Positions 1 through 64,000 of a stretch of DNA of 64,000 nucleotides are shown here, in pieces (positions within the stretch are counted from its first letter, which is position 1; each line of letters starts with the position of its first letter). The DNA comes from Motilibacter deserti. GTDB taxonomy: Bacteria > Actinomycetota > Actinomycetes > Motilibacterales > Motilibacteraceae. The stretch spans positions 714,933 to 778,932 of the forward strand of contig NZ_JAANNP010000001.1 in NCBI RefSeq assembly GCF_011250635.1, read 5' to 3'. The translations under genes and the position numbers were made by a program. Under the pieces are notes generated by a model, which saw nothing but the letters and a program-made list of their open reading frames with translations, ran no database searches and was not told the origin of the DNA.

Positions 1-2
1 CG

Positions 3-1094
3 TCAGGCCCCCAGCGCGGTCGGCTCGGCGGCGGGGGCCTCGAGCAGGCTCAGGACCGCGGCGTCGAAGCGTGGCCAGAAGCGCCCTTGCGGCTCGTCCA
101 GCCCCATGCGGGCGGGCGTGTCGAGGAAGTGCCACCGTCCGCGGGCGCGCAGCTGCGCGTCGACGAACTCGGCCACGACCGGTGTCGGATAGACGTTGAC
201 GTCCGTGAACACCGCCGCGCCATCATCGGCGCGGCGTACGAAGTCCACGCAGAACCAGTCCAGTCCCAGCTCGCGCCCGATCGTTCTCACCTGCTGCTGC
301 TCCTGCTCGCTCATCTCGAAGACGGGCTCGTGCCCGGCCAACGTGCCCAGCCCTGCTTCCCACCCGGTGCTGACGATGACGTCCGTCGCGTGGACCACCC
401 CGAGGAAGTGGAACGCGCGGTAGCGCCGGTGCAGCCCGTCCGCCCCGCGGGCGTCGACGTAGCCGAACGCGCGGTGCCCGGCGGGCAGCGGCCCGTCCAG
501 CCGGCGCAGCTCCTTGCGGCTCGTCTGTCCCGGTCCCTTCACCACGACGAGGTCTCCCTCGCGCGGCTCCGGGTCGGGCACACTCACGCCGGCGTCCCGC
601 AGCCGGGCGAACGTGTCAGGGCGATGGTAGGCGTCGTGGTTCTCGAGCCGGTTCAGGACCGGCACGTCGTGGCCGACCCTGCTCAGCGATTCACGTATCG
701 CCGTTCGCACGTGCAGCGGCACCGGGTCCTGGGTCTGCACCCACACGACGTCCGCCCGCTCCGGCTCGTCGTCCACGACGGCGTGCACCACGCTGCTGTG
801 CTCGTTGATCCAGTACGCGGTCACCGGCCCGAAGCTCGCCCCCGCCACAGGCCCCTCCAGCAGGCACAGGCGCACCGGGCGGCCCGCCCGGGCGTGCCGG
901 CGCCGGCGCAGCGCGGTCAGCGGGCCCGGGGCGTACCCGATGCGGCCGGGCGGGGTGCCGGTCGCGAGCCAGGCCAGCGGCTGCAGCGGCGAGGCCCAGC
1001 GCCGGAGCCGCCACCCGGGACGGTTGTCGAGCCAGCGGTCCCAGGGGGCGGGGAGCCGGGTGTCGCGTACGAGCTCCTGCCACACCCAGTGCAC
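3..1094 (-). CDS. ATP-grasp-like protein of unknown substrate
   Basis: This 363-residue protein is not one I can name. Its C-terminal half looks like an ATP-grasp fold: a nucleotide-binding lysine in VVVKGPG (about residue 186), a YRAFHFLG strand near 225-232, and a late metal-binding pattern with Asp284, Asp298 and Asn300 (TDVNVYP). ATP-grasp enzymes join a carboxylate to an amine or thiol through an acyl-phosphate. The first 140 residues are rich in Arg and Trp and show no domain I recognise. The stop lies 3 bases inside the window, so the gene is complete. It is 21 bp downstream of the permease on the same strand and may be co-transcribed with it. The ATP-grasp assignment is an inference from motifs; the substrate is unknown. 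Confidence 0.6.
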   Translation of the reverse strand: MHWVWQELVRDTRLPAPWDRWLDNRPGWRLRRWASPLQPLAWLATGTPPGRIGYAPGPLTALRRRRHARAGRPVRLCLLEGPVAGASFGPVTAYWINEHSSVVHAVVDDEPERADVVWVQTQDPVPLHVRTAIRESLSRVGHDVPVLNRLENHDAYHRPDTFARLRDAGVSVPDPEPREGDLVVVKGPGQTSRKELRRLDGPLPAGHRAFGYVDARGADGLHRRYRAFHFLGVVHATDVIVSTGWEAGLGTLAGHEPVFEMSEQEQQQVRTIGRELGLDWFCVDFVRRADDGAAVFTDVNVYPTPVVAEFVDAQLRARGRWHFLDTPARMGLDEPQGRFWPRFDAAVLSLLEAPAAEPTALGA

Positions 1095-1115
1095 CGCGCC
1101 TCCTGAACCGTCCGC

Positions 1116-2468
1116 TCAGCGTCGGTCCGACGTGAGGTCTGCAGGCATTTTCGCCGCTGCAGCCTGGTGGCGCGCGCGGGCTCCCGCGATCGCGCCCAGC
1201 GCGAGGCCCGCGGCGAGCAGCAGGAGGCCGCGCAGCCACACCTCGCCGTCGATCTGGGTGAACAGCACGACGCAGGAGAGGATGGCCAGCACGGGGAGCG
1301 CGGTCGGCGTGCGGTAGTGGTCCGCGGCCGCGTCGGGCCCAGGGCGGCGGCGCAGGACGAGCACCGCGAGGTTCACGCCGACGAAGACGATCAGCAGCAT
1401 GAGCACCAGCGTCGAGGCCAGGGTGGCGACGTCGCCGGTGAGCGCCAGCAGGATCGACAACACGCTGGTGGCGGCGATCGCGACCCACGGGGTGCCGCGC
1501 CCGGGCAGCACGCGGGCCAGCGCTCCCGGCAGCAGGCCGTCGCGGGCCATCCCGTAGGCGAGCCGCGAGGACATGATCCCCGTGAGCAGGGCGCCGTTGG
1601 CCACGGCAACGAGGGCGATGGCGCTGAACAGCTTCTCCGGCACGCCGCCGGCCTCGCGCACCACCTCGAGCAGCGGGCCGCTGGACTCGACGAGCGTCTC
1701 CGTCGGCACGACGGCGCTGGCCGCCAGCCCGACGAGCAGGTAGACCAGGCCCGCCACCAGCAGGGCGCCGAAGAGCGCCCGCGGGTAGGACCGGCGCGGG
1801 TCCTTCGTCTCCTCGGCGATGTTGACCGAGGTCTCGAAGCCGACGAACGAGTAGAACGCGAGGACCGAAGCGCTCAGCAGCCCGGCCGCGACGCCGTGCT
1901 CGGACGTCCCGAGGTCCGTCAGCCGCGCGTAGTCCGCGTCGCCGCGCAGCGCCACCCAGACGCCGAGCACGATCACGAGCACCAGCCCGCCGACCTCGAT
2001 GAGCGTGGCCACGGTGTTGGCCCGCAGCGACTCCTTGATGCCGCGCGCGTTCAGCAGCGCGAGGGCGACGAGGAACACCACGGCCACGCCCGCGACCGGC
2101 AGGTCCACGAACTCGGTGAGGTAGTCGCCGCCGAAGCCGCGCGCCAGCGCCGCGACCGACACGATGCCCGCGGCGAGCATGCAGAAGCCGACCACGAACC
2201 CGACGAACGGGCCGAAGGCGCGCGTCGTGTAGTGGGAGGCGCCGCCGGCACGGGGGTACGTCGTGGCGAGCTCGGCGTAGGAGCTGGCCGTCAGCATCGC
2301 CAGCGCGAGCGCGATGATCAGCGGCAGCCACACCGCGCCGCCCGCCTCCCCCGCGACCTCGCCGACCAGGACGTACACCCCGGCCCCGAGGACGTCCCCG
2401 AGGATGAACAGGAACAACAGCGGTGTCGTCACCGCCCGCCGGAGGCCCGGCCCGCTCGACTCACTCAC
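1116..2468 (-). CDS. APC-family amino acid/polyamine permease
   Basis: This 450-residue integral membrane protein has about 12 hydrophobic segments. Near the N-terminus it carries the APC signature GDVLGAGVYVLVGEVAG (residues about 24-40), the unwound TM1 substrate-binding element. The stretch FYSFVGFETSVNIAEETKDPRR (about 205-226) is the conserved TM6-loop region of amino acid/cation transporters. Length is normal for the family. It probably imports or exchanges an amino acid or polyamine across the cytoplasmic membrane; the substrate cannot be read from sequence. It diverges from the carbonic anhydrase gene over an 85-bp gap that contains a short GC-rich palindrome (2511-2524). Confidence 0.88.
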   Translation of the reverse strand: MSESSGPGLRRAVTTPLLFLFILGDVLGAGVYVLVGEVAGEAGGAVWLPLIIALALAMLTASSYAELATTYPRAGGASHYTTRAFGPFVGFVVGFCMLAAGIVSVAALARGFGGDYLTEFVDLPVAGVAVVFLVALALLNARGIKESLRANTVATLIEVGGLVLVIVLGVWVALRGDADYARLTDLGTSEHGVAAGLLSASVLAFYSFVGFETSVNIAEETKDPRRSYPRALFGALLVAGLVYLLVGLAASAVVPTETLVESSGPLLEVVREAGGVPEKLFSAIALVAVANGALLTGIMSSRLAYGMARDGLLPGALARVLPGRGTPWVAIAATSVLSILLALTGDVATLASTLVLMLLIVFVGVNLAVLVLRRRPGPDAAADHYRTPTALPVLAILSCVVLFTQIDGEVWLRGLLLLAAGLALGAIAGARARHQAAAAKMPADLTSDRR

Positions 2469-2553
2469 GGAGCGGTTCGTGCCGCAGGGACGGGCCCGTC
2501 AAACAACGGTGCCCCGCGCGGGGCGCTCCGGAGCCCTTGGCAGGATCAGGGGC

Positions 2554-3051
2554 GTGAACGCCTTCGACGACGTGCTCGCGGCCAACACCGACTACCAGAA
2601 GACCTTCGTCGACCCGGGGCTGCCCGGTCGCGCGGCGAAGGGGCTCGCGGTCGTGACGTGCATGGACTCGCGCATCGACCCGCTCGGCATGCTCGGCCTC
2701 TCCCCCGGCGACGCCAAGATCCTGCGCACGGCCGGGGCGCGCGTCACCGACGACGTGCTGCGCAGCCTCGTGCTCGCGCACTACCTGCTCGGCGTCGACC
2801 GGGTCATGGTGCTCGCCCACACCGACTGCGGCATGGCGAAGGCGCGCGACGAGGACGTCCACGCGGCCGTCCAGCAGCAGGCCGGGATCGACAGCCGAAG
2901 CCTGGACTTCCGGACGATCTCGGACCAGGAGGCCACCCTGCGCCACGACGTGCAGCGGGTGCGCAGCTCGCCCTACCTGCCGAAGGGGATGCCCGTCGTC
3001 GGCGGGGTCTACGACGTACGCAGCGGCGCGGTGACGGTCACCGTCCCCTGA
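2554..3051 (+). CDS. beta-class carbonic anhydrase (small, Rv1284-like)
   Basis: This 165-residue protein interconverts CO2 and bicarbonate in the cytoplasm. All beta-class zinc-site residues are visible: CMDSR gives Cys36, Asp38 and Arg40, and HTDCGM gives His89 and Cys92. The short length and the YQKTF start resemble the small actinobacterial Cab type of M. tuberculosis Rv1284. I chose the GTG at 2554 because the reading frame upstream does not look coding and the family starts about here. It is divergent from the permease and convergent with the racemase, with only 7 bp between their stop codons. Confidence 0.9.
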   Translation: MNAFDDVLAANTDYQKTFVDPGLPGRAAKGLAVVTCMDSRIDPLGMLGLSPGDAKILRTAGARVTDDVLRSLVLAHYLLGVDRVMVLAHTDCGMAKARDEDVHAAVQQQAGIDSRSLDFRTISDQEATLRHDVQRVRSSPYLPKGMPVVGGVYDVRSGAVTVTVP

Positions 3052-3058
3052 GCAGGAG

Positions 3059-3766
3059 TCAGGGCGCCAGCGCGGCGTCGACCGCCGCCTCGACGTGCAG
3101 CCGCGTGGTCGGGAAGACGGGCACCGGGCTGTCGGCCTGCCCGACGAGCAGCTCGATCTCGGTGCAGCCGAGGATGACGCCCTCGGCGCCCGCCTCGACG
3201 AGCCGGCCGATCACCTCGCGGTAGGCCTGCCGGGACTCCTCGCGGACGACGCCCTGGCAGAGCTCGTCGTAGATGACGCGGTGGACCACGGCCCGGTCGG
3301 CCTCGCCGGGGACGAGCACGTCGAGCCCGTGCGAGGCGAGCCGGTCGCGGTAGAAGCTCTGCTCCATGGTGAAACCGGTGCCCAGCAGGCCCACCCGCTC
3401 GAGCCCGGCCGCGCGCACCGCACGGGCCGTGGTGTCGCAGAGGTGGAGCAGCGGGATCCCGACCGCGGCCTGCACCTCGTCGGCGACCTTGTGCATGGTG
3501 TTGGTGCAGAGCAGGAGCACCTCGGCCCCGGCGGCCTCGACCCCCTTGGCCAGGCCGGCGAGCACCTGCCCGGCCTCGTCCCACTCCCCCGCGGCCTGCA
3601 GTCGCTCGATGTCGGCGAAGTCCACCGACGAGAGCACCACTCGGGCCGAGTGCAGGCCGCCGAGCCGCTCCCGGACGAGCTCGTTGAGCAGGCGGTAGTA
3701 CTCGGCCGAGCTCTCCCAGCTCATGCCGCCGAGCAGGCCGATCACGCGAGGGGTCGGGGTCGTCAT
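3059..3766 (-). CDS. aspartate/glutamate racemase family protein
   Basis: This 235-residue protein belongs to the PLP-independent Asp/Glu racemase superfamily. Both catalytic cysteines are present: Cys87 in LLCTNTMHK and Cys201 in LGCTEIELL. The N-terminal GLLGGMSWESS motif is typical of the aspartate racemase subgroup (YgeA/RacD type). It probably epimerises a small acidic amino acid by two-base proton transfer. The ATG at 3766 is preferred over an upstream in-frame start at 3877 because the extra 37 residues are not family-like and overlap the next gene's promoter region. It is divergent from the pterin dehydratase-like gene, 43 bp away. Confidence 0.88.
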   Translation of the reverse strand: MTTPTPRVIGLLGGMSWESSAEYYRLLNELVRERLGGLHSARVVLSSVDFADIERLQAAGEWDEAGQVLAGLAKGVEAAGAEVLLLCTNTMHKVADEVQAAVGIPLLHLCDTTARAVRAAGLERVGLLGTGFTMEQSFYRDRLASHGLDVLVPGEADRAVVHRVIYDELCQGVVREESRQAYREVIGRLVEAGAEGVILGCTEIELLVGQADSPVPVFPTTRLHVEAAVDAALAP

Positions 3767-3809
3767 GGCGCCAGCCTGGCAGAGCCCCGTCGGCCTACGC
3801 TCGGGCTTT

Positions 3810-4085
3810 ATGGCGGACCTGACTGCGGACGACGTGGCGAAGGCACTCGAGCGGCTGCCCGGCTGGTCGGGGAGCACCCAGCGGATCGAGCGGACCGTGC
3901 CCGCTCTCCCGGGCGGCGTGCTCGCCCAGGTGCACGCGGCCGAGGAGGAGCTGGACCATCACGCGGTGGTCGACGAGGGGCCGGGCGGGACGACCTTCAG
4001 CGTGTGGACCCACTCGCGCGGCTGCGTGACCGACCGCGACGTGGAGCTGGCCCTGCGCATCAACGCGCTGCTCGAGCGCGCCTGA
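3810..4085 (+). CDS. 4a-hydroxytetrahydrobiopterin dehydratase-like (PCD) protein
   Basis: This 91-residue protein matches the size of pterin-4a-carbinolamine dehydratase, which dehydrates 4a-hydroxytetrahydropterin after aromatic amino acid hydroxylation. The core pattern is visible: EEELDHHAVVD with the paired His50-His51, then WTHSRGCVTDRDVELA with the third histidine. The usual Pro after the His pair is replaced by Ala, and the middle strand is shortened, so it may be a divergent member without classical activity. No aromatic amino acid hydroxylase gene lies nearby. Its last 26 bp overlap the 3' end of the convergent GH88 gene. Confidence 0.8.
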   Translation: MADLTADDVAKALERLPGWSGSTQRIERTVPALPGGVLAQVHAAEEELDHHAVVDEGPGGTTFSVWTHSRGCVTDRDVELALRINALLERA

Positions 4086-5307
4086 GCCCGACGAGCGCCT
4101 CCAGCAGGTAGTAGTCGCCCCAGATGAAGGCGCCGACGTCGTCGCCGTTGCGGTAGACCTGCCGGCGCAGCACGGACGGGCCGCCCGTGCGCACAGTCGT
4201 GTAGGCCGGCGAGGTGAGCGCCGTGAGGCCGGCGAGCGCGCTCGCCCGGTAGCGCGCGCCCCGGCGCCGGTCGGGCTCGAGGCGGCCCAGCTCGAGCAGG
4301 CCCGCGGCCGCGACCGCCCCGGCCGAGGCGTCCTTCGGCGCGCCGCGCGGGGCGTCGAAGTCCCACGGCGGCACGCAGTCGGCCGGCAGGTGGGCGACCC
4401 ACCAGTCGGCGGCCCTGCGAGCGGCCTCGCGCAGCGCCGGGTCGCCGGTCTCGCGCCACGCCGTCGTCAGCCCGTGCACCGCCCACGCCTGCCCGCGCGC
4501 CCAGGTCGAGGAGTCGGAGAGCCCTTGGGCCGACCAGCGCCGCAGCACCCGCCCCGTCCCCCGGTCCAGGTCCACCACGTGCCAGGTCGACCCGTCCGGC
4601 CGCAGGTGGGTGCGCGTGAGCGTCCGCGCGTGCGTTCGGGCGATCCTGCTCAGCCGGGCGTCCCCCGACGTACGGGCGGCGTCGAACATCACCTCGAGGT
4701 TCATCAGGCTGTCCACGATGACGCGGGCCACCGCGGGATCCTCGGCCTTCCAGGACCAGTTGGCCCCGACGGCGGGGACGAAGTGCCGCGCCAGCGAGCG
4801 GGCCGCGGTCAGCTCCGCCCTGCCGTACGCCGCGCGGCCCGTCAGCCGCCGGCCCTGCCCCGCGCTGCTGCCGAGCATGAACCCGACGTCGTGGCTGGTG
4901 CTGCCGGCCTGCCCGAGCAGCCCGGCGGTCCAGCGCTCGGCGCGGGCGCGCAGGCGCCGGTCGCCGGTCAGCTCGTAGGCCAGCCAGAGCGCGCCCGGGT
5001 AGAAGCCGGCCGTCCAGTCCGAGGCCCTGCCCCGCTGCCAGTGCCGGTCCCCCGGGTACGCGGCCTTCGGGTAGCGGGAGTACGGCGCCACGTCGGCGGC
5101 GACGAGCCGGCGGCGCGCGAGCGCGACCGTGGCCGCCGCCTGCCGCTGCAGCCGGGAACTGTCGCGGACGGGGGCGCAGCTCGCGCCGGTGTCCGCCGCT
5201 GCGGGCGCGGGAGCCGGCAGGCCGAGGGCCGGGGCGGCCGCGGCAGGCACGCCGGAGGCCAGGAAGGCCGCCGCGACGGCAAGGGCGAGGGCGCGACGGG
5301 AGCTCAT
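4060..5307 (-). CDS. secreted GH88-family unsaturated glucuronyl hydrolase
   Basis: This 415-residue protein has a Sec signal peptide (MSSRR, a hydrophobic Ala/Leu core, cleavage near AAAAP about residue 26). The mature part resembles glycoside hydrolase family 88, which removes the 4,5-unsaturated uronic acid that polysaccharide lyases leave on oligosaccharides. Visible motifs are DWTAGFYPGALWLAYELTGD (about 97-116), STSHDVGFML (Asp140, equivalent to the catalytic Asp149 of Bacillus UGL), STWARGQAW, and the C-terminal GDYYLLEAL. The ATG at 5307 is chosen because the signal peptide begins there. It lies 65 bp downstream of a sulfatase on the same strand, which suggests joint attack on a sulfated uronic-acid glycan. 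The substrate is inferred. Confidence 0.85.
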   Translation of the reverse strand: MSSRRALALAVAAAFLASGVPAAAAPALGLPAPAPAAADTGASCAPVRDSSRLQRQAAATVALARRRLVAADVAPYSRYPKAAYPGDRHWQRGRASDWTAGFYPGALWLAYELTGDRRLRARAERWTAGLLGQAGSTSHDVGFMLGSSAGQGRRLTGRAAYGRAELTAARSLARHFVPAVGANWSWKAEDPAVARVIVDSLMNLEVMFDAARTSGDARLSRIARTHARTLTRTHLRPDGSTWHVVDLDRGTGRVLRRWSAQGLSDSSTWARGQAWAVHGLTTAWRETGDPALREAARRAADWWVAHLPADCVPPWDFDAPRGAPKDASAGAVAAAGLLELGRLEPDRRRGARYRASALAGLTALTSPAYTTVRTGGPSVLRRQVYRNGDDVGAFIWGDYYLLEALVGLRRARAAR

Positions 5308-5372
5308 CACCCCCGAGTCTGCCCGCCGGGGCCCGCGAGTCCCCCATGGGCCGCAGTCCGGCCGCGGAGCCC

Positions 5373-6905
5373 TCAGACCCCGCCGACGCGCGGCGGCACC
5401 CGCCACATCGACAGCGGGGGCACCACGCGCCGGAGCGCCTCGAGGTGCTCGGCCTTGGCCTTGCGCACGTCCGGGTCGTCCCAGAGGTTGGCCAGCTCGC
5501 CGCCGCCGGCGTCGTAGAGCTCGCCCACCTCGTCCTCGCGGCCGGCGTAGACGCCGCCGAGGTACTCGGTGACCTTCCAGCTGTCCGTCACGATCGTCGC
5601 GGAGGCGAGCAGGCGCGGGTCGTCGAGGTACTCGAGCACGACCGACTCCCGGACTCGCCGTTCCCCGCGCCACTGCGGCAGCAGGTCGTGGCCGTCGTCC
5701 ATGGTCGCCGGGACCGGCGCGCCGGCGGCGGTCAGCAGCGTGGGCGCGAGGTCGGTCAGGCTCACGAGGCCGTCGTCGACGCGGCCGCCGCAGATGCCGC
5801 CGGCCGGCCAGCGGACGAGCAGCGGGATGGCGGTGCTCTCCTCGTAGGAGAACGGCCCCTTCATCCAGAGGCCGTGGGCGCCGCCGAGCTCGCCGTGGTC
5901 GCTGGTGAAGACCACGATCGTGTCCTCGGCGATGCCGAGCCGGTCCAGCTCCTCCAGCAGCTGCCCGACGCAGGAGTCGATCTGCTCGATCGCGTAGTGG
6001 TAGCGGCTCAGCGTCGCCCGCGCCCACTCCTCGTCGACGGCACGGAAGTCCTGCCCGTGGCACTGCCCCGGCATGGGGAAGCCGGGATCGAGGACGTAGC
6101 CCTCCTCGCGCAGCCGCCCCTCGCGGGCTGCCCGGTAGTGCGGTGGCTTGTCCTCGTGCTCGCCAGCGACGTACGCCGGCGGCACGACGTCAGGTCGGTC
6201 GACGTCGGCGCCGCGCGGGGCGACGAACGGGTGGTGGGGGCCCTGGTAGTTGACCGAGAGGAAGAACGGCTGGTCGGACGCGGCGAGGTCGCGCATGTGC
6301 GCGATCGCGCGCTCGGTCGCCCAGCTGCTGTCGTAGAGCTCGGGCGGCAGGTCCCAGTCGAACGCGGCGACCTGGCCATCCCCGACGACGGGCTCGAGCC
6401 GGGTCATGCCGTCGATCTCGACGTCGGTGAAGCCCTTGTCGTAGAGCCAGAGCCGGTAGTGCCCGCTCGCGCCCCACGAGCCGTGGCCGAAGCTCAGCTC
6501 GACCTCGTCGTAGCCGGCGTAGGAGCCGGTGTGCGCACCCCAGCGTGCCGTCGCCCCGCGCTGCAGCTCCGGGCTGTCCGGGCCCTGCCACGAGGACAGG
6601 TGGCTCTTGCCGATCAGCCGGGTGGCGTAGCCGGCCGCGCTCAGGGAGCCGGGCAGGCTCGGGTTGCCCTCGGGCAGGTCGACACCGACCGAGTAGGCGC
6701 CGTGCGCGTGCGGCAGCCGCCCGGTGTGCAGGCTGGCGCGCGAGGGGGTGCAGGTCGGCTGGCCGTACGCCCGGGTGGCCCGCAGCCCCGTGGCGGCGAG
6801 CGCGTCCAGGTGCGGGGTGCGCAACCCGGCCCGACCGGCGCAGCCGAGCGCGTCGCGCTGGTGCTGGTCATCGACGATGAGCAGGATGTTGGGGCGGCGG
6901 GTCAC
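5373..6905 (-). CDS. type I sulfatase (formylglycine-dependent)
   Basis: This 510-residue protein belongs to the alkaline phosphatase-like sulfatases. The N-terminal NILLIVDDQ carries the two metal-binding aspartates (Asp12, Asp13). The signature CTPSRASLHTG starts at Cys52, the residue converted to formylglycine, and matches the C-x-P-S-R pattern. IGKSHLSSW (about 98-106) and the later VFTSDHGE carry further active-site Lys, His and Asp. It hydrolyses a sulfate ester, with iduronate- or choline-sulfatase-like relatives. No signal peptide is visible, so it may act in the cytoplasm on imported sulfated oligosaccharide. It is probably co-transcribed with the GH88 gene. A formylglycine-generating enzyme is not in this window. 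Confidence 0.92.
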   Translation of the reverse strand: MTRRPNILLIVDDQHQRDALGCAGRAGLRTPHLDALAATGLRATRAYGQPTCTPSRASLHTGRLPHAHGAYSVGVDLPEGNPSLPGSLSAAGYATRLIGKSHLSSWQGPDSPELQRGATARWGAHTGSYAGYDEVELSFGHGSWGASGHYRLWLYDKGFTDVEIDGMTRLEPVVGDGQVAAFDWDLPPELYDSSWATERAIAHMRDLAASDQPFFLSVNYQGPHHPFVAPRGADVDRPDVVPPAYVAGEHEDKPPHYRAAREGRLREEGYVLDPGFPMPGQCHGQDFRAVDEEWARATLSRYHYAIEQIDSCVGQLLEELDRLGIAEDTIVVFTSDHGELGGAHGLWMKGPFSYEESTAIPLLVRWPAGGICGGRVDDGLVSLTDLAPTLLTAAGAPVPATMDDGHDLLPQWRGERRVRESVVLEYLDDPRLLASATIVTDSWKVTEYLGGVYAGREDEVGELYDAGGGELANLWDDPDVRKAKAEHLEALRRVVPPLSMWRVPPRVGGV

Positions 6906-7162
6906 GAGAAGCTCCGGGGCGATCGGTTGCGGTGCTGTCCCTGGCAGGTGCGCGGCGGCGCGCTCAGCGGCGACAACACGAGGCCCACGGCAGGCACGGC
7001 TCAGCCTCGACGCGAGGCCGGAGCATTCCTAGTGCCATGGTAGGGATGGTAGTAGCCGTCCAGGGCGCTTGGCAAACGCCGGGACGGCGCCCGGACGCGC
7101 GCCCGCCCGGTTGGGGACGGCCTGCAGGCGTGAGACACCGCTGGATGGAGCAGGCTGCTCTT

Positions 7163-8899
7163 GTGAGCCACAGTGCGGACGAGCCGGCGGCCGGCGGCGG
7201 CCTGCTCCCCCGTCTCGGCGCGCTCCGGGCCGCGCTCGACGAGGTCGACCTCCCGCTCGAGCTGCCGGGCGCCGACGCCGTGCGCGCCGAGGCCCGGGCG
7301 CTGGCCGGCCAGCTCGACGACTACGTGCTGCCGCGGTTGCGCAGCATCGAGGCCCCGCTGCTCGTCGTCGTCGGCGGCTCGACCGGCGCGGGCAAGTCCA
7401 CGCTGCTCAACTCGCTCGTGCGGGCGCGGGTGTCCGCCTCGGGGGTGCTCCGGCCCACGACCCGGGCCCCCGTGCTCGCTCACGCACCGGCCGACGCGGC
7501 GTGGTTCACCGGCCCTCGCGTGCTGCCCGGGCTCCCGCGGGAGACCGGCCAGCCGGGCTCGCCCGGGTCGCCCGGCAGCCTCGCCCTGGTCGCCAGCCCT
7601 GCCGTGCCCGCCGGGCTGGCGCTCCTCGACGCCCCCGACATCGACTCCGTCGTCAGCGCCAACCGCGAGCTCGCGGCGCAGCTGCTCGCTGCGGCGGACC
7701 TGTGGGTCTTCGTCACGACGGCCGCGAGATACGCCGACGCCGTGCCGTGGTCGCTGTTGCGCGAGGCGTCCGGGCGCAGCGCGGCCGTGGCGGTCGTGCT
7801 CGACCGGGTGCCGCCCGAGGCGCAGCAGGAGGTGGCCGAGCACCTCGCGGCCATGCTCCGCGACGAGGGGCTCGGCGACGCGCCGCTGTTCGTGATCGCC
7901 GAGGGCGGCGTACACGACGGGCTGCTCGACGAGGACGCCGTCGCTCCGGTGCGCGGCTGGCTGCACGAGCTGGCCGGCGACGCCGCCGCCCGCGCCGCCG
8001 TGGTGCGCCGCACGCTGCACGGCGCGCTGGCCGCCTACCCTGAGCGCGTGGGCAGGCTCGCGACCGGCCTCGCGGCGCAGGCCGCGGCCGGGGAGGCGCT
8101 GCAAGCGGCCGCCGCCGAGCCGTATGCCGCCGCCACCGACCGCGTCGACGCCGCGCTCGAGGACGGGTCCCTGCTCCGTGGGGAGGTCCTCGCGCGCTGG
8201 CAGGAGATCGTCGGGACCGGAGAGCTGCTGCGCCACCTGGAGTCCCGGCTCGGCCGGGTCCGCGACCGGGTCGTCGCCGCGGTGCGCGGACGGCCGGCCC
8301 CGGGCGAGGAGCTGACGGTCGCGCTGGAGTCCGGCGTCGAGGCGCTGGTGCTCGCCGAGGCCGACCGCGCCGCCGAGCAGGCTGTTGCCGCCTGGCGGGC
8401 CCAGCCCGGCGGCGCCCAGCTGCTCGAGGCGGCGGGCCCGGGCCTGGGGCACGCCTCCGCGCAGCTGCGCCCGGCCGCCCAACGGACGGTCCGCGAGTGG
8501 CAGGGCGGGCTGCTCGAGCTGGTGCGCGAGGAGGGCGCCGGGCGCAAGGCGACCGCGCGCGTCCTGTCCTACGGCGTCAACGGGGCCGGGCTGGTCGTCA
8601 TGGTGGCGGTGTTCGCGTCCACCGGCGGGCTCACGGGCGGGGAGCTGCTCGTCGCCAGCGGCACGTCCGTCGTCGGGCAGAAGCTGCTCGAGGCGCTGCT
8701 CGGGGACGAGGCCGTCCGCCGGCTGGCGGCCAAGGCCCGCGCCGACCTCCGCTCCCGGCTGGACTCCCTGCTCGAGGGCGAGCGCGAGCGGTTCACCGCG
8801 TTGGTGCCCGAGGGGCTGGGCGAGCGGGGCGCGACCGTGGCCGAACGGCTGCGGGGCGAGGCCGCCGCCGTGGCGCGCGAGCTGCGGAGCGCGCGGTGA
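7163..8899 (+). CDS. membrane-associated dynamin/YfjP-like GTPase, first of a pair
   Basis: This protein of about 578 residues has a P-loop VGGSTGAGKST (about 70-80) and a G3-type DAPDID (about 156-161). The expected NKxD specificity motif is degenerate (VVLDRVP). A hydrophobic stretch near residues 470-505 (VNGAGLVVMVAVFAS and following) and long Ala/Glu/Arg-rich helices flank it, as in actinobacterial large GTPases. The role is unknown; membrane remodelling or septum functions are known for related dynamin-like proteins. The GTG at 7163 has GGAG 12 bases upstream; an ATG at 7145 is in frame and equally possible. It overlaps the second GTPase by 4 bp (GTGA), so the two are probably translated together and may form a heteromer. 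Confidence 0.8.
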   Translation: MSHSADEPAAGGGLLPRLGALRAALDEVDLPLELPGADAVRAEARALAGQLDDYVLPRLRSIEAPLLVVVGGSTGAGKSTLLNSLVRARVSASGVLRPTTRAPVLAHAPADAAWFTGPRVLPGLPRETGQPGSPGSPGSLALVASPAVPAGLALLDAPDIDSVVSANRELAAQLLAAADLWVFVTTAARYADAVPWSLLREASGRSAAVAVVLDRVPPEAQQEVAEHLAAMLRDEGLGDAPLFVIAEGGVHDGLLDEDAVAPVRGWLHELAGDAAARAAVVRRTLHGALAAYPERVGRLATGLAAQAAAGEALQAAAAEPYAAATDRVDAALEDGSLLRGEVLARWQEIVGTGELLRHLESRLGRVRDRVVAAVRGRPAPGEELTVALESGVEALVLAEADRAAEQAVAAWRAQPGGAQLLEAAGPGLGHASAQLRPAAQRTVREWQGGLLELVREEGAGRKATARVLSYGVNGAGLVVMVAVFASTGGLTGGELLVASGTSVVGQKLLEALLGDEAVRRLAAKARADLRSRLDSLLEGERERFTALVPEGLGERGATVAERLRGEAAAVARELRSAR

Positions 8900-10509
8900 G
8901 CGGGCTGCTCGCGACACGGCGGCGCACGCGCGAGCTGCCCGAGCGGCTGAGCGCGCTCGACGCCGTCGTCACGGCGGCCGAGGGGCGGGTGCGCCCGGAG
9001 CTGGTCGACGCGGCACGCGGCGTGCTCGAGCAGGCCGGGCAGCGCATGCGGCTCTCCCCCGGGTCCACGGTCGTCGCGCTCGCCGGTGGGACGGGCAGCG
9101 GCAAGTCCTCGCTCTTCAACGCCCTGTCCGGCAGTGCGCTCTCGACCGTGGGCGTGCGCCGGCCCACGACGTCGGACACGCACGCCTGCGTCTGGCCGCC
9201 CGCCGACGCCGGGCCCTTGCTGGACTGGCTGGGCGTCGCGCGGCGGCACGTCGTGCCCGAGGCGGAGGCCGACCCGGCCCTTCACGGGCTGGTCCTGCTC
9301 GACCTGCCCGACTACGACTCCACGGAGGCCCGGCACCGGCGCGAGGCGGAGCGGCTCGTCGGCATGGTCGACATCCTGGTCTGGGTCGTGGACCCGCAGA
9401 AGTACGCGGACGCCGCCCTGCACGAGCGCTACCTCTCCCGGCTGCGCGCGCACCGGGCCGTGACGCTGCTCGTGCTCAACCAGGCGGACCTGCTCACGCC
9501 GGACGCGGTCGAGGCGTGCGTCGCGGACCTGCACCGGCTGCTGAAGGCCGACGGGCTCGGCGCGGCGCCGGTGCTGGCGCTCTCGGCGCGCACCGGCGCA
9601 GGGCTCCCGGAGCTGCGCGGCGTCCTCTCCGCCGCGGTCGCGAAGCGCGCCGCCGCGACCGAGCGGCTGTCGGCGGACGTGGACGCGGTGGTCGACCGCC
9701 TCGCCGGCGAGCTGGCCGAGCCGGCCGACGGCCAGGCGCTCGGCACCGTGGGGCGCAAGGAGCGCGCCCGGCTGCGCGAGGCGCTGGCGCTCGCGGCCGG
9801 CGTACCCGTCATCGAGGACGCCGTGCGCCGGGCGTCCCTCGCCCGCACCGTCGCCGCCACGGGCTGGCCGTTCACCCGGTGGATCGGTCGGCTGCGCCGT
9901 GACCCGCTCCGCCGGCTGCACCTGGAGGCCCCGGCGGGACGGTCCTCGCTGCCGCCGCCGTCACCGGTCGCCCGGGCGGGCGTCTACGGGGCCGTGCGCG
10001 GGGTGGTCGATGCCGCGTCGCACGGGCTACCTGAGCCGTGGGCGCGTGCCGTCGCCTCGGCGGCCCAATCCTCCGAGGCCGACCTGGACGACGCGCTCGA
10101 CTCCGCCGTCACGAGCGCGGACCTGCCGGACACCCGGCGCGTCCGGCTCTGGGAGCGCGGCGTGCGCCTGCTGCAGTTGGCGCTGGCTGCCGTCGCGCTC
10201 GCCGGGGTGGCGTGGCTCTGCGCGCTCTTCGTGGTCGCATGGGCGCAGCTGCCGGACCCGCCGACGCCCGACGTCGGCCCACTGGCGCTGCCGACCGTGC
10301 TGCTGCTGGGCGGGGCGCTGCTCGGGCTCGCGGTCGCCGGGCTCTCGCGCGTGGTGGGCCGGGCGGCGGCCCGTCGCGCGGCGCGGCGGGTGGGCGCCGA
10401 GCTGCGACGACGGGTGGACGACGTCGCGGACGCGCACGTCCTCGAGCCGGTCAAGGACGAGCTGCAGCGCTACGTCGCGGCGCGGGAGGCGCTGCGGAGA
10501 GCGGGGTGA
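8896..10509 (+). CDS. membrane GTPase, second of a coupled pair
   Basis: This 537-residue GTPase has an intact nucleotide site: P-loop LAGGTGSGKSS (about 62-72), G3 DLPDYD (136-141) and a recognisable G4 LNQAD. Its C-terminal part carries two transmembrane segments (LALAAVALAGVAWLCALFVVAWA and LPTVLLLGGALLGLAVAG) and a helical tail rich in Arg. Start GTG 8896 overlaps the stop of the upstream GTPase. With a degenerate G4 in the partner and an intact one here, this subunit may supply the active hydrolysis site. The cellular role is not known; I infer a membrane-associated function only. Confidence 0.82.
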   Translation: MSGLLATRRRTRELPERLSALDAVVTAAEGRVRPELVDAARGVLEQAGQRMRLSPGSTVVALAGGTGSGKSSLFNALSGSALSTVGVRRPTTSDTHACVWPPADAGPLLDWLGVARRHVVPEAEADPALHGLVLLDLPDYDSTEARHRREAERLVGMVDILVWVVDPQKYADAALHERYLSRLRAHRAVTLLVLNQADLLTPDAVEACVADLHRLLKADGLGAAPVLALSARTGAGLPELRGVLSAAVAKRAAATERLSADVDAVVDRLAGELAEPADGQALGTVGRKERARLREALALAAGVPVIEDAVRRASLARTVAATGWPFTRWIGRLRRDPLRRLHLEAPAGRSSLPPPSPVARAGVYGAVRGVVDAASHGLPEPWARAVASAAQSSEADLDDALDSAVTSADLPDTRRVRLWERGVRLLQLALAAVALAGVAWLCALFVVAWAQLPDPPTPDVGPLALPTVLLLGGALLGLAVAGLSRVVGRAAARRAARRVGAELRRRVDDVADAHVLEPVKDELQRYVAAREALRRAG

Positions 10510-11207
10510 CGCCCGCCCGGCCTCGTGGCAACCGCGCTTCCGTCGCGTCGCCGGCCGGCGGGAAGACGGACTTCGCGAAGACTCTGGAGTCCTACCGGGC
10601 CCGGCACGGCGAGATCCGGCTCGTCGACGTACCACCGTTGACGTACCTCATGGTCGACGGCCACGGCGACCCCAACACGTCCGCGGCCTACACGGAGGCG
10701 CTCGAGGCCCTCTATCCGCTGGCGTACGCCCTGAAGTTCGCCAGCAAGCGCGAGCTCGGGCGCGACTACGTGGTCCCGCCCCTCGAGGCGCTGTGGTCCG
10801 CGGCGGACATGTCCGTCTTCACGACGCAGCGCGACAAGTCCCGGTGGGACTGGACGGTGATGCTGATGACGCCGGAGTGGGTCGACGCGGGCCTCGTCGC
10901 GGCGACGCGGGCCGCGCTCGCCGCGAAGAAGCCCGCGCTGGCGCTGGACCGCGTCCGCGTCGAGGCCCTCGAGGAGGGCCGCTGCGCCCAGACGCTGCAC
11001 GTCGGGCCCTACGACGACGAGGGGCCGGCGCTCGCCGACCTGCACGAGCGCTTCGTGCCCGAGCACGGGCTCGTGATGACAGGCCGCCACCACGAGGTCT
11101 ATCTGAGCGACCCGCGCCGGACGGCGCCGGAGAAGCTCCGGACGATCCTGCGCCAGCCGGTGCGCCCGGCCCGACTCCCGCGTACGGGCGGCCGGGCCGA
11201 GCCTTGA
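10506..11207 (+). CDS. GyrI-like small-molecule-binding domain protein
   Basis: This 233-residue protein resembles stand-alone GyrI-like/SOUL-superfamily proteins (COG3708 group). Visible family features are LTYLMVDGHGDP (about 43-54), KFASKRELGRDYVVPPLEALW, WDWTVMLMTPEWV and LHVGPYDDEGPAL followed by a conserved HEVYLSDPRR near the C-terminus. Such proteins bind small hydrophobic or cationic molecules; some act as hydrolases of xenobiotics. The GTG start at 10506 overlaps the GTPase stop by 4 bp. The N-terminal 15 residues look like a poorly conserved extension. It may be translationally coupled to the GTPase pair without sharing its function. Confidence 0.8.
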   Translation: MTPARPRGNRASVASPAGGKTDFAKTLESYRARHGEIRLVDVPPLTYLMVDGHGDPNTSAAYTEALEALYPLAYALKFASKRELGRDYVVPPLEALWSAADMSVFTTQRDKSRWDWTVMLMTPEWVDAGLVAATRAALAAKKPALALDRVRVEALEEGRCAQTLHVGPYDDEGPALADLHERFVPEHGLVMTGRHHEVYLSDPRRTAPEKLRTILRQPVRPARLPRTGGRAEP

Positions 11208-11217
11208 GGGCGAAGCG

Positions 11218-11448
11218 TCAGGCGGCGACGGCGCCGCGGTGGGCGCGCTCCACGGCCTGCTCGGTGAGGATCGCCTCCACCTCGCGGGCCTCGTCGACGG
11301 TGTGGCGGCCGACGATCGCGTCGATCTCCGCGCGGTCCGCCGCGGTCACGTAGGCCCCCAGCTCGCGCTCGAGGCGGAGCCGGGCGTCACGCGCCGCGCG
11401 CCACTGGGCGAGCCGGGTCCGGGCCGTAGTCGTGTCGATGATGCTCAT
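11218..11448 (-). CDS. small hypothetical helical protein
   Basis: This 76-residue protein has no family I can name. It is predicted to be mostly helical, rich in Arg, Ala and Glu (RLAQWRAARDARLRLERELG, then VDEAREVEAILTEQAVERAH). The ATG at 11448 is preceded on its strand by AGGAG about 10 bases upstream; an in-frame TTG at 11544 would add 32 unlikely residues. A -10-like TATAGT on the minus strand at 11568-11573 could serve as promoter, giving a leader of roughly 110 bases. It converges on the GyrI-like gene with 10 bp between stops. Confidence 0.6.
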   Translation of the reverse strand: MSIIDTTTARTRLAQWRAARDARLRLERELGAYVTAADRAEIDAIVGRHTVDEAREVEAILTEQAVERAHRGAVAA

Positions 11449-11681
11449 GCTGCACTGCTCCTGCTGCGGTCTCGCCTCCCGGAAGACGCGCCTCGAATAG
11501 GCGCTTGCCGTCCTCCCGGGAACCTCCCGCGTTTCTCCTTCCAACCCTTCGGCTGGTCGGCACGTCCACTATAACGGTTAGATCACGGAGATATTCCGGA
11601 CTGCTCGTCGCGTGCGTCACGTACGCCCGATCGGCGCAAATCGCCGTTTTCGCCGACCCGCTTCGGAAGCAGACAACGCTG

Positions 11682-12155
11682 TCAATTACCCGGCCCGCAC
11701 CTTCTGGCCCGCGACGCAAACGGCGATGCCGGGACACGCGACGACCAGGCCGGGGCGGCGTGCTCGAGCAGCGCCGTGAAACCGCCCTCGGACGTGTGGT
11801 CGAACCGCTGGGTGTCGGGCCGACGGTCCGACCCTTCCCCGTCCGAGCGCAGGCTGGTCTCGTGCGGCCCGGCGAGCATGTCGGCGACGACGTGGGCCTC
11901 GCGGGTGCGCCACTGCTCGTCGAGCCGGATGTCGTAGCGGACGGTGCAAGGACGGCCGTCCTCGACCGCCGAGGTGTGCCCCCGCAGCCGCCCGGGCTCG
12001 AGATAGACGACCTCGGAGTCGTGCACGGCACCGACGAATCGCCGCGCGGCAAATGACGGAAAGGGATGCAGCTCCATCTCGTATTGAAGCAGCGGCGACA
12101 AGCAGCTCTGCCCGGGCGCCACTCCGCCGCGGGCCGGCGCCTGCTCGGCGCTCAC
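11682..12155 (-). CDS. short protein with partial glycolipid-binding-like (DUF) similarity, possibly decayed
   Basis: The frame opens with GTG 12155, which overlaps the acyltransferase stop by 4 bp (GTGA), and runs 157 codons; an ATG at 12077 would give 131 residues. Residues about 50-105 (LEPGRLRGHTSAVEDG, then VRYDIRLDEQWRTRE) resemble the first half of putative glycolipid-binding (PF06475-like) proteins. After SDGEG the family's usual conserved second half is missing and an unrelated Arg/Ser/Pro-rich tail follows. This could be a frameshifted or truncated remnant, or a divergent gene. Coupling to the upstream acyltransferase argues that it is, or was, translated. Confidence 0.5.
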   Translation of the reverse strand: MSAEQAPARGGVAPGQSCLSPLLQYEMELHPFPSFAARRFVGAVHDSEVVYLEPGRLRGHTSAVEDGRPCTVRYDIRLDEQWRTREAHVVADMLAGPHETSLRSDGEGSDRRPDTQRFDHTSEGGFTALLEHAAPAWSSRVPASPFASRARRCGPGN

Positions 12156-12736
12156 TCCTCGATCGCGCGCACGACACGTGCCGGGTTGCCCACCGCCACG
12201 ACGTTGGCGGGCAGGTCTTTGGTGACGACCGCCCCGGCCCCCACGACTGTGTTGGCGCCGATCGTGACGCCGGGCAGGACGATGGCTCCCCCACCCAGCC
12301 AGACGTTGTCGCCGATGGTGATCGGCTCGGCGGCCTCCCACTTGTCCCTCCGCGGGCCCGGCTCGACGGGGTGCGTCGGCGTGAGCAGCTGGACGTTGGG
12401 CCCGATCTGCACGTCGTCGCCGATGCTGATGCGGGCGACGTCCAGGGCGACGAGGCCGAAGTTCGCGAAGGACCGCGCGCCGATGGAGATGTTCTTGCCG
12501 AAGTCGACGTACAACGGCGGGCGGATGCGGACGTCCTCGCCGACCGCCCCCAGCAGCTCCTCGAGCAATCGGCGCCGGAGCGGCGCCTGGCGCACGGACG
12601 TCGCGTTGAACGCGGCCATGAGGTCCATGGCCGCGGCGCTCGCCTCCGCGAGCTCGGCGTCGTCCGCGATGTAGGGGTCGCCGGCCTCCATCCGCTCGCG
12701 CATCGTGCGGGGGTCGCCGTCCGGCCGCGTCGTCAT
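12152..12736 (-). CDS. maltose/galactoside O-acetyltransferase family (LbH hexapeptide) protein
   Basis: This 194-residue acetyl-CoA-dependent acyltransferase has the N-terminal Maa-type helical cap (MRERMEAGDPYIADDAELAEA) followed by left-handed beta-helix hexapeptide repeats (ISIGARSFANFG, ISIGDDVQIGPNVQLLTPTHPV, ITIGDNVWLGGGAIVLPGVTIGA, GAGAVVTKDLPANVVAVGNPA). The catalytic His lies in LLTPTHPV. It acetylates a sugar or thiogalactoside hydroxyl, often considered detoxification. The ATG at 12736 fits the family length. It heads a two-gene minus-strand unit with the short ORF downstream and is divergent from the SMR exporter. Confidence 0.92.
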   Translation of the reverse strand: MTTRPDGDPRTMRERMEAGDPYIADDAELAEASAAAMDLMAAFNATSVRQAPLRRRLLEELLGAVGEDVRIRPPLYVDFGKNISIGARSFANFGLVALDVARISIGDDVQIGPNVQLLTPTHPVEPGPRRDKWEAAEPITIGDNVWLGGGAIVLPGVTIGANTVVGAGAVVTKDLPANVVAVGNPARVVRAIEE

Positions 12737-12890
12737 GTGGACGAACGTAGGCGCCCTTGGACGGCTGTCCATCTCGACAACAGCCATCGGGAGAGCCAGG
12801 GCCTGGTGAAGCGCCCCACAGCCTCCCGCCCGCGCCTTGCCACCCCCGTCCCCGTGTGACACCGTCGAGGTGAGCCCGCGCACCGGGCTC

Positions 12891-12930
12891 CCGGACGAGG
12901 GGTGCCGTACCCGGCGAGCGACAAGACGGC
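12891..12930 (+). promoter_or_regulatory. guanidine-III riboswitch (ykkC-III)
   Basis: The sequence matches the ykkC-III consensus closely: CCGGACGAGG at 12891, GCCGTACCCGG at 12904-12914, and ACAAGACGGC at 12921-12930. It can form the class's H-type pseudoknot. CCGG 12891-12894 pairs with CCGG 12911-12914, and GCCGT 12904-12908 pairs with ACGGC 12926-12930. The Shine-Dalgarno GGAGG (12935-12939) begins 4 bases after the last paired base, so guanidinium binding could control access of the ribosome to the SMR gene that follows. Guanidine-III riboswitches are known to control SMR guanidinium exporters. Confidence 0.93.
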
Positions 12931-12944
12931 CCGTGGAGGCTCTC

Positions 12945-13259
12945 GTGTCCTGGCTCGTCCTCGTCATCTCCGGTGTCCTCGAGTCCGTCTGGGCGACGGC
13001 CCTGAGCAAGTCCGAGGGGCTCAGCCGGCCCGGCGCGACCGCGGTGTTCTTCGTCGCGCTCCTCGCCAGCATGGGCGGCCTGGCCTACGCGATGCGTGAC
13101 CTGCCGGTGGGGACCGCCTACGCCGTCTGGGTCGGCATCGGCGCGGCGCTCACGGTGCTCTACGCGATGAGCACCGGCGCCGAGGCCGTGTCGGTGCTGA
13201 AGCTCGTCTTCCTCGCGATGATCGTGGGCGGCGTGATCGGGCTCAAGCTCACGCACTGA
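12945..13259 (+). CDS. gdx: SMR-family guanidinium exporter (Gdx/SugE type)
   Basis: This 104-residue protein has four transmembrane helices and the small multidrug resistance fold. Glu13 in VISGVLESVWATAL is the conserved proton/substrate carboxylate, and the Gly-rich TM3 (WVGIGAALTVLYAM) is typical. The E-S-x-W-A-T pattern after the glutamate fits the Gdx subtype, which exchanges guanidinium for protons as an antiparallel dimer. The GTG at 12945 is chosen because GGAGG lies 5 bases upstream; a GTG at 12933 would place the start before the ribosome site. The guanidine-III riboswitch directly upstream strongly supports guanidinium as the physiological substrate rather than quaternary-ammonium drugs. 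Confidence 0.93.
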   Translation: MSWLVLVISGVLESVWATALSKSEGLSRPGATAVFFVALLASMGGLAYAMRDLPVGTAYAVWVGIGAALTVLYAMSTGAEAVSVLKLVFLAMIVGGVIGLKLTH

Positions 13260-13267
13260 CCTCCCGG

Positions 13268-14056
13268 TCAGGCGGGCAGTGGCCGGCGGGCGTTGTACGG
13301 CATCGCGAAGACCGTCCGGACGCCGCGCGAGAACAGCACCGAGTCCGGCGGACGCGCTGTCACGCCCGGCAGACCGCACGCCGCGACGAGCGCGTCGTCC
13401 AGCTCCAGCAGCTCGGCGCTCTGCAGGGGCCATGTCTCGTGGCGGTTGGGGACGTAGGCCGTGCGCCCGAGGATCCGGGTGTGCAGCCCCCAGCGGGCAG
13501 TGAGGAACTCGGCGAGCGGGTCGCCGGGCGGCAGCAGCGGGCCGGGCCGCACCGCGACCCGGGTGGAGATGCCGCGGGGAGCGGGCCAGCGCCGGCGGGA
13601 GGCGTACGTCAGCACCCCTCCTGCTTCCTCGACCCGCATGCGCGCCCAGGCGTACGGCAGCGCGAACGCGGCGCGGGCGCCCAGGACGACGGCCAGCCGC
13701 GACGCCTCGAGTGTCCGGAACACCACGCCCCGCCGGCCCTGCTCGTCGACCGAGTAGAGCCGGACGTTCGTCTCGGCGAAGGAGCCGAGCCACGGGACGG
13801 CGGGGCCGGGCCCGACGCCCGCCCCGACCATGCGGAACGGCACGAGGCCGACCCAGGTCGAGCCGTCGTGGACGTCGGGGCGCGTCCCCTGCGGCAGCAG
13901 CGGCGCCACGGCCGCGGGCGGCACGCGCCAGTGCAGGAAAGCCAGGTCCCTCCAGGACTGCCCGAGGATCTGCCGCCCGGGCAGCTCGGGCGCGGTCGCG
14001 GTCACGGGCTGGAGCGGCACGGGACCACTGTCGTCGCACCCATCGTGCGGCACCAC
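13268..14056 (-). CDS. DUF2071 (YqjF-like) protein
   Basis: This protein of up to 262 residues belongs to the acetoacetate-decarboxylase-like DUF2071 family. Typical segments are LGQSWRDLAFLHWRVPPAAVAPLLPQGTRPDVHDG, WVGLVPFRM, SFAETNVRLYS and GVVFRTLEASRLAVVLGAR. The function is not established. It follows the DNA polymerase IV gene by 6 bp on the same strand. The start is uncertain: GTG 14056, GTG 14053 or GTG 14020 all leave the conserved core intact, and none has a strong ribosome site. Confidence 0.82.
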   Translation of the reverse strand: MVPHDGCDDSGPVPLQPVTATAPELPGRQILGQSWRDLAFLHWRVPPAAVAPLLPQGTRPDVHDGSTWVGLVPFRMVGAGVGPGPAVPWLGSFAETNVRLYSVDEQGRRGVVFRTLEASRLAVVLGARAAFALPYAWARMRVEEAGGVLTYASRRRWPAPRGISTRVAVRPGPLLPPGDPLAEFLTARWGLHTRILGRTAYVPNRHETWPLQSAELLELDDALVAACGLPGVTARPPDSVLFSRGVRTVFAMPYNARRPLPA

Positions 14057-14062
14057 CGGAAG

Positions 14063-15586
14063 TCACGCCTCCCACGGAGCGGGCACCGTCGGCGGGTGCG
14101 GCGGCTCGGGCGCGCAGTGCCGGAGCCGCCCCTCGGCCAGCCGCACCGTCACCGACCGGGCGGGTGGGGTCGTCGACGACTCGAACCGCACCGACGCGAC
14201 CCCGTGCCCGGCGCCCACGAGCCACCCGCGGCCGAGCTCCGGATGCTCCACGTCCGAGCCCGGCGCCGACTGCTCGGTCACGAGCGGCGCGGAGTCGTCG
14301 ACGGCGTCCAGCCGCGGGTCGGCGGCGGTCGAGGCGTCTCGGGCGTACGCCGGGTGGAAGCCGGGGGTCGCGGCCGGCTGCAGCACGGACGCGGCCGGCA
14401 CCAGCTCCGCCACCGGCGCCTCGTCGAGCGCCAGCAGCAGCTGGGCGACCGTGTCGAGCGCCGAGAACGCGACCCCCACCAGCCGCACGCCTGTCCCCGG
14501 CGCGGACGTGGCGGCCAGCGCGTGCTCGGCGGCCGCGCGCAGCGGGGCCTCCTCGTCCGTGGGCGAGGCCAGCGACGCCGCGCGCGTCTCGGCGGTGAAG
14601 TCGGCGTACTTCACCTTCACGGTGACGGTCCGCGCAGCGGCCCCGGACCGCAGCAGCCGGCGGTGCGCCTCCGAGAAGACCGCGGCGTGGGTCGACCGCA
14701 GCGACTCCAGGTCGCGCAGGTCGGCGGGAAGCGTCCGCTCGGCACCGACGGACTTGCGCTCGCGGTCGTACTCGACCCGCCGCGCGTCACGGCCGTGGGC
14801 GAGGTCCCACATCGCGGTGCCGTGCGCCTGCCCGAGCAGCCCCACGACGGTCGGCTCGCCTGCCGCGCGGATGTCCGCCACCGTCTTGATCCCGGCGCCG
14901 GCCAGCTTCCGGGCGCTGACCGGGCCGATGCCGGGAAGCGCGTCGGCGCCCAGGGTGGGCAGCAGCAGCTCCTCGGCCGCGACGTCGAGCACCGAGGCGC
15001 CCGCCGGCTTGGCCGACTCCGAGGCCAGCTTGGCGCCCAGCTTGTGCCGCGCGACCCCGACCGACGCGGTCAGCCCCGTCGCGTCCCACACCGCCTGCCG
15101 CAGCGCGGACGCGGCGGCGTACGGGTCGCCCGCCCAGTCCACGCCGAGCACCGCGAGCTCCTTGCCCGGGCCGTCGGGGTCGAGGTCGGCGGGCTCCTCG
15201 GGCGCCCGCGCCGAGGACAGGTCGACGTAGACCTCGTCGTAGGCGACCTGCTCGACGCGCGAGAACGTCGCCTTGACCGGGGCGAGCGCGGCGGTCGAGT
15301 GCTGCGCGTACGCCGTGCCCCGCGGGGCGAGCCAGACGGCCCCGGGCGCCAGCGCGCGCCCCTGCCAGGACGGCATCGCCGAGTGGACGCCGAAGCGGCG
15401 GGCCGGGTAGTTCGCGGTGGTGATGACGCCGCGCCCGCCGCGGCCGGCCACCACGACCGGCCTGCCGCGGATGCTGGGCTTGGCCAGCTCCTCGACCTGC
15501 GCGAAGAACGCGTCGAGGTCCAGGTGGGCCACGAGCAGCGGCTCGGTGCCCGCCCGCCCGCCGTCGTCGCCGCCCACGACATCCAC
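14063..15586 (-). CDS. dinB: DNA polymerase IV (Y-family, DinB) with C-terminal extension
   Basis: This 507-residue error-prone translesion polymerase has the Y-family catalytic residues: LDLDAFFAQVE (Asp23) and YDEVYVDLS (Asp117, Glu118). The latter varies from the usual SIDEAYLD. The helix-hairpin-helix region LPGIGPVSARKLAGAGI and a little-finger domain (RTVTVKVKYADFTAETRA) follow. The last 110 residues form an actinobacterial extension ending in a Tudor-like segment (HPELGRGWLVGAG, VASVRFE). I see no QL-x-LF clamp-binding motif, but LLLALDEAPV may play that role. Start GTG 15586 precedes the first strand at normal spacing. Confidence 0.93.
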   Translation of the reverse strand: MDVVGGDDGGRAGTEPLLVAHLDLDAFFAQVEELAKPSIRGRPVVVAGRGGRGVITTANYPARRFGVHSAMPSWQGRALAPGAVWLAPRGTAYAQHSTAALAPVKATFSRVEQVAYDEVYVDLSSARAPEEPADLDPDGPGKELAVLGVDWAGDPYAAASALRQAVWDATGLTASVGVARHKLGAKLASESAKPAGASVLDVAAEELLLPTLGADALPGIGPVSARKLAGAGIKTVADIRAAGEPTVVGLLGQAHGTAMWDLAHGRDARRVEYDRERKSVGAERTLPADLRDLESLRSTHAAVFSEAHRRLLRSGAAARTVTVKVKYADFTAETRAASLASPTDEEAPLRAAAEHALAATSAPGTGVRLVGVAFSALDTVAQLLLALDEAPVAELVPAASVLQPAATPGFHPAYARDASTAADPRLDAVDDSAPLVTEQSAPGSDVEHPELGRGWLVGAGHGVASVRFESSTTPPARSVTVRLAEGRLRHCAPEPPHPPTVPAPWEA

Positions 15587-15614
15587 AGTGCCACCCGCCG
15601 CGGTGCGCCCCGGG

Positions 15615-16292
15615 TCAGGCCAGCAGCTTGGCCAGCGCGGAGGAGTCGAAGCGCTCGAGCAGCTCGGCCGGCCCCCAGTACGCCTCCACGGCCCCACGGT
15701 CGGTGAGCTCCTGGGCGTTGGTCCCGCCGCACTCGAGCCCGATGCACGGGACGTCGAGCTTCGCGGCGGCCTCGACGTCCCAGACGGAATCGCCCACGAA
15801 CACGACGTCCCCCACGCCGAGCCCGGACTTCGCCAACGCCGCTTCCAGGATGTCTGGTTCAGGCTTGCTGCCCTCGGCGTCGGCCGAGCCCGTCGCCACG
15901 TCGATGAGGCCCTCGGCGTCGAGGGCAGCTCGCAGCGCGGAGAGCTCGTCCGCGGACGCCGAGGAAGCGAGCACCACGCTCAGCCCGCGCCGCTTGCACT
16001 CGCGCAGCAGCTCGACCGCCCCGGGCAGCGGGCGCAGCCGTGGCCAGAACGTCGAGTAGAGGCTGGAGTGCGCGTGCTGGAGGTCCTCGTCCTGGCCCTC
16101 GTCACGGCCGTCGCCGAGCACGTGCGCGACGAGCTTGTCGGCGCCCATCCCGACGGAGCGGTGGATGCGCGCCATCGGGACGTCGTGGCCGAACTGGCGG
16201 AACGCCTGCCAGAAGGCCACGGTGTGCAGATAGGTGGTGTCGACGAGCGTCCCGTCGACGTCGAACAGCACTCCGCGTGCCGTATCCGCCAT
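15615..16292 (-). CDS. HAD-superfamily phosphatase (phosphoglycolate phosphatase-like)
   Basis: This 225-residue cytoplasmic hydrolase has all four HAD motifs: FDVDGTLVD (nucleophile Asp10 and Asp12), VVLASSASADEL, the lysine in GSKPEPD, and FVGDSVWDVEAA. The helical cap between motifs I and II is of the phosphoglycolate phosphatase/beta-phosphoglucomutase type. It dephosphorylates a small phosphorylated metabolite that cannot be specified. The ATG at 16292 has GGGAGG upstream and removes an 18-residue non-conserved lead. It is not OtsB-like, so it is not an obvious partner of the GT20 synthase two genes upstream. Confidence 0.88.
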   Translation of the reverse strand: MADTARGVLFDVDGTLVDTTYLHTVAFWQAFRQFGHDVPMARIHRSVGMGADKLVAHVLGDGRDEGQDEDLQHAHSSLYSTFWPRLRPLPGAVELLRECKRRGLSVVLASSASADELSALRAALDAEGLIDVATGSADAEGSKPEPDILEAALAKSGLGVGDVVFVGDSVWDVEAAAKLDVPCIGLECGGTNAQELTDRGAVEAYWGPAELLERFDSSALAKLLA

Positions 16293-16353
16293 GAGCCCTC
16301 CCCTGATGCGCCGAGGCACCTTCTGCCCCGGCGCACGGGAGGTCATGCGGGCG

Positions 16354-16788
16354 TCAGGCCGGCAGCACCCGGACCGTGCGCTCGCCGGAGAACGACGCGT
16401 CCAGGGTGTCCATCATCACCTGGTAGCGCTGCTTGCCGACCGGGCCGGCCTTGAAGCTGACCGCGTAGCGGCCGTTGGCGGCGAGGCGGCCGCTCGCGAC
16501 CTGCTTCCACGTCCGGGCCTTCGCGTCCCAGCGGGAGACGAAGAACCGCAGCCGGTCCCCGGCGGCCTGCGCCGTGCCGGTCAGCGTCAGGGTGCGGCCG
16601 GCGACGACCGTGCTCGGCCCGTTCACCGTCACGGGCGCGCGCGTCGCCGCGTCGGCCGAGGACGAGACGAGCGCCGCCAGCGTCGCAGCCACGACCGCGA
16701 CCAGCACGGCCACGGCGACGTAGCGCACCGACTTCTCCCGGAAGCTCCGGAGGCTGCTCGAGCTCCTGCGTACCTGCTGACGGGCCAT
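16354..16788 (-). CDS. secreted or membrane-anchored beta-sandwich protein
   Basis: This 144-residue protein has a basic N-terminus (residues 1-22) and one hydrophobic segment (YVAVAVLVAVVAATLAALVSS, about 23-43) ending at a possible signal peptidase site near ADAA. The remainder, about 95 residues, looks like a single Ig-like or bacterial-surface beta-sandwich (VTVNGPSTVVAGRTLTLTGTA, then RYAVSFKAGPVGKQRYQVMM). It has no catalytic motif. Function is unknown; it probably acts outside the membrane. It lies between the GT20 and HAD genes on the same strand with 60-70 bp gaps. Confidence 0.7.
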   Translation of the reverse strand: MARQQVRRSSSSLRSFREKSVRYVAVAVLVAVVAATLAALVSSSADAATRAPVTVNGPSTVVAGRTLTLTGTAQAAGDRLRFFVSRWDAKARTWKQVASGRLAANGRYAVSFKAGPVGKQRYQVMMDTLDASFSGERTVRVLPA

Positions 16789-16860
16789 TGCTGCTCCTCG
16801 ATGACGTGCGCCGACGGCGTCCGGGAGACGGAGCGCACGGCCCGCGCCCTGATACAGGCC

Positions 16861-18492
16861 TCAGGGCTCGAGCAGGGCGCGCACGTCGGCCAGCTGGACG
16901 TCGAGCCACTTCTTGACGTCATTCTCGCGGACCACGCGCGCGGCGGCCGAGCTCAGCCCCCGCCGCTCCTCCTCGCTCATCGTCAGGGCGGCGTAGAGCG
17001 CGTCGGCCTGCTGCTGCACGTCGAACGGGTGCAGCGTCACCGCGAAGGCCCCGAGCTCCTCGTAGGCGCCGGTGCTCTCCGACAGCGCGAGCACGGCGTC
17101 GCGGCGGCTCACCGCGACCGCCTCCTTGGCGACGAGGTTCATCCCGTCGGCGATGGAGTTGACCATGAGGACGTCGCAGACGGTGTACGCCGCCACGGCC
17201 GTCGCGAAGTCCTCCTGGAGCCGCAGGTCGATCGGGCCGTGCCCCTCTCGGGTGTACTTCGCGTTGATCCGGGCGACGACCGCGCCGATCTGGCCGACGT
17301 AGTCGATGTACTCCTGCACGTCGAGCCGGCTCGGCTGCAGGAAGGCGAGGAACGTGACCTTCCCGATCAGCTCCGGATGCTGCTCGAGGAGCAGGCCGAA
17401 GGCGAGGAAGCCGCGCACGATGTTCTTCGACGGGTCGGTCCGGTCCACCCGCAGCAGGAACTGGCGCCCCTCGCCGCAGAGCTGCGCCTCCATGCGGTCC
17501 GCGCGCTCCCGCACCGCCGGCGACTGGGCCAGCTCCTCGAGGCTTTCCACGTCGATGGAGATGGGGTACGTGCGGGCGGACACGACGCGCCCGCCGACCC
17601 GCACGGTCATCGCCGCCAGGTCGACCGTCAGCCCGAGCAGCTCCTGCGCGCAGAGCAGGAAGTTGCGCGCGAACCGCTCGGTGTGGAAGGCGACGACGTC
17701 GTTGCCGAGCAGCCCGTTGAGCAGGCGCTCGCGCATGTCCTTCGGCAGCACCCGCCAGGCGTCCGGCCCGGGCCACGGGATGTGCACGAAGTGGGTGATG
17801 ACGGCGTCCGGGCACTTCTCCCGCACCCGTTCGGCCACCAGGTAGAAGTGGTAGTCGTGCAGCATGACGAGCGCATGCCCGTTCCGGGATTGCACTTCGC
17901 TGATGACCGCTTCGGCGAACTGCTCGTTGACCCGGACGTAGCCCTCCTCGAACGCCTCGCGCTCGCGCTGCCCGAGCACCGGAGCCGTGGACAGCCCGTA
18001 GAGCCCGTGCTGCACGAACCAGAGCAACGGGTTGGCGACGACGGCGTAGAAATCCTCGTGGGCCTTCGCCTCGACGTCGACGAGCCGGATGCCGAGGCAG
18101 GGCGTGCCCGACCCCTGCTCCGCCTCCTCGGCAGTGGCGATCCGGGGAGTCGCGTCCATCACCAGCGGGATGTCCTCGCCCTGGTGCTCCCGGCTGACCG
18201 CGATGTCCTCCTCGGTGGACGCGGCGGCGACCCACACCGCGTCGTCGAGCTGGCCGGCCAGCCCGACGAGGGCCGTGACGAGGCCGCCCGCCCCGCGCCG
18301 GGCGGTGCGCTCGCCGCCCTCCCGACGGAAGGAGACGGGGGCGCGGTGGGACAGCAGGACGACGGGGAGCCCCAGGCGGCGAGCGGTGTCGGAGGCGTCG
18401 GGGACCTCGTCGGCAGGAGCGCCCGCTCCGGAAAGGGTCCCGGCGGACGTCGCGGGGCTGGAGTCGGCGGCAGAGGCGTCGGTGCTGGTCAC
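16861..18492 (-). CDS. GT20 glycosyltransferase, trehalose-6-phosphate synthase-like
   Basis: This 543-residue protein is a retaining family-20 glycosyltransferase. Recognisable elements are VLLSHRAPVSF, NPLLWFVQHGLYG, MLHDYHFYLVAERVREKCPD, THFVHIPWPGPDAWRVLP and the C-terminal nucleotide-sugar site NSIADGMNLVAKEAVAV. It most likely transfers glucose from UDP- or GDP-glucose to glucose-6-phosphate for trehalose synthesis. Glucosylglycerol-phosphate synthases and pseudo-glycosyltransferases share these motifs, so the acceptor is not certain. No trehalose phosphatase gene lies next to it. The first 45 residues are a low-complexity Ala/Ser/Asp tail. It is divergent from the STAS-like gene across 127 bp. 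Confidence 0.85.
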   Translation of the reverse strand: MTSTDASAADSSPATSAGTLSGAGAPADEVPDASDTARRLGLPVVLLSHRAPVSFRREGGERTARRGAGGLVTALVGLAGQLDDAVWVAAASTEEDIAVSREHQGEDIPLVMDATPRIATAEEAEQGSGTPCLGIRLVDVEAKAHEDFYAVVANPLLWFVQHGLYGLSTAPVLGQREREAFEEGYVRVNEQFAEAVISEVQSRNGHALVMLHDYHFYLVAERVREKCPDAVITHFVHIPWPGPDAWRVLPKDMRERLLNGLLGNDVVAFHTERFARNFLLCAQELLGLTVDLAAMTVRVGGRVVSARTYPISIDVESLEELAQSPAVRERADRMEAQLCGEGRQFLLRVDRTDPSKNIVRGFLAFGLLLEQHPELIGKVTFLAFLQPSRLDVQEYIDYVGQIGAVVARINAKYTREGHGPIDLRLQEDFATAVAAYTVCDVLMVNSIADGMNLVAKEAVAVSRRDAVLALSESTGAYEELGAFAVTLHPFDVQQQADALYAALTMSEEERRGLSSAAARVVRENDVKKWLDVQLADVRALLEP

Positions 18493-18619
18493 GACGGTTG
18501 CCTACCCCGACGAGCCCCACGAGCCACGCCGTCGCGCATCGCAGAAACTCCGCGGCGAGGAGGTTGACCCGGCGCCAGCTGGGCAGGCTCTCCGGGCACG
18601 AGTCGAAGGAGACCTGGCC

Positions 18620-18979
18620 ATGGAGATCACGCTGGACCACGACGGAGGCCGCCCCTCCGTCCTTCCGACTCCTCGACCTGTGGTCACCACCTCGGCGCCG
18701 TCGATCGTCACCCACCCGCCGCTCCAGGTCCGCCGCCGCGTGGTGCTGCTCGGGCCCGACGGCGACGGGCCGCTCGTGCGCCAGCGCATCGCCGAGGCGG
18801 TGCGCATGACCGAGAGCGGCAGCGTGGTCGTGATCGACTCCGACGGCCTGACCGAGGTGTCGCCCGACCTGGTCGACTTCCTGCGGTTCGCCGACGGCGC
18901 GGTCCAGCGCCGCGGCGGCACGCTGGCCGTCGAGCCGGCCGACGGCACGGTCGCCCGCCAGCTGCGCGACGCGCTCTGA
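18620..18979 (+). CDS. small STAS-like protein
   Basis: This 119-residue protein has a disordered Pro-rich first 35 residues. An alpha/beta segment follows: RRRVVLLGP, then SGSVVVIDSDGLTEVSPDLVDFLRFADGAVQRRGGTLAVEPA. That pattern, a strand ending in D-S-x-G-L-T and then a helix, resembles anti-sigma-factor antagonist STAS domains, whose phosphorylatable Ser lies at that position. It may therefore act in a partner-switching signalling pathway, possibly with the HATPase protein at 33.9 kb, but no direct link is visible. The ATG at 18620 has GGAG 8 bases upstream. Confidence 0.6.
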   Translation: MEITLDHDGGRPSVLPTPRPVVTTSAPSIVTHPPLQVRRRVVLLGPDGDGPLVRQRIAEAVRMTESGSVVVIDSDGLTEVSPDLVDFLRFADGAVQRRGGTLAVEPADGTVARQLRDAL

Positions 18980-18986
18980 CCCGGAG

Positions 18987-20486
18987 CTACCTCCCGTACA
19001 CCGCGTAGGCGTTCCGCCCCGCCGCCTTCGCCTTGTACATCGCCGTGTCCGCGTGGCGCAGCAGCGTCTCCACGTCGTGCCCCTGCTCGGGGTAGACCGC
19101 GATGCCGATGCTGACCGTGACATCGGCGCGGTTGTCGGCGAACACGATCGGCTCGGCCAGCGCGGCCCGGATACGCTCGGCAAGGCCGATGGCGTCGGCC
19201 TCGTCCACGTCGTCGGCGACCACCACGAACTCGTCGCCCCCCAGGCGGCCCACCACGTCGGTGTCGCGGACCTCGGCGGCGATGCGGTGCGCAGCCGCGC
19301 GGAGCACCCTGTCGCCCACCTCGTGGCCGTGGTTGTCGTTGACCGCCTTGAAGCCGTCGAGATCGCAGAAGAGCACCGCGCCGCGTCGGTCCCCCGTGGT
19401 CGACAGCTGCAGCGAGCCGGCCAGCCGCTCGTACAGGCTCGCCCGGTTCGCCAGGCCGGTCAGCGGGTCCTGTCGGGCCCGGCGGTCCAGCTCGGCCTCC
19501 GCGAGGTGCCGGTCGGTGACGTCCTCGACCTGGTCCAGCGCGTAGAGCGCGCCCCCCGACGCCGAGCGGATCAGCGTCGTCGTGACGGCCACCCAGATGC
19601 CGTCGCCCGCGGCGCGCTGCCAGCGGACCTCGCGCCGCCTGACCGCGGCGTCCGCCGGAGGACCGTCGGCGGCCGACGCGAGCAGCCGGCGCGCCGTGGC
19701 GGCCTCGGCGGCGCGGTCCTCCGCGGCGACGAGGTCCTCCGGCCGCATCCGGCAGAGCTCGTCTGCGGCGTAGCCGGTGATCCGCGCGAGCTGCTCGTTG
19801 ACGCGCAGGAAGCGGGCCGGGCCGTCGCGGCCCACCTCGACCATCGCCATGCCCACGCCGGCGCCGTCGAAGGCGAGCCTGAACGCCTCCTCGCTGGCGG
19901 CGAGCCGCTCCTGGTTCTCCCGCAGCTGCTCGGCGAGGCTGGCGTTCGCGAGCGCCACCCCGGCCTGGGTCGCGAACAGCTCGAGCAGCTCGCGCTGGAC
20001 CGGCCCGGGGCGGCGGCCGTCACGGGGCAGGTCGACCGAGAGCATCCCCAGCAGCTCGCCCGCGGCCGCGTAGAGCGGGGCGAACAGAGCGTCCAGGGGG
20101 TGCCAGGCGCCAGGCTGCTGCGGGGGGGCGATGTCCGGGATCCAGCTGACCTCGAGGAGCTCCGGCGGCACCCGGTCGTGCGGGACGAAGCGCAGCGCGC
20201 CCCACGGCTCGGCGAAGGAGAACTCGCGGTCGTACGCGTCCGACGGCTGGACCCTGCCCAGCAGCGCCTCGCGGGCGTTGCGCGGCCCGGCGACCGCGAG
20301 CGTCTCGAACATGCCGTCCGAGCGCAGGATGCTCAACGCCGCGACCTCGAACCCGACGCCCTCGACGACCCCGTCGACGACCGCCTGCAGGGTCTCCCGG
20401 AGCGTCTGCGCCCTCCCCACGCGCCCGAGCGCGCGGTAGAGGCTGCGCAGCGCGGTCAGGGGTACGTCGTACTCGCGCTCCAGCAC
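18987..20486 (-). CDS. GAF-PAS-GGDEF diguanylate cyclase
   Basis: This 499-residue signalling protein makes cyclic di-GMP from two GTP. Domain order is a GAF-like sensor (about 20-200), a PAS domain (about 215-335, FDGAGVGMAMVEVG and ITGYAADELCRM), then a GGDEF domain (about 345-499) with the intact active-site motif GGDEF. An RDTD inhibitory I-site lies five residues before GGDEF, so product feedback inhibition is likely. No EAL domain follows. I chose GTG 20486 because GGAGG stands 5 bases upstream. No transmembrane segment is seen; it should be cytosolic and respond to a ligand or redox cue through GAF and PAS. It lies downstream of the protease/emfourin pair by 40 bp. Confidence 0.92.
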   Translation of the reverse strand: MLEREYDVPLTALRSLYRALGRVGRAQTLRETLQAVVDGVVEGVGFEVAALSILRSDGMFETLAVAGPRNAREALLGRVQPSDAYDREFSFAEPWGALRFVPHDRVPPELLEVSWIPDIAPPQQPGAWHPLDALFAPLYAAAGELLGMLSVDLPRDGRRPGPVQRELLELFATQAGVALANASLAEQLRENQERLAASEEAFRLAFDGAGVGMAMVEVGRDGPARFLRVNEQLARITGYAADELCRMRPEDLVAAEDRAAEAATARRLLASAADGPPADAAVRRREVRWQRAAGDGIWVAVTTTLIRSASGGALYALDQVEDVTDRHLAEAELDRRARQDPLTGLANRASLYERLAGSLQLSTTGDRRGAVLFCDLDGFKAVNDNHGHEVGDRVLRAAAHRIAAEVRDTDVVGRLGGDEFVVVADDVDEADAIGLAERIRAALAEPIVFADNRADVTVSIGIAVYPEQGHDVETLLRHADTAMYKAKAAGRNAYAVYGR

Positions 20487-20526
20487 ACGCCCTCCGCATC
20501 CTTGCGACAGCTGCCCCAATCGTGCC

Positions 20527-20904
20527 CTACCCGGGGCGTGCACCTCCCGCGTCGAACGGGTCACCGCGCGTCCCGGAGGCCCGGGCGAGGTCGAGCAGCG
20601 CGCGCACCGGGACGGGGGCGTCGTGCTCGGCGGCGCGAACGGTCTCGCGGGCGCCGCCGCGCTCGAGCACGACCTCGATCTCGAACCCGTCGGCCGTACG
20701 CCCGGGCGCCCGGTCGCCGGGCAGGACCTGTGCGGAGGCTGCCTCGTCGGCCAGGGCGCGCAGCCGGCCCGCCTCCTCCGGCCCGAGGTCCGCCTCCGCG
20801 AGGGTCCACACCCGTGCGACGCCCGCGAACCCGCCGGTGCGCCGCACGACGACACGGACGCCAGGCCCGGCGGCGGGGCCGCCCGAGCCCGGGTGCTCGG
20901 TCAC
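20527..20904 (-). CDS. emfourin-like inhibitor of M4 protease
   Basis: This 125-residue protein matches the emfourin family, small inhibitors of protealysin-like M4 metalloproteases. Its VRVVVRRTGGFAGVARVWTL start (about 17-36) and FEIEVVLERGGARETVRAAEHDAPVPVRALLDLA core are characteristic. Start GTG 20904 overlaps the stop of the protease gene by 4 bp, so inhibitor and protease are translationally coupled, as in the Serratia protealysin operon. No signal peptide is visible, so it would act in the cytoplasm, protecting the cell from its own protease or tuning it. Confidence 0.88.
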   Translation of the reverse strand: MTEHPGSGGPAAGPGVRVVVRRTGGFAGVARVWTLAEADLGPEEAGRLRALADEAASAQVLPGDRAPGRTADGFEIEVVLERGGARETVRAAEHDAPVPVRALLDLARASGTRGDPFDAGGARPG

Positions 20905-21965
20905 ACCGCCACCCCCACGCCCTGCCAGGCTGCGCGCACCGCCTCGGCCGCCCCCTCGTACGCCGCTGCGGCCCGCACCGTCGCCTGCGCGAAGACGGGG
21001 AACCGCGCGGTGGAGCTGAGCCCCGGGTCGGTCAGGGCGGCGTACCAGACCCGGCCGGCGACCTCCCAGGCGTTGCCGCCGATCGCGGTGGCCGCGAGGT
21101 AGAACGCGCGGTTCGGGATGCCGGAGTTGACGTGGACGCCGCCGTTGTCCGACAGGGTCTGGACGTAGTCGTCCATGTGTGCGGGCTGCGGGTCCCGGCC
21201 GCCGAGCCGCTCGTCGTCGTACGCCGTGCCCGGCTGCGCCATCGAGCGCAGCGCCATCCCCTGCACCCCAGGGAGCAGGAGCTCGGCGCCCACCAGCCAG
21301 TCGGCCTCCTCCGCGGATTGTCCGAGGGCGCGCTGCTTCACGAGCACGCCGAACACGTCCGACACCGACTCGTTGAGCGCGCCGGACTGGCCCTGGTAGA
21401 CCAGCTGCGCTTCGTACTGCGTCACCCCGTGCGTCAGCTCGTGCCCGATGACGTCGAGCGCAGCCGTGAAGTCGCCGAAGATCTCCCCGTCGCCGTCGCC
21501 GAACTGCATCTGCTCCCCGTCCCACTGCGCGTTGTCCCAGTGGTCGCCGACGTGCACCGAGGCCAGCAGCGCCATCCCGCGCCCGTCGATCGAGTCGCGG
21601 TCGAAGAGCGTCGCGTAGAAGTCGTAGGTCTCCCCCAGCCCGTCATAGGCGCGGTCCACCGACCCGTCCCCGGTCGGGCCGGCGCCCTCGGCCCGGGCCG
21701 GCCGGCCCGGGAGCTCGCCGCCGCTGGCGTCGTAGACCGTGCGGCGCGGGGCGAGCGCCGCCGCCGCGGCCCGGGCGGGCAGCACGCCGACCGAGCGGGT
21801 GGGGGTGGCGAGCAGCAGGGCCTGCGCGCGCGTCATGCGGAACGACGTGTCCAGCGCGAGCGTGGAGAGGGCCCAGTCGCGCTGCTGCGCGGTGCCGTGG
21901 CGGACGATCGCCTCGAGCACGTAGGGCGGGACGACCGAGCAGCCGGGGCGGAAGGACACCGTCAC
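20901..21965 (-). CDS. protealysin-like M4 metalloprotease
   Basis: This 354-residue thermolysin-family zinc protease has the HELTH site at 175-179, the third zinc ligand Glu199 in GALNESVSD, and the catalytic-domain histidine in [12 protein letters not shown]. The N-terminus ([20 protein letters not shown]) is a short protealysin-type propeptide of about 75 residues rather than a signal peptide plus long prodomain, which suggests cytoplasmic or non-Sec export. GTG 21965 with GGAGAGG just upstream is the clear start. It is the first gene of a unit with the emfourin inhibitor and perhaps the GGDEF gene, and is divergent from fdhD over 97 bp. Confidence 0.92.
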
Positions 21966-22062
21966 GGGCCTCTCCTCCCCGCGCGCCGCGCGCGCTACCC
22001 CCAGCGTATGGTTCGCCAGCGCCACGGGTAGGGCCGTCGTGGCACCGGAGGAAGGCGAGGCG

Positions 22063-22917
22063 ATGGGCAGGGTCACGGCACGTCGCCCGGTCGTCCGGGT
22101 CGGGCACGGGGCGGTCACGTCGCGGCCCGACACGCTCGCGGTCGAGGAGCCGCTGGAGGTACGCGTCGGCGGCCGGGCCTTCGCCGTCACCATGCGCACC
22201 CCCGGCAACGACGTCGAGCTGGCCCACGGCTTCCTGGTCGGCGAGGGCGTGGTCCGGCGTGCCGACGACGTGCTCGCCGCGCGCTACTGCGCCGGGACCG
22301 ACGACACCGGCGCCAACACCTACAACGTGCTCGACGTCGCCCTCGCGCCGCACGTGCCGCCGCCCTCGGCCTCGCTCGAGCGCACGACCTACACGACGAG
22401 CTCGTGCGGGGTGTGCGGGAAGGCGAGCCTGGAGGCCGTCCGGGTCGCCACCCCGTACGACATCGCCGCCGACCCGGTGCGCGTCGACGCAGCCGTCCTT
22501 GCCGGGCTGCCCGACGAGCTGCGCCGCGCGCAGCAGGCGTTCGACCGCACCGGCGGGGTGCACGCCGCGGGGCTCTTCACCCCCGACGGGCGGCTGCTCT
22601 GCGCGCGCGAGGACGTCGGCCGGCACAACGCGGTGGACAAGGTCGTCGGGTGGGCGCTGCTGCAGGGCCGGCTGCCCCTGCAGGGCCATGTGCTGCAGGT
22701 CAGCGGGCGGGCCTCCTTCGAGCTGGCGCAGAAGGCAGCCCTCGCCGGGATCCCGGTGCTCTCGGCGGTGTCCGCCCCGTCGAGCCTGGCGGTCGACCTG
22801 GCCGAGGAGGTGGGCATGACGCTGGCGGGGTTCGTCCGCGGCGGCACCTTCAACGTCTATTCGGGCGCACAACGCATCGTGGCCCCCGACAATGCCGAGC
22901 CGCTTCCCGCCCGCTGA
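22063..22917 (+). CDS. fdhD: formate dehydrogenase accessory sulfurtransferase FdhD
   Basis: This 284-residue protein transfers sulfur to the Mo-bis-MGD cofactor of formate dehydrogenases, an essential maturation step. The sulfur-relay CxxC is present ([10 protein letters not shown], Cys115 and Cys118). Conserved [29 protein letters not shown] and [14 protein letters not shown] segments are also visible. The ATG at 22063 follows GGAGGAAGG with good spacing. No formate dehydrogenase structural gene is in the window, so its client must lie elsewhere. Confidence 0.95.
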
Positions 22918-23093
22918 TCTCGGAGCGCCGGCCGCCCTTATCCGCCATTTCCCCCCGGCCATTGTCTAGATATCTCGGGGAACAGTGGTGCGAACACACC
23001 AGGCGGGCGAACGCGCGAGGTGTCAGCATGGAGGAGGAGCGAAAAGCCTCCAGGATCTCCGCGCGGGCGGAACGGGGTCGAGGGGAGGACCGT

Positions 23094-23531
23094 ATGAAAG
23101 CGGACACAGTCGTACGAGTCCTGCTCGTCGACGACGACGACGAGGTCCGCGCCGCGCTGGCCGAGGTCATCGAGGACGACCCGCGGTTCGAGGTCGTCGC
23201 GGCCGGACGGGACGCGCCGGACGCGGTCCGGCTGGCCCAGGAGCACCACCCCGACCTGGTGCTGCTCGACGTGCGCATGCCCGGCGGGGGCGTCGCCGCC
23301 GCCGAAGCGCTGCGCCGGGACGCCCCCGAGGGGGTCCTGGTCGGGGTGTCCGCGCACGCCGACGCCGCGACCGTGGAGCAGATGGTGCGCGCCGGAGTCG
23401 TCGGGTTCTTCACCAAGGGCCAGCTCGGGGCCGACCTGCCCGACAAGCTGCACCTGTGCGTACGCGGCCACGTCGTGCTCGCCGCGGACACCGCCGCCCT
23501 CGCGCTGCGGCGGGTCCTCACCGCGCAATGA
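23094..23531 (+). CDS. stand-alone response-regulator receiver protein
   Basis: This 145-residue protein is a CheY-like receiver without output domain. The acidic cluster LLVDDDDEV, the phospho-acceptor Asp in LVLLDVRMP, the Ser switch in VGVSAHAD and the invariant Lys in GFFTKGQ are all present. It ends with about 25 residues beyond the receiver (HLCVRGHVVLAADTAALALRRVL), too short for a DNA-binding domain. The ATG at 23094 has GGGGAGG just upstream. It probably relays phosphate from the histidine kinase whose gene converges on it from the right. Confidence 0.9.
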   Translation: MKADTVVRVLLVDDDDEVRAALAEVIEDDPRFEVVAAGRDAPDAVRLAQEHHPDLVLLDVRMPGGGVAAAEALRRDAPEGVLVGVSAHADAATVEQMVRAGVVGFFTKGQLGADLPDKLHLCVRGHVVLAADTAALALRRVLTAQ

Positions 23532-23560
23532 GCCTCGGACCGCGCACTCAGTCCTGCGCG

Positions 23561-23602
23561 CTCACTCCGGCACGCTCACTTCGGCTCGCTCATTCCGGCT
23601 CT
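23561..23602. repeat. three imperfect 14-bp tandem repeats
   Basis: Three adjacent units, CTCACTCCGGCACG, CTCACTTCGGCTCG and CTCATTCCGGCTCT, lie between the convergent response regulator and kinase genes. The last unit overlaps the kinase stop codon and final codons. No terminator-like hairpin is seen here. The role, if any, is unknown. Confidence 0.6.
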
Positions 23603-25605
23603 GCGACCGGCCGCACCGGTAGCCAGAAGCGCACCTCGGTCCCTCGCGGCTCGCGCGGCCCGACGCGCCACCAGCCGCCGGCGATCTCGGCCCGCTCGCG
23701 CATCGTGGCCAGTCCGAGGTGGCCCGCGGGCGACGTCTCGAGCGTGGGGTCGATCCCCACGCCGTCGTCGAGGACCTCGACCAGCACCCCGCCGTCGGAC
23801 TCCTCGACCCGCACCGTCGCGTGCTCCGCACCGGAGTGCGCGCGGACGTTGACCAGCGCCTCGCGGGCGACGCGGTAGGCCACCACGCGGCTCGGCGCCT
23901 CCGGCTCGAGATCGAGCTCGCCCTCCACCGTCCAGGCGACGCCGGTGTCCTCGAGCACGTGAGCCGCGGCGTTGCGCAGCGCCTGGACCAGGCCGGTGTT
24001 GAGCGCGGGCGTCTCGAGGTCGAACAGGAGCTGGCGCAGCCGGGAGGTCGCGTCGCTGACGTTGGCCTGCAGCCGCCCGAGCAGCTCGAGGTGGGCGGCG
24101 CCCTCCCCCGCGAGCCGGCGGGCGAGCAGGCCCAGCCGCAGGTCCACCGCGGCCAGCACCTGGATGGTGTCGTCGTGGACGCCGGCGGCGATGGTGCGTC
24201 GCTCCTCCTCCTGAGCCGTGACGAGGCGGGCGAGCAGGGCGGCGCGCTGGCGGTCGAGCTGGCGCAGCCGCAGCTCCGCCTCGCGCCGCTCGGTGATGTC
24301 CTGGAGCACCCCGCCGACCCCGAGCGGCGCCCCCGTCTCCGGGTGGCTCACGAGGAAGGCGCTGCCGGCGACCGGGACCTCGACGTCGGGCTCGTCGACC
24401 CGGCGCAGGAGGAACTCCCCCGTCCACGTCCCGCTGGCCTCGAGCGCGGCGCGCTGGCGCGCGAACAGGTCCGGCACGTCGCCGCCGGCCAGCATCGCCG
24501 CCGTCACCGTGCCGACGTCGGCGTCCTCCGCGAGCCCGATCAGCCGCCGTCCGGCCGGGTTGAGGTACTCGAGCCGGTGCTCCGGGCGCGGGCCGACCAG
24601 CAGGATCGCCTCGGCCGACCCGTCGGCCAGGGCCTTGAACCGCAGCAGCTCCTCCAGGGAGGAGGCCAGCGCGCGCTCGCGGTCCCGCACCTCCTGCAGC
24701 AGCCGCGCGTTGTCCAGCGCGAGCGCCGCCCGGTGCGCGATCTCGGCCGCGAGCGTCTCCTCCTCGGAGGTGTAGGCGGGCCGGGAGGCCCGACGCCCGA
24801 CGATCATCGTGCCGAGCAGGTGCGCCCGGGCCCGCAGCGGGACGCAGAGCAACCGGAAGTCCCCCATCCCGGCATGGGGCGAGGCGGGCGGCAGCGCGTC
24901 CCGGGCCGACATCACCCGGCTCACCGGGCCCCCGCAGGCCGCGGCCTCGGCGACGAGCGCGCGCACCGCGGGCTGCGGAGGATGCTCGGCGAGCTCGTCC
25001 TCGAGGAAGCCCATGCTCCCGTCGGCCGCGGGCCGGATCGCCGCGACGCGCAGGTCCTGCCCCTCGCCCGCGAGGCGGACCACGGCGTAGTCGCCGACCA
25101 TGTCGCGCGCCGCGCGCACGACGACGTCCAGGACCGACCGCACGTCGAGCGCCGCCTCGTCCAGCGCCGTCGACAGGTCGGCCAGGGCGACGGCCCGCCG
25201 CTCGGCCCAGCGTCGCCGGCGCTCCGAGCGCAGCCAGCCGCTCACGTCATGGGCCGCCACGAGGGTCCCGACGACCGCTCCCGCCGCGTCGTGCACGGGC
25301 TGGAACCGCGCGCGCACGACGTACTCGTCATAGGCCTCCTGCGCCGCGAACCCCTCACCGGTCTGCACGGCCCGCCGGACGTGGCGCAACGTGTCCGGCT
25401 GGGTCGCGTAGATCTGCTCGTAGTGCAGCCCGATCGCACCACCTGGCCCGAACGGCGTGTGGACCACCCCGGGCCCCTCGAACATCGTGCAGACGCCGGC
25501 CGCGTCGAAGCAGATGAAGATCGCGGAGTCGTCCTCGATCGCCTCCGGGTTGCCCTCGAGCCCGGTGCCCGTCGCGAGGTCCGACAGCAGCTCCGCGGAA
25601 TCCAT
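23590..25605 (-). CDS. PAS-GAF-PAS sensor histidine kinase (HisKA_3/NarL-type)
   Basis: This 671-residue cytosolic kinase has an N-terminal PAS-like domain (about 25-130), a GAF domain (about 145-305), a second PAS domain (about 320-440), and then the dimerisation/H-box segment QEEERRTIAAGVHDDTIQVLAAV with the phospho-acceptor His. A HATPase ends the protein (DDGVGIDP, GHLGLATMRERAEIAGG). The HDDTIQ box marks the HisKA_3 class, which usually signals to NarL-type regulators. No transmembrane segment is visible. The neighbouring receiver gene is arranged tail to tail rather than in an operon, so pairing is only a guess. Confidence 0.92.
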   Translation of the reverse strand: MDSAELLSDLATGTGLEGNPEAIEDDSAIFICFDAAGVCTMFEGPGVVHTPFGPGGAIGLHYEQIYATQPDTLRHVRRAVQTGEGFAAQEAYDEYVVRARFQPVHDAAGAVVGTLVAAHDVSGWLRSERRRRWAERRAVALADLSTALDEAALDVRSVLDVVVRAARDMVGDYAVVRLAGEGQDLRVAAIRPAADGSMGFLEDELAEHPPQPAVRALVAEAAACGGPVSRVMSARDALPPASPHAGMGDFRLLCVPLRARAHLLGTMIVGRRASRPAYTSEEETLAAEIAHRAALALDNARLLQEVRDRERALASSLEELLRFKALADGSAEAILLVGPRPEHRLEYLNPAGRRLIGLAEDADVGTVTAAMLAGGDVPDLFARQRAALEASGTWTGEFLLRRVDEPDVEVPVAGSAFLVSHPETGAPLGVGGVLQDITERREAELRLRQLDRQRAALLARLVTAQEEERRTIAAGVHDDTIQVLAAVDLRLGLLARRLAGEGAAHLELLGRLQANVSDATSRLRQLLFDLETPALNTGLVQALRNAAAHVLEDTGVAWTVEGELDLEPEAPSRVVAYRVAREALVNVRAHSGAEHATVRVEESDGGVLVEVLDDGVGIDPTLETSPAGHLGLATMRERAEIAGGWWRVGPREPRGTEVRFWLPVRPVAEPE

Positions 25606-25763
25606 GACGCGATCGTGTCACGGCCGCGCGCCGCTTCCCGGCGACGCCGGCAGCCGGCTGCCGATCTTGGGCCGGGCCCGGGCTGCGGCGTACCGGGCGC
25701 AGTGCTTGGGTAGGCGAGGCGGCGGTGGAGATCCGCCACCGGTACGACGACCCTGGAGGCGAC

Positions 25764-26048
25764 ATGGCCCTCGACGACAGCGACATCACCGGCAGCTCGG
25801 ACGGCGGAGCGGACGGCGGCGCGCACGGCCCGGCCGACGGCGGCGCGGGCAGCATCCCCGGCGAGCACGACGGCGGCGCCGACGGCGGCGCGGACAGCGG
25901 CGCGCACGGCCCCGCGGACGGCGGCGCCGGCTCCGTGGTCCCCGGGGAGCACGACGGCGGTGCGGACGGCGGCGCCGACTCCGGCGCCGGCGACGGCGGT
26001 GCGGACTCCGGCGCCGGCGACGGCGGCGCCGACAGCTCGGCCTCCTGA
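25764..26048 (+). CDS. Gly/Asp/Ala-rich repeat peptide, possible substrate of the adjacent oxygenase
   Basis: This 94-residue protein has a short leader-like start (MALDDSDITGSS) followed by low-complexity repeats. Two long units of about 25 residues share the pattern DGGADGGA, HGPADGGAGS and PGEH. A tail of DGGADSGAG units follows. Each long unit contains two histidines and prolines inside a Gly/Asp/Ala background. The ATG at 25764 has a good GGAGG. The stop is only 14 bp before the JmjC-type oxygenase gene, implying one transcript. The arrangement resembles a ribosomal peptide precursor with its modifying enzyme. That role is inferred; the protein could instead be a disordered structural peptide. 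Confidence 0.65.
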   Translation: MALDDSDITGSSDGGADGGAHGPADGGAGSIPGEHDGGADGGADSGAHGPADGGAGSVVPGEHDGGADGGADSGAGDGGADSGAGDGGADSSAS

Positions 26049-26062
26049 GCTCCGCGTCCCGC

Positions 26063-27316
26063 ATGACGCAGCTCGTCGACGGCCCGCGCCGGGTGGGATC
26101 CACCTCCCGCCCGGCGCTGGGCCGCTGCATCTCGCTGTCCCCTGAGGAGTTCGCCGCGGACTACTGGGGCCGGTCGGCCCTGCTGACCCGCGCGGACCAG
26201 CTGTCCGGTGGCTTCGCCGACCTGCTCGACCTCGACGCCGTGGACGAGCTCGTCTCGCGGCGCGGGCTGCGCACCCCGTTCCTCCGCGTGGCCAAGGACG
26301 GCCAGGTCATCGACCCCAAGCGGTGGACCGGCGGCGGCGGCGCCGGCGCCGAGGTTGCCGACCAGGTCCAGGACGACGCGCTGACGGCGCTGTTCGCCGA
26401 CGGCGCCTCGCTCGTGCTGCAGGGGCTGCACCGCACCTGGCCGCCGGTCGTGGAGTTCGCCTCCGCGCTCGCGGCCGAGCTGGGGCACCCGGTGCAGGCC
26501 AACGCCTACATCACGCCACCGCAGTCGCGCGGGTTCGACCCGCACTACGACGTCCATGACGTGTTCGTGCTGCAGTTGTCGGGCGAGAAGCGCTGGCGCA
26601 TCCACCGCCCGGTGCTCGAGCACCCGCTGCGCAGCCAACCCTGGACCGACCGCAAGGCCGACGTCGCCGCGCAGGCGGAGGGCGAGCCGTACATCGACAC
26701 GGTCCTGCAGCCCGGTGACGCGCTCTACCTGCCGCGCGGCTGGCTCCACTCGGCCGAGGCGCTCGGCGACGTCTCGGCCCACCTCACGATCGGGATCCAC
26801 ACGGTCACGAGGTACGCCCTGGTCGAGGCCCTCACGGGACTGGCCGCCCGCTCCCCGGAGCTGCGCAGCTCGCTGCCGCTCGGCGTCGACGTGGCCGACC
26901 CCGAGCAGCTGCGCGAGGACCTCGCCGCGACGCTCGACGCCCTCGCCGCGGCCGTGCGCTCCGTCCCGGCCGAGGACGTCGCCGCCCGGCTGCGCCGGAA
27001 GGTGTGGCCGCAGACCCGGCCCGCGCCGGTCTCCCCGCTGCGGCAGGCGGCCGCGGCCCGCGCCGTCACGGCGGACACGGTCGTACGCCTGCGGCCCGCG
27101 CTGCACGCCCGGGTCGTGGATGCGGCCTCACCCGACGACGTGACGCTGCAGCTCTCGGGCCGCCAGCTGACGCTGCCGGGCACGGCCCGTCCCGCCCTCG
27201 AGGCCCTGCTCGCCGGCGAGCCGCTCGCCACCGGTTCGCTGCCCGGTCTCGACGCCGAGGAGGCCGTGGTGCTCGTCGCCCGGCTCCTCAGGGAAGCCGT
27301 CGTCGTCCCCTGCTGA
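26063..27316 (+). CDS. JmjC/ROX-type 2-oxoglutarate-dependent protein hydroxylase
   Basis: This 417-residue protein resembles the ribosomal-oxygenase family (YcfD/ROXA, NO66, MINA53). The Fe(II) triad is visible: His161 and Asp163 in DPHYDVHDVFV and the distal His229 in LPRGWLHSAEA, 66 residues apart as in NO66. QLSGEKRWRIHRP supplies the conserved strand and 2-oxoglutarate contacts. The C-terminal 85 residues (VVRLRPALHARVV and following) match the winged-helix-like end of ROX enzymes. Known members hydroxylate Arg or His of ribosomal proteins. Here the immediate upstream His-containing repeat peptide is a plausible alternative substrate. The ATG at 26063 lacks a strong ribosome site, which fits translational coupling. 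Confidence 0.87.
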   Translation: MTQLVDGPRRVGSTSRPALGRCISLSPEEFAADYWGRSALLTRADQLSGGFADLLDLDAVDELVSRRGLRTPFLRVAKDGQVIDPKRWTGGGGAGAEVADQVQDDALTALFADGASLVLQGLHRTWPPVVEFASALAAELGHPVQANAYITPPQSRGFDPHYDVHDVFVLQLSGEKRWRIHRPVLEHPLRSQPWTDRKADVAAQAEGEPYIDTVLQPGDALYLPRGWLHSAEALGDVSAHLTIGIHTVTRYALVEALTGLAARSPELRSSLPLGVDVADPEQLREDLAATLDALAAAVRSVPAEDVAARLRRKVWPQTRPAPVSPLRQAAAARAVTADTVVRLRPALHARVVDAASPDDVTLQLSGRQLTLPGTARPALEALLAGEPLATGSLPGLDAEEAVVLVARLLREAVVVPC

Positions 27317-27323
27317 GGCGGCA

Positions 27324-27393
27324 CCACCCGTTCGGCCCGATTGCCTCGTGCACGCGCATCGAGGCGCTCAGCGAGGCGGAGCCGAACGGGTGG
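27324..27393. repeat. 13-bp perfect inverted repeat, 44-bp spacer
   Basis: CCACCCGTTCGGC at 27324-27336 is exactly complementary to GCCGAACGGGTGG at 27381-27393. It lies just after the oxygenase stop and about 100 bp before the small peptide gene at 27492. The spacer itself can fold (CCTCG and CGAGG segments). It could be a large transcription terminator, a structured leader for the small gene, or a protein-binding site. Confidence 0.7.
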
Positions 27394-27491
27394 CCCCGGG
27401 CCTTCGGTCCTGGTGTCGTGCCCCTCGGTCGAGGCAGGGTGACACCCGACCGGCTCATCAGCGGCAGACGATCACGACCGAGAGGTATTCC

Positions 27492-27671
27492 ATGGCAACG
27501 ACAACCACCGGAGCCGCGGCCACCTCCGCCTCCGACCTCTGCATGGGGCTCCTCGCGGCCGGAGTGCCGCTGTCCCTGATCTGCGACCTGACCGACCCGC
27601 ACATGGCGACGTCACGGGACATCCTCGAGACCGAGGGACGACCGGAGGTCGCTTGGTGGCAGGCGGTCTGA
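27492..27671 (+). CDS. 59-residue small protein, function unknown
   Basis: This small ORF has a clear AGAGG ribosome site 6 bases before ATG 27492. After a Thr/Ala-rich start, the central part LCMGLLAAGVPLSLICDLTDP is amphipathic to hydrophobic and bears two cysteines (Cys17, Cys31). The end has a Trp pair (AWWQAV). The coding look and ribosome site make it likely real, and short actinobacterial proteins of this shape exist. I cannot assign a function. It sits between the structured inverted repeat and tRNA-Lys and may belong with the oxygenase locus. Confidence 0.6.
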   Translation: MATTTTGAAATSASDLCMGLLAAGVPLSLICDLTDPHMATSRDILETEGRPEVAWWQAV

Positions 27672-27752
27672 CCGCTGGCGGCGCACGCGCCTCGCTGGAG
27701 AGCGGCACCCCTGCGGGTGTCCCCCTCTGGGGCTGGTAGTCTTACTGCCGTT

Positions 27753-27825
<73 letters not shown>

Positions 27826-27848
27826 CAATCGGTCACCAAGGTGGCCTC

Positions 27849-27884
27849 GATGCCCTGGCCGGCAGGAATGCCGGCCAGGGCATC
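27849..27884 (+). terminator. 16-bp perfect hairpin after tRNA-Lys
   Basis: GATGCCCTGGCCGGCA (27849-27864) pairs perfectly with 27869-27884 around a GGAA loop. A run of T is absent, as is usual in high-GC actinobacteria. It probably ends the tRNA transcript and may also serve the convergent TIM-barrel gene, whose stop is at 27905. Confidence 0.9.
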
Positions 27885-27904
27885 TGCGTCTTCCGGGTCC
27901 CGGG

Positions 27905-29173
27905 TCAGAGCTTGTTCTCGCGGTCCTCCGCTTCGGCGAGCCACGCGACGATCTGCTGGCTTGCCGCGACGATCAGGCTGCGGATCATGATGTCGTCCGC
28001 ATCGCCCCTGATCTGGTTGTTCGCCCGAGCGATCAGCTGCTCGAGATAGGCGGTTGCGCGGGTCTCGCTCCCGCTCTCCACGAGTACCGCCGCTCGGATC
28101 CGGCGATCCTCCAGGCTGGCCGCCACGCGCATGTTGAGCCTGCCCGCGCCCGCGAACGAGGCGATCATCTGGCCCAGCTCGTCCAGCCAGGTCAGCGTCC
28201 GGACCGCGTGCATGTTGTCGTAGGACCGGCGGGCGGCTCCGGCTGCGCCGCCGAGCGCCGCGGGCGTGTTCGGAGCGGTGTCCTGCTCCCACAGCGGATA
28301 GTGGTAGCTCCGTGCCCCCACCGCGTCGAAGAACGCCCGGAACGGGATATTGCCTTGGCCGAACTCGAGGATCTGCGAGCCCGTCCCGCCGGGGACGACG
28401 TTGCCGTCCTTGACGTGGAACAGCGCGAAACGCTGCGGCCGGGAGACCACGTAGTCCGGCGGGTTGAACCCGGGGAAGCGGGCCGCACCGACGTAGGCCC
28501 AATAGATGTCCATCTCGATCACCGCATTGGGGTGGGTGATGTTCTCGACCAGGACGTCGTACTTGCGGCGAGCCGGGTTGTCGGTGGTGAAGGCGAACTC
28601 GCCGTCGTGGTTGTGACCGTAGACCTTCAGGCCCATCGTCGCTGCCGCGGCGCCCGCGGTGTTGTACTGCTCGGCGATGCGCTGGATGTCCGAGACGGTG
28701 TTCGACGGGAGCATGCTCGGGAAGAGCGCGCCGCTGCCGACGTGCGTCATGCCCAGGGTGCGGGCGTTCTCGAACTCCTGCATCTGAGCGGCGGCGCCGT
28801 TGAGGCCGAGCACGGCGTTGAGGTTCTGATGGGCGCCGACGGCCCGCAGGCCGTTCGCGTCGAGCAGCCCCCGCAGGCCGGCGATCGTCAGCCCGGGCGA
28901 CGCGGGCGAGGTGTAGCCGGCGAACTCCACGTCCTTGAAGCCGATGTCCGCCAACTCCTGGAACACCGCTTGGAAGCCCAACGAGGAGACGAGGTTGCGG
29001 ATGCTGAACATCTGCAGACCCAGGTTGGGATAGGGGGTGTCGGGCGCAGCCACGCCCATTGCGGCCGTAGCGGTGCCGGCCGTCGGCCCCAAAGCCGACG
29101 CCGTGGCGACGCCGAGGCCCGCCGCTGCCGCAGTGGCGAGAAATTGCCGTCGATTCAGGTCTGGCTTCGCCAT
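27905..29173 (-). CDS. TAT-exported sugar phosphate isomerase/epimerase-like TIM barrel with FIMAH domain
   Basis: This 422-residue protein begins with a twin-arginine signal (NRRQFLATAAAAGLG, residues about 8-22). The middle is an AP-endonuclease-2-like TIM barrel: LGLQMFSIRNL, FKDVEFAGYTSP, VGAHQNLN, YGHNHDGEF, VIEMDIYWAYVG and FALFHVKDG supply the usual Glu, His and Asp metal ligands. The last 65 residues (RIRAAVLVESG and following, AYLEQLIARANNQIRG, ASQQIVAWLAEA) look like a FIMAH domain found in exported carbohydrate-active proteins. ATG 29173 has GGGAGG 8 bases upstream. It probably acts on an extracellular sugar. Codon use looks a little less GC-extreme than its neighbours. Confidence 0.85.
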   Translation of the reverse strand: MAKPDLNRRQFLATAAAAGLGVATASALGPTAGTATAAMGVAAPDTPYPNLGLQMFSIRNLVSSLGFQAVFQELADIGFKDVEFAGYTSPASPGLTIAGLRGLLDANGLRAVGAHQNLNAVLGLNGAAAQMQEFENARTLGMTHVGSGALFPSMLPSNTVSDIQRIAEQYNTAGAAAATMGLKVYGHNHDGEFAFTTDNPARRKYDVLVENITHPNAVIEMDIYWAYVGAARFPGFNPPDYVVSRPQRFALFHVKDGNVVPGGTGSQILEFGQGNIPFRAFFDAVGARSYHYPLWEQDTAPNTPAALGGAAGAARRSYDNMHAVRTLTWLDELGQMIASFAGAGRLNMRVAASLEDRRIRAAVLVESGSETRATAYLEQLIARANNQIRGDADDIMIRSLIVAASQQIVAWLAEAEDRENKL

Positions 29174-29542
29174 CCGATGCCTCCCGGTGAGCGCTTGGCA
29201 CGATTCCTGACGGTGCGTGCACTGCGGTCCCAGCGCACGGCGACGGGAGCGGGTTCGACCCGACATGTGAAGCCAGCGAGCCGACGTGCTCCGAGGACGA
29301 CAGGTGGGCGTACGCCGAGGGAGCCGCCGTGTCCGGGGGCAAGAGCGAGTCCGGAGGCACGACGGAACGCCCGCGAACGCGAGCCGCGGTCGGATTGCGA
29401 GAGCGGGTCAGCGTGCGCGACACCTGCTTCGGTGAGCCGTAGTTAGCCACCGACAGCACGCCACGTCAAGATGGCAAGGAGCCGTTTCCTCGGGCGAGAC
29501 CCTCGAGGGGCCTGAGCACGACGTCCCTGACGACACCTACGG
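29174..29542. other. 369-bp gap without a recognisable gene
   Basis: The gap between the TIM-barrel gene and the GroES-like gene holds the TIM-barrel ribosome site at its left end. I saw no convincing ORF, tRNA or known riboswitch. A short CCTCG/CGAGG hairpin lies near 29489-29510. I found no repeat of the tRNA-Lys 3' end here, so no attachment site is supported. Confidence 0.5.
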
Positions 29543-29899
29543 TCAGAGGTAGAGCCCCGTCGCGCCCTCGCTGACCCGGGCGGCGGCGATGGCGGAGATG
29601 TCGCGCTCGCGGAGCATGACGTACGTCGAGCCGTGCAGCTCGACCTCGGGCTTCTCCTCGGCGTCGAAGAGCACCGAGTCGCCCGGCTCGATCATGCGGG
29701 CGTTGGGGCCGACGGCGACGACCTCGGCCCACACCAGGCGCCGGCCCATGGTGGCGGTGGCCGGGATGAGGATGCCGCCGGTGCTGCGGCGCTCGCCCTC
29801 GCCGGTGCCGACGCGCACGAGCACGCGGTCGTGCAGCAGCCGGACGGGGAGGCCGGGCGAGTCGGCCGGGCCGGGGACCTCGTTGGGCGGGACGCTCAC
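29543..29899 (-). CDS. GroES-like (Cpn10-fold) protein
   Basis: This 118-residue protein has the chaperonin-10 fold: LLHDRVLVRVGTGEGERRSTGGILIPATA is strand 1 plus the mobile loop, and VWAEVVAVGPNARMIEPGDSVLFDAEEKPEVELHGSTYVMLRERDISAI covers the remaining strands. Compared with the main GroES it has a longer N-terminus (about 18 extra residues) and C-terminus, and there is no groEL beside it. It could be a specialised co-chaperonin or a paralogue with another role. GTG 29899 has AGGAGGT upstream. Confidence 0.85.
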   Translation of the reverse strand: MSVPPNEVPGPADSPGLPVRLLHDRVLVRVGTGEGERRSTGGILIPATATMGRRLVWAEVVAVGPNARMIEPGDSVLFDAEEKPEVELHGSTYVMLRERDISAIAAARVSEGATGLYL

Positions 29900-29965
29900 G
29901 ACGGGGAAACCTACCTCCTGCGCGGGACGGGCATCGGTGCCCGTCCCCACGCAGGGACGGGGCGG

Positions 29966-30253
29966 CTAGTGCCGGCGGGCCCGGAGGACGACGAGGGCCA
30001 CGACGGCGACCACGACGCCGCCGACGACGGCGATCCGGTCGGTGCGCGGGCTGCCGTCGGGGTTGACGAACTGGGCCTTCGCCTTGGCCTTCGCGTCGGC
30101 AACGAGGTTGGCCGGCTTGACCCGGTCGCTGATCTCGTCGATCGTGCCGGCGAGGCGCTGGCGCGTGACCTCGATGTCGCGCTCGATCTGTGCGGGGCTG
30201 CGTGCCACCCCGTTGGGGGACGTCGACACGGCGGTGCCGGGCGCTTCGCTCAC
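29966..30253 (-). CDS. DUF3618 membrane protein
   Basis: This 95-residue protein has the DUF3618 core RSPAQIERDIEVTRQRLAGTIDEISDRVKPANL (about 18-50), which is helical, then one transmembrane helix near the C-terminus (IAVVGGVVVAVVALVVL). Such proteins are common in actinobacteria and are often near others that modify the envelope or stress response. The function is unknown. ATG 30253 has a good GGAGG. Confidence 0.88.
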   Translation of the reverse strand: MSEAPGTAVSTSPNGVARSPAQIERDIEVTRQRLAGTIDEISDRVKPANLVADAKAKAKAQFVNPDGSPRTDRIAVVGGVVVAVVALVVLRARRH

Positions 30254-30382
30254 AGTGCCTCCTGATCCGGTCCCGGCTCCGGAGTGCCGGTGCCGATCTG
30301 CTTGTGGCGCTGCCTACCCCGCTCGCGGAGCGGCCACGCGCCGGAGTCTAGGGCTCGCGCGGCGCGTTCTGGGAGGGGCGCG

Positions 30383-31132
30383 CTATCGGGCCGGGACCCG
30401 GGACGGGTCGAAGCCGTAGGGCAGCTCGAGCCGGTGGGCAGCCAGCAGGGCCTCGTCCGAGAGCAGCTCCCGAGTCGGCCCGTCGGCGACCACGACGCCG
30501 CCGTCGAGCAGGACCGAGCGCGGGCAGAGCTCGAGGGCGTACGGAAGGTCGTGGGTCACCAGCAGCAGGGTGGGGTCGAGCCCGCGCAGCACGGTGGAGA
30601 GCTCGCGCCGGCTGGCTGGGTCGAGGTTGCTCGTGGGCTCGTCGAGCACCAGGATGTCCGGCTCCATCGAGAGCACGGTGGCGACCGCGACGCGGCGCCG
30701 CTGGCCGAGGCTGAGGTGGTGCGGGGGCCGGTCGGCGAAGCCCTCCATGCCGACCTGCGCGAGCGCCCGGTCGACGGCCGCGTTCAGCGCGGGGCCGCGC
30801 AGCCCGAGGTTGGCCGGGCCGAAGGCGACGTCCTCGCGCACGGTGGGCAGGAAGAGCTGGTCGTCGGGGTCCTGGAACACGATCCCGACCCGGCGGCGCA
30901 CGTCGCGCACCGTGTCCTTGGCCAGCTGGACGCCGCCCACGCGGACCGTGCCGGCGCCGGGCGTGTGGATGCCGTTGAGGTGCAGGACGAGGGTCGTCTT
31001 GCCCGCGCCGTTCGGGCCGAGCAGCGCCACCCGCTCGCCGCGCTCGATGCGCAGGTCGACGCCGAAGAGCGCCTGGTGCCCGTCGGGGTACGCGTAGGCG
31101 AGGCCCTGCACCTCGAGCGCCGGGGCGGTCAT
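30383..31132 (-). CDS. cbiO: energy-coupling ATPase of a nickel/cobalt ECF importer (CbiO)
   Basis: This 249-residue ABC ATPase drives the Ni/Co transporter. Walker A is LLGPNGAGKTT, the Q-loop is FQDPDDQLF (typical of ECF ATPases), the signature is LSLGQRRRVAVA, Walker B is ILVLDEPTSNLD, and the switch His is in LLVTHDLP. ATG 31132 overlaps the CbiQ stop by 4 bp. It is the last gene of the cbiMNQO-type operon. Nickel rather than cobalt is favoured here by the lar nickel-enzyme cluster and the Nur-box-like site upstream. Confidence 0.93.
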   Translation of the reverse strand: MTAPALEVQGLAYAYPDGHQALFGVDLRIERGERVALLGPNGAGKTTLVLHLNGIHTPGAGTVRVGGVQLAKDTVRDVRRRVGIVFQDPDDQLFLPTVREDVAFGPANLGLRGPALNAAVDRALAQVGMEGFADRPPHHLSLGQRRRVAVATVLSMEPDILVLDEPTSNLDPASRRELSTVLRGLDPTLLLVTHDLPYALELCPRSVLLDGGVVVADGPTRELLSDEALLAAHRLELPYGFDPSRVPAR

Positions 31133-31896
31133 CGCCCGGCCCACGCGAGCGCCAGCGCGACGGACGCGAGCAGCGGCAGCAGGGCGGCGGTGGCCCAGGC
31201 CGACGCGGGGGTCGCGGACGAGTCGAGCCGTGGCATCGCCCCGTCGTAGCCGCGGCTGAGCATGGCCAGGTGCACGCGCTCGCCGCGCTCGTAGGAGCGG
31301 ATGAACAGGGCGCCCGCCGACTTGGCCACCACGGGAAGGTGGCCGAGGTGGCGGGGCGTGAAGCCGCGCGACTCGCGGGCGATGCGCATCCGCTCGGACT
31401 CCCCCGCGATCACGTCGGCGTAGCGCAGCATGAACGACGCGATCTGCACGATGGTGCGCGGCATCCCGAGCCGCTCGAGCCCGAGCAGCAGGTCCCGCTG
31501 GGACGTCGTGGCGGCGAGCAGGACCGAGGCGATCACACCGAGGGTGGCCTTGGCGAGGATCCCCCAGGCCGACCACAGCCCCGACTCCGACAGCCCGACC
31601 CCGAGCACGTCGACCCGCGGGCCGTGGGCGAGGAAGGGCAGCGCGAGCGCGAACAGCACGAACGGCACCTCGATGACGAGCCGTCGGGCCACGAAGCCGG
31701 CCGGCACCCGCGCCACCGCGGCGACGGCCGCGAGGAGCAGGGCGTACGCGGCGTACGGCCAGAAGGTCTCACGCGGCGTGCAGACCACCACGAGCACGAA
31801 CGCCAGGTGCGCGGCGATCTTGCACTGGGCGGGCAGCCGGTGCAGCGCGCTGTGCCCGGCGCGGTAGAGCCCGGCCGAGCCGTGGCCCGCGCTCAC
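31129..31896 (-). CDS. cbiQ: transmembrane coupling subunit CbiQ of the Ni/Co importer
   Basis: This 255-residue membrane protein is the ECF T component. It has about five hydrophobic helices and the two cytoplasmic coupling helices with Ala-Arg-Gly-type motifs (ESERMRIARESRGF and ERGERVHLAMLSRGYDG). It couples ATP hydrolysis by CbiO to the substrate-binding CbiM. GTG 31896 is preferred because it starts 7 bp after the stop of the PDGLE protein; an upstream ATG at 31959 would overlap that gene by 56 bp. Confidence 0.93.
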   Translation of the reverse strand: MSAGHGSAGLYRAGHSALHRLPAQCKIAAHLAFVLVVVCTPRETFWPYAAYALLLAAVAAVARVPAGFVARRLVIEVPFVLFALALPFLAHGPRVDVLGVGLSESGLWSAWGILAKATLGVIASVLLAATTSQRDLLLGLERLGMPRTIVQIASFMLRYADVIAGESERMRIARESRGFTPRHLGHLPVVAKSAGALFIRSYERGERVHLAMLSRGYDGAMPRLDSSATPASAWATAALLPLLASVALALAWAGR

Positions 31897-31903
31897 GGGC
31901 GCC

Positions 31904-32275
31904 TCAACGAGGGGGCGCCGCGCGGCGCCGGCGTGCGGTGGCGACGTAGGCCACGCCACCGGCCAGGGTGAAGGTGACGACCACGCCGATCACCCCGGCG
32001 AGCCCCCCGGACAGCCGCTCGGACTCGACACCCTCGACGCCGTAGTCGGCCAGCGGGGAGCCGGCGGTGGCCGAGTCCTTCTCGTGCTGGTCCAGGCCCT
32101 TGTCGATGGCGACCTTGTTCAGCCCGTCGGGCTCGCTGCTGGCGTAGTGGCTGACTCCGCCCGCGAGCACCAGGGCGACGAGCAGGCCGGCGAGCAGGAA
32201 GCCGGCGGTGCGCTTGGACCGGCCGGCAGGAGGGGCTTCCGGTCGGGGGTCGACGGTGTCGACGGGGGCGCTCAT
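31904..32275 (-). CDS. PDGLE-domain small subunit (CbiN/NikN-like)
   Basis: This 123-residue protein has two transmembrane helices (FLLAGLLVALVLAGGVSHYAS and GLAGVIGVVVTFTLAGGVAYVA) flanking an exported loop with the PDGLNKVA motif that defines PDGLE proteins. In ECF nickel/cobalt systems this subunit takes the place of CbiN/NikN and helps substrate loading. It overlaps the cbiM stop by 4 bp. The Pro-rich first 20 residues are cytoplasmic and not conserved. Confidence 0.9.
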   Translation of the reverse strand: MSAPVDTVDPRPEAPPAGRSKRTAGFLLAGLLVALVLAGGVSHYASSEPDGLNKVAIDKGLDQHEKDSATAGSPLADYGVEGVESERLSGGLAGVIGVVVTFTLAGGVAYVATARRRRAAPPR

Positions 32276-32967
32276 GCCGCGAGCGCCGTCTCGGGCGTGC
32301 GGATGTCGAGCGTGCGGCCGGCGAGGTGGCGTGCGCCGTGGACGAGGTCGGGCCGCGTCGCGAGCACGCTGGAGACGGTGAGCCCGGTGATGAGCGCCTC
32401 GCCGAGGCCGATGAGGACGTGCAGGCCGACCATCTGGGCCAGCACCGTCCCGGTCGAGATGTCCGCGGTGCCGCCCACGGCGTACAGGCCCGTGAAGACC
32501 ACCGCCGCAGCGGGCACCGAGAGCGCGGCGCCGAGCACCGACCCCACGACGACGGAGCCCCTGGTGCGCGGGAGGACGGCCCGGACCAGGGCGAAGACGC
32601 CCCAGCCGACGACCACCGTCACCAGCGACATGTTCACGACGTTCACGCCGAGCGCGCTCACGCCGCCGTCGGCGAAGAACAGCGCCTGCACGATCAGGAC
32701 GACGGAGACGCAGAGCACACCGGTCCACGGCCCGATGAGGACCGCGGCGAGGGTGCCGCCCAGCAGGTGGCCGCTCGTGCCCGCCGCGACGGGGAAGTTG
32801 AGCATCTGCACGGCGAAGATGAACGCGGCCACCAGCCCGGCCAGCGGGGCGCTGCGCTCGTCCAGCTCGCGACGCGAGCCACGCAGGCTGACGGCGACTC
32901 CGGCCGCCGCGACCGCCGCGCAGGCGAGGGACGTGGGCCCGTCGAGGTACCCGTCGGGAACGTGCAT
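32272..32967 (-). CDS. cbiM: substrate-binding S component CbiM of the Ni/Co importer
   Basis: This 231-residue membrane protein starts with MHVPDGYL, the invariant N-terminus whose Met1, His2 and a later His coordinate Ni2+ or Co2+. Later conserved pieces are QMLNFPVAAGTSGHLLGG (His of the metal site) and HVLIGLGEALITG. It is the first gene of the operon. The ATG at 32967 has AGGAGG 8 bases upstream and must be exact, because the metal site uses the free N-terminus. A Nur-like operator lies about 30-46 bp upstream. Confidence 0.95.
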   Translation of the reverse strand: MHVPDGYLDGPTSLACAAVAAAGVAVSLRGSRRELDERSAPLAGLVAAFIFAVQMLNFPVAAGTSGHLLGGTLAAVLIGPWTGVLCVSVVLIVQALFFADGGVSALGVNVVNMSLVTVVVGWGVFALVRAVLPRTRGSVVVGSVLGAALSVPAAAVVFTGLYAVGGTADISTGTVLAQMVGLHVLIGLGEALITGLTVSSVLATRPDLVHGARHLAGRTLDIRTPETALAA

Positions 32968-32996
32968 GCCCCCATCCTCCTGCCGATGCGAGCCAG

Positions 32997-33013
32997 ATGC
33001 AAACAGTTCGCAA
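32997..33013. promoter_or_regulatory. Nur-box-like nickel-responsive operator upstream of cbiM
   Basis: The sequence TGCAA (32998-33002), a 5-base spacer, then TCGCAA (33008-33013) matches the streptomycete Nur box TGCAA-N5-TTGCAA with one mismatch. Nur is a Fur-family repressor that shuts off nickel uptake when nickel is plentiful. It is placed 30 bp before the cbiM start codon, within the likely promoter. A 16-base match can arise by chance, so this is a prediction. Confidence 0.55.
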
Positions 33014-33087
33014 CTAGCCGCGGCGCCGACGGCCGGAGGACACCTCCTAGTCTTCCGTCGGACACCTGCGACACCCGTGGAGGGCAC

Positions 33088-33573
33088 GTGAGCGAGGACA
33101 GCGCGACCGGCCGGCGGCTCGAGCCCGGCGACGAGGCACCCGGCTTCGTCCTGCCGGACGCCGACGGCAACGAGGTCTCGCTCGCGGGCCTGCGCGGCCG
33201 TCGGGCGATCGTCTACTTCTACCCGGCCGCCGGCACCCCGGGCTGCACCAAGCAGGCCTGCGACTTCCGCGACTCGCTGGAGCCGCTGGCCGCGGCCGGC
33301 TACGCGGTCGTGGGCATCTCCCCGGACAAGCCGGCCAAGCTCGCGGCCTTCCGCGACGCCGAGGGCGTGTCCTTCCCTTTGCTCTCCGACGCCGACCGCT
33401 CGGTGATGACGGCGTGGGGCGCGTTCGGCACCAAGACGATGTACGGCAAGCAGGTGACCGGGGTGATCAGGTCCACGTTCGTCCTCGACGAGGAGGGCCG
33501 GGTCGAGCGCGCGATGTACAACGTGCGCGCCACGGGCCACGTCGCGAAGCTGCGCAAGGAGCTGGGGGTCTGA
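33088..33573 (+). CDS. bcp: BCP-type thioredoxin-dependent peroxiredoxin
   Basis: This 161-residue peroxidase reduces H2O2 and organic hydroperoxides. The peroxidatic Cys53 and resolving Cys58 stand in TPGCTKQACDFRD, the five-apart arrangement of the BCP/PrxQ class with an intramolecular disulfide. EAPGFVLPD and VVGISPD are typical strands, and FGTKTMYGKQVTGVIRSTFVLDEEG is the conserved C-terminal region. GTG 33088 follows GGAGGG at good distance. It is divergent from cbiM over 120 bp. Confidence 0.95.
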   Translation: MSEDSATGRRLEPGDEAPGFVLPDADGNEVSLAGLRGRRAIVYFYPAAGTPGCTKQACDFRDSLEPLAAAGYAVVGISPDKPAKLAAFRDAEGVSFPLLSDADRSVMTAWGAFGTKTMYGKQVTGVIRSTFVLDEEGRVERAMYNVRATGHVAKLRKELGV

Positions 33574-33621
33574 GCAGCGTCCGGCGATCGGATGCTCGCA
33601 ACGGCTAAGGTGGGCCACCGC

Positions 33622-33708
33622 GCGGGAGTGGCGGAGCTGGCAGACGCGCGGGATTTAGGTTCCCGTGCCCGAAAGGGCGCAGGGGTTCGAACCCCCTCTC
33701 CCGCACCA
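33622..33708 (+). tRNA. tRNA-Leu (anticodon TAG), CCA encoded
   Basis: This is an 87-base class II tRNA with acceptor GCGGGAG (33622-33628) pairing with CTCCCGC (33698-33704). The anticodon stem CGGGA/TCCCG surrounds loop TTTAGGT, giving anticodon TAG for CUA. A long variable arm (TGCCCGAAAGGGCGC) and T-arm GGGGTTCGAACCCC follow, and CCA is encoded at 33706-33708. Confidence 0.97.
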
Positions 33709-33854
33709 GAACCCGCGGCGCGCCGGGGCCGACGCCCGGCGCCCCGCCCCGTCCGCATTCGGCTGCGAGCGCAATTGCTGGTGCCCGCGCACCAGGTTGG
33801 GCTCGCGACCGCGCCGGGCATCAGAGGCCCTGACCACGACGCTCGGGGGCCCGA

Positions 33855-34244
33855 ATGTGCAGTTTCACGCCGGCGGCGGAGCTCACCCTGCCCATGGACA
33901 TGAGGGCCGCGGCTCAGGCCCGCAGCTTCGTGACCGAGGCGTCCTGCCCCGCGCACGGCTCCCACGTCTATGACGAGGCCCTGTTGCTGGTCTCCGAGCT
34001 CGTGGCCAACGCCGTACGCCACGGCGCCCCACCGATCACGCTCGAGGTCTCGTGCGACGGGAGCATGGGGATGCTCGTCCGGGTGAGCGACGGCAGCCCG
34101 GCGGCGCCGGTGGCCAAGCAGGCGTCACTCGAGGACGAGAGCGGGCGCGGCGTCGCCCTCGTGGACCTCATCAGCGACGCCTGGGGCGTGGAGCCGACGA
34201 GCGAGGGCAAGGGGGTGTGGTTCCGCATCGGGCTCGCCGCCTGA
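33855..34244 (+). CDS. HATPase_c (RsbW/anti-sigma-type) serine kinase-like protein
   Basis: This 129-residue protein is a single GHKL ATPase domain of the type used as anti-sigma factors or serine kinases in actinobacteria. The N-box is LLVSELVANAVRHGAPP (about 45-61), the G1 box is VRVSDGSPAAP, and the G2 box is ESGRGVALVDLISDAWG. The final GKGVWFRIGL strand is intact. ATG 33855 is the first plausible start. It is a lone gene after tRNA-Leu. A STAS-like protein elsewhere in the window (18.6 kb) could in principle be a partner. Confidence 0.88.
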   Translation: MCSFTPAAELTLPMDMRAAAQARSFVTEASCPAHGSHVYDEALLLVSELVANAVRHGAPPITLEVSCDGSMGMLVRVSDGSPAAPVAKQASLEDESGRGVALVDLISDAWGVEPTSEGKGVWFRIGLAA

Positions 34245-34261
34245 CGGCCCGCGCCCGGCAC

Positions 34262-35131
34262 TCACTCGCCGTCGAGCAGGAACCCGGTCAGCAGGCCGCG
34301 GAACCGCGCGGGGTGCTCGACGGCCGGCACGTGCCCGCAGTCCTCGAGCACCTCCAGCCGGCTTCCCGGGACGAGGCCGGCCAGCACCTGGCCGGTCTCC
34401 GGCAGCGGAGTGACGCGGTCCTGCGCGCCGTGCACGAACAGCGTCCGGGCCCGCACGGCCGCCAGCTCGGCGGGCGTCAGCGCGAGGTCGGCGGCCCACC
34501 GGTCCCGGGGCGGTGGGAAGAGTCGGGAGTATGCCTCCTCCCCCGCCGTCATGGCGGCGAGGCGTGCGTCGACGGCCGCTTCGGTCACGAGCCCGGCGTC
34601 GTCGAACAGCAGTTCCAGCAGGGCGCGCGCGTCCTCGCGCGTCGGGCGGGCCGCCCACAACCGGTCGAGCCCGGGTGAGAGCGGAGCGGGCGCGCCCATC
34701 GACGCGACGCCGACGAGCGCCGTCACCCGCTCCGGCTCGGCCGCGGCGAGCGCGAGGGCTACCGCTCCGCCCATCGAGTGGCCCACCACGGCGTAGCGCT
34801 CGAGGCCGAGCCCGGCCATGACGCCCGCGGCCTGCGCGACCCACACCTCCCGCCCGGCCCGGCCCGCGCCAGGGACCGGCGTCGCCCCGAACCCCGCCTG
34901 GTCCGGCACCACGAGGTCGAGCCGGTCGGACAACGCCTCGGCGGTCGCCCGCCACGCGCCCCAGCCGGTCGTCCCCGGGCCCGAGCCGTGCAGCAGGAGC
35001 ACCGGCGGGCCGGACCCGACGCGCGTCACGTGCACCGGCGCCCCGTCGACGTCGAGCGTCAGGTCCTGGGCGGGAACGGCGTCGGCCGCCGTGGAGGTCC
35101 CCACGACGGCCGACGACGGTGCTGTGCTCAA
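34262..35131 (-). CDS. alpha/beta hydrolase of the meta-cleavage-product hydrolase type
   Basis: This protein of about 289 residues has the nucleophile elbow GHSMGG, the oxyanion region LLLHGSGPGTTGWGAW, a late Asp in HGAQDRVTPL and the catalytic His in DCGHVPAVEHP. The GSGPGTTGWGAWR pattern is typical of C-C bond hydrolases (BphD/XylF/HsaD type), so it may cleave a dienoic or diketone substrate; an ester substrate is also possible. The TTG at 35131 overlaps the PfpI stop (TTGA) and gives a 25-residue Ala/Ser-rich lead; a later start cannot be excluded. It is co-transcribed with the PfpI gene. Confidence 0.82.
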   Translation of the reverse strand: MSTAPSSAVVGTSTAADAVPAQDLTLDVDGAPVHVTRVGSGPPVLLLHGSGPGTTGWGAWRATAEALSDRLDLVVPDQAGFGATPVPGAGRAGREVWVAQAAGVMAGLGLERYAVVGHSMGGAVALALAAAEPERVTALVGVASMGAPAPLSPGLDRLWAARPTREDARALLELLFDDAGLVTEAAVDARLAAMTAGEEAYSRLFPPPRDRWAADLALTPAELAAVRARTLFVHGAQDRVTPLPETGQVLAGLVPGSRLEVLEDCGHVPAVEHPARFRGLLTGFLLDGE

Positions 35132-35691
35132 GCCGGGACCGCTGCCCGGTCGAGCAGCGCCATGAAGGCGCGGGAGAACTCCGGCATGTCTGGCCAGCCC
35201 CGGCACGACACGATGTTGCCGTCGACCACGTCAGGGGCGTCCACGATGGTCGCGCCGGCGTTCTCCATGTCCCCGTGCAGGGGCGGGAAGGCCGCCGTCT
35301 TGCGGCCCTTGAGCAGCCCGTAGACCGCCGGCACCTGCGGGCCGTGGCACACGAGGCCGACCGGCAGGTTCTGGGCGAAGAAGTATTCGGTGATCCGGCG
35401 TACGTCCTTGTCCAGCCGGATGTACTCCGGTGCGCGCCCGCCGGGGATGACGAGCGCGGAGTACTGCTCGACCTCGACCTCGGAGAACGCCAGGTCGACC
35501 GGGAGCTTGCGGCCGTTCTTCTCCGTGTAGGCGTCGGAGTTGGGGTCGAAGTCGTGGATGACGAGCTGCACCTCGCGGCGCGTCAGGGCCGCGACGTCGA
35601 CGTCCCACCCCGCCTCTCGGATGCGGTAGAGCGGGTACATGACGTCGAGCTCCTCGGCGGCGTCGCCGGTGAGCAGGAGGGCTCGAGGCAC
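35128..35691 (-). CDS. DJ-1/PfpI-family protein
   Basis: This 187-residue protein belongs to the type 1 glutamine amidotransferase-like DJ-1/PfpI group. The nucleophile Cys115 lies in GLVCHGPQV with the following His, and VIPGGRAPEYIRLD supplies the oxyanion hole and conserved Glu/Arg region. Members are proteases, glyoxalases or deglycases acting on reactive aldehydes. A role in aldehyde detoxification would suit the nearby alcohol and aldehyde dehydrogenases. Its ribosome site GGAGAGG stands just before ATG 35691. An operator-like element shared with the dehydrogenase operon lies about 70 bp upstream. Confidence 0.88.
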   Translation of the reverse strand: MPRALLLTGDAAEELDVMYPLYRIREAGWDVDVAALTRREVQLVIHDFDPNSDAYTEKNGRKLPVDLAFSEVEVEQYSALVIPGGRAPEYIRLDKDVRRITEYFFAQNLPVGLVCHGPQVPAVYGLLKGRKTAAFPPLHGDMENAGATIVDAPDVVDGNIVSCRGWPDMPEFSRAFMALLDRAAVPA

Positions 35692-35757
35692 CTCTCCTCC
35701 TTGCCTGGGTCGGTGGGCCGTGCCGGCGCTGCCGGACGGTCAGGGGCATCGGGGCGA

Positions 35758-35776
35758 ATCCGATACGATCCGATCC
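35758..35776. promoter_or_regulatory. GntR-type operator-like site upstream of the PfpI gene
   Basis: ATCCGATACGATC at 35758-35770 is the exact reverse complement of 13 bases in the palindrome upstream of the alcohol dehydrogenase (GATCGTATCGGAT, 36748-36760 region). It continues as ATCCGATCC, so it has two ATCCGAT copies three bases apart. The shared word suggests that one regulator, probably the GntR protein encoded between the sites, binds both promoters. Confidence 0.55.
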
Positions 35777-35935
35777 GGAGTTTGCTCCCTCGGACCTTCT
35801 GCGTCAATGGCCGTTGCAGAGTTGTGTCCTTCCACGGAAGCAGAATCTCGTCCCGATGTCCCGGCCGGCCGGGAAGCTCCCGCCGCAACGTAAGCGGCAC
35901 ACAGTCCACCGAAGGCGGTGCGCTCCGCGTGACGC

Positions 35936-36670
35936 TCAGGCTCCCGGCGCGGCCATCGTGTCGAAGATCGGGCGGAAGCGCTCGCCCGACCGCAGGATGT
36001 GCCGGCGCATCGCGTACGCCGCGGCGTCGGCGTCGCGCGCGACGATCGCGTCCAGGATCTCCGCGTGCTCGTCCATGGCCTCGTTCGTCACCTTCGCGTC
36101 GTAGAGAAGGCGGAAGAGGTGTACGTGCGTGTGCAGCCTCGACAGCGTCTCGCGCACCACCCGGTTGCCTCCGCCGAGGGCGATGAGGTCGTGGAAGGCG
36201 GCGTCGCGGCGGCCGAAGATGCCGTAGGCCAGATGCTGGTCGCCCTCCTGCGGCTGGGCCATCTCGGCTAGCAGGGAGCGCAGCTCGTCCGCCTGCTGCG
36301 GCGTCATGCGCTCGGCGGCGCGGCGGGCGGCCGACGGCTCGAGCAGCAGCCGGATCTCGACCAGGTCCTCGAACTGCTCGCGCGAGATCTGCGGGGCGAC
36401 GCGGTAGCCGGCGAGGTGCACCCGGACCACGAGGCCGTCGGCGGCGAGCCGGTTGAGCGCGTCACGGATGGGTGTCTGCGAGACGCCGAGCTCACGGGCC
36501 AGGGCGTCGATGGTGACGCGGGCGCCCGGCTCGATGCGCAACGTCATCAGCTGCGACAGCAGGAAGTCGTAGACCTCGTCCGCGAGGCGCGGCCGGCCCG
36601 AGCCGGAGGCCGGCCCCGGTCGGGGCGGGTCCATCAGCAACGGGCCTTCCGCGTCGTGCCGCTTCGCCAT
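35936..36670 (-). CDS. GntR-family regulator with FCD ligand domain
   Basis: This 244-residue transcription factor has an N-terminal winged helix (LADEVYDFLLSQLMTLRIEPGARVTIDALARELGVSQTPIRDALNRLAADGLV) and a C-terminal all-helical FCD domain with the metal-binding residues seen as DAAFHDLI, TNEAMDEHAEILDAI and AMRRHILRS. FCD regulators bind carboxylates or sugar acids. ATG 36670 is preferred: GGGAGG lies 9 bases upstream of it and would directly abut the alternative ATG at 36679. It is divergent from the alcohol dehydrogenase operon, whose promoter carries a matching palindrome, so it probably represses that operon until a pathway intermediate binds. Confidence 0.93.
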   Translation of the reverse strand: MAKRHDAEGPLLMDPPRPGPASGSGRPRLADEVYDFLLSQLMTLRIEPGARVTIDALARELGVSQTPIRDALNRLAADGLVVRVHLAGYRVAPQISREQFEDLVEIRLLLEPSAARRAAERMTPQQADELRSLLAEMAQPQEGDQHLAYGIFGRRDAAFHDLIALGGGNRVVRETLSRLHTHVHLFRLLYDAKVTNEAMDEHAEILDAIVARDADAAAYAMRRHILRSGERFRPIFDTMAAPGA

Positions 36671-36709
36671 GAGCCCCATCCTCCCTGACGAGAAGCGTGC
36701 GCTCGCATA

Positions 36710-36738
36710 TTGACAGGCGCGTCCGGCTGCACGATTCT
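36710..36738 (+). promoter_or_regulatory. sigma70-like promoter for the dehydrogenase-ABC operon
   Basis: A perfect -35 TTGACA (36710-36715) is followed after 17 bases by GATTCT (36733-36738), an acceptable -10. The putative operator begins two bases further on. The predicted start of transcription would fall inside the operator, giving a leader of about 90 bases before ATG 36839. Confidence 0.65.
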
Positions 36739-36739
36739 T

Positions 36740-36760
36740 CGATCCGATCGTATCGGATCG
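36740..36760. promoter_or_regulatory. palindromic operator, probable GntR/FCD site
   Basis: CGATCCGAT (36740-36748) and ATCGGATCG (36752-36760) form a perfect 9-bp inverted repeat around CGT. It sits immediately downstream of the -10 element, the classical place for a repressor. The divergent GntR/FCD gene starts 70 bp to the left. A related element occurs upstream of the PfpI gene. Confidence 0.7.
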
Positions 36761-36838
36761 TTGCCGATCGCACCTGATTCTTCGCGCGCCGGGACCCCCT
36801 CCTCGCGCGAGCCCCGGACTTCAAGGACGTGCCATCCC

Positions 36839-38101
36839 ATGACCCTCTTCGGGCTCCTCCGGAGCCCCCGCCAGGTGCTCTTCGGCGTCGGCCAGCGGCA
36901 CGCGCTCGGCGCGGCGACGGCCGCCCTGGGGCAGCGGGCGTTCGTCGTGACCGATGCCCGCTTCGGTGACACGCCCGAGTTCGACGAGCTGCTCGGGCTG
37001 CTGCACGCCGAAGGGGTGCAGGCCACGCCCTGGACCCAGACCCTGCCGGACGTCCCCACCGAACAGCTGCAGGACTGTGCACGAATCGCAGAACAGGCGA
37101 CGCCGGACGTCGTGGTGGGGGTCGGCGGCGGGAGCTGCATCGACATGGCCAAGGCGGTCGCCATCCTTCTGGCCCACGGCGGGCGCCCGCAGGACTACTA
37201 CGGCGAGTTCCGCGTACCCGGCCCGACCGTGCCCCTGGTGGCCGTGCCCACGACGGCGGGCACCGGCTCGGAGGTGACGCCCGTGGCGGTCCTCTCCGAC
37301 CCCGCTCGTACCAGCAAGGTCGGCATCTCCAGCCCGCACATCATCCCGCACACGGCGATCTGCGACCCCGAGCTGACCTACGGGTCTCCCCCCGGGCTGA
37401 CCGCGAGCGCCGGCGCCGACGCGCTGACGCACGCAGTCGAGGCCTTCACCGCGATCCGCCGGGAGCCGACGGCCGACCTCTCCAGCCGCCGCGTCTTCGT
37501 CGGCAAGGGCGCACTGACCGACCAGTACGCCCTGCTCGCGATCCGGCTCATCGCCGCGAACCTGCACCGCGCGTGGTCGAACCCCGGTGACGTCGAGGCG
37601 CGCGAGGCCATGATGCTCGCCGCCACCGCGGGCGGGTTCGCCCTCGGCACCGCGGGGACCGCCGCCGCGCACGCGATCCAGTACCCCCTCGGGGCCCTGA
37701 CGCACACGCCGCACGGGGTCGGGGTGGGGGCGCTCCTGCCGTACGTCATGGAGTTCAACCGCCCCGTCCGCGAGGCGGAGCTGGCCGAGGTCGCGGCCGC
37801 GATGGGCGTCGGCGGCGACGACCCCGGTGCAGCGGCCGACGCCGCGATCGACGCCGTCGCCTCACTGCTCGAGTCGGTCGGCATCCCGCGCACGCTGGCC
37901 GAGCTGGGGCTGCCCGAGGACAAGGTCTCCTGGACCGCCGAGCAGTCGCTCAACGCCGCCCGGCTGGTGGAGAACAACCCGCGCCCGCTGGACGCCGCGG
38001 CGGCCGAGCGGATCGTGCGGGCCGCGTACGCCGGCGAGCGGGCCGGGCTGCGGGACGAGGCTCAGCCGCTGGTGGCGGCGGGACAGGGGGTTGCACGATG
38101 A
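36839..38101 (+). CDS. iron-containing (group III) alcohol dehydrogenase
   Basis: This 420-residue NAD(P)-dependent dehydrogenase belongs to the Fe-ADH family. VGVGGGSCIDMAKAVA is the nucleotide-binding glycine motif and VAVPTTAGTGSEVTPVAVL is a family signature. The metal ligands are visible in ASAGADALTHAVEAF (Asp, His) and ALTHTPHGVGVG (His residues). It oxidises an alcohol or hydroxy acid to an aldehyde or keto compound. It overlaps the aldehyde dehydrogenase start by 4 bp (ATGA), so the pair likely performs two sequential oxidations. It is the first gene of an operon with an ABC importer and is preceded by a promoter and palindromic operator. Confidence 0.93.
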   Translation: MTLFGLLRSPRQVLFGVGQRHALGAATAALGQRAFVVTDARFGDTPEFDELLGLLHAEGVQATPWTQTLPDVPTEQLQDCARIAEQATPDVVVGVGGGSCIDMAKAVAILLAHGGRPQDYYGEFRVPGPTVPLVAVPTTAGTGSEVTPVAVLSDPARTSKVGISSPHIIPHTAICDPELTYGSPPGLTASAGADALTHAVEAFTAIRREPTADLSSRRVFVGKGALTDQYALLAIRLIAANLHRAWSNPGDVEAREAMMLAATAGGFALGTAGTAAAHAIQYPLGALTHTPHGVGVGALLPYVMEFNRPVREAELAEVAAAMGVGGDDPGAAADAAIDAVASLLESVGIPRTLAELGLPEDKVSWTAEQSLNAARLVENNPRPLDAAAAERIVRAAYAGERAGLRDEAQPLVAAGQGVAR

Positions 38102-39549
38102 CGGTCCTCGACTGGGGCAAGCTCCCCACCGACCTGCTGATCGGCGGGGTCTGGCGGCCCGCCGCCAGCGGCCGGCGCCTGGACGTCGTCGACCCGTCCA
38201 CCGGGTCGCCGATCACGTCGGTGGCGGACGCGGACGTCGACGAGGCGGTGGCGGCCGTCGACGCGGCCGCGGCCGCCGCCGACGACTGGGCGGCGACCTC
38301 CCCGCGCGCCCGCGCCGAGGTCCTGCGCCGCGCGTTCGACCTGATGACCGAGCGCCGCGAGGAGCTCGCGCAGCTCATCTCCAGCGAGAACGGCAAGTCG
38401 CTCGTCGACGCGCGCGGCGAGGTGGCCTATGCCGCCGAGTTCTTCCGGTGGTACGCCGAAGAGGCGGTCCGGGTCCGCGGCGAGGTCGCCCTGGCTCCTG
38501 CGGGGACGAACCGCATCCTCGTCGACTACGAGCCGATCGGGGTGTGCGTCCTCGTCACGCCGTGGAACTTCCCGGCTGCCATGGCGACCCGCAAGATCGG
38601 GCCCGCGCTCGCGGCCGGCTGCACCGTCGTGCTCAAGCCCGCCGGGGAGACGCCGCTCACGGCTCTGGCCCTCGCCGAGCTGCTCGGCGAGGCCGGCGTC
38701 CCGGCGGGCGTCGTGAACGTCGTCACGACCTCGAAGGCAGGGCGCGCCGTCGCAGCCATGCTCGCGGACGAGCGGGTGCGCATGGTGTCCTTCACCGGCT
38801 CGACGGAGGTCGGGCGGATCCTGCTGCGCGAGGCCGCCTCGCGGGTGCTCAAGACCGCGATGGAGCTGGGCGGCAACGCGCCGTTCGTCGTCTTCGACGA
38901 CGCCGACCTCGACGAGGCGCTCGACGGCGCGATGGTCGCGAAGATGCGCAACGGCGGGCAGGCCTGCACCGCCGCCAACCGCTTCTACGTGCAGTCCCGG
39001 CTCTACGACGCCTTCGTGACGGGGCTGACCGAGCGCATGGCGGCGGTCGCGCTCGGGCCGGGCACCGACGAGCGGACGCAGTGCGGGCCGCTGGTGAACC
39101 AGGAGTCGGTGGACAAGGCCGACCGGCTCGTGCGCGACGCGGTCGCACGCGGCGCGCGCGTCACGACCGGCGGCCAGCCGCTCGACCGGCCCGGGTTCTT
39201 CTACCCGCCGACGGTGGTGGCCGACGTCCCGGCCGACGCGGAGATCCTCCAGGAGGAGGTCTTCGCGCCCGTCGCGCCCGTCGTGCGCTTCGACGACCCC
39301 GACGAGGTCCTGACGGCGGCGAACGACACGATCCACGGCCTCGTGTCCTACGTCTACACCCGAGACCTGGCGCGCGGGCTGCGCGTCGCCCGACGGCTCG
39401 AGTCCGGGATGGTCGGCCTCAACCGCGGCCTGGTCTCGGACCCTGCAGCGCCTTTCGGTGGTGTGAAGCAGAGCGGCGTCGGCCGTGAGGGCGGCCACGA
39501 GGGGCTCCTCGAATACATGGAAGCCAAGTACGTCGCGACCTCCTGGTGA
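38098..39549 (+). CDS. NAD(P)-dependent aldehyde dehydrogenase (succinate-semialdehyde/GabD-like)
   Basis: This 483-residue enzyme oxidises an aldehyde to a carboxylate. The catalytic Cys290 is in GGQACTAANRF, the general-base Glu in MELGGNAPF, and the cofactor-binding segment is VTPWNFPAAMATRKIGPALAAGCTVVLKPAGETPL. FTGSTEVGR is the conserved nucleotide loop. The overall pattern is closest to succinate-semialdehyde and similar semialdehyde dehydrogenases. It is translated in coupling with the alcohol dehydrogenase and lies 41 bp upstream of the ABC binding-protein gene. Confidence 0.93.
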   Translation: MTVLDWGKLPTDLLIGGVWRPAASGRRLDVVDPSTGSPITSVADADVDEAVAAVDAAAAAADDWAATSPRARAEVLRRAFDLMTERREELAQLISSENGKSLVDARGEVAYAAEFFRWYAEEAVRVRGEVALAPAGTNRILVDYEPIGVCVLVTPWNFPAAMATRKIGPALAAGCTVVLKPAGETPLTALALAELLGEAGVPAGVVNVVTTSKAGRAVAAMLADERVRMVSFTGSTEVGRILLREAASRVLKTAMELGGNAPFVVFDDADLDEALDGAMVAKMRNGGQACTAANRFYVQSRLYDAFVTGLTERMAAVALGPGTDERTQCGPLVNQESVDKADRLVRDAVARGARVTTGGQPLDRPGFFYPPTVVADVPADAEILQEEVFAPVAPVVRFDDPDEVLTAANDTIHGLVSYVYTRDLARGLRVARRLESGMVGLNRGLVSDPAAPFGGVKQSGVGREGGHEGLLEYMEAKYVATSW

Positions 39550-39590
39550 CCTCACCACGAGCCGACCTGCACATCCCATTAGGAGAAACG

Positions 39591-41015
39591 ATGACGTTCC
39601 TCGACAAGCCAGGAGTCCGCCGGCGGCTCCGGCGACGGTTCACCACCGGCGTTGCGGTCATGGTCGCCGTGGGCACGCTGGCCGCCTGCGGCGGCAGCGA
39701 CGACGACAGCGCGAGCGGCGGGGACAAGGCCCCGGCCACCCTCCCCGAGCTCACGTCCGAGCCCGTCACGCTGAGCTTCCTCTGGTTCGAGTGGCCTCCG
39801 GCGCAGGCGCTGGAGGACTTCGCGAACAAGGAGTACAAGAAGGTCAGGCCGAACGTCACGGTGAAGGTCAACACCGTGCCGAACCCGAACTGGCACGACG
39901 CGATCTTCACCCAGTTCGCCGCCCGCAAGACCGACTTCGACATCCCGATCCTGGACTCCCAGCACATCGGCGAGGCCGTCACCAACGGCAGCATCCTCGA
40001 CATCACCGACTTCGTGAAGTCCAACATCGAGACCGAGGCCTACGACCCCTACCTGCTCGCCGCCTACGGGCAGTACCCGCAGGCCGAGACCGGGCAGCGC
40101 GACGAGAACGCCAAGCTCTACGGCCTTCCGCTGCTGGGCGACACCTGGGCGATGATCTACCGCAAGGACCTCATCGGCGAGGAGCCGCCCAAGACCTGGG
40201 ACGAGATGATCGCCACGGCGAAGAAGTGCCAGGAGGACAACCCCGGGGTCAGCGGCCTCGCCTTCCACCAGTCCAACGGCTCGGACGCCGCGGCGGTCAC
40301 CTACAACACCGTCAACGGGGTCTACGGCGGGAAGCTGTGGGACCCCAAGGAGAAGAAGATCGACGGCATCATCAATGACGAGGCCGGCAAGAAGGCGATG
40401 GACGTCCTCGTCAACCAGATGAAGCCGCTGGCCCCGAAGGGCTCCGGCAACTGGTTCATCGACGAGGTGAACGCCGCCATCGCCCAGGGCAAGGTGTGCA
40501 TCGGCTTCAACTGGCTCGCCGCCATCGGCGGACTGCTCGACCCGGCGCAGTCCACCCTCGGCACGTCCAAGGAGCAGATCCTCGACAAGCTCGGCTTCGC
40601 GACCCTGCCCACGCAGGAGGCCGACATCGTGCCGCTCGGCGGCATGGGCATGCACATCTCGAAGTACGCCCCGCCGGAGCGCCAGGCCGAGGCACTGAGC
40701 TTCATGAAGTGGTTCGAGCAGGCCGACGTGCAGAAGGCATGGGCGGCGGCCGGGGGCGTCCCTGCGCGCAAGGATGCGCTGTCGTCGCCCGAGTTCCTCA
40801 ACGCAGCGCCGTGGAACAAGGTGTTCACCGACTCCGTGCCGCGACTGCGGGACATGTGGAACGTCCCTGAGTACGCCAAGCTGATCGACATCGAGAACAC
40901 CAACGTCAACGCGGCGCTCAACGGCGCCAAGGACCCGATGGACGCGCTCGACACGATCGCCAAGGAGCAGCAGGCGATCCTCGACCAGAGCGGCGACGGC
41001 GGCGGGATCCGATAG
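39591..41015 (+). CDS. extracellular solute-binding lipoprotein of a CUT1 ABC transporter
   Basis: This 474-residue protein captures a carbohydrate-like substrate outside the membrane. It has a basic N-terminus, a hydrophobic core and a lipobox LAACGG with Cys33 as the lipidated residue. The mature part is a family-1 solute-binding protein (LSFLWFEWPPAQALEDFANKEYKK at its start). ATG 39591 follows AGGAG. The neighbouring dehydrogenases and nickel-pincer enzyme suggest a polyol, sugar acid or hydroxy acid substrate. The SBP-permease-permease-ATPase-ATPase layout recalls the rhizobial GlpVPQST glycerol system, but the substrate is not proved. Confidence 0.93.
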   Translation: MTFLDKPGVRRRLRRRFTTGVAVMVAVGTLAACGGSDDDSASGGDKAPATLPELTSEPVTLSFLWFEWPPAQALEDFANKEYKKVRPNVTVKVNTVPNPNWHDAIFTQFAARKTDFDIPILDSQHIGEAVTNGSILDITDFVKSNIETEAYDPYLLAAYGQYPQAETGQRDENAKLYGLPLLGDTWAMIYRKDLIGEEPPKTWDEMIATAKKCQEDNPGVSGLAFHQSNGSDAAAVTYNTVNGVYGGKLWDPKEKKIDGIINDEAGKKAMDVLVNQMKPLAPKGSGNWFIDEVNAAIAQGKVCIGFNWLAAIGGLLDPAQSTLGTSKEQILDKLGFATLPTQEADIVPLGGMGMHISKYAPPERQAEALSFMKWFEQADVQKAWAAAGGVPARKDALSSPEFLNAAPWNKVFTDSVPRLRDMWNVPEYAKLIDIENTNVNAALNGAKDPMDALDTIAKEQQAILDQSGDGGGIR

Positions 41016-41018
41016 TCC

Positions 41019-41957
41019 ATGGCCACCACCGAGATTCACGCCCCGGCGGCGCCCCTCACGGCGCCGCCGGCGGCGCGCCGCTACCGATGGCTGGGCGAGC
41101 GCCGCCTCGCCACGCTCTTCGTGTCACCGGCGCTCGCGCTGCTCCTGTTCCTCTCGATCTTCCCGCTGCTCTGGGCGCTCTACCTGTCGTTCACGAACTA
41201 CTCGGCCACCCGTGACACGGGCGCGAGCTTCGTCGGGCTCGACAACTACATCGACATCCTGACCTCGGCGACGGTCCGCCAGCGGGCGATCACCACGTTC
41301 GTCTACGTGGTGGGAGCGGTGGGCCTGCAGACCGTGCTCGGCTTCGCCATCGCGTACCTCATCTCGCGACGGGTCCGCGGCCGCGGCGCGCTCACCACGC
41401 TCTTCCTCGTGCCGATGATGCTCTCCCCCGTCGTGGTCGGCCTCTTCTGGCGGTTCATGCTCGACACGCAGTTCGGCGTCGTGAACTCGCTGCTGGGCTC
41501 GCTCGGGTTCGGGCAGGTGGAGTGGCTGACCAAGCAGCGCACCGCCCTGCTCTCGCTCATCCTGGTCGACACCTGGCAGTGGACGCCCTTCATCATGCTG
41601 ATCGCGCTCGCCGGCCTGACCGCGGTCCCGAAGTACCTCTACGAGGCTGCGTCGATCGACCGCGCCTCCGAGTGGTTCCGGTTCCGCCACATCACGCTCC
41701 CCCTGGTGTGGCCGCTGCTGCTCATCGCGGTGATGTTCCGCGCGATCGAGGCGTTCCGGCTCTTCGACCTCGTCTACATCCTCACCAGCGGCGGGCCGGG
41801 GGTGTCCACCGAGACGCTGTCCTTCCACGTCTACAAGGTGGCCTTCCTCGGCTTCGACACCGGCGTGGCCTCGGCGTACGGGATCCTCATGGTCCTCGTC
41901 GTCATCGTCCTCGCGCAGTTCTACCTGCGCTACCTCGAGAAGCTGCGGAGCTCCTGA
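41019..41957 (+). CDS. CUT1 ABC transporter permease (MalF/UgpA type)
   Basis: This 312-residue inner-membrane protein has six transmembrane helices and the cytoplasmic EAA loop YEAASIDRASEWFRFRHITLPLVWP (about 208-232), which contacts the ATPases. Its first helix is preceded by an Ala/Pro-rich cytoplasmic tail. It is encoded 3 bp after the binding protein stop and overlaps the next permease start by one base. Together the permeases form the translocation pore. Confidence 0.94.
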   Translation: MATTEIHAPAAPLTAPPAARRYRWLGERRLATLFVSPALALLLFLSIFPLLWALYLSFTNYSATRDTGASFVGLDNYIDILTSATVRQRAITTFVYVVGAVGLQTVLGFAIAYLISRRVRGRGALTTLFLVPMMLSPVVVGLFWRFMLDTQFGVVNSLLGSLGFGQVEWLTKQRTALLSLILVDTWQWTPFIMLIALAGLTAVPKYLYEAASIDRASEWFRFRHITLPLVWPLLLIAVMFRAIEAFRLFDLVYILTSGGPGVSTETLSFHVYKVAFLGFDTGVASAYGILMVLVVIVLAQFYLRYLEKLRSS

Positions 41958-42883
41958 TGGCCCTGCACATCGACGAGACGGTCGCCGCGGAGGCCGGTGC
42001 GGGACACGCCGACCCGCCACGCGGGCCGCAGCGGCGCCGTCGCGGCACCCTGCGCACCTGGGTGGAGATCGTCGCGCTGGCCGCCATCGCCGTCGTCATG
42101 CTCTTCCCCGTCGTCTGGATGCTGGAGACGTCGCTGAAGGAGGGCCGCGACGTCTATGCGGTGCCCGCGAAGATCCTGAGCTTCGACGTGACGCTCGACC
42201 ACTACAAGGACGTCTTCGTGCAGCGCGACGGCTCGGGCACCTCCGACCTCGCGGTCTCCTTCAAGAACTCCATCATCGTCGCGGGGACCTCCACGCTGCT
42301 GGCGACCCTGCTGGGCGTGCCGGCCGCCTGGGCGTACTCCCGCTTCCGCATGAAGGCGAAGAAGGACCAGCTCTTCTTCATCCTCTCGACGCGCTTCATG
42401 CCGCCGGTCGTGGTGGTCATCCCGATCTTCCTGATGTACCGCGACCTCGGGCTGCTCAACACCAAGCTCGGCCTCATCCTCATCTACGCGGCGTTCAACC
42501 TGCCCTTCACCATCTGGATGATGAAGGGCTTCGTCGACGAGGTGCCGGCGGAGTACGAGGAAGCCGCGATGCTCGACGGCTACTCACGCTTCGAGGCGTT
42601 CTGGCGCTACACGCTGCCGCTGTTGGTCCCCGGGATCGCGGCCACCGCGGTCTTCGCCCTCATCTTCTCCTGGAACGAGTTCGTGTTCGCCATCTTCCTC
42701 ACCTCGAGCGACTCCGTCCGGACCGCTCCCCCGGCCATCGCCGGGCTCATCGGCGGCACCACGATCGACTGGGGCCTGGTGGCCGCGTCGGCGATGGTGT
42801 TCGCCGCCCCGGTCCTGCTCTTCGCGTTCCTCGTCCGCAAGCACCTGGTCGCGGGGGTCACGCTCGGGGCGGTGCGTCGCTGA
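41957..42883 (+). CDS. CUT1 ABC transporter permease (MalG/UgpE type)
   Basis: This 308-residue second permease has six membrane helices and an EAA loop YEEAAMLDGYSRFEAFWRYTLPLLVPG (about 199-225). The sequence FILSTRFMPPVVVVIPIFLMYRDLGLLNTKLGLIL is characteristic of the MalG group. Start ATG 41957 shares one base with the preceding stop (TGATG), as does its stop with the next gene, so the whole transporter is tightly coupled in translation. Confidence 0.94.
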   Translation: MALHIDETVAAEAGAGHADPPRGPQRRRRGTLRTWVEIVALAAIAVVMLFPVVWMLETSLKEGRDVYAVPAKILSFDVTLDHYKDVFVQRDGSGTSDLAVSFKNSIIVAGTSTLLATLLGVPAAWAYSRFRMKAKKDQLFFILSTRFMPPVVVVIPIFLMYRDLGLLNTKLGLILIYAAFNLPFTIWMMKGFVDEVPAEYEEAAMLDGYSRFEAFWRYTLPLLVPGIAATAVFALIFSWNEFVFAIFLTSSDSVRTAPPAIAGLIGGTTIDWGLVAASAMVFAAPVLLFAFLVRKHLVAGVTLGAVRR

Positions 42884-43947
42884 TGGCGGGCATCGAGATC
42901 ACCGAGCTGCACAAGCGCTTCCCCGACGGCACCGTGGCCGTCGAGAAGCTGGACCTGTCCATGCGGGACGGCGAGCTCTTCGTCATGCTCGGCCCCTCCG
43001 GCTGCGGCAAGACGACGACCCTGCGCTCGATCGCGGGGCTCGAGCGCCAGACCTCCGGCGACATCCGCATCGGCCACCGCCTTGTCAACGACCTGCCCCC
43101 GGCCGAGCGCGACATCGCCATGGTCTTCCAGTTCTACGCGCTCTACCCCCATCTGCGGGCCAAGGACAACATCGCCTTCCCGCTGCGGGCCGAGGGCACC
43201 CCGGAGGCCGAGGTGAAGGAGCGGGTCGCCGAGGCGGCCCGCATGCTCCGCCTCGAGGCGCTGCTCGAGCGCCGGCCCAACCAGCTGTCCGGCGGTGAGC
43301 AGCAGCGCGTCGCGCTGGCGCGGGCGCTGATCCGCCAGCCCCTGGCGTTCCTCATGGACGAGCCGCTGACCAACCTCGACGCCGAGCTGCGCGCCGACAT
43401 GCGGACGTCCATCAAGCACCTGCAGCAGCGGCTGGGCACGACGATGGTCTACGTCACCCACGACCAGCTCGAGGCCATGTCGCTGGGCGACCGGATCGCG
43501 ATCCTCAACAAGGGGCGGCTCGAGCAGGTCGGCACCCCGCTCGAGGTCTACAACCGTCCCGCGTCGCTCTTCTGCGCGGGGTTCATCGGCTCACCGCCGA
43601 TGAACCTGCTCCCGGTCGAGGTCTCCGAGGGCCGCCTGCGCACGCCGGGCGGGCTGAGCCTGGTGCCGCCCGGCGGGCTGTCGACGCGGCAGGGGCTCGT
43701 CGCCGGCGTGCGCCCGGAGCAGCTGGAGGTGACGACGCCCGACGCGGGGGACGCCGTCCCCGCCCGCATCGTGTCCGAGGAGGTCCTCGGGGACGAGATC
43801 ATCTACGTGGTCTCGGCGGGCGGCGCGGACGTGCGCGTCCGGATGCCACCGACGTCCCGCTTCGGCCTCGACGCCCCCGTCGGGCTCCGCCACACCGGAA
43901 GCCCGCCTCCGGTGTACGACGCCACGTCCGAGAGGCTGGTCGCCTGA
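42883..43947 (+). CDS. CUT1 ABC transporter ATPase (UgpC/MalK type), first copy
   Basis: This 354-residue ATPase has a complete set of catalytic motifs: Walker A GPSGCGKTT, a Q-loop slightly altered to MVFQFYALYPH, signature LSGGEQQRV, Walker B FLMDEPLTNLD, and H-loop YVTHDQLEAMS with the switch histidine. The C-terminal OB-like regulatory domain (residues about 240-354) is of the MalK/UgpC type. It is followed after one base by a second ATPase gene, so the transporter probably uses a heterodimer. Confidence 0.94.
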   Translation: MAGIEITELHKRFPDGTVAVEKLDLSMRDGELFVMLGPSGCGKTTTLRSIAGLERQTSGDIRIGHRLVNDLPPAERDIAMVFQFYALYPHLRAKDNIAFPLRAEGTPEAEVKERVAEAARMLRLEALLERRPNQLSGGEQQRVALARALIRQPLAFLMDEPLTNLDAELRADMRTSIKHLQQRLGTTMVYVTHDQLEAMSLGDRIAILNKGRLEQVGTPLEVYNRPASLFCAGFIGSPPMNLLPVEVSEGRLRTPGGLSLVPPGGLSTRQGLVAGVRPEQLEVTTPDAGDAVPARIVSEEVLGDEIIYVVSAGGADVRVRMPPTSRFGLDAPVGLRHTGSPPPVYDATSERLVA

Positions 43948-43948
43948 G

Positions 43949-45019
43949 ATGGGATCGATCTCCACGCAGGGCCTGCGCAAGGCGTTCGGCGACGTCCAAG
44001 CGCTCGACGACGTCACGATCGACGTGCCGGACGGGTCCTTCTTCGTCATCCTCGGCCCGTCCGGCGCCGGCAAGACCACGACCCTGCGGGCGATCGCCGG
44101 GCTCGAGCGGCTCGACGCCGGGACGGTGCGCCTGGACGGCCTCGACGCCACGAAGGCGGACCCGGCGGCCCGTGACCTCGCCATGGTCTTCCAGAGCTAT
44201 GCGCTCTATCCGAAGCGCACGGCGTTCGACAACATCGCCTCACCCCTGCGGGCACGCCGGACACCTGCAGCCGAGATCACGCGTCGGGTGGACGAGGTGT
44301 CGGCGCTGCTGCACATCGAGAAGCTCATGAAGCGCCGGCCGGCTCAGATGTCGGGCGGCGAGATGCAGCGGGTGGCGCTCGCCCGCGCGCTCGTGCGCAG
44401 CCCGCGGGCGTTCCTCATGGACGAGCCGCTGACCAACCTCGACCTGAAGCTGCGGGTCGAGATGCGCACGGAGCTCACGCGCATCCACCGCTCCCTCGGC
44501 GGCACCTTCCTCTACGTCACCAACGACCAGGTCGAGGCCATGTCGATGGCCGACCAGGTCGCGGTGCTGAAGGAGGGCCGGGTGCAGCAGGTGGGCACGC
44601 CTCGAGAGGTCTACGAGCGGCCGGCCAACTCGTGGGTCGCCGCCTTCGTGGGCAACCCGCGCATCAGCCTGCTCCCGTGCCGGGCCGAGGGGACGCGGCT
44701 CGTCGGGGACGGCGGCTGGTCGCTGCCCCGCCCGCGCACGGGCGCTGCGGGCGACGGCCAGCCGCTCCTGCTCGGTCTGCGGGCCGAGGACGTCTCGCTG
44801 GACCGCCGGGACGCGGCGGCGGCGCTCGACGGCGAGCTGTACGCCCTCGAGCCGCTGGGCGACCGCACCGTGGTGGACGTCCGGGTCGGGAGCGAGGTGC
44901 TCAAGGTGAAGGCGCGTCCCAGCGTCACCGGCCGTCCCGGCGACCGCCTGACGGTGAGCGTGGACCTGGACCGGGCGCACCTGTTCGACGCGGGCACCGG
45001 CCTGGCCCTGACGCGATGA
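43949..45019 (+). CDS. CUT1 ABC transporter ATPase, second copy with degenerate H-loop
   Basis: This 356-residue ATPase resembles UgpC: Walker A GPSGAGKTT, Q-loop FQSYALYPKRTAFDNI, signature MSGGEMQRV, Walker B FLMDEPLTNLD. The switch histidine of the H-loop is replaced by Asn192 (YVTNDQVEAMS; codon AAC at 44522-44524). The His after YALYP is also changed to Lys. A switch-His substitution usually weakens ATP hydrolysis at that site, so in a heterodimer with the first copy only one site may be fully active. The C-terminal domain is MalK-like. A hairpin follows the stop. Confidence 0.93.
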   Translation: MGSISTQGLRKAFGDVQALDDVTIDVPDGSFFVILGPSGAGKTTTLRAIAGLERLDAGTVRLDGLDATKADPAARDLAMVFQSYALYPKRTAFDNIASPLRARRTPAAEITRRVDEVSALLHIEKLMKRRPAQMSGGEMQRVALARALVRSPRAFLMDEPLTNLDLKLRVEMRTELTRIHRSLGGTFLYVTNDQVEAMSMADQVAVLKEGRVQQVGTPREVYERPANSWVAAFVGNPRISLLPCRAEGTRLVGDGGWSLPRPRTGAAGDGQPLLLGLRAEDVSLDRRDAAAALDGELYALEPLGDRTVVDVRVGSEVLKVKARPSVTGRPGDRLTVSVDLDRAHLFDAGTGLALTR

Positions 45020-45024
45020 GCGCC

Positions 45025-45059
45025 CCGCCCTCGCCGCTACTCCCAGGCGGCGAGGGCGG
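45025..45059. terminator. bidirectional hairpin between the ABC operon and larA
   Basis: CCGCCCTCGCCG (45025-45036) pairs perfectly with CGGCGAGGGCGG (45048-45059), loop 11 bases. The stop codon and last codons of larA lie inside the hairpin loop and right arm. The hairpin starts 5 bases after the ATPase stop codon. It can end transcription from both sides. Confidence 0.8.
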
Positions 45060-46350
45060 TGCCGTCCGCGTCGAGCATCTCGACCGGGCCGCCGACGACC
45101 TCCAGCTCCGCGTGACGCTCCACCTCCTCGAGCAGCGCCGTGGAGACGAGCAGGTCGGCCACGTCGAGGGTGTCGTGCATCCGGACGAGCCGGACCCGGT
45201 CGGGGTCGGGGCTGCCGCAGGTGAGGACGGCGGCGCTGACCGCCGACGCGTCGTCGGCGAGGACCATGGGCAGGGCCACGCGACGGGTTCCGATCACGCC
45301 CGCGGTGAGGGCGTTGGTGTACATCGCGTGCAGGTCGAGCGAGGCCGCCACGGCACGCGTCGTGAAGTCGGCGAGCCCGATGCCGTAGCCGTTGCCCTCC
45401 GAGTCCGGGGTGAGGTCCAGCGCGACGATGTTCGTGATGCGCGGCGTCTCCGGCTCGTCGACGCCGCTGATCCGCATCCGTCCGACGACGTTGGTGTCCA
45501 TGCCGGAGCCGGAGATGTTCTTGCCGAAGCGGTCGACGACCAGCACGTCGAGCTCGTCGAAGGGGAGGGTGCCGAGCAGGCTGCGCGCCTCCCGCAGCAG
45601 CGCCTGCTCCTCCTCCCCCGCGATGCCGGCCGGGCCCACCCAGGCGAGGCGCGCGGTCTGGCCCCGGCCGTTCTCCACGACCCCCAGCGCCCCGACCACC
45701 TTCCCGGTCGCGACGATCGCACGGGCGACCTCGACGATGCCCGTCGAGAGCTTCACCGGCCCCAGCGCGTGCAGCACCGCGGCGCCGGCCTGGTTGCCGA
45801 GCCCGATCGCCGTCATCTTGGCCAGGCCGCTCTCCACACCGCCCCGGAAGTCGGTGTGCGGCTTGACGCGGTTGATGACGAGGACCCCGTCGGCGGCCGC
45901 CGCCAGAGCGTCCATGTGCACGGGCATGCCGTCCGGCCCACCGCCGAGGTCGACCGTCTCCATGCCCGAGCGCACGGGGGCACCGACGGACTCCTCGGTC
46001 ACGCCGAGCTGCACGAGCAGCGACTCCTGGCCCTCGGCCGTGGCGTGCCCGTGCGACCCCATCGACGGGACGACGAAGGGCTCGGCCCCGTGATCGCGCA
46101 GCCAGCGCACCGTCTCGCGCACCACCGTCACGAGGTCGTGGAGCCCGCGGCTGCCGACGGTGAGCGCGATCCGGGCGCCCGGCTCGAGGCGCAGGCCGGC
46201 GGCGTCGAGCTCGCGGCGGACGGCGTACGCGACATCGGCCTCCTGCGGCTGCCGGCCGCTCCTGCGGACGCGGTGCAGCTTGGGGAGCGGGCACGCGGCC
46301 TCGACGGCGGCGAGCGGGAGGCTGAGGGCCTGCTGCGGGGCGACGGGCAT
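45037..46350 (-). CDS. larA: LarA-family nickel-pincer-nucleotide racemase/epimerase
   Basis: This 437-residue protein resembles LarA (DUF2088 N-terminal domain plus C-terminal domain). LarA enzymes use a nickel-pincer nucleotide covalently held by lysine to racemise or epimerise 2-hydroxy acids by hydride transfer. VPSMGSHGHATAEGQ (about 95-109) resembles the catalytic-histidine region and VINRVKPHTDFRGGVESGLAKM (about 157-178) contains Lys and His candidates for cofactor attachment. Substrates of LarA homologues vary (lactate, malate, sugar acids). The adjacent importer and dehydrogenases suggest a catabolic 2-hydroxy acid here. It is 3 bp downstream of larE and is translated with it. Confidence 0.88.
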   Translation of the reverse strand: MPVAPQQALSLPLAAVEAACPLPKLHRVRRSGRQPQEADVAYAVRRELDAAGLRLEPGARIALTVGSRGLHDLVTVVRETVRWLRDHGAEPFVVPSMGSHGHATAEGQESLLVQLGVTEESVGAPVRSGMETVDLGGGPDGMPVHMDALAAAADGVLVINRVKPHTDFRGGVESGLAKMTAIGLGNQAGAAVLHALGPVKLSTGIVEVARAIVATGKVVGALGVVENGRGQTARLAWVGPAGIAGEEEQALLREARSLLGTLPFDELDVLVVDRFGKNISGSGMDTNVVGRMRISGVDEPETPRITNIVALDLTPDSEGNGYGIGLADFTTRAVAASLDLHAMYTNALTAGVIGTRRVALPMVLADDASAVSAAVLTCGSPDPDRVRLVRMHDTLDVADLLVSTALLEEVERHAELEVVGGPVEMLDADGTALAAWE

Positions 46351-46353
46351 TCT

Positions 46354-47211
46354 TCATCTCCACCGGGCGGAATCGTGCAACATCGCGTTCATCGAGCCGG
46401 ACACAAAGGCTCTCACGTCCACAGCTTCGGCGAAACCCGCTTCTTGCAATGTCTCGGCGAGCCTTGGGATCGCCTGCACCTGCGGCACCACGTCCCCGTC
46501 GACCTCGACCCGCACCTGCGTGCCGAGGTCGCGCACCCGCAGGTCACGGGTCTGGACCCCCTCAGCGGCGAGGAGGCGGCGCACCGACCGCTCCGCCTGC
46601 TCGACGCGGTGCAGCCGGTGCGGCGTGATGCGCAGCCCGTACGCGATCCGGCTGGACAGGCAGGCGGCTGCCGGCTTGTCCCACGTGCGAAGGCCCCACG
46701 CGCGGCTCACCTCCCGGACCTCGTCCTTCGTCAGCCCGCACTCGGCCAACGGCTCGCGGGCCCCGTGCTCGCGGGCCGCGCGCAGCCCCGGCCGGAAGCC
46801 CGCCCGGTGGTCGTCGGCGTTCGTGCCCGTCAGGACCTCCGCCGCACGCTCCCGGGCGACGGGAGCGACGGTGTCGAGCAGGGTCGCCTTGCAGAAGTAG
46901 CACCGGTCCCCCGCGTTGGCGCGGTAGCCTTCCACGTCCATCTCGCGAGTAGGCAGGCGGAGATGCCCGACCCCCAGCCCTTCGGCGAACTCCCGCGCGA
47001 GCTCGGCCTCCTCGGCCGGGAGCGAGTCGGACACGGCGGTCACCGCGAGCACCCGCCCCGGGCCGAGCGCGCGCACGGCCGCGGCGAGCACGAGGGCGGA
47101 GTCAGCCCCACCGGAGAAAGCGACGAGGACGTCGGAGTGGCCGTCGAACCAGCCCAGCAGCCTGCTCGAGAGCTCGTGCACCCGGTCGTCGACGACCAGC
47201 GGTCCGCGCAT
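46354..47211 (-). CDS. larE: pyridinium-3,5-biscarboxylate mononucleotide sulfur synthase LarE
   Basis: This 285-residue PP-loop enzyme inserts the two sulfurs of the nickel-pincer cofactor. The PP-loop SGGADS is at 33-38. Cys104 and Cys107 in RCYFCK and Cys184 in AAACLSSR form the three-cysteine set known from [4Fe-4S]-dependent LarE proteins, in contrast to the sacrificial single-cysteine form of Lactobacillus. It is therefore likely to be a catalytic, cluster-dependent LarE. The ATG at 47211 has no clear ribosome site, and almost no space separates it from larB on the other strand. Confidence 0.93.
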   Translation of the reverse strand: MRGPLVVDDRVHELSSRLLGWFDGHSDVLVAFSGGADSALVLAAAVRALGPGRVLAVTAVSDSLPAEEAELAREFAEGLGVGHLRLPTREMDVEGYRANAGDRCYFCKATLLDTVAPVARERAAEVLTGTNADDHRAGFRPGLRAAREHGAREPLAECGLTKDEVREVSRAWGLRTWDKPAAACLSSRIAYGLRITPHRLHRVEQAERSVRRLLAAEGVQTRDLRVRDLGTQVRVEVDGDVVPQVQAIPRLAETLQEAGFAEAVDVRAFVSGSMNAMLHDSARWR

Positions 47212-47220
47212 GACGGGAGT

Positions 47221-47928
47221 CTGTCACTAGATCGCGGGTTTGCCGATCTCGGCTTCGCCTGCGTGGACACCGCCCGCGCATCGCGTACGGGAGATCCTGA
47301 AGTGATCTTCGGGCAAGGCAAGCAGCCGGCCCAGGTCGTGTCGATCCTGCAGCGGCTCACGGCGGAGCACCCGGACCGGGCCGTCCTCGCCACGCGCTGC
47401 GCGGACGACGCGCTGCGCGCGTGCACGGAGGAGTTCGGCGGCCGCGCACAGGTGGACCCCCTCGCCCGTACCGTCGTCGTCGGGCCGTGGCCGACCGCGT
47501 TCGGCCGGGTGGCCGTGGTGTGCGCCGGGACGTCCGACCTCCCGGTGGCGCGCGAGTGCGCCACGACGGTCCGCGCGCACGGAGCGGAGACGGAGCTCGT
47601 CGCGGACGTCGGGGTCGCCGGCCTGCACCGCCTGCTCGCGCGCCTCGAGCAGATCCGCGCGGCTGACGCCGTGGTCGCTGTCGCCGGCATGGAGGGCGCG
47701 CTGCCCAGCGTCCTCGGCGGCCTCGTCGCGGCACCGCTCGTCGCCGTCCCGACGAGCGTCGGCTACGGGCTCTCGATGGACGGCACGGCAGCCCTGCTGG
47801 CGATGCTGAACTCCTGCGCCCCGGGCGTGACCGTGGTGAACGTCGACAACGGATACGGCGCCGGGGTCGCCGCGGCCCGCATCGCGCGCACGATCGGCCG
47901 GCTGCGGGCGGGCGAGGGGGCACGGTGA
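47221..47928 (+). CDS. larB: nickel-pincer cofactor biosynthesis protein LarB, start uncertain
   Basis: LarB carboxylates and hydrolyses nicotinic acid adenine dinucleotide to make the pyridinium biscarboxylate precursor. The body is clear: RASRTGDPEVIFGQGKQPAQV, then VVCAGTSDLPVARECA, VVAVAGMEGALPSVLGGLVAAPLVAVPTSVGYG and the C-terminal VVNVDNGYGAGVAAARIA. Family similarity extends upstream to RGFADLGFACVD, yet no ATG, GTG or TTG precedes that motif in frame. I propose CTG 47221; GTG 47263 would cut off the motif. The usual 25-30 residue helical lead of LarB is missing. The start is therefore either non-canonical or N-terminally shortened. It overlaps larC by 4 bp. Confidence 0.85.
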   Translation: MSLDRGFADLGFACVDTARASRTGDPEVIFGQGKQPAQVVSILQRLTAEHPDRAVLATRCADDALRACTEEFGGRAQVDPLARTVVVGPWPTAFGRVAVVCAGTSDLPVARECATTVRAHGAETELVADVGVAGLHRLLARLEQIRAADAVVAVAGMEGALPSVLGGLVAAPLVAVPTSVGYGLSMDGTAALLAMLNSCAPGVTVVNVDNGYGAGVAAARIARTIGRLRAGEGAR

Positions 47929-49166
47929 CGGGCGTGCCCTGCCTCTGGGTGGACGCCTCCCGTGGCGCTTCCGGCGACATGCTGCTCGGCGCGCTCCTCG
48001 ACGCGGGCGCCCCGCTCGAGACCGTCCGGTCCGCCCTCGCGGGCCTCGCGACCGAGCCGGTCGGGCTCGGGCTGCGCGAGGTGCACCGGCACGGGCTGCG
48101 GGCGGCCAAGGCCGATGTCTTCGTCGCGGAGTCGACGACGACCCGCAACCTCGGCGACGTCCTGGCGGTCCTCGACGGGGCGGGGCTCGAGCCGCCGGTG
48201 CACGAGGCGGCGGCCCGTGTGTTCCGGCTCCTCGCGGCGGCCGAGGCGAAGGTCCACGGCGTGTCCGAGCACGAAGTGCACTTCCATGAAGTCGGCGCCC
48301 TGGATGCGCTGGCCGACGTCGTCGGGTGCGCCGCGGCCCTGCACTCGCTCGGCGTGCTCGCCCCGGGCGCGCGCATCGTGGTGGGACGGGTCGCGCTGGG
48401 TAGCGGCAGCGTGCGTACGGCGCACGGCGAGCTCCCCGTCCCGGTCCCCGCCGTGCTCGAGCTGCTGTCGCAGGCCGGCGCGCCCGTGCACAGCGGTGGG
48501 GTCGCCCGCGAGCTGTGCACCCCGACCGGCGCGGCGCTGCTCGCCGCCCTGGCGAGCGGCTGGGGCGACCTGCCGGCCATGACGGTGCACGCCGCCGGGG
48601 TCGGGGCGGGGCAGGCGGACCCGCCGCAGGCCGCCAACGTGCTGCGCGTCGTGGTCGGCGAGGCCCAGGGGGCCGCGGGCTGGGCCGAGGAGGAGCTGGT
48701 CGTCGTGGAGTCGACGGTCGACGACCTCGACCCGCGGCTGTGGCCCGACGTCCTCGACGCCCTGCACGCGGCCGGCGCCGTGGACGCCTGGGCCACCCCG
48801 GTGCTCATGCGCAAGGGCCGGCCCGGCCACGTCGTGACGGCGCTCTGCCCCGCACCGGTCGTCGAGGGGGTCTGCGCGACGCTGGTGGCCCAGGCGCCCA
48901 CGCTCGGCCTGCGCACGCATCCCGTCCGGCGGCGGTCGCTGCCGCGCACGATGCGGACGGTGCACGTCGACGGCGAGCCGGTCCGGGTGAAGCTCGGCCT
49001 CGTCGGGGGCGAGCCGGTCACCCGGCAGCCGGAGTACGCCGACGTCCGAGCCGCAGCCGCGCGGCTCGGCCTGCCCGTCCGCCGGGTGCTCGAGCTCGCC
49101 GCGGCGGCCGCAGCAGAGGGCAGCTTCGCGGCCGGGGAAGAGGCAGCAGTGCCCCGCACCGGTTGA
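47925..49166 (+). CDS. larC: nickel-inserting cyclometallase LarC
   Basis: This 413-residue protein installs nickel into the pincer nucleotide using CTP. Characteristic N-terminal sequences are WVDASRGASGDMLLGALLDAGAPLE and the His-rich HGVSEHEVHFHEVGALDALADVVGCAAAL; VRTAHGELPVPVPAVLELL and LCTPTGAALLAAL are the family's central region. The C-terminal ESTVDDLDPRLWPDVLDAL and LMRKGRPGHVVTALCP make up the CTP-binding domain. In some species larC is split by a programmed frameshift (LarC1/LarC2); here it is one continuous frame. GTG 47925 overlaps the larB stop. Confidence 0.94.
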   Translation: MTGVPCLWVDASRGASGDMLLGALLDAGAPLETVRSALAGLATEPVGLGLREVHRHGLRAAKADVFVAESTTTRNLGDVLAVLDGAGLEPPVHEAAARVFRLLAAAEAKVHGVSEHEVHFHEVGALDALADVVGCAAALHSLGVLAPGARIVVGRVALGSGSVRTAHGELPVPVPAVLELLSQAGAPVHSGGVARELCTPTGAALLAALASGWGDLPAMTVHAAGVGAGQADPPQAANVLRVVVGEAQGAAGWAEEELVVVESTVDDLDPRLWPDVLDALHAAGAVDAWATPVLMRKGRPGHVVTALCPAPVVEGVCATLVAQAPTLGLRTHPVRRRSLPRTMRTVHVDGEPVRVKLGLVGGEPVTRQPEYADVRAAAARLGLPVRRVLELAAAAAAEGSFAAGEEAAVPRTG

Positions 49167-49196
49167 GCCCGCGATGCCACGGGCAGGGGAGCACGC

Positions 49197-50123
49197 ATGA
49201 TCTCAGCGATTGGCCGTGGCATCGCCGCCGGCGCCGCCGGCACCACCGTCCTCAACGCGGTGACCTACCTCGACATGGCCCTGCGCGGCCGGCCGGCGAG
49301 CCAGGCGCCCGACCAGCTCGTCGAGCGGCTCGCCGCGGACGTGGGCACCCAGGTCCCCGGCAGCGGCGAGACCGCCGACAACCGGCGTAGCGCGCTCGGC
49401 GCCCTCGCGGGGATCGCCACGGGTGTCAGCGTCGGCGTGGCCGCCAGCCTGGCCCGCACCGCGGGCGTGCGCGCCCCGGCCCCGCTCGGCGCGCTGCTGA
49501 CGGGGGCCGTCGCCATGGCGGCGAGCGACGTGCCGCTGGCTCTCACCGGGGTGAGCGACCCGCGCAGCTGGTCGGGAGCCGACTGGGCCTCGGACGTGGT
49601 GCCGCACCTCGCCTATGGCATCACCACCTCGGCGGCCCTGTCCGCGCTGGAGCCGCCGCTGCGTACCGCTCCCCCGGTGTTCGTGCGGGCCGCACTGCTG
49701 GGCATCGCCGCCGGTGGCCGGAGCGCGTCCGGGATCACCGCGCTCGCCGTCACGACCTCGCCGCGGCTCGTCCACGGCCCGCTCGCCGCCCTGTCGGGCC
49801 GGGCCGGCACGACCACGGCCCTGCTCGGCGCCGCCGGCGAGCTGATCATGGACAAACTGCCGACGACGCCGAGCCGGCTCCGGCCGGAGGTGCTGTTGGC
49901 CCGCATCGGCGCCGGTGGGCTCGCGGCCGCCGGGCTGGCGTCGCGCGAGCACGGCAGCCGCGCGCTCGCCCTCGTCGCCGGCGCCGCGGGCGCGGTCGCC
50001 GGCAGCTTCGCCGGGGCCAAGTGGCGCGGCTGGGCCGCCGGGCGGGTGCCGGACTGGCAGGCCGCGGTGGCCGAGGACCTCGTCACGTACGCCGTGGCGA
50101 CGTACGCGGCGCGCCGCCGCTGA
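49197..50123 (+). CDS. two-part membrane protein (DUF1440-like plus DUF4126-like)
   Basis: This 308-residue membrane protein appears to be a fusion of two hydrophobic domains. Residues 1-150 (GRGIAAGAAGTTVLNAVTYLDMALRGRPASQ, TADNRRSALGALAG) resemble DUF1440/YagU-like proteins. Residues about 160-308 (RAALLGIAAGGRSASGITALAV, GELIMDKLPTTPSRL, GAVAGSFAGAKWR) resemble DUF4126-type proteins. No catalytic motif is present and the role is unknown. It begins 30 bp after larC but has its own GGGGAGC ribosome site. Confidence 0.7.
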   Translation: MISAIGRGIAAGAAGTTVLNAVTYLDMALRGRPASQAPDQLVERLAADVGTQVPGSGETADNRRSALGALAGIATGVSVGVAASLARTAGVRAPAPLGALLTGAVAMAASDVPLALTGVSDPRSWSGADWASDVVPHLAYGITTSAALSALEPPLRTAPPVFVRAALLGIAAGGRSASGITALAVTTSPRLVHGPLAALSGRAGTTTALLGAAGELIMDKLPTTPSRLRPEVLLARIGAGGLAAAGLASREHGSRALALVAGAAGAVAGSFAGAKWRGWAAGRVPDWQAAVAEDLVTYAVATYAARRR

Positions 50124-50235
50124 CGCGTCCCGGCCGTCGGACGCCTGTCGCGGAGACCGCGGTACGTCCGCGCGGGTGAAGCGGCGCGGGGCGCGGAACC
50201 ACGACGGGCTCCGCCGCGTTCGACTGCGAAAGACC

Positions 50236-50254
50236 CGCGGGCACCGTGCCCGCG
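50236..50254 (+). other. hairpin upstream of the first CNNM leader peptide
   Basis: CGCGGGCA (50236-50243) pairs with TGCCCGCG (50247-50254) around CCG. It is 14 bases before the leader ATG, after the stop of the membrane protein gene. It may be a terminator for that gene or part of the structured leader of the CNNM operon. Confidence 0.55.
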
Positions 50255-50267
50255 AACCGGAAGGGCC

Positions 50268-50333
50268 ATGAGCAGCGACCACAGACCCAGGGCCGTGCAT
50301 CCCGACCCCGTTGAGGGGGTGCACGGCCGTTGA
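50268..50333 (+). CDS. 21-residue Pro/Asp/Glu-containing leader peptide of CNNM operon 1
   Basis: This small ORF starts at ATG 50268 after GGAAGGG and encodes 21 residues that include HRPRAV and HPDPVEG. Its TGA stop overlaps the CNNM start codon (TGATG at 50331-50335). Clusters of proline with acidic residues destabilise translating ribosomes when Mg2+ is low, which is how Salmonella MgtL (with its EPDP motif) controls mgtA. Codons 9-21 lie across the hairpin just before the transporter ATG, so leader translation would open or refold it. The Mg2+-sensing role is inferred, backed by a second leader of the same length before CNNM operon 2. Confidence 0.7.
   Translation: MSSDHRPRAVHPDPVEGVHGR
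50291..50328 (+). promoter_or_regulatory. start-site hairpin of CNNM operon 1
   Basis: GGCCGTGCA (50291-50299) pairs with TGCACGGCC (50320-50328), and CCCC/GGGG pairing inside extends it. It ends 4 bases before the transporter ATG and would block its ribosome site unless ribosomes translating the leader peptide melt it. Confidence 0.7.
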
Positions 50334-51778
50334 TGGAAGTCCTGACCCTGCTGCTCGGCGTCCTGGTCGTCCTCCTGATCACCGTCGCGACGGGCTATTT
50401 CGTCGCGCAGGAGTTCGCCTACATGGCGGTCGACCGCTCCGGGCTGGCCGCGCGCGCCGAGGCCGGTGACGCCGCCGCCGCGCGGGCGCTGGCCGTCACC
50501 CGGCGGACGTCGTTCATGCTGTCGGGCGCGCAGCTCGGGATCACCGTCACCGGGCTGCTCGTCGGCTACGTCGCCGAGCCCCTCATCGGCGAGTCGCTCG
50601 GCGCGCTGCTCGGCGGTGTCGCGGTCCCCACGGGGCTGAGCGTCGCGATCGGCGCGGTCGTCGCGCTGCTCTTCTCCACCGTCGTGCAGATGCTCTTCGG
50701 TGAGCTGTTCCCGAAGAACCTCGCGATCGCCCGCCCGGAGGTCGTCGCGCGCCGGCTCGCGGCCTCGACCGTGCTGTTCCTGCGTGTCCTCGGCTGGCTC
50801 ATCTGGGTCTTCGACCAGGCCGCGAACCTGCTGCTGCGAGCCCTGCGGATCGAGCCCGTGCACGACGTCGAGCACGCCGCCACCGCACGCGACCTCGAGC
50901 ACATCGTCGAGGAGTCGCGCGAGAGCGGGGACCTGCCGGCCGAGCTGTCCATGCTGCTCGACCGCATCCTCGACTTCCCCGAGCGGGACGTGGCGCACGC
51001 GATGATCCCGCGGCCCCGCGTCGGCACGGTGGACGACACCGTCACGATCGGCGGGCTCCGCGAGCTGATGGCGCACGGCCACTCGCGCTATCCCGTGCTC
51101 GCCGAAGGCACGGAGGACGTCGTCGGGGTGGTGCACCTGGCCGACCTGCTGGCCTCCGCCGCGCCCGACGACGCTCCGGTGACCACGATCGCCCGCCCGA
51201 GCCTGTTCGTGTCTGCCTACACGCCGCTGCCCGAGGCGCTGCGCCAGCTCACCGGGACCACGAACCAGCTGGCCTGCGTGGTCGACGAGTACGGCGGGTT
51301 CGCCGGCGTGCTCACGGTCGAGGACCTCGCCGAGGAGCTCGTCGGCGAGATCACCGACGAGCACGACGAGGAGCGCCCCGAGTACGTCCCGGTCGAGGGC
51401 GACGGCGTCTGGGAGATGCCCGGCGACGTCCACGTCGACGAGGTCGAGCGGGCGCTCGGCGTCGACCTGCCCCGCGGCGGCTACGAGACCGTCGCCGGCC
51501 TGGTGATCGCGGCGCACGGCGCGCTGCCGACGCCCGGCACCCGGGTAGTGCTGGCGCTGCCCGAGGACCCGGCCGACCTGCTGAGCGATGACGAGCCCGA
51601 GCCGCGCCTGCTCTGCGTCGAGGTGCTCGACGTGGCCCGCCACGTCCCGGCACGCGTCCGGCTCACGCTGCCCGACCTGGATCCCGACTCCACCGGCGAC
51701 CCGGTCGCCGAGGACGACACCGGCGTCACGAACCACACCGTCGCCACACCCACCACTTCCGAGAAGGGCCTGCGTTGA
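50333..51778 (+). CDS. CNNM/CorC-type transporter, operon 1 first gene
   Basis: This 481-residue hemolysin-C/CNNM family protein has the DUF21 transmembrane domain (about 1-195: FVAQEFAYMAVDRSGL, SFMLSGAQLGITVTGLLVGYVAEPLIG, LFGELFPKNLAIARPE), a CBS pair (about 215-345) and a C-terminal CorC_HlyC domain (about 360-450, DVHVDEVERALGVDLP). CNNM proteins move Mg2+, often exporting it with Na+. ATG 50333 overlaps the leader-peptide stop. A TTG at 50330 is in frame but less likely. No Shine-Dalgarno is present, so translation probably depends on the leader. Confidence 0.92.
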   Translation: MEVLTLLLGVLVVLLITVATGYFVAQEFAYMAVDRSGLAARAEAGDAAAARALAVTRRTSFMLSGAQLGITVTGLLVGYVAEPLIGESLGALLGGVAVPTGLSVAIGAVVALLFSTVVQMLFGELFPKNLAIARPEVVARRLAASTVLFLRVLGWLIWVFDQAANLLLRALRIEPVHDVEHAATARDLEHIVEESRESGDLPAELSMLLDRILDFPERDVAHAMIPRPRVGTVDDTVTIGGLRELMAHGHSRYPVLAEGTEDVVGVVHLADLLASAAPDDAPVTTIARPSLFVSAYTPLPEALRQLTGTTNQLACVVDEYGGFAGVLTVEDLAEELVGEITDEHDEERPEYVPVEGDGVWEMPGDVHVDEVERALGVDLPRGGYETVAGLVIAAHGALPTPGTRVVLALPEDPADLLSDDEPEPRLLCVEVLDVARHVPARVRLTLPDLDPDSTGDPVAEDDTGVTNHTVATPTTSEKGLR

Positions 51779-52791
51779 GCGACAACCCCTGGGTCGTCGT
51801 CCCCGCGACCGGCGCGATCGTCGCCGCCAGCGCGTTCTTCGTCGCCGTCGAGTTCGCGGCCCTCGCCGCCAAGCGCCACCGGCTCGAGGACGCCGCGCCC
51901 GCCAGCCGGTCGGCCCGCGCCGCGCTGCGCAGCTCCTCGGAGCTGACGCTGCTGCTGGCCGGGTCGCAGCTCGGCATCACCGCCGCCACCCTGGCCCTCG
52001 GCGCGATCAGCAAGCCTGCCGTCCACCACTGGCTGACCCCGCTGTTCGAGGACGGCGGGCTGCCGGAGGTGGCGGCAGACGTCGCCGGCTTCGTGCTGGC
52101 CCTGCTCGTCGTGACCTTCCTGCACCTGGTCGTGGGCGAGATGACCCCCAAGTCGTGGGCCATCGCGCACCCCGAGCGCTCGGCGACGCTGCTCGCGCTG
52201 CCGATGCGCGCGTTTCTGTGGGCCTTCCGGCCGCTGCTGCGCGCGCTGAACGAGATGGCGAACGCCCTGGTCCGGCGGGTCGGGGTCGAGCCCGCCAACG
52301 AGGTCGCCGTGGGGCACAGCCCCGACGCGCTGCGCCACCTCGTGGAGCACTCGGCCAACGTCGGCGCGCTGGACGCCCGCTTCTCCGCGCAGCTGTCGGA
52401 GGCGCTGGAGATGGAGCGGATGACCGTACGCGAGCTGCTGCGCCCGACGGCGCCGCTCGCCGCCGTGGGCCCCGACGCGCCGGTCAGCGAGGTGCGCGAG
52501 GTGACCCGGCGTACCGGGCACCTGCGCGTCCTCGTCGGGGACGCCGACCGCATCACGCACGTCGTACACGTCCGCGACACCTTGACCGCCCCGGCCACGG
52601 CGCCGGCGGCCCAGTTCGCCCGCCCGGTGTTCACGCTCGACGCGGACACCACCGTGCACGCCGCCCTGCGCCAGATGCGCGAGACCCGCAACCACCTCGC
52701 CGTCGTCACCGCTGACGGCGCGCTGGCGGGCGTCATCACGCTGGCCGACGTGCTGCGCCGGCTGCTGCCTCAGGCAGCGGCTGCCGCCTGA
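51775..52791 (+). CDS. CNNM/CorC-type transporter paralogue, operon 1 second gene
   Basis: This 338-residue protein has the DUF21 membrane domain (SAFFVAVEFAALAAKRHRLE, LLLAGSQLGITAATLALGAISKPAV, VVGEMTPKSWAIAHPE) and a CBS pair but lacks the CorC_HlyC domain of its partner. The usual P-K-N after GE is P-K-S here. TTG 51775 overlaps the previous stop by 4 bp (TTGA). The full-length plus short pair arrangement is repeated in the second CNNM operon and suggests that the two proteins form a heterodimer. Confidence 0.9.
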   Translation: MSDNPWVVVPATGAIVAASAFFVAVEFAALAAKRHRLEDAAPASRSARAALRSSSELTLLLAGSQLGITAATLALGAISKPAVHHWLTPLFEDGGLPEVAADVAGFVLALLVVTFLHLVVGEMTPKSWAIAHPERSATLLALPMRAFLWAFRPLLRALNEMANALVRRVGVEPANEVAVGHSPDALRHLVEHSANVGALDARFSAQLSEALEMERMTVRELLRPTAPLAAVGPDAPVSEVREVTRRTGHLRVLVGDADRITHVVHVRDTLTAPATAPAAQFARPVFTLDADTTVHAALRQMRETRNHLAVVTADGALAGVITLADVLRRLLPQAAAAA

Positions 52792-52825
52792 CCCGCCGGG
52801 CACGTCCGGCCCACCGGACGGCGGG
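52792..52825 (+). terminator. hairpin after CNNM operon 1
   Basis: CCCGCC (52792-52797) pairs with GGCGGG (52820-52825), with GTCCGG/CCGGAC (52804-52809 and 52814-52819) pairing inside. It begins at the CNNM stop. A second perfect 8-bp hairpin, CCTCGCCC-ATCT-GGGCGAGG, follows at 52870-52889. Together they should separate the CNNM operon from the next leader. Confidence 0.65.
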
Positions 52826-52951
52826 CGAGGACGCGGCGCGTGGGCGTCGCTCCGGGGGCACCGGCGGAGCCTCGCCCATCTGGGCGAGGTGCGGTGATCG
52901 CAGGGAATGCCCTACCCTGCCGTCCGGTTGGTTGCCTGAGGAGGTGGTCCT

Positions 52952-53035
52952 GTGCTGCAGATCGTCGTGCGTCGTCTGACGCAGCGCCGGCACGTCGACC
53001 TCCTGCGCACGTGCAGTGCGGCCTGTCGTCCCTGA
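52952..53035 (+). CDS. cysteine-type leader peptide of the SDF symporter
   Basis: This 27-residue ORF starts at GTG 52952 with a very strong GAGGAGG 7 bases upstream. It contains the RRHVDLLR motif followed by TCSAACRP. That pattern (RRHVDLxR, then Ser/Cys residues near the end) is the recurrent actinobacterial leader peptide found before sulfur and cysteine genes, where cysteine shortage stalls the ribosome and relieves attenuation. Here it lies 69 bp before the symporter start, implying control by cysteine supply. No other gene fits between. Confidence 0.8.
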   Translation: MLQIVVRRLTQRRHVDLLRTCSAACRP

Positions 53036-53104
53036 CGACCCTTCCGCCGCCCACCTGCTCGCAACCCGCTCCCGGCGCCGTCGTGCGCCCGAAAGGTCAT
53101 GCCC

Positions 53105-54478
53105 ATGCGCGCGACTCTGCGCCGCGTCCCCTTCTCCGCCCAGGTCCTGCTCGGCCTCGTGCTCGGCGTCGTCCTCGGCCTCGTCGCCCGGTCCATGGGC
53201 GAGGTCTCCGACGGCAGCCCCAACTGGCTCGCCAGCACGCTCGACACCGTCGGCGACCTGTTCGTCAGCCTGCTCCGCGCCGCCGTCGTCCCGCTCGTCC
53301 TGACCGCGGTCATCGCGAGCATCGCCAACCTGCGCGGGGTCGGGAACGCAGCCCGCCTCGCCGGCCAGACGCTGCTCTGGTTCGCGATCACCGCGTTCGC
53401 CGCCGTGCTCATCGGCATCGGCCTCGGCCTCCTGCTGCAGCCCGGCGACCACACCTCGGTCACGCGCGACAGCGCGCACAGCGTCAGCACCATGGGCGAC
53501 TGGTGGGCCTTCCTCACCGGCCTCGTCCCGGACAACGTCCTCGGCCTGGAGGCCGACACGTCGGTCACCGACGGGGTCGCCTCGACGAGCCTGTCCTTCA
53601 ACGTGCTGCAGGTCGTCGTCATCGCCGTCGCCCTCGGCATCGCCGCCCTCAAGGTCGGCGACGCCGCCGAGCCCTTCGTCAACCTCGTGCAGTCTGCGCT
53701 GCAGGTCGTGCAGAAGGTGCTGTGGTGGATCATCCGGCTCGCGCCCATCGGCAGCGCCGGCCTGATCGGCCACGCGGTCGCGGCGTACGGCTGGGACGCC
53801 CTCGGCTCGCTCGGCGTCTTCGCCGTCGCGGTCTACGTCGGCCTCGCGCTCGTGCTCTTCGTCGTCTACCCGGTGGTCCTCAAGGCCAACGGGCTCTCGA
53901 TCAAGCAGTTCTTCACCGGCGTGTGGCCGGCCACCTCGCTCGCCTTCGTCTCGCGCTCGTCGCTCGGCACCCTGCCCGTCACCCAGCAGGTGACCGAGCG
54001 CAACCTCGGCGTCCCGCGGGCGTACGCCTCCTTCGCCGTGCCGCTCGGCGCCACCACCAAGATGGACGGCTGCGCCGCGATCTACCCGGCGCTCTCGGCG
54101 ATCTTCGTCGCGCAGTTCTTCGGCGTCTCGCTCGGCATCACGGACTACCTGCTGATCGTGCTCGTCTCCGTCGTCGGCTCCGCGGCCACGGCCGGCACCA
54201 CCGGCGCCACGGTCATGACCACGCTCACGCTGTCCACGCTGGGCCTGCCGCTCGAGGGCGTCGGCCTGCTGCTGGCGATCGACCCGATCCTCGACATGGG
54301 CCGCACCGCGCTCAACGTCACCGGCCAGGCGCTCGTCCCGGCCATCGTGGCCAAGCGCGAGGGCATCCTCGACAAGGCGGTCTACGACGCGCCCCGCGGC
54401 AGCGACGGCTTCGCCCTCCCCGTCGACGGCACCCCGGTCGAGGTGCCGGAGCGGGCGGCGGTCCCCGTCCCCGCCTGA
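53105..54478 (+). CDS. SDF (DAACS) family sodium/proton symporter, probably cystine or dicarboxylate
   Basis: This 457-residue transporter shows the DAACS signatures: SRSSLGTLPVT (serine-rich reentrant loop 1), GATTKMDGCA (NMDG-like Na+ site, here KMDG), and DPILDMGRTALNVTGQ (substrate-binding TM8). Dicarboxylate, glutamate and cystine carriers (DctA, GltP, TcyP) share this fold. The cysteine-type leader peptide upstream points to L-cystine uptake. ATG 53105 is preferred because AAAGG stands 8 bases before it; an ATG at 53099 is too close. A strong hairpin ends the gene. Confidence 0.92.
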   Translation: MRATLRRVPFSAQVLLGLVLGVVLGLVARSMGEVSDGSPNWLASTLDTVGDLFVSLLRAAVVPLVLTAVIASIANLRGVGNAARLAGQTLLWFAITAFAAVLIGIGLGLLLQPGDHTSVTRDSAHSVSTMGDWWAFLTGLVPDNVLGLEADTSVTDGVASTSLSFNVLQVVVIAVALGIAALKVGDAAEPFVNLVQSALQVVQKVLWWIIRLAPIGSAGLIGHAVAAYGWDALGSLGVFAVAVYVGLALVLFVVYPVVLKANGLSIKQFFTGVWPATSLAFVSRSSLGTLPVTQQVTERNLGVPRAYASFAVPLGATTKMDGCAAIYPALSAIFVAQFFGVSLGITDYLLIVLVSVVGSAATAGTTGATVMTTLTLSTLGLPLEGVGLLLAIDPILDMGRTALNVTGQALVPAIVAKREGILDKAVYDAPRGSDGFALPVDGTPVEVPERAAVPVPA

Positions 54479-54523
54479 CGGCCCCGGCCGCGCGCTGGAG
54501 CCGCACCTCAGGACCGCACGTCA

Positions 54524-54558
54524 GAACGGCCCGGACAGCGTCGCTGTCCGGGCCGTTC
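54524..54558. terminator. 16-bp perfect bidirectional terminator hairpin
   Basis: GAACGGCCCGGACAGC (54524-54539) pairs perfectly with 54543-54558 around a 3-base loop. It lies between the stops of the convergent SDF and CNNM genes and can end transcripts from both. Confidence 0.92.
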
Positions 54559-54571
54559 CACGTCGGGGCGC

Positions 54572-55618
54572 CTAGCGGCGCAGCTTCTGCGCCTCGTCGC
54601 GGATCTCGCCCACCAGCTCCTCGATCACGTCCTCGAGCGCGACGACGCCGACGAGGCCCCCGTCCGCACCGTGCACGCGGGCCAGGTGCGAGCCCGAGCG
54701 CTGCATCGCGGTGAGGACCTGGCGCAGCGGGTCGGTCTCGCGGACGGCCGGCAACGGGCGTACGGCCTCCGGGCGCAGCGCGGCGGCGCGCCGGGCGGGC
54801 TCCACCTCCAGCACGTCCTTGACGTGGACGTAGCCGCTGAAGCCGCCCGCACCGTCGCGGACGGGGAACCGGGAGTAGCCCGTGCGCGCCGACAGCTCCT
54901 CGACCTGGGCGGGCGTCGCGCCGGCGTCGATCACGGTCAGCGCGGCGGTCGGCAGCAGCACCGACCGGGCACCGCGCTCCTCGAAGCTGAGCGCGCCCTT
55001 GATCAGGCGCTCCTCGTCCTCCTCGAGCAGCCCCTCACGCCGGGACTCCTCCACCAGGCCGGCGACCTCGTCCCGGGTGAAGGCGCTGGTCACCTCGTTC
55101 TTCGGCTGGATGCGCACGGCGCGCAGCGTGCCGTTGGCGAGCGCGTTGAGCGCCACGATCACCGGGTGCAGGGCCCGCACGACCAGCATCAGTGCCGGTC
55201 CGAGCAGCAGCGCGGCGCGGTCCGGCCCGACGAGCGCGAGGTTCTTCGGCACCATCTCGCCGAGCACGATGTGCAGGAAGGCGACGATCGAGAGCGCGAT
55301 GACGAACGCGATCGGGTGCAGGAGGGACTCGGGCACGTGGACGTGCTCGAGCGGCACCTCGATGTAGTGCGCGACCGCCGGCTCGCCGAGCGAGCCGAGC
55401 CCGAGCGAGCAGACCGTGACGCCGAGCTGGGCGCCGGCCAGCATGAGGGAGATCTCCTCCATGGCCCGCAGGGTGGTGCGGGCGGCGCGCGACCCCGCCT
55501 CGGCGCGCGGCTCGATCGCCGAGCGGCGCGCGCCGACGAGCGCGAACTCCGCACCGACGAAGAACGCGTTGCCCAGCAGCAGGGCGACCGCGATCGCGAT
55601 CGCGAGCTCGCCGCTCAC
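54572..55618 (-). CDS. CNNM/CorC-type transporter, operon 2 second gene
   Basis: This 348-residue protein has a DUF21 domain (NAFFVGAEFALVGARRSAIE, LMLAGAQLGVTVCSLGLGSLGEPAV, IVLGEMVPKNLALVGPD) and a CBS pair ending in VVALEDVIEELVGEIRDE; it lacks a CorC_HlyC domain. GTG 55618 overlaps the stop of the upstream CNNM gene. It parallels the short partner in operon 1, but here the P-K-N motif is intact. It probably works with the longer partner in Mg2+ or other divalent cation homeostasis. Confidence 0.92.
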   Translation of the reverse strand: MSGELAIAIAVALLLGNAFFVGAEFALVGARRSAIEPRAEAGSRAARTTLRAMEEISLMLAGAQLGVTVCSLGLGSLGEPAVAHYIEVPLEHVHVPESLLHPIAFVIALSIVAFLHIVLGEMVPKNLALVGPDRAALLLGPALMLVVRALHPVIVALNALANGTLRAVRIQPKNEVTSAFTRDEVAGLVEESRREGLLEEDEERLIKGALSFEERGARSVLLPTAALTVIDAGATPAQVEELSARTGYSRFPVRDGAGGFSGYVHVKDVLEVEPARRAAALRPEAVRPLPAVRETDPLRQVLTAMQRSGSHLARVHGADGGLVGVVALEDVIEELVGEIRDEAQKLRR

Positions 55619-57015
55619 CGTGCGCCTCCGCCGTCCGCGGCCCCGCCGGGACGGGCGTCCGGCCCGTCGCCCGCCGGCGGCTCCGGCGGCGCTCCGGCGA
55701 GCACGAGCTCCACCCGGTCGACCCGAAGCCCGTCCATGGCGACGACGCGCAGCGTCACCTGCTCGTGCCCGAGGCCGCCGCTGACCGGTGCCTCGATCTC
55801 GACCGCGTCGCCCACGGCGGGCACGCGGCCGAGCTCGGCGCTGATCAGCCCGGCGATCGTCTCGTAGTCCTCGTCCTGCGGCAGGTCCACGCCGACGTGG
55901 CGGGACGCCTCGTCCGGACGCAGCTGGCCCGAGAGCGACCAGGTGCCGTCGGGAAGCTGGCGCACCGACGCGCGCCGCTCGTCGTGCTCGTCGATGACGT
56001 CCCCCACGAGCTCCTCGATGAGGTCCTCGAGCGTGACGATGCCCGCCACCCCGCCGAACTCGTCGATCGCGATCGCGGCCTGCAGCCCCTGCTTGAGGAT
56101 GTCCAGCAGCGGGTCCAGCTCCAACGTGTCCGGGACGAGCACGGGGTCGACCATGACCGACTCGACCTGCACCCGCGCCCGCCGCTCGTGCGGCACGGCC
56201 AGGGCGTGCTTCACGTGGACGATGCCGATGACGTCGTCCGCGACGCCCTGCACGATCGGGAAGCGGGACCGTCCGGTCTCCTTCACCGCGGCGACGACCT
56301 CGGCGAGGGTCGCGTCGGCGGGCAGGGTGTGCATCTGCACGCGCGGGGTCATCACGTCGCGCGCCCGCCGCTCGCCGAAGGCGAAGCTCTGCTGGAGCAG
56401 GACCGCGGTCTCGGCCTCGAGCGTGCCCTGCTCGGCCGAGCGCCGGACGAGCGAGACGAGCTCCTGGGGCGAGCGGGCGGAGGCGAGCTCCTCCTGGGCC
56501 TCCACGCCGAAGCGGTGCAGCAGCGCGTTGGCCGTGCCGTTGAGCAGCCGGATCGCCGGTCCGGTCACCCGGGTCGACAGCCGGGAGAACCCCTGCACCG
56601 ACTTCGCGGTGGCCAGCGGGCGTGCGATGGCGAGGTTCTTGGGGACCAGCTCGCCGAACACCATGGTCAGGACGGTGGCGAGCACGAGCGCGAGCGAGAC
56701 GGACACGGTCCGCGCCGCCCGCTCGGAGCTGCCCGCAGCCTCGATCAGCGGCCGGACGAGCTCGGCGATCGCCGGCTCGGAGAGGTAGCCGATGAGCAGG
56801 TTGGTGACCGTGATGCCCACCTGAGCGCCGGACAGCTGCGTCGAGAGCGAGCGCAGCCCGGCGAGCACCCCCTGGGCGCCGCGGTCGCCGGCCTCGGCGG
56901 CCCGCTCGACGCTCGGGCGGTCGACGGTGAGCAGGGAGAACTCGGCCGCGACGTAGGCCCCGCACGCGACCACCAGCACCAGTGCCAGGGCGAGCGAGAC
57001 CAGGGCGACCGTCAT
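55615..57015 (-). CDS. CNNM/CorC-type transporter, operon 2 first gene
   Basis: This 466-residue full-length CNNM protein has a DUF21 membrane domain (AEFSLLTVDRPSVE, STQLSGAQVGITVTNLLIGYLSEPAI, FGELVPKNLAIARPL), a CBS pair (about 205-340) and a CorC_HlyC domain (about 350-440). A Pro/Gly/Asp-rich tail ends the protein. ATG 57015 overlaps the leader-peptide stop (ATGA) and has a hairpin instead of a ribosome site, so leader translation probably controls initiation. Order and domain make-up match operon 1. Confidence 0.93.
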   Translation of the reverse strand: MTVALVSLALALVLVVACGAYVAAEFSLLTVDRPSVERAAEAGDRGAQGVLAGLRSLSTQLSGAQVGITVTNLLIGYLSEPAIAELVRPLIEAAGSSERAARTVSVSLALVLATVLTMVFGELVPKNLAIARPLATAKSVQGFSRLSTRVTGPAIRLLNGTANALLHRFGVEAQEELASARSPQELVSLVRRSAEQGTLEAETAVLLQQSFAFGERRARDVMTPRVQMHTLPADATLAEVVAAVKETGRSRFPIVQGVADDVIGIVHVKHALAVPHERRARVQVESVMVDPVLVPDTLELDPLLDILKQGLQAAIAIDEFGGVAGIVTLEDLIEELVGDVIDEHDERRASVRQLPDGTWSLSGQLRPDEASRHVGVDLPQDEDYETIAGLISAELGRVPAVGDAVEIEAPVSGGLGHEQVTLRVVAMDGLRVDRVELVLAGAPPEPPAGDGPDARPGGAADGGGAR

Positions 57016-57077
57016 ATGGCGCCGGACCGGGGCGGCGCCAAGGGTCTGGAGGGGGGTTCGTCAGGTGCGCAGCTCAC
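57012..57077 (-). CDS. 21-residue Pro-rich acidic leader peptide of CNNM operon 2
   Basis: On the minus strand GTG 57077, preceded by AGGATGG, opens a 21-codon ORF with the sequence elements APDEPPSRP and LAPPRSG. Seven of 21 residues are proline or follow an acidic residue pair, and the stop overlaps the CNNM start (ATGA). Length, composition and stop/start overlap mirror the leader of operon 1 although the sequences are not similar. Pro and Asp/Glu clusters can make ribosomes fall off at low Mg2+, as known for MgtL. This is an inferred Mg2+-responsive leader. Confidence 0.7.
   Translation of the reverse strand: MSCAPDEPPSRPLAPPRSGAI
57018..57039 (-). promoter_or_regulatory. start-site hairpin of CNNM operon 2
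   Basis: GGCGCCG (57018-57024) and CGGCGCC (57033-57039) pair around 8 bases. In the transcript it ends 2 bases before the CNNM start codon and lies entirely inside the leader ORF, so ribosomes on the leader would melt it. Confidence 0.65.
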
Positions 57078-57245
57078 CGCACCATCCTGCCAAGCCGTCG
57101 GCCCGCCAAACGCGGCCGGGGCCGGGCTGTGGACAGCGCGGGCGGCCGTCCCCACCGGTCGGCGAAGTGGGACATTCCCCCACGGGCGGGTGACGATGGG
57201 GTGACTGCGGCCCCGGCCGGGCGCGGCGTACCGGAGACTGGGGGC

Positions 57246-58253
57246 ATGCTCCGCGCTCCACGCCTGCACCCTCGCGCCCGTGCCCTCCCCGTCGTGCTGG
57301 CCGCGGCCGTCGCCCTCGTCGGCTCCGTGGCCCTGCCGTCGTCGACCGCCACGGCCGCTCCCGCCGGCTGCCCGACCGCGACCGTGACGGTGGCGGACGG
57401 GCCACAGCTGAAGAAGGCGCTGAAGGCCGCCAGGGCCGGGACGACCATCGCCCTGGCCAACGGGACCTACGCCGGCCCGTTCACCCTCGAGCGGTCCGGC
57501 CGCGCGGGCAAGCCGGTCCGGCTGTGCGGCGGGCGCGGCGCGGTGCTGCAGGGCAAGGGCATCAAGGGCTACACCCTGCACCTCGAGGGGGTCCACCACG
57601 TCGAGGTCCGCGGCCTCACCATCCGCGGCGGGCTGAAGGGCCTGGTCGCCGACCGGACGAGCTCCTCGCTTTTCAAAGGCCTCCTGATCGAGCGCACCGG
57701 CCAGGAGGCGCTGCACCTGCGCACCTTCAGCTCGCGCAACACGGTCACGGGCAACACGATCCGCAAGACCGGCCTCAAGGATCCGAAGTTCGGCGAAGGC
57801 ATCTACATCGGCTCTGCGGAGAGCAACTGGGGCCGCTACACCGGCGGCAAGCCCGACCGCAGCGACTACAACGTCGTGTCCGGCAACACGATCAGCGCGA
57901 CCACGGCCGAGAACGTCGACATCAAGGAAGGCACGACCGGCGGCAGGCTCGTGGGCAACCGCTTCGATGCCACGGGCATGTCCAAGAACCCGAAGGACGC
58001 CGACTCGTGGGTCGACGTCAAGGGCAACGGCTGGGTCATCAGCGGCAACGTCGGCAGGGGCGCGAAGCGGGACGGCTTCCAGACCCACGTCATCCTGCCC
58101 GGCTGGGGCAAGGACAACGTGTTCACGGCCAACAAGGCCACGGTCGTCGGCTCCGGCTACGCCTTCCGCCTCGACACCGACGAGCCCAACACCCTCCGCT
58201 GCGACAACACGGTCTCCGGCGGCGCAGAGCTGTCCAACGTCGCGTGCTCCTGA
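57246..58253 (+). CDS. secreted right-handed beta-helix protein (pectate-lyase-like fold)
   Basis: This 335-residue protein has a Sec signal peptide (MLRAP, then ARALPVVLAAAVALVGSVALPSS, cleavage near ATAA about 38). The mature part shows parallel beta-helix repeats typical of PbH1 and polysaccharide lyase-like proteins: LQGKGIKGYTLHLEGVHHVEVRGLTIRGG, NTVTGNTIRKTGLKD, NVVSGNTISATTAENVDIKEG, NVFTANKATVVGSGYAFR. It probably binds or cleaves an extracellular polysaccharide. Catalytic residues cannot be assigned with confidence. ATG 57246 is the first start before the signal peptide. Confidence 0.83.
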   Translation: MLRAPRLHPRARALPVVLAAAVALVGSVALPSSTATAAPAGCPTATVTVADGPQLKKALKAARAGTTIALANGTYAGPFTLERSGRAGKPVRLCGGRGAVLQGKGIKGYTLHLEGVHHVEVRGLTIRGGLKGLVADRTSSSLFKGLLIERTGQEALHLRTFSSRNTVTGNTIRKTGLKDPKFGEGIYIGSAESNWGRYTGGKPDRSDYNVVSGNTISATTAENVDIKEGTTGGRLVGNRFDATGMSKNPKDADSWVDVKGNGWVISGNVGRGAKRDGFQTHVILPGWGKDNVFTANKATVVGSGYAFRLDTDEPNTLRCDNTVSGGAELSNVACS

Positions 58254-58282
58254 CAGACTCGGCGCCCGGGAGGTCCCGCACG

Positions 58283-59176
58283 ATGCCCCGCCCCGCATTC
58301 CCCTGCCACCGGCGCACGCCGTACGCCGTGGCCGCGGCCCTCGCCCTGGCGCTGGCCGGCTGCGGCAGCGGCACCGACGACGCGGCCGAGCGGGCGTTCG
58401 CGTCCGCCGGGGTCGGGCCGACGACGGCGCCCACGCCCGTCGGCTCGCCGTCTCTGGAGACCGCCGTCCCCGCCACGCCCGAGGCCGGCCCCTCCGGCAC
58501 CGCGAAGCCCTCGGGAACCGCGAAGCCCTCCGGCCCGGCGAAGCCCTCGGGCACGGCCAAGCCCGCCAAGCCGTCGCGTACCCCGTCGAAGCCCTCGACC
58601 GCCGCGCAGTGGCTGTCGCGGGCGCGGACGGCCGTGCAGGCCGCCGGGTCCTACCAGGTCAAGGGCGACGGCTACGTCGGCAGCACCGGCTACTCGGTGA
58701 GCCTCAGCGTCGGGTGGGACCGGGCCCAGGGGTCGGTGACCGTCGACGGGCGCAAGACGAAGGTCGTGCGGGTCGGCGAGACGGTCTACCTCAAGCCCGA
58801 GCCGGAGTTCCTGCCCCTGCTCGACGTCGACGAGGCCAAGGCGCCGTCCCTGGAGAAGAAGTGGGTCAGCGCGACGTTGGGAGACGAGCGCCTGCCGTCC
58901 GTGTTCGCGCTGCTCGACCCGAGCGCCTCGCTGCGGGTGGAGTCTGCCCGGCTCGTGGGCGAGCAGGCTTACCGCGGCACGACGACCGTCGAGATCGCCG
59001 GCAGCGCCGATTCGCCGCGGCTGCTCGTCGCGAGCGAGGGCAAGCCGCTGCCGCAGGCGATCGCCCCCGCGGGCGGCGACGAGCCCATCCTCGTCTACAA
59101 CTACGGCACCAAGGGCGTGACCGCCGAGGCGCCCAAGGGCAGCAAGGTGGTGCGGCTCAGCTCGCTCACGGGCTAG
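58283..59176 (+). CDS. lipoprotein with LppX/LprG-like beta domain
   Basis: This 297-residue protein has a lipoprotein signal with lipobox LAGCGSG (Cys27). A flexible linker of Thr/Pro and repeated PSGTAK units (about 55-110) follows. The C-terminal 180 residues (ARTAVQAAGSYQVKGDGYVG, VTVDGRKTKVVRVGETVYLKPEPEFLPLL, YRGTTTVEIAG) resemble the U-shaped antiparallel sheet of LppX/LprG/LolA-like proteins that bind lipids. It would sit on the outer face of the membrane. GGGAGG precedes ATG 58283. Confidence 0.78.
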   Translation: MPRPAFPCHRRTPYAVAAALALALAGCGSGTDDAAERAFASAGVGPTTAPTPVGSPSLETAVPATPEAGPSGTAKPSGTAKPSGPAKPSGTAKPAKPSRTPSKPSTAAQWLSRARTAVQAAGSYQVKGDGYVGSTGYSVSLSVGWDRAQGSVTVDGRKTKVVRVGETVYLKPEPEFLPLLDVDEAKAPSLEKKWVSATLGDERLPSVFALLDPSASLRVESARLVGEQAYRGTTTVEIAGSADSPRLLVASEGKPLPQAIAPAGGDEPILVYNYGTKGVTAEAPKGSKVVRLSSLTG

Positions 59177-59196
59177 CGCGTCAGCTCGCTGGCGGG

Positions 59197-59802
59197 CTAG
59201 CGCCCTGCGACGAGCTCCGCCAGCCGAGGGGCGAACGCGCGCAGCGCGACCCCACGGTGGGAGAGCGCGTCCTTCTCCGCCGGCGACAGCTCGGCCGTCG
59301 AGCGCTCCTCGCCGTGGGGCACGAACACCGGGTCGTAGCCGAAGCCGCCGCGCCCGCGCGGCTCGCGCAGCAGCGTGCCGGAGACCACGCCCTCCTCGGT
59401 CGCGACGGTGCCGTCGGGCAGGGCGAGCGCGACGGCGCACACGAACGCCGCCCCCCGCCGCTCGTCCGGGACGTCGGCCACCTGGGCGAGGAGCAGCTCG
59501 ACGTTGGCGACGTCCCCCTTGCCCCCGCTCCAGCGGGCGCTGAGGACGCCGGGCATGCCGTTGAGCGCGTCGACCGCGATGCCGCTGTCGTCGGCGAGCG
59601 CGGGCAGCCCGGTGGCGGCCGCGGCAGACCGGGCCTTGAGCAGGGCGTTGTCGACGAAGGTCGCGCCGTCCTCCACCACCTCGGGGGCATCGAAGCCGTC
59701 GAGCGAGACCAGCTCGACCCCCTCGACGCCGGTCGCCTCGAGGATGCGGCGGACCTCCTCCACCTTGTGCGCGTTGCGGGTGGCGAGCACGACGCGCGCC
59801 AT
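59197..59802 (-). CDS. rdgB: non-canonical purine NTP pyrophosphatase (RdgB/HAM1)
   Basis: This 201-residue enzyme hydrolyses ITP, dITP and XTP to keep them out of nucleic acids. The N-terminal VVLATRNAHKVEEVRRIL, the catalytic TFVDNALLKARSAAAATGLPALADDSGIAVDALNGMPGVLSARW and C-terminal GFGYDPVFVPHGEERSTAELSPAEKDALSHRGVALR are all canonical. ATG 59802 lies 2 bp after the RNase PH stop, so they are co-translated. The pair is conserved in actinobacteria. Confidence 0.96.
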   Translation of the reverse strand: MARVVLATRNAHKVEEVRRILEATGVEGVELVSLDGFDAPEVVEDGATFVDNALLKARSAAAATGLPALADDSGIAVDALNGMPGVLSARWSGGKGDVANVELLLAQVADVPDERRGAAFVCAVALALPDGTVATEEGVVSGTLLREPRGRGGFGYDPVFVPHGEERSTAELSPAEKDALSHRGVALRAFAPRLAELVAGR

Positions 59803-59804
59803 GG

Positions 59805-60524
59805 TCAGCGCCCCAGGGCTTCGAGCTGCAGGACGCCGAGCTGGGTGCAGCCGCCGGCCGCGAGCTCCAGCAGCGCGTCCAGCTCGGCGCGGTCGAACGG
59901 CGCGCCCTCCGCGGTGCCCTGCACCTCCACGAAGCGGCCGTCGCCGGTCATCACGACGTTCATGTCGGTCTCGGCGGCCACGTCCTCCTCGTAGCAGAGG
60001 TCGAGCCGCGGCTCCCCGGCGATGATCCCGACGCTGACCGCGGAGACCGTGCCGCGCAGCGGCTCGCCCTTGACCAGCTTGCGCTCCTTGAGCCAGGACA
60101 CGGCGTCCGCGAGAGCGACGTACGCCCCGGTGATCGCGGCGGTGCGGGTGCCGCCGTCGGCCTGCAGCACGTCGCAGTCGAGCACCACCGTGTTCTCGCC
60201 CAGCGCCTTCTCGTCGATGACCGCGCGCAGGGAGCGGCCGATGAGGCGGGAGATCTCGTGCGTGCGCCCGCCGATCTTGCCCTTGACGGACTCGCGGTCG
60301 CTGCGGGTGTTCGTGCTGCGCGGCAGCATCGCGTACTCCGCGGTGACCCAGCCGAGCCCGCTGCCCTTGCGCCAGCGCGGCACGCCCTCGGTCACGCTCG
60401 CCGTGCAGATCACCCGCGTGCGCCCGAACTCCACGAGGGCGCTGCCCTCGGCGTGCTCGGCCCAGCCGCGGGTGAAGGTGACAGGACGGAGCTGGTCGGC
60501 GGTGCGGCCGTCGGGGCGAGGCAT
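59805..60524 (-). CDS. rph: ribonuclease PH
   Basis: This 239-residue phosphorolytic 3' exoribonuclease trims tRNA ends. Family sequences include [62 protein letters not shown], and [25 protein letters not shown]. The phosphate-binding GGRTHEI region is intact. It is in the middle of the conserved cluster with the Rv1339-like hydrolase upstream and rdgB downstream. Confidence 0.97.
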
Positions 60525-60533
60525 CGGGCCAGC

Positions 60534-61313
60534 CTAGCGACGCGGGCGCACCACCCGGACGTCGCCGGCGCGGGCGAGCGAGACCGGCCCGTGGTAGGCC
60601 CCGCGGGCCTGGGCCAGGGCGCGCACGGGGTCGCCCCACGGCGGGACGTGCGTCAGCAGCAGGTGGCGGGCGCGCGCCGCGGCGGCGTGCTCCCCGGCCT
60701 CGCGAGCGGTCAGGTGCAGCCCTTCGGGCGCGTCGTCGTCGACGCCGTCGAGGAACGACGCCTCGCAGAGCAGCAGGTCCGTGTCGGCGGCGAGCCGGGC
60801 CAGCGCATCGGAGCGCCCGGTGTCGCCGGAGTAGACGATGGACGCCCCCGCGAGCTCCACGCGCGTGGCGAAGGCCTCCACCGGATGCACCACCTTGGCT
60901 ACGGTGAACTGCAGATCACCCGTCGTCCAGCGGTCCCCGTCCGACAGCTCGACGACGTCGAAGACCCCTGCCATCTCCTCCGGCGCTACGCCGTACGCGC
61001 GGGCCATCCGCTCCAGCGTGCCGGCCGGGCCGTACACCCGGAGCCGCCCGCGGCGCGCGGCCGCGGGGCTCCAGCGCGCCCAGACGTACCAGCCGCACAG
61101 GTCCATGCAGTGGTCCGGGTGCAGGTGGCTGAGCACGACCGCGTCGACCGCGTCGAGCGGGGTCAACGCCTGCAGCGGCCCCAGCGACCCGCTGCCGACG
61201 TCGAGCACCACGCGGGTGGTGCCGGAGTCGACGAGGTAGCAGCTGGCCGGGCCCGCCGGGCCGGGCAGCGAGCCGGAGCATCCCGCGACGGACAGGCGCA
61301 GATCGTGCGGCAC
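60534..61313 (-). CDS. metallo-beta-lactamase-fold hydrolase, Rv1339-like (possible cAMP phosphodiesterase)
   Basis: This 259-residue cytoplasmic enzyme has the zinc motif HLHPDH (His63, His65, Asp67, His68), VVHPVEAFATR and the bridging Asp in VYSGDTGRSDAL. Its neighbours cysM upstream and rph downstream are the same as those of M. tuberculosis Rv1339, an atypical class II cyclic-AMP phosphodiesterase, so the same activity is likely. In mycobacteria a rhomboid protease and MurI genes lie between cysM and this gene; they are missing here. Confidence 0.9.
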   Translation of the reverse strand: MPHDLRLSVAGCSGSLPGPAGPASCYLVDSGTTRVVLDVGSGSLGPLQALTPLDAVDAVVLSHLHPDHCMDLCGWYVWARWSPAAARRGRLRVYGPAGTLERMARAYGVAPEEMAGVFDVVELSDGDRWTTGDLQFTVAKVVHPVEAFATRVELAGASIVYSGDTGRSDALARLAADTDLLLCEASFLDGVDDDAPEGLHLTAREAGEHAAAARARHLLLTHVPPWGDPVRALAQARGAYHGPVSLARAGDVRVVRPRR

Positions 61314-61342
61314 CGGCCCACTCTAGGAGCGGAGCGGGAGGC

Positions 61343-62593
<1,251 letters not shown>

Positions 62594-62657
62594 TCAGTCC
62601 AGCACCTGCGCAGGCTCCGCCCGCGTACCAGGGTCGCAACGGCCCGTCCGCGGGCAA

Positions 62658-63083
62658 CTATTCCGCAGCGGGGGCCTGGTCCACGACCTCGACCGGCTCC
62701 TCCGTCACGGCCCCGTCCACGATCCGGTAGGAACGGAACTCGGCCGTGTCGGGCTCCCGCGTCGACACCAGCACGTAGTGGGCGCCCGGCTCCTGCGCCA
62801 GGTTGATGTCCGTACGCGAGGGATAGGCCTCGGTCGCCGTGTGGGAGTGGTAGATCACCACCGGCTCCTCGTCACGGTCGTCCATCTCGCGCCAGACCCG
62901 CAGCTGCTCCATCGAGTCGAACTCGTAGAACGTGGGCGAGCGGGCGGCGTTGAGCATCTCGATCACGCGCTCGGGGCGGTCGCTGCCGGCAGGGCCGGCG
63001 ACCACGCCGCACGCCTCGTCGGGGTGGTCGCGCCGGGCGTGCGCGAGAATCGCGTCGTACGCGGCGCGGTCGATACGCAGCAC
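62658..63083 (-). CDS. mec: JAMM/M67 metallopeptidase Mec, releases cysteine from CysO
   Basis: This 141-residue zinc peptidase has the JAMM motif: Glu in DEACGVVAG, then HSHTATEAYPSRTD (His79, His81, Asp92). In mycobacteria Mec removes the newly made cysteine from the CysO-cysteine adduct, regenerating the carrier. The gene order mec-cysO-cysM is the pathway's usual one. ATG 63083 is 9 bp after the DUF2017 stop. Confidence 0.95.
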   Translation of the reverse strand: MLRIDRAAYDAILAHARRDHPDEACGVVAGPAGSDRPERVIEMLNAARSPTFYEFDSMEQLRVWREMDDRDEEPVVIYHSHTATEAYPSRTDINLAQEPGAHYVLVSTREPDTAEFRSYRIVDGAVTEEPVEVVDQAPAAE

Positions 63084-63092
63084 GCCCCCAGC

Positions 63093-63686
63093 CTAGTTGC
63101 GCCCTCCACGGACGCCGCCGCCGCCCGCCGCGGGGTCGCCCATCGCCTGCACGAGCATCTCCTGCAGCCAGGTCAGGTGGTCGTAGACCGCGAACGCGTA
63201 GGCCAGCGGGTCGTCCTCGGCCAGCGCCGACGCCCGCTCGTCCCAGTCCTCGCTCACCCCGAGCCGCGTCCCCAGCGCGAGCCGCACGTCGTTGAGCGCG
63301 CCCAGCCACGCCAGCGCCTGCCGCTCGTCGAGGTGGCGGGAGCCGTCGGCCGCGTCGAGCGAGGCGAGGGCCACCCGGGCCGCGTCCCGCTTGCGCTCGC
63401 GCAGCCCGCGCTCGGTGTAGCGGCGGAACTCCCCCGCCGCCTGCTCGTCGTCGACGTACGCGTCGGGCAGCAGGCGGCGCAGCGCCGGGTCCTTCGGCGG
63501 CGTCGTCGAGACCCCGATGCCGAGCGCGGCCGCGAGCGGGTCCTCCGGCGTCGTGTCGTCCTCGCCGTCGGCCAGCAGCTCGAGCACGTCGGTCAGGACG
63601 GCGCGCAGCAGCTGCTGCTCGACCTCGTCGAACCGGGCCTCGATCGTGCCGTCGCTGCGCTTGCGGAACTTCTGCCGCGGGCTCAT
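63093..63686 (-). CDS. DUF2017 protein
   Basis: This 197-residue actinobacterial protein of unknown function always lies between clpS and the mec-cysO-cysM genes. SPRQKFRKRSDGTIEARFDEVEQQLLRAVLTDVLELL and RLLPDAYVDDEQAAGEFRRYTERGLRERK are typical segments. It is mainly helical and acidic. Position suggests a link with ClpS or cysteine supply, without proof. Confidence 0.92.
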   Translation of the reverse strand: MSPRQKFRKRSDGTIEARFDEVEQQLLRAVLTDVLELLADGEDDTTPEDPLAAALGIGVSTTPPKDPALRRLLPDAYVDDEQAAGEFRRYTERGLRERKRDAARVALASLDAADGSRHLDERQALAWLGALNDVRLALGTRLGVSEDWDERASALAEDDPLAYAFAVYDHLTWLQEMLVQAMGDPAAGGGGVRGGRN

Positions 63687-63720
63687 GGGCGCCCCCCGTC
63701 GCTTCCGGGCCGGACCGTCC

Positions 63721-64000
63721 TCACGTGTCGTGCTGGAGCGTGGCCCAGAGCCCGTAGCCGTGCATGGCCTCCACGTCGCGCTCCATCTCCTCGCGCGAGC
63801 CGTTGGACACGACCGCCCGGCCCTTGTGGTGGACGTCCAGCATGAGCTCGGTGGCCTTCTCCTTGGAGTAGCCGAAGTACTGCTGGAAGACCCAGGTGAC
63901 GTACGACATGAGGTTGACCGGGTCGTTCCAGACGAGCGTCACCCACGGCTTGTCGAGCCGGACGACGACGTCCTCCTCCAGGCCTGACTCGGGCCGCTCG
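63721..64000 (-). CDS. clpS: ATP-dependent Clp protease adaptor ClpS, 5' end outside the window
   Basis: The coding frame is open to the window edge. [70 protein letters not shown] is the ClpS core that hands N-degron substrates to ClpA/ClpC; the N-x-D-P-x-N and V-H-x-x-G positions of the substrate pocket are present. About 19 residues of the acidic N-terminal extension are visible; the start codon is beyond 64000. The ATG at 63908 is internal and should not be used. Confidence 0.94.

Follow-up and report, generated by a model that had tools for sequence, protein, structure and literature searches.

Ribosomal oxygenases (ROX), namely NO66, MINA53 and YcfD/RoxA, combine a JmjC core that carries an Fe triad and a 2-oxoglutarate (2OG) lysine with a helical middle region and a C-terminal winged helix; they are encoded by genes that stand alone and act on ribosomal proteins. 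FIH, a JmjC-type hydroxylase of Asn, Asp and His beta-carbons in ankyrin repeats, differs from the system described here in that its targets are folded and it has neither a dedicated peptide nor a winged helix. Closer in logic are BipG, BpmG and PbsQ of the biphenomycin pathways, JmjC/cupin 2OG hydroxylases that modify Orn on a RiPP precursor (PMC12707348, PMC12257519); the Orn is located in a macrocycle core, and the cluster is large, including MNIO, rSAM, arginase and protease genes. In addition, fusions of JmjC (PF08007) with an RRE, with bacterial homologues in RiPP-like contexts, have been reported by Bregman et al. 2025 (PMC12710340), whose main text devotes a single passage to them and describes neither a family nor a precursor, Asp repeats or a Suc_Fer gene.

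The locus analyzed here belongs to a 64,000-nucleotide stretch of Motilibacter deserti DNA (hereafter, the window). Its oxygenase shares the entire ROX architecture and the catalytic residues, with about 24% identity to NO66, but its gene, unlike the ROX genes, is tied to the gene of a repeat peptide, and a ribosomal substrate is not indicated by the sequences. With BipG, BpmG and PbsQ, this enzyme would have in common that a JmjC/cupin 2OG oxygenase acts on a ribosomal precursor peptide, in this case one that carries Asp repeats and is encoded in a unit of two or three genes; with the fusions, as presented in that single passage, it shares the Pfam domain and, by its predicted order of strands and helices, an RRE-like C-terminal fold. 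We propose, with a probability of roughly 0.6, that the peptide and the oxygenase form a RiPP-like precursor/enzyme pair in which a leader guides hydroxylation of the repeats, most likely on the beta-carbon of Asp. A literature search on the pairing, on Suc_Fer with cupin and on JmjC with RiPPs, with thin coverage of subscription journals and preprints, yielded no description of this family, so that the three-gene Asp-repeat family is provisionally new. An earlier note on this DNA knew of no described family with this pairing, and within this search that held, but JmjC-RiPP hydroxylases and PF08007-RRE fusions are on record.

The gene pair in the window and in close relatives

The features of the locus, all on the forward (+) strand, are as follows.

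25764..26048, +: repeat precursor peptide P0001, 94 aa, ATG 25764 to TGA 26048, RBS TGGAGG
25767..25793, +: leader-like N-terminal motif of the peptide, ALDDSDITG, kept in both peptide subfamilies
25821..25901, +: peptide repeat unit 1, AHGPADGGAGSIPGEHDGGADGGADSG (translation)
25902..25985, +: peptide repeat unit 2, AHGPADGGAGSVVPGEHDGGADGGADSG (translation)
25986..26045, +: short C-terminal repeats of the peptide, AGDGGADSGAGDGGADSSAS (translation)
26063..27316, +: JmjC_2 (cupin-4/ROX-fold) Fe(II)/2-oxoglutarate oxygenase P0002, 417 aa (PF08007, E=7.8e-30)
26486..26809, +: JmjC domain, residues 142-249 (Pfam bounds)
26543-26545, 26549-26551 and 26747-26749, +: Fe triad His161, Asp163 and His229, invariant in 50 sequences
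27080..27310, +: C-terminal winged-helix domain, residues 340-416, candidate leader-binding domain (DSSP of the AlphaFold model)

The peptide, which contains the long repeat AHGPADGGAG(S)..PGEHDGGADGGADSG twice, matches no family in Pfam or NCBIfam. A Shine-Dalgarno-like TGGAGG precedes its start codon, and 14 nt separate its stop codon from the oxygenase ATG at 26063; the earlier description of a 94-residue repeat protein ending 14 bp before an oxygenase was correct in its coordinates and in all its numbers. Farther downstream, a 59-aa ORF (27492-27671, +; LCMxLLAAGxPLSLICDLTD...SRDILExEGRPExAWW) is retained in the relative G001 and matches no Pfam family.

The oxygenase frame extends from ATG 26063 to TGA 27316. 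PF08007 was detected in all 51 family members scanned, whereas the NCBIfam scan of the family gave weak, unrelated matches only. The proposed Fe(II) triad is borne out by an alignment of 50 relatives (with one plasmid-collection row left out), in which H161, D163, H229 and K176 are invariant. The nearest solved sequences are those of the ribosomal histidine hydroxylases NO66 and MINA53. The AlphaFold model (pLDDT 93.4, with the N-terminus of the enzyme modelled alone below 50) displays the full ROX architecture and aligns over its full length with NO66 and YcfD, including the helical dimerisation region and the C-terminal winged helix; the best Foldseek match is NO66 (E=1.4e-27; TMq 0.65-0.71 over the NO66 chains), and FIH is among the matches as well.

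We used the oxygenase to search 84,980 species genomes and inspected the region upstream of each retained match. The 85 close loci, which comprise search matches, the window copy and four relatives of its order, include 84 that can be evaluated (L048 begins at a contig end), and in all 84, from about 26 genera, a repeat ORF lies directly upstream of the oxygenase gene, in L031 in part behind a masked stretch. These genera include Blastococcus, Nocardioides, Agreia, Leifsonia, Curtobacterium, Cellulomonas, Rhodococcus, Gordonia, Dietzia, Mycobacterium and Actinomycetospora. Conversely, the peptide profile (A1) matched 12 of 396 Actinomycetota genomes, each time beside a JmjC gene, and 13 of the 396 encode a close JmjC relative (E<1e-100). 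Chance is ruled out as the cause of this adjacency.

The peptide stop and oxygenase start codons frequently overlap in the close loci, and such overlapping or closely spaced codons indicate translational coupling, as would suit a regulatory upstream reading frame; the ORF could also be taken for an artefact of GC-rich repetitive DNA. However, the repeat ORF is a genuine coding sequence under purifying selection. In 17 close homologous pairs, codons change while amino acids are kept (333 synonymous vs 65 nonsynonymous differences), and codon position 3 accounts for 356 of 436 base changes; moreover, the leader motif is conserved as protein, and in the 396 genomes the profile matches at the peptide-oxygenase locus only. 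A regulatory frame was rejected on the codon differences and is largely refuted, and we assign a negligible probability to either version of this explanation.

Distant relatives and the age of the association

The distant JmjC relatives are mostly 32-42% identical to the window oxygenase and come mostly from other classes of Actinomycetota. Upstream of the oxygenase, 34 of the 37 evaluable loci carry a different Asp-rich repeat ORF, the products of which do not match the close-family peptide profile. These peptides start with L-[TS]-[DE]-x-D-I-x-T-V, in a narrower rendering L-[TS]-[DE]-x-D-I-E-T-V, and continue into a tail of D-A, D-G, D-S or D-T repeats, for example, MSDERNLSEDDIETV...DGDASDTDAADADASDGDASDA. 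The true exceptions are L142 and L148, with no Asp-repeat peptide upstream of the oxygenase, and L151, in which the upstream ORF is acidic but non-repetitive; in L145, a two-unit peptide is present but was at first missed by the search filter, and L167, like L048, begins at a contig end. A short encoded precursor adjoining a modifying enzyme, one of the criteria for RiPPs, is thus found in close and distant loci alike (84/84 and 34/37, respectively). Given that the search for JmjC genes beside Gly/Asp/Ala repeat ORFs in other genomes came out so strongly in favor of co-occurrence, the locus is best read as a modified-peptide system, and the precursor/enzyme pairing is well supported.

When the peptide types are mapped on the oxygenase tree, five labels require only 5 state changes (minimum 4; shuffled mean 28.8), so that the association is old and has for the most part been passed on together with the enzyme. 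This bears on the alternative in which the peptide is an acidic partner, such as an iron carrier, an inhibitor or a scaffold, and the oxygenase targets a ribosomal protein, for instance L16, L27 or L2. The closest solved structures are indeed those of ribosomal oxygenases, and an acidic peptide could deliver Fe(II), but two tail types that track the tree would be unexplained if the substrate were a fixed ribosomal one, and variable repeat copy number is typical of substrates. We consider this alternative very unlikely and favor the peptide as the substrate of the oxygenase.

Leader recognition and the modified residue

Common to the N-termini of the peptides is a motif of the approximate form L-x-(D/E)-x-D-I-x-T. 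In the close family, it takes the form M-x-[IL]-[ND]-D-D-D-[IM]-T-T, commonly M-x-I-N-D-D-D-I-T-T, and both this form and ALDDSDITG of the window look like a shorter version of the motif in the distant peptides. Because the motif is common to peptides with unrelated tails, it fits a leader. The locus L136 provides a natural model, with peptide and oxygenase in one frame, so that its DNA encodes one continuous chain once the TGA between them is translated as a residue. In the AlphaFold model of this read-through product, built from 12 fused rows, leader residues 1-10 have pLDDT 95 and a strand is formed at 12-15, whereas repeat residues 21-56 remain below 50. Judged from pLDDT and the strand, the model is compatible with docking of a leader strand on the oxygenase, with a repeat tail predicted to be disordered.

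The most plausible docking site may be the C-terminal domain. An RRE requires bbb-aaa order (Bregman et al. 2025, PMC12710340), and DSSP assigns to residues 340-416 of the window enzyme the RRE-like succession strand-strand-strand-(strand)-helix-helix-helix, or bbb(b)-aaa; comparison of this domain with four PqqD sequences from the window genome using hhalign was not significant. Taken together with the L136 model, that published rule makes the winged helix a candidate leader-binding domain. Under the proposed mechanism, the N-terminal motif (here ALDDSDITG) would bind the oxygenase, probably at the winged-helix domain, and thereby guide the repeat tail, which lacks structure, to the active site of the JmjC domain, where, with Fe(II), O2 and 2-oxoglutarate, repeat side chains would be hydroxylated, most likely on the Asp beta-carbon.

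The earlier note had proposed that His or Asp of the repeats is hydroxylated. The His version, in which the residue in HGPADGG and PGEHDGG is beta-hydroxylated in the way NO66 and MINA53 modify ribosomal proteins, draws on the fold, which is nearest to those His hydroxylases, and on 259 repeat units in which the position before DGGADG is His in 206; the same position is, however, Ala in 40 and Gln in 10 of these units. Furthermore, the bodies of three Nocardioidaceae peptides and of 26 of the 32 distant peptides contain no His, and the oxygenases of these His-free peptides keep the same catalytic residues, which makes Asp the better candidate and His an unlikely one. Three Asp positions of the pattern ADGG..DGGADGxA are invariant across the 259 units, in part by construction because the units were chosen by a pattern that fixes DGGADG; the same Asp columns are invariant in the A1 peptide alignment, which was built without this pattern. 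The bodies of the distant peptides consist of 34% Asp and otherwise chiefly of Ala, Gly, Thr and Ser. Thus, of the original claim, the pairing as a candidate modified-peptide system stood and Asp gained by its conservation, whereas His, variable or absent, is not supported as the target and ranks below Asp.

Our best guess, which we infer from conservation alone, is that the beta-carbon of the repeat Asp is the hydroxylated position. The invariant Asp could instead serve binding, with Gly, Ala, Ser or Thr oxidised in its place, or the reaction could be a desaturation, a crosslinking or a backbone change. The chemistry of 2OG enzymes is versatile, the four residues are abundant in the peptides, Gly and Ala next to Asp never vary within the close family, and macrocyclisation by a 2OG-dioxygenase has reportedly been observed in RiPPs (by Xia et al. 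in 2025). Against such outcomes, Asp alone is enriched in every peptide type, including those where the Gly or Ala patterns differ, and we regard them as a minority possibility, somewhat ahead of His hydroxylation.

The third gene, the product and additional loci

In 107 of 121 loci, the oxygenase gene is followed within about 2 kb, on the same strand, by a Suc_Fer-like (PF06999) gene, the only gene conserved within 6 kb. The window genome and its near relatives have no such gene next to the oxygenase; the window genome encodes one at another location. The Suc_Fer-like protein is probably a redox partner. Most RiPP clusters include a conserved protease or transporter gene, whereas no such gene is kept near the oxygenase in the peptide-oxygenase loci, which suggests that the peptide product may act inside the cell; proteases and exporters are common in RiPP loci but not obligatory.

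If Asp is the target, the product would be a poly(Asp/beta-hydroxy-Asp) peptide, which is expected to be a strong ligand of hard metals (Fe3+/Ca2+). In siderophores, hydroxyaspartate is known to bind iron, and it also occurs in calcium-binding EGF domains; these precedents, together with the iron-sulfur Suc_Fer-like protein, lead us to guess, by analogy, that the product has an intracellular role in the handling of iron or calcium. The broadest version of the hypothesis, an ancient, phylum-wide class in which leader-guided JmjC enzymes make poly(beta-hydroxyaspartate) that serves, alongside a [2Fe-2S] Suc_Fer-like protein, in the handling of iron or calcium, is tentative, and we judge it considerably less probable than the core proposal of leader-guided repeat hydroxylation. 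Should it be correct, poly(beta-hydroxyaspartate) chains would be the ribosomal counterpart of hydroxyaspartate siderophores. If the core proposal holds, JmjC chemistry would extend to Asp-rich peptides, the winged helix of ROX enzymes would seem to have the same role as the recognition domains of RiPPs, and many actinobacterial proteins annotated as 'cupin domain-containing protein' would become enzymes with a known substrate. The system would also be a simple, two-gene and co-expressible one, with a repetitive target easily read by mass spectrometry, and because mycobacteria, Gordonia, Dietzia, Rhodococcus and Leifsonia carry the family, its role is open to deletion studies in laboratory strains.

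The precursor just upstream of the JmjC gene in L145 consists of two PTEDDENLDAPGEHSQDTGDE units and shares PGEH with the window peptide, even though the L145 oxygenase is only 36% identical to that of the window; the corresponding precursor in L161 (155 aa) has an unrelated repeat unit, SADGTDQGVxGGTYGPRDA. Streptomyces-type JmjC paralogues (L173, L174, L175 and L142) are immediately preceded by an ORF of about 30-45 aa ending in KGDGND or SDGND, possibly another precursor type for this oxygenase family. A cyanobacterial JmjC relative on the Pseudanabaena plasmid pPg_03 (L171) is located near a LanM lanthipeptide synthetase gene; immediately upstream of this relative, a small acidic ORF was not seen. 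On a plasmid of S. clavuligerus (L172:5772-12187), a 48-aa ORF, MDDKKTSLEPDEIEVIPP..., with a similar leader-like motif precedes a JmjC gene, followed by a convergent S9 peptidase gene and an ABC transporter, that is, a RiPP-like cluster with a distant JmjC.

What the first reader, a model, noticed from the sequence alone, without database searches (positions are those of the whole stretch)
57012..57077. Second, unrelated Pro-rich leader of the same length before the other CNNM operon
On the minus strand a GTG ORF of exactly 21 codons (APDEPPSRP, LAPPRSG) ends in ATGA overlap with the CNNM start at 57015 and encloses a 7-bp hairpin next to that start. Two independent CNNM operons in one window share length class, Pro/acidic composition, overlap and hairpin without sharing sequence. 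That points to selection on composition rather than descent and supports a regulatory class not in standard annotation.
Basis: partly seen in the sequence, partly recalled or inferred. Interest (0 to 1): 0.87.

Follow-up and report, generated by a model that had tools for sequence, protein, structure and literature searches.

The report
Coupled leader peptide before CNNM transporter
A 21-codon mini-gene whose stop codon overlaps the start of a putative magnesium exporter gene is real and conserved, and it belongs to a widespread, apparently undescribed set of such leaders before CNNM genes in Actinobacteria that probably switch the exporter's translation on and off, perhaps in response to magnesium.

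Summary
Window 57077-57012 (-) encodes VSCAPDEPPSRPLAPPRSGAI*; its TGA overlaps the CNNM ATG (ATGA), and an 8-bp hairpin abuts that start. Alone this is weak: 10.6% of RTGA sites in the window end such an ORF, and the frame is open for 428 codons. Comparison settles it. The same-genus relative has a 21-codon ORF at the same place (MSTPPDDPPSRRVAPSRSGAT*), and the conserved block begins at a -10-like element placed for a leaderless mRNA. Across Actinobacteria a stop/start-overlapping ORF precedes 115/138 CNNM genes and 12/15 of a third CNNM type, against 22/85 control genes. In Streptomyces the frame survives length changes and the hairpin at the CNNM start covaries. Enriched instead are an acidic residue at positions 2-5 (37/59 leaders, null 23.5%), [DE]PP, and an in-frame AGT serine codon. 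Best reading: a translationally coupled leader that gates CNNM synthesis. Mg2+ sensing by ribosome drop-off on the acidic/Pro start (as in mgtL/mgtQ) is plausible and untested. I found no published account in the papers held.

The parts
57012..57077 (-). Leader ORF (uORF), GTG start, 21 codons + TGA: VSCAPDEPPSRPLAPPRSGAI*
   Evidence: Sequence; ATG-started 21-codon counterpart at the same position in the same-genus genome, L037; ungapped conserved block
57084..57092 (-). Extended -10-like element TGGCAGGAT; CAGGAT at -12..-7 of the leader start, the placement expected for a leaderless mRNA (transcription start inferred)
   Evidence: 'cttggca(gg|cc)at' keeps this spacing in three of the four other family genomes (L037-L039); the fourth, L050, has TACCCT about 8 nt before its ATG
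57017..57040 (-). 8-bp hairpin TGGCGCCG-CCCCGGTC-CGGCGCCA inside the leader, 1 nt before the CNNM start
   Evidence: RNAfold; kept in the same-genus relative, with one extra closing pair
55615..57015 (-). CNNM transporter, 466 aa (CNNM + 2 CBS + CorC_HlyC); ATG 57015 is the 5'-most possible start
   Evidence: Pfam PF01595 129.5 bits, PF00571, PF03471
54572..55618 (-). Second CNNM gene of the pair (CNNM + CBS), coupled by a GTGA overlap
   Evidence: Pfam PF01595 142.6 bits; overlap read
50268..50333 (+). Leader ORF of the other CNNM operon, ATG start, 21 codons + TGA: MSSDHRPRAVHPDPVEGVHGR*, preceded by GGAAGG (SD)
   Evidence: conserved in G001 as MSTDHRPWAAHPELAEAVRGR* (68/80 ungapped identity)
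50291..50328 (+). 13-bp hairpin inside that leader enclosing the SD-like GGGGGTG before the CNNM start; U-A to C-G compensation in G001
50333..51778 (+). CNNM transporter of the first operon (CNNM + 2 CBS + CorC_HlyC)
   Evidence: Pfam PF01595 122.6 bits
51775..52791 (+). Second CNNM gene of the first operon
   Evidence: Pfam PF01595 127.7 bits

Best explanation
The ORF is a translated leader at the 5' end of a probably leaderless CNNM mRNA. The CNNM start lacks an obvious ribosome-binding site and sits directly behind a hairpin, so ribosomes reach it mainly by finishing the leader, opening the hairpin, and re-initiating at the overlapping ATGA. Completion of the leader therefore sets how much CNNM is made. 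The same arrangement stands before most CNNM genes of Actinobacteria. Shown here: the ORF, its conserved position and length, the overlap, the hairpin, and class-wide enrichment with frame conservation. Inferred: the transcription start, translation and coupling. Inferred with less confidence (about 0.3): the signal is Mg2+. At low Mg2+ ribosomes would fall off on the acidic/Pro-rich start (intrinsic ribosome destabilisation), the hairpin would stay closed and the Mg2+ exporter would stay off; at high Mg2+ the leader is finished and the exporter is made.
For: Overlapping ORF in 115/138 CNNM loci and 12/15 CorC-like loci against 22/85 controls; initiation signal (SD, or -10 at leaderless spacing) in 57/138 and 12/15 against 5/85, with strict TANNNT at leaderless spacing in 8/15 CorC-like loci. 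The same-genus leader is kept ungapped while sequence further upstream is not. In a Streptomyces group 20/20 leaders keep the frame across seven lengths, and the hairpin at the CNNM start pairs in 98.9% of cells with two double-sided compensations that vanish when slid. Acid at residues 2-5 in 37/59 cluster representatives, null 23.5%, p 1.6e-10; [DE]PP 7/59, null 1.7%. A Salmonella uORF, mgtQ, uses acidic codons 2 and 5 to gate an RBS hairpin before a Mg2+ transporter gene (PMC8092293). Salmonella mgpA (CorC domain) has an overlapping leader needed for its translation and is induced by high Mg2+ (PMC12421838).
Against: No transcription-start, ribosome-profiling or Mg2+ response data. Whole-leader Pro/acidic content is not enriched. 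Many leaders, such as Streptomyces MDGSSCSTCAA, have one acid and no Pro nearby. Two-genome codon substitutions in the window leader show no third-position excess (my count from the sequences). Leader starts were chosen by rule and loci are related by descent, so p-values are guides only. The mean start-region accessibility of CNNM loci is no lower than that of CorA (0.348 each) and lower only than DctA (0.445).
Confidence: 0.62

Rival explanations
1. Plain translational coupling without sensing: the leader only supplies ribosomes to a start that lacks its own binding site, as for many coupled small ORFs on leaderless mRNAs.
For: Coupled RTGA small ORFs on leaderless mRNAs are over-represented in mycobacteria generally, sometimes without peptide conservation (PMC4633059). 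The architecture alone explains the overlap and the hairpin opening.
Against: The association is much stronger for CNNM than for CorA, DctA or TerC. N-terminal residues and codons are constrained (acid at 2-5, AGT), which pure coupling does not require.
Confidence: 0.3
2. A structured RNA element (an unknown riboswitch) that happens to overlap an ORF.
For: Hairpins at the CNNM start with compensatory changes; strong nucleotide conservation around the leader start in Streptomyces.
Against: No credible Rfam match even at E<=1. Indels between the hairpin arms keep the reading frame. The AGT motif is in frame but not in a common RNA context. Different clades have different hairpins.
Confidence: 0.07
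3. Chance: in GC-rich DNA many ATGA starts close some upstream frame, and the reader picked one.
For: 10.6% of RTGA sites in the window have such an ORF; the frame is open for 428 codons.
Against: Enrichment over 85 control genes, exact positional conservation in the same genus and frame-preserving length changes in Streptomyces.
Confidence: 0.04

Closest known systems
mgtQ, the translation-aborting uORF before Salmonella mgtB (PMC8092293)
   Same: Short ORF before a Mg2+ transporter gene; acidic residues at positions 2 and 5; an RBS hairpin opened or closed by leader translation
   Different: mgtQ is 8 codons and lies between genes; aborting it raises an importer, whereas here completion would raise a putative exporter. 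No sequence relation was sought.
MgtL leader of mgtA (E. coli/Salmonella; described in PMC11282234)
   Same: Pro/acidic N-terminus before a Mg2+ transport gene; drop-off on EPDP at low Mg2+
   Different: MgtL acts through Rho-dependent termination and controls an importer; no stop/start overlap with the target is described in the passages read
YoaL leader overlapping mgpA/yoaE (CorC-domain Mg2+ protection protein; PMC12421838)
   Same: Overlapping leader whose translation is needed for a CorC-domain protein; the target is induced by high Mg2+
   Different: One enterobacterial gene with a TerC-type membrane domain; mechanism undefined there
'Coupled' leaderless small ORFs of mycobacteria (Shell et al. 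2015, PMC4633059)
   Same: RTGA overlap, 5-50 aa, start at the mRNA 5' end
   Different: A general architectural class; no link to CNNM or Mg2+ found in the passages read
Cysteine-responsive leaderless attenuators of mycobacteria (Canestrari 2020, cited in PMC9094748)
   Same: Leaderless short ORF regulating the downstream operon in cis
   Different: Cysteine-rich codons sense cysteine; these leaders are not poly-Cys

Membership tests
Coupled leaderless small ORF (Shell 2015) | Stop codon overlaps the downstream start as RTGA | tested here: met
   ATGA at 57015-57012; 112/138 CNNM loci have an xTGA overlap
Coupled leaderless small ORF (Shell 2015) | RTG at the transcription start | tested here: inconclusive
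   CAGGAT at -12..-7 with an upstream TG, spacing kept in L037-L039; no RNA 5'-end data
Coupled leaderless small ORF (Shell 2015) | Encodes 5-50 aa | tested here: met
   21 aa
Coupled leaderless small ORF (Shell 2015) | Ribosome occupancy | not testable with these tools
   No profiling data
Mg2+-responsive IRD leader (mgtL/mgtQ type) | Acidic/Pro-rich stretch near the N-terminus | tested here: met
   APDEPPSRP in the window leader; acid at residues 2-5 in 37/59 leader clusters against a 23.5% null
Mg2+-responsive IRD leader (mgtL/mgtQ type) | Precedes a Mg2+ transport gene | tested here: met
   CNNM + CBS + CorC_HlyC domains; transport activity itself not tested
Mg2+-responsive IRD leader (mgtL/mgtQ type) | Translation aborts at low Mg2+ because of the acidic codons | not testable with these tools
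   Needs in vitro translation or reporters
Mg2+-responsive IRD leader (mgtL type) | Rho-dependent transcription termination in the leader | not tested
   No search for Rho sites was made
Rfam Mg2+ riboswitches (M-box, mgtA leader) | Match to the family covariance model | tested here: not met
   No Mg2+ riboswitch family at E<=1 in window 49800-58400 or in seven related loci

The most novel reading that the evidence does not exclude
Across Actinobacteria, CNNM exporters of several paralogous types are governed by a class of leader peptides that read cytoplasmic Mg2+ through ribosome stability: acidic/Pro-rich starts make the ribosome drop off at low Mg2+, and completion plus stop/start coupling opens the exporter's start at high Mg2+. 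This would be the export-side mirror image of mgtL/mgtQ.
Probability: 0.3. Interest if true: 0.86.

Novelty: new variant of a known kind. Interest (0 to 1): 0.72.

Why it matters
CNNM/CorC proteins are conserved Mg2+ transporters, and I found no account of how Actinobacteria control them. A near-constant, unannotated coupled leader before three CNNM types gives a concrete place to look and a simple reporter test. If the Mg2+ step holds, ribosome stability would serve as the sensor for export as well as import, in a phylum where leaderless initiation is common.

Tried and rejected
Known RNA family: Rfam scans of the window stretch and seven loci gave nothing credible. Overall Pro+Asp+Glu enrichment: not found. 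AGT codon as a hairpin-loop motif: in a predicted hairpin loop in 9 of 23 cases against 36% of all codons, so rejected as a structural motif; its role stays open. MgtE as a control: too few matches. CNNM relatives outside Actinobacteria: the few loci at hand (L026, L030-L035) showed no convincing leader; too few to conclude. Literature: no paper naming Rv1842c, and none joining CNNM/CorC with actinobacterial leaders.

Full report
What is there. On the minus strand, GTG 57077 opens a 21-codon ORF (VSCAPDEPPSRPLAPPRSGAI) whose TGA lies in the ATGA that starts a CNNM gene at 57015. The CNNM protein has a CNNM membrane domain, two CBS domains and a CorC_HlyC domain, and is followed by a second CNNM gene through a GTGA overlap. 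No other in-frame start exists upstream of 57015. An 8-bp hairpin (57040-57017) ends one base before the start, and I see no Shine-Dalgarno sequence there. The other CNNM operon (50333 onward) has its own 21-codon leader, with a Shine-Dalgarno sequence, a TGATG overlap and a 13-bp hairpin that encloses the SD-like GGGGGTG.

Is it more than chance? Taken alone, hardly: the leader's frame is open for 428 codons, and 10.6% of RTGA sites in the window close an RTG-started ORF of 15-30 codons. The comparison is what counts. The same-genus genome has ATG at the position of the window's GTG and the same 21 codons (MSTPPDDPPSRRVAPSRSGAT). Identity without gaps is 66/80 in the 80 bases before the CNNM start and about a third further out; the conserved block begins at TTGGCAGGAT. 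That element puts CAGGAT at -12..-7 of the leader start. Two more genomes of the family have TTGGCACCAT at the same spacing before an ATG whose ORF ends just inside the CNNM gene (RTGCTGA overlap), and the fourth has TACCCT about 8 bases before its ATG. This is the geometry of a leaderless mRNA; the transcription start itself is inferred. The first operon's leader is conserved in the same relative in the same way (68/80), including a U-A to C-G compensation in its hairpin.

The class. With one rule for all genes (stop overlapping the start codon, 12-45 codons), leaders precede 115 of 138 non-redundant CNNM loci and 12 of 15 CorC-like CNNM loci, against CorA 10/28, DctA 7/27 and TerC 5/30. In a more even sample of one or a few loci per genome the figure is 62/77, and several of the remainder have a leader ending a few bases later. 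Leaders with an SD or a leaderless-type -10 number 57/138 and 12/15, against 5/85. In one Streptomyces group all 20 leaders (MDGSSCSTCAA...) keep the frame across seven different lengths, and a five-pair helix at the CNNM start is paired in 98.9% of cells with two pairs changed on both sides, none when slid. These counts are of related sequences, so p-values are guides.

Composition. Whole-leader content is 24.9% against 22.7% for shuffles, and 24.2% against 25.7% for the same DNA in frame +1. What is enriched is local: an acidic residue at positions 2-5 in 37 of 59 cluster representatives (null 23.5%; 9 and 10 in the other frames) and [DE]PP near the start in 7 of 59 (null 1.7%). The window leader, with its DEPPS, carries the latter. 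A second, unexpected feature is the serine codon AGT, in frame in 23 of 47 clusters and in 2 and 4 in the other frames; it makes up 84 of 352 leader serines against 41 of 1791 in the CNNM genes. It does not sit in a common RNA structure.

How it most likely works. The CNNM start is weak and shielded; ribosomes that finish the leader open the hairpin and re-initiate. Anything that stops ribosomes in the leader therefore lowers CNNM. An acidic/Pro start is known to cause drop-off at low Mg2+ in mgtL, and acidic codons 2 and 5 of mgtQ gate an RBS hairpin before a Mg2+ transporter gene (PMC11282234, PMC8092293). CNNM/CorC proteins are linked to Mg2+ export, and Salmonella mgpA, which has an overlapping leader, is induced by high Mg2+ (PMC12421838). 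The simplest joint reading is exporter off at low Mg2+ and on at high Mg2+. This last step is inference; plain coupling without sensing explains most of the anatomy and is the main rival.

Known or new. Coupled leaderless small ORFs as an architecture are known from mycobacteria (PMC4633059), and Mg2+-linked leader peptides from enterobacteria. I found no report of this association in the papers held, which exclude most subscription journals. I file it as a new variant of a known kind: membership in the coupled class rests on overlap and length (met) and a leaderless start (not measured); membership in the IRD leaders is not claimed, because the defining Mg2+ response was not testable.

Noticed in passing
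L025 (Solirubrobacteraceae MAG), just upstream of the CNNM match at 3001: Leader MTAALDDDDPPQRKGRARPSGAREAVTPWSGC* runs about 15 bases into the CNNM gene; DDDDPP is an extreme acidic/Pro start.
   Followed up: partly
L121-L135: CorC-like single CNNM genes have short leaders, 8 of 15 with TANNNT exactly 12-13 bases before the leader start: a third CNNM type with apparently leaderless coupled leaders.
   Followed up: partly
CNNM leaders in many loci, e.g. L091, L042, L058, L237: In-frame AGT serine codon at about codons 6-11 in otherwise unlike leaders of GC-rich genomes; role unknown.
   Followed up: partly
window 50268-57077: The two CNNM pairs face each other around a DctA-type symporter gene (53099-54478); the same order and orientation occur in the same-genus genome (G001:C3 407795-414406).
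   Followed up: no
L041, L042, L024, L203-L212: Frankia-like group has leader MKDSDDAGCSSGRPTR with an extra CCGGATGTAGTTCCGG stem in mid-leader.
   Followed up: no
L091-L260 Streptomyces group, about 20 bases before the leader ATG: Invariant GAGGAGTGA followed by CTCC could fold and hide the leader's own SD; an overlapping out-of-frame GTG ORF ends at the TAG in TGTAGT.
   Followed up: no
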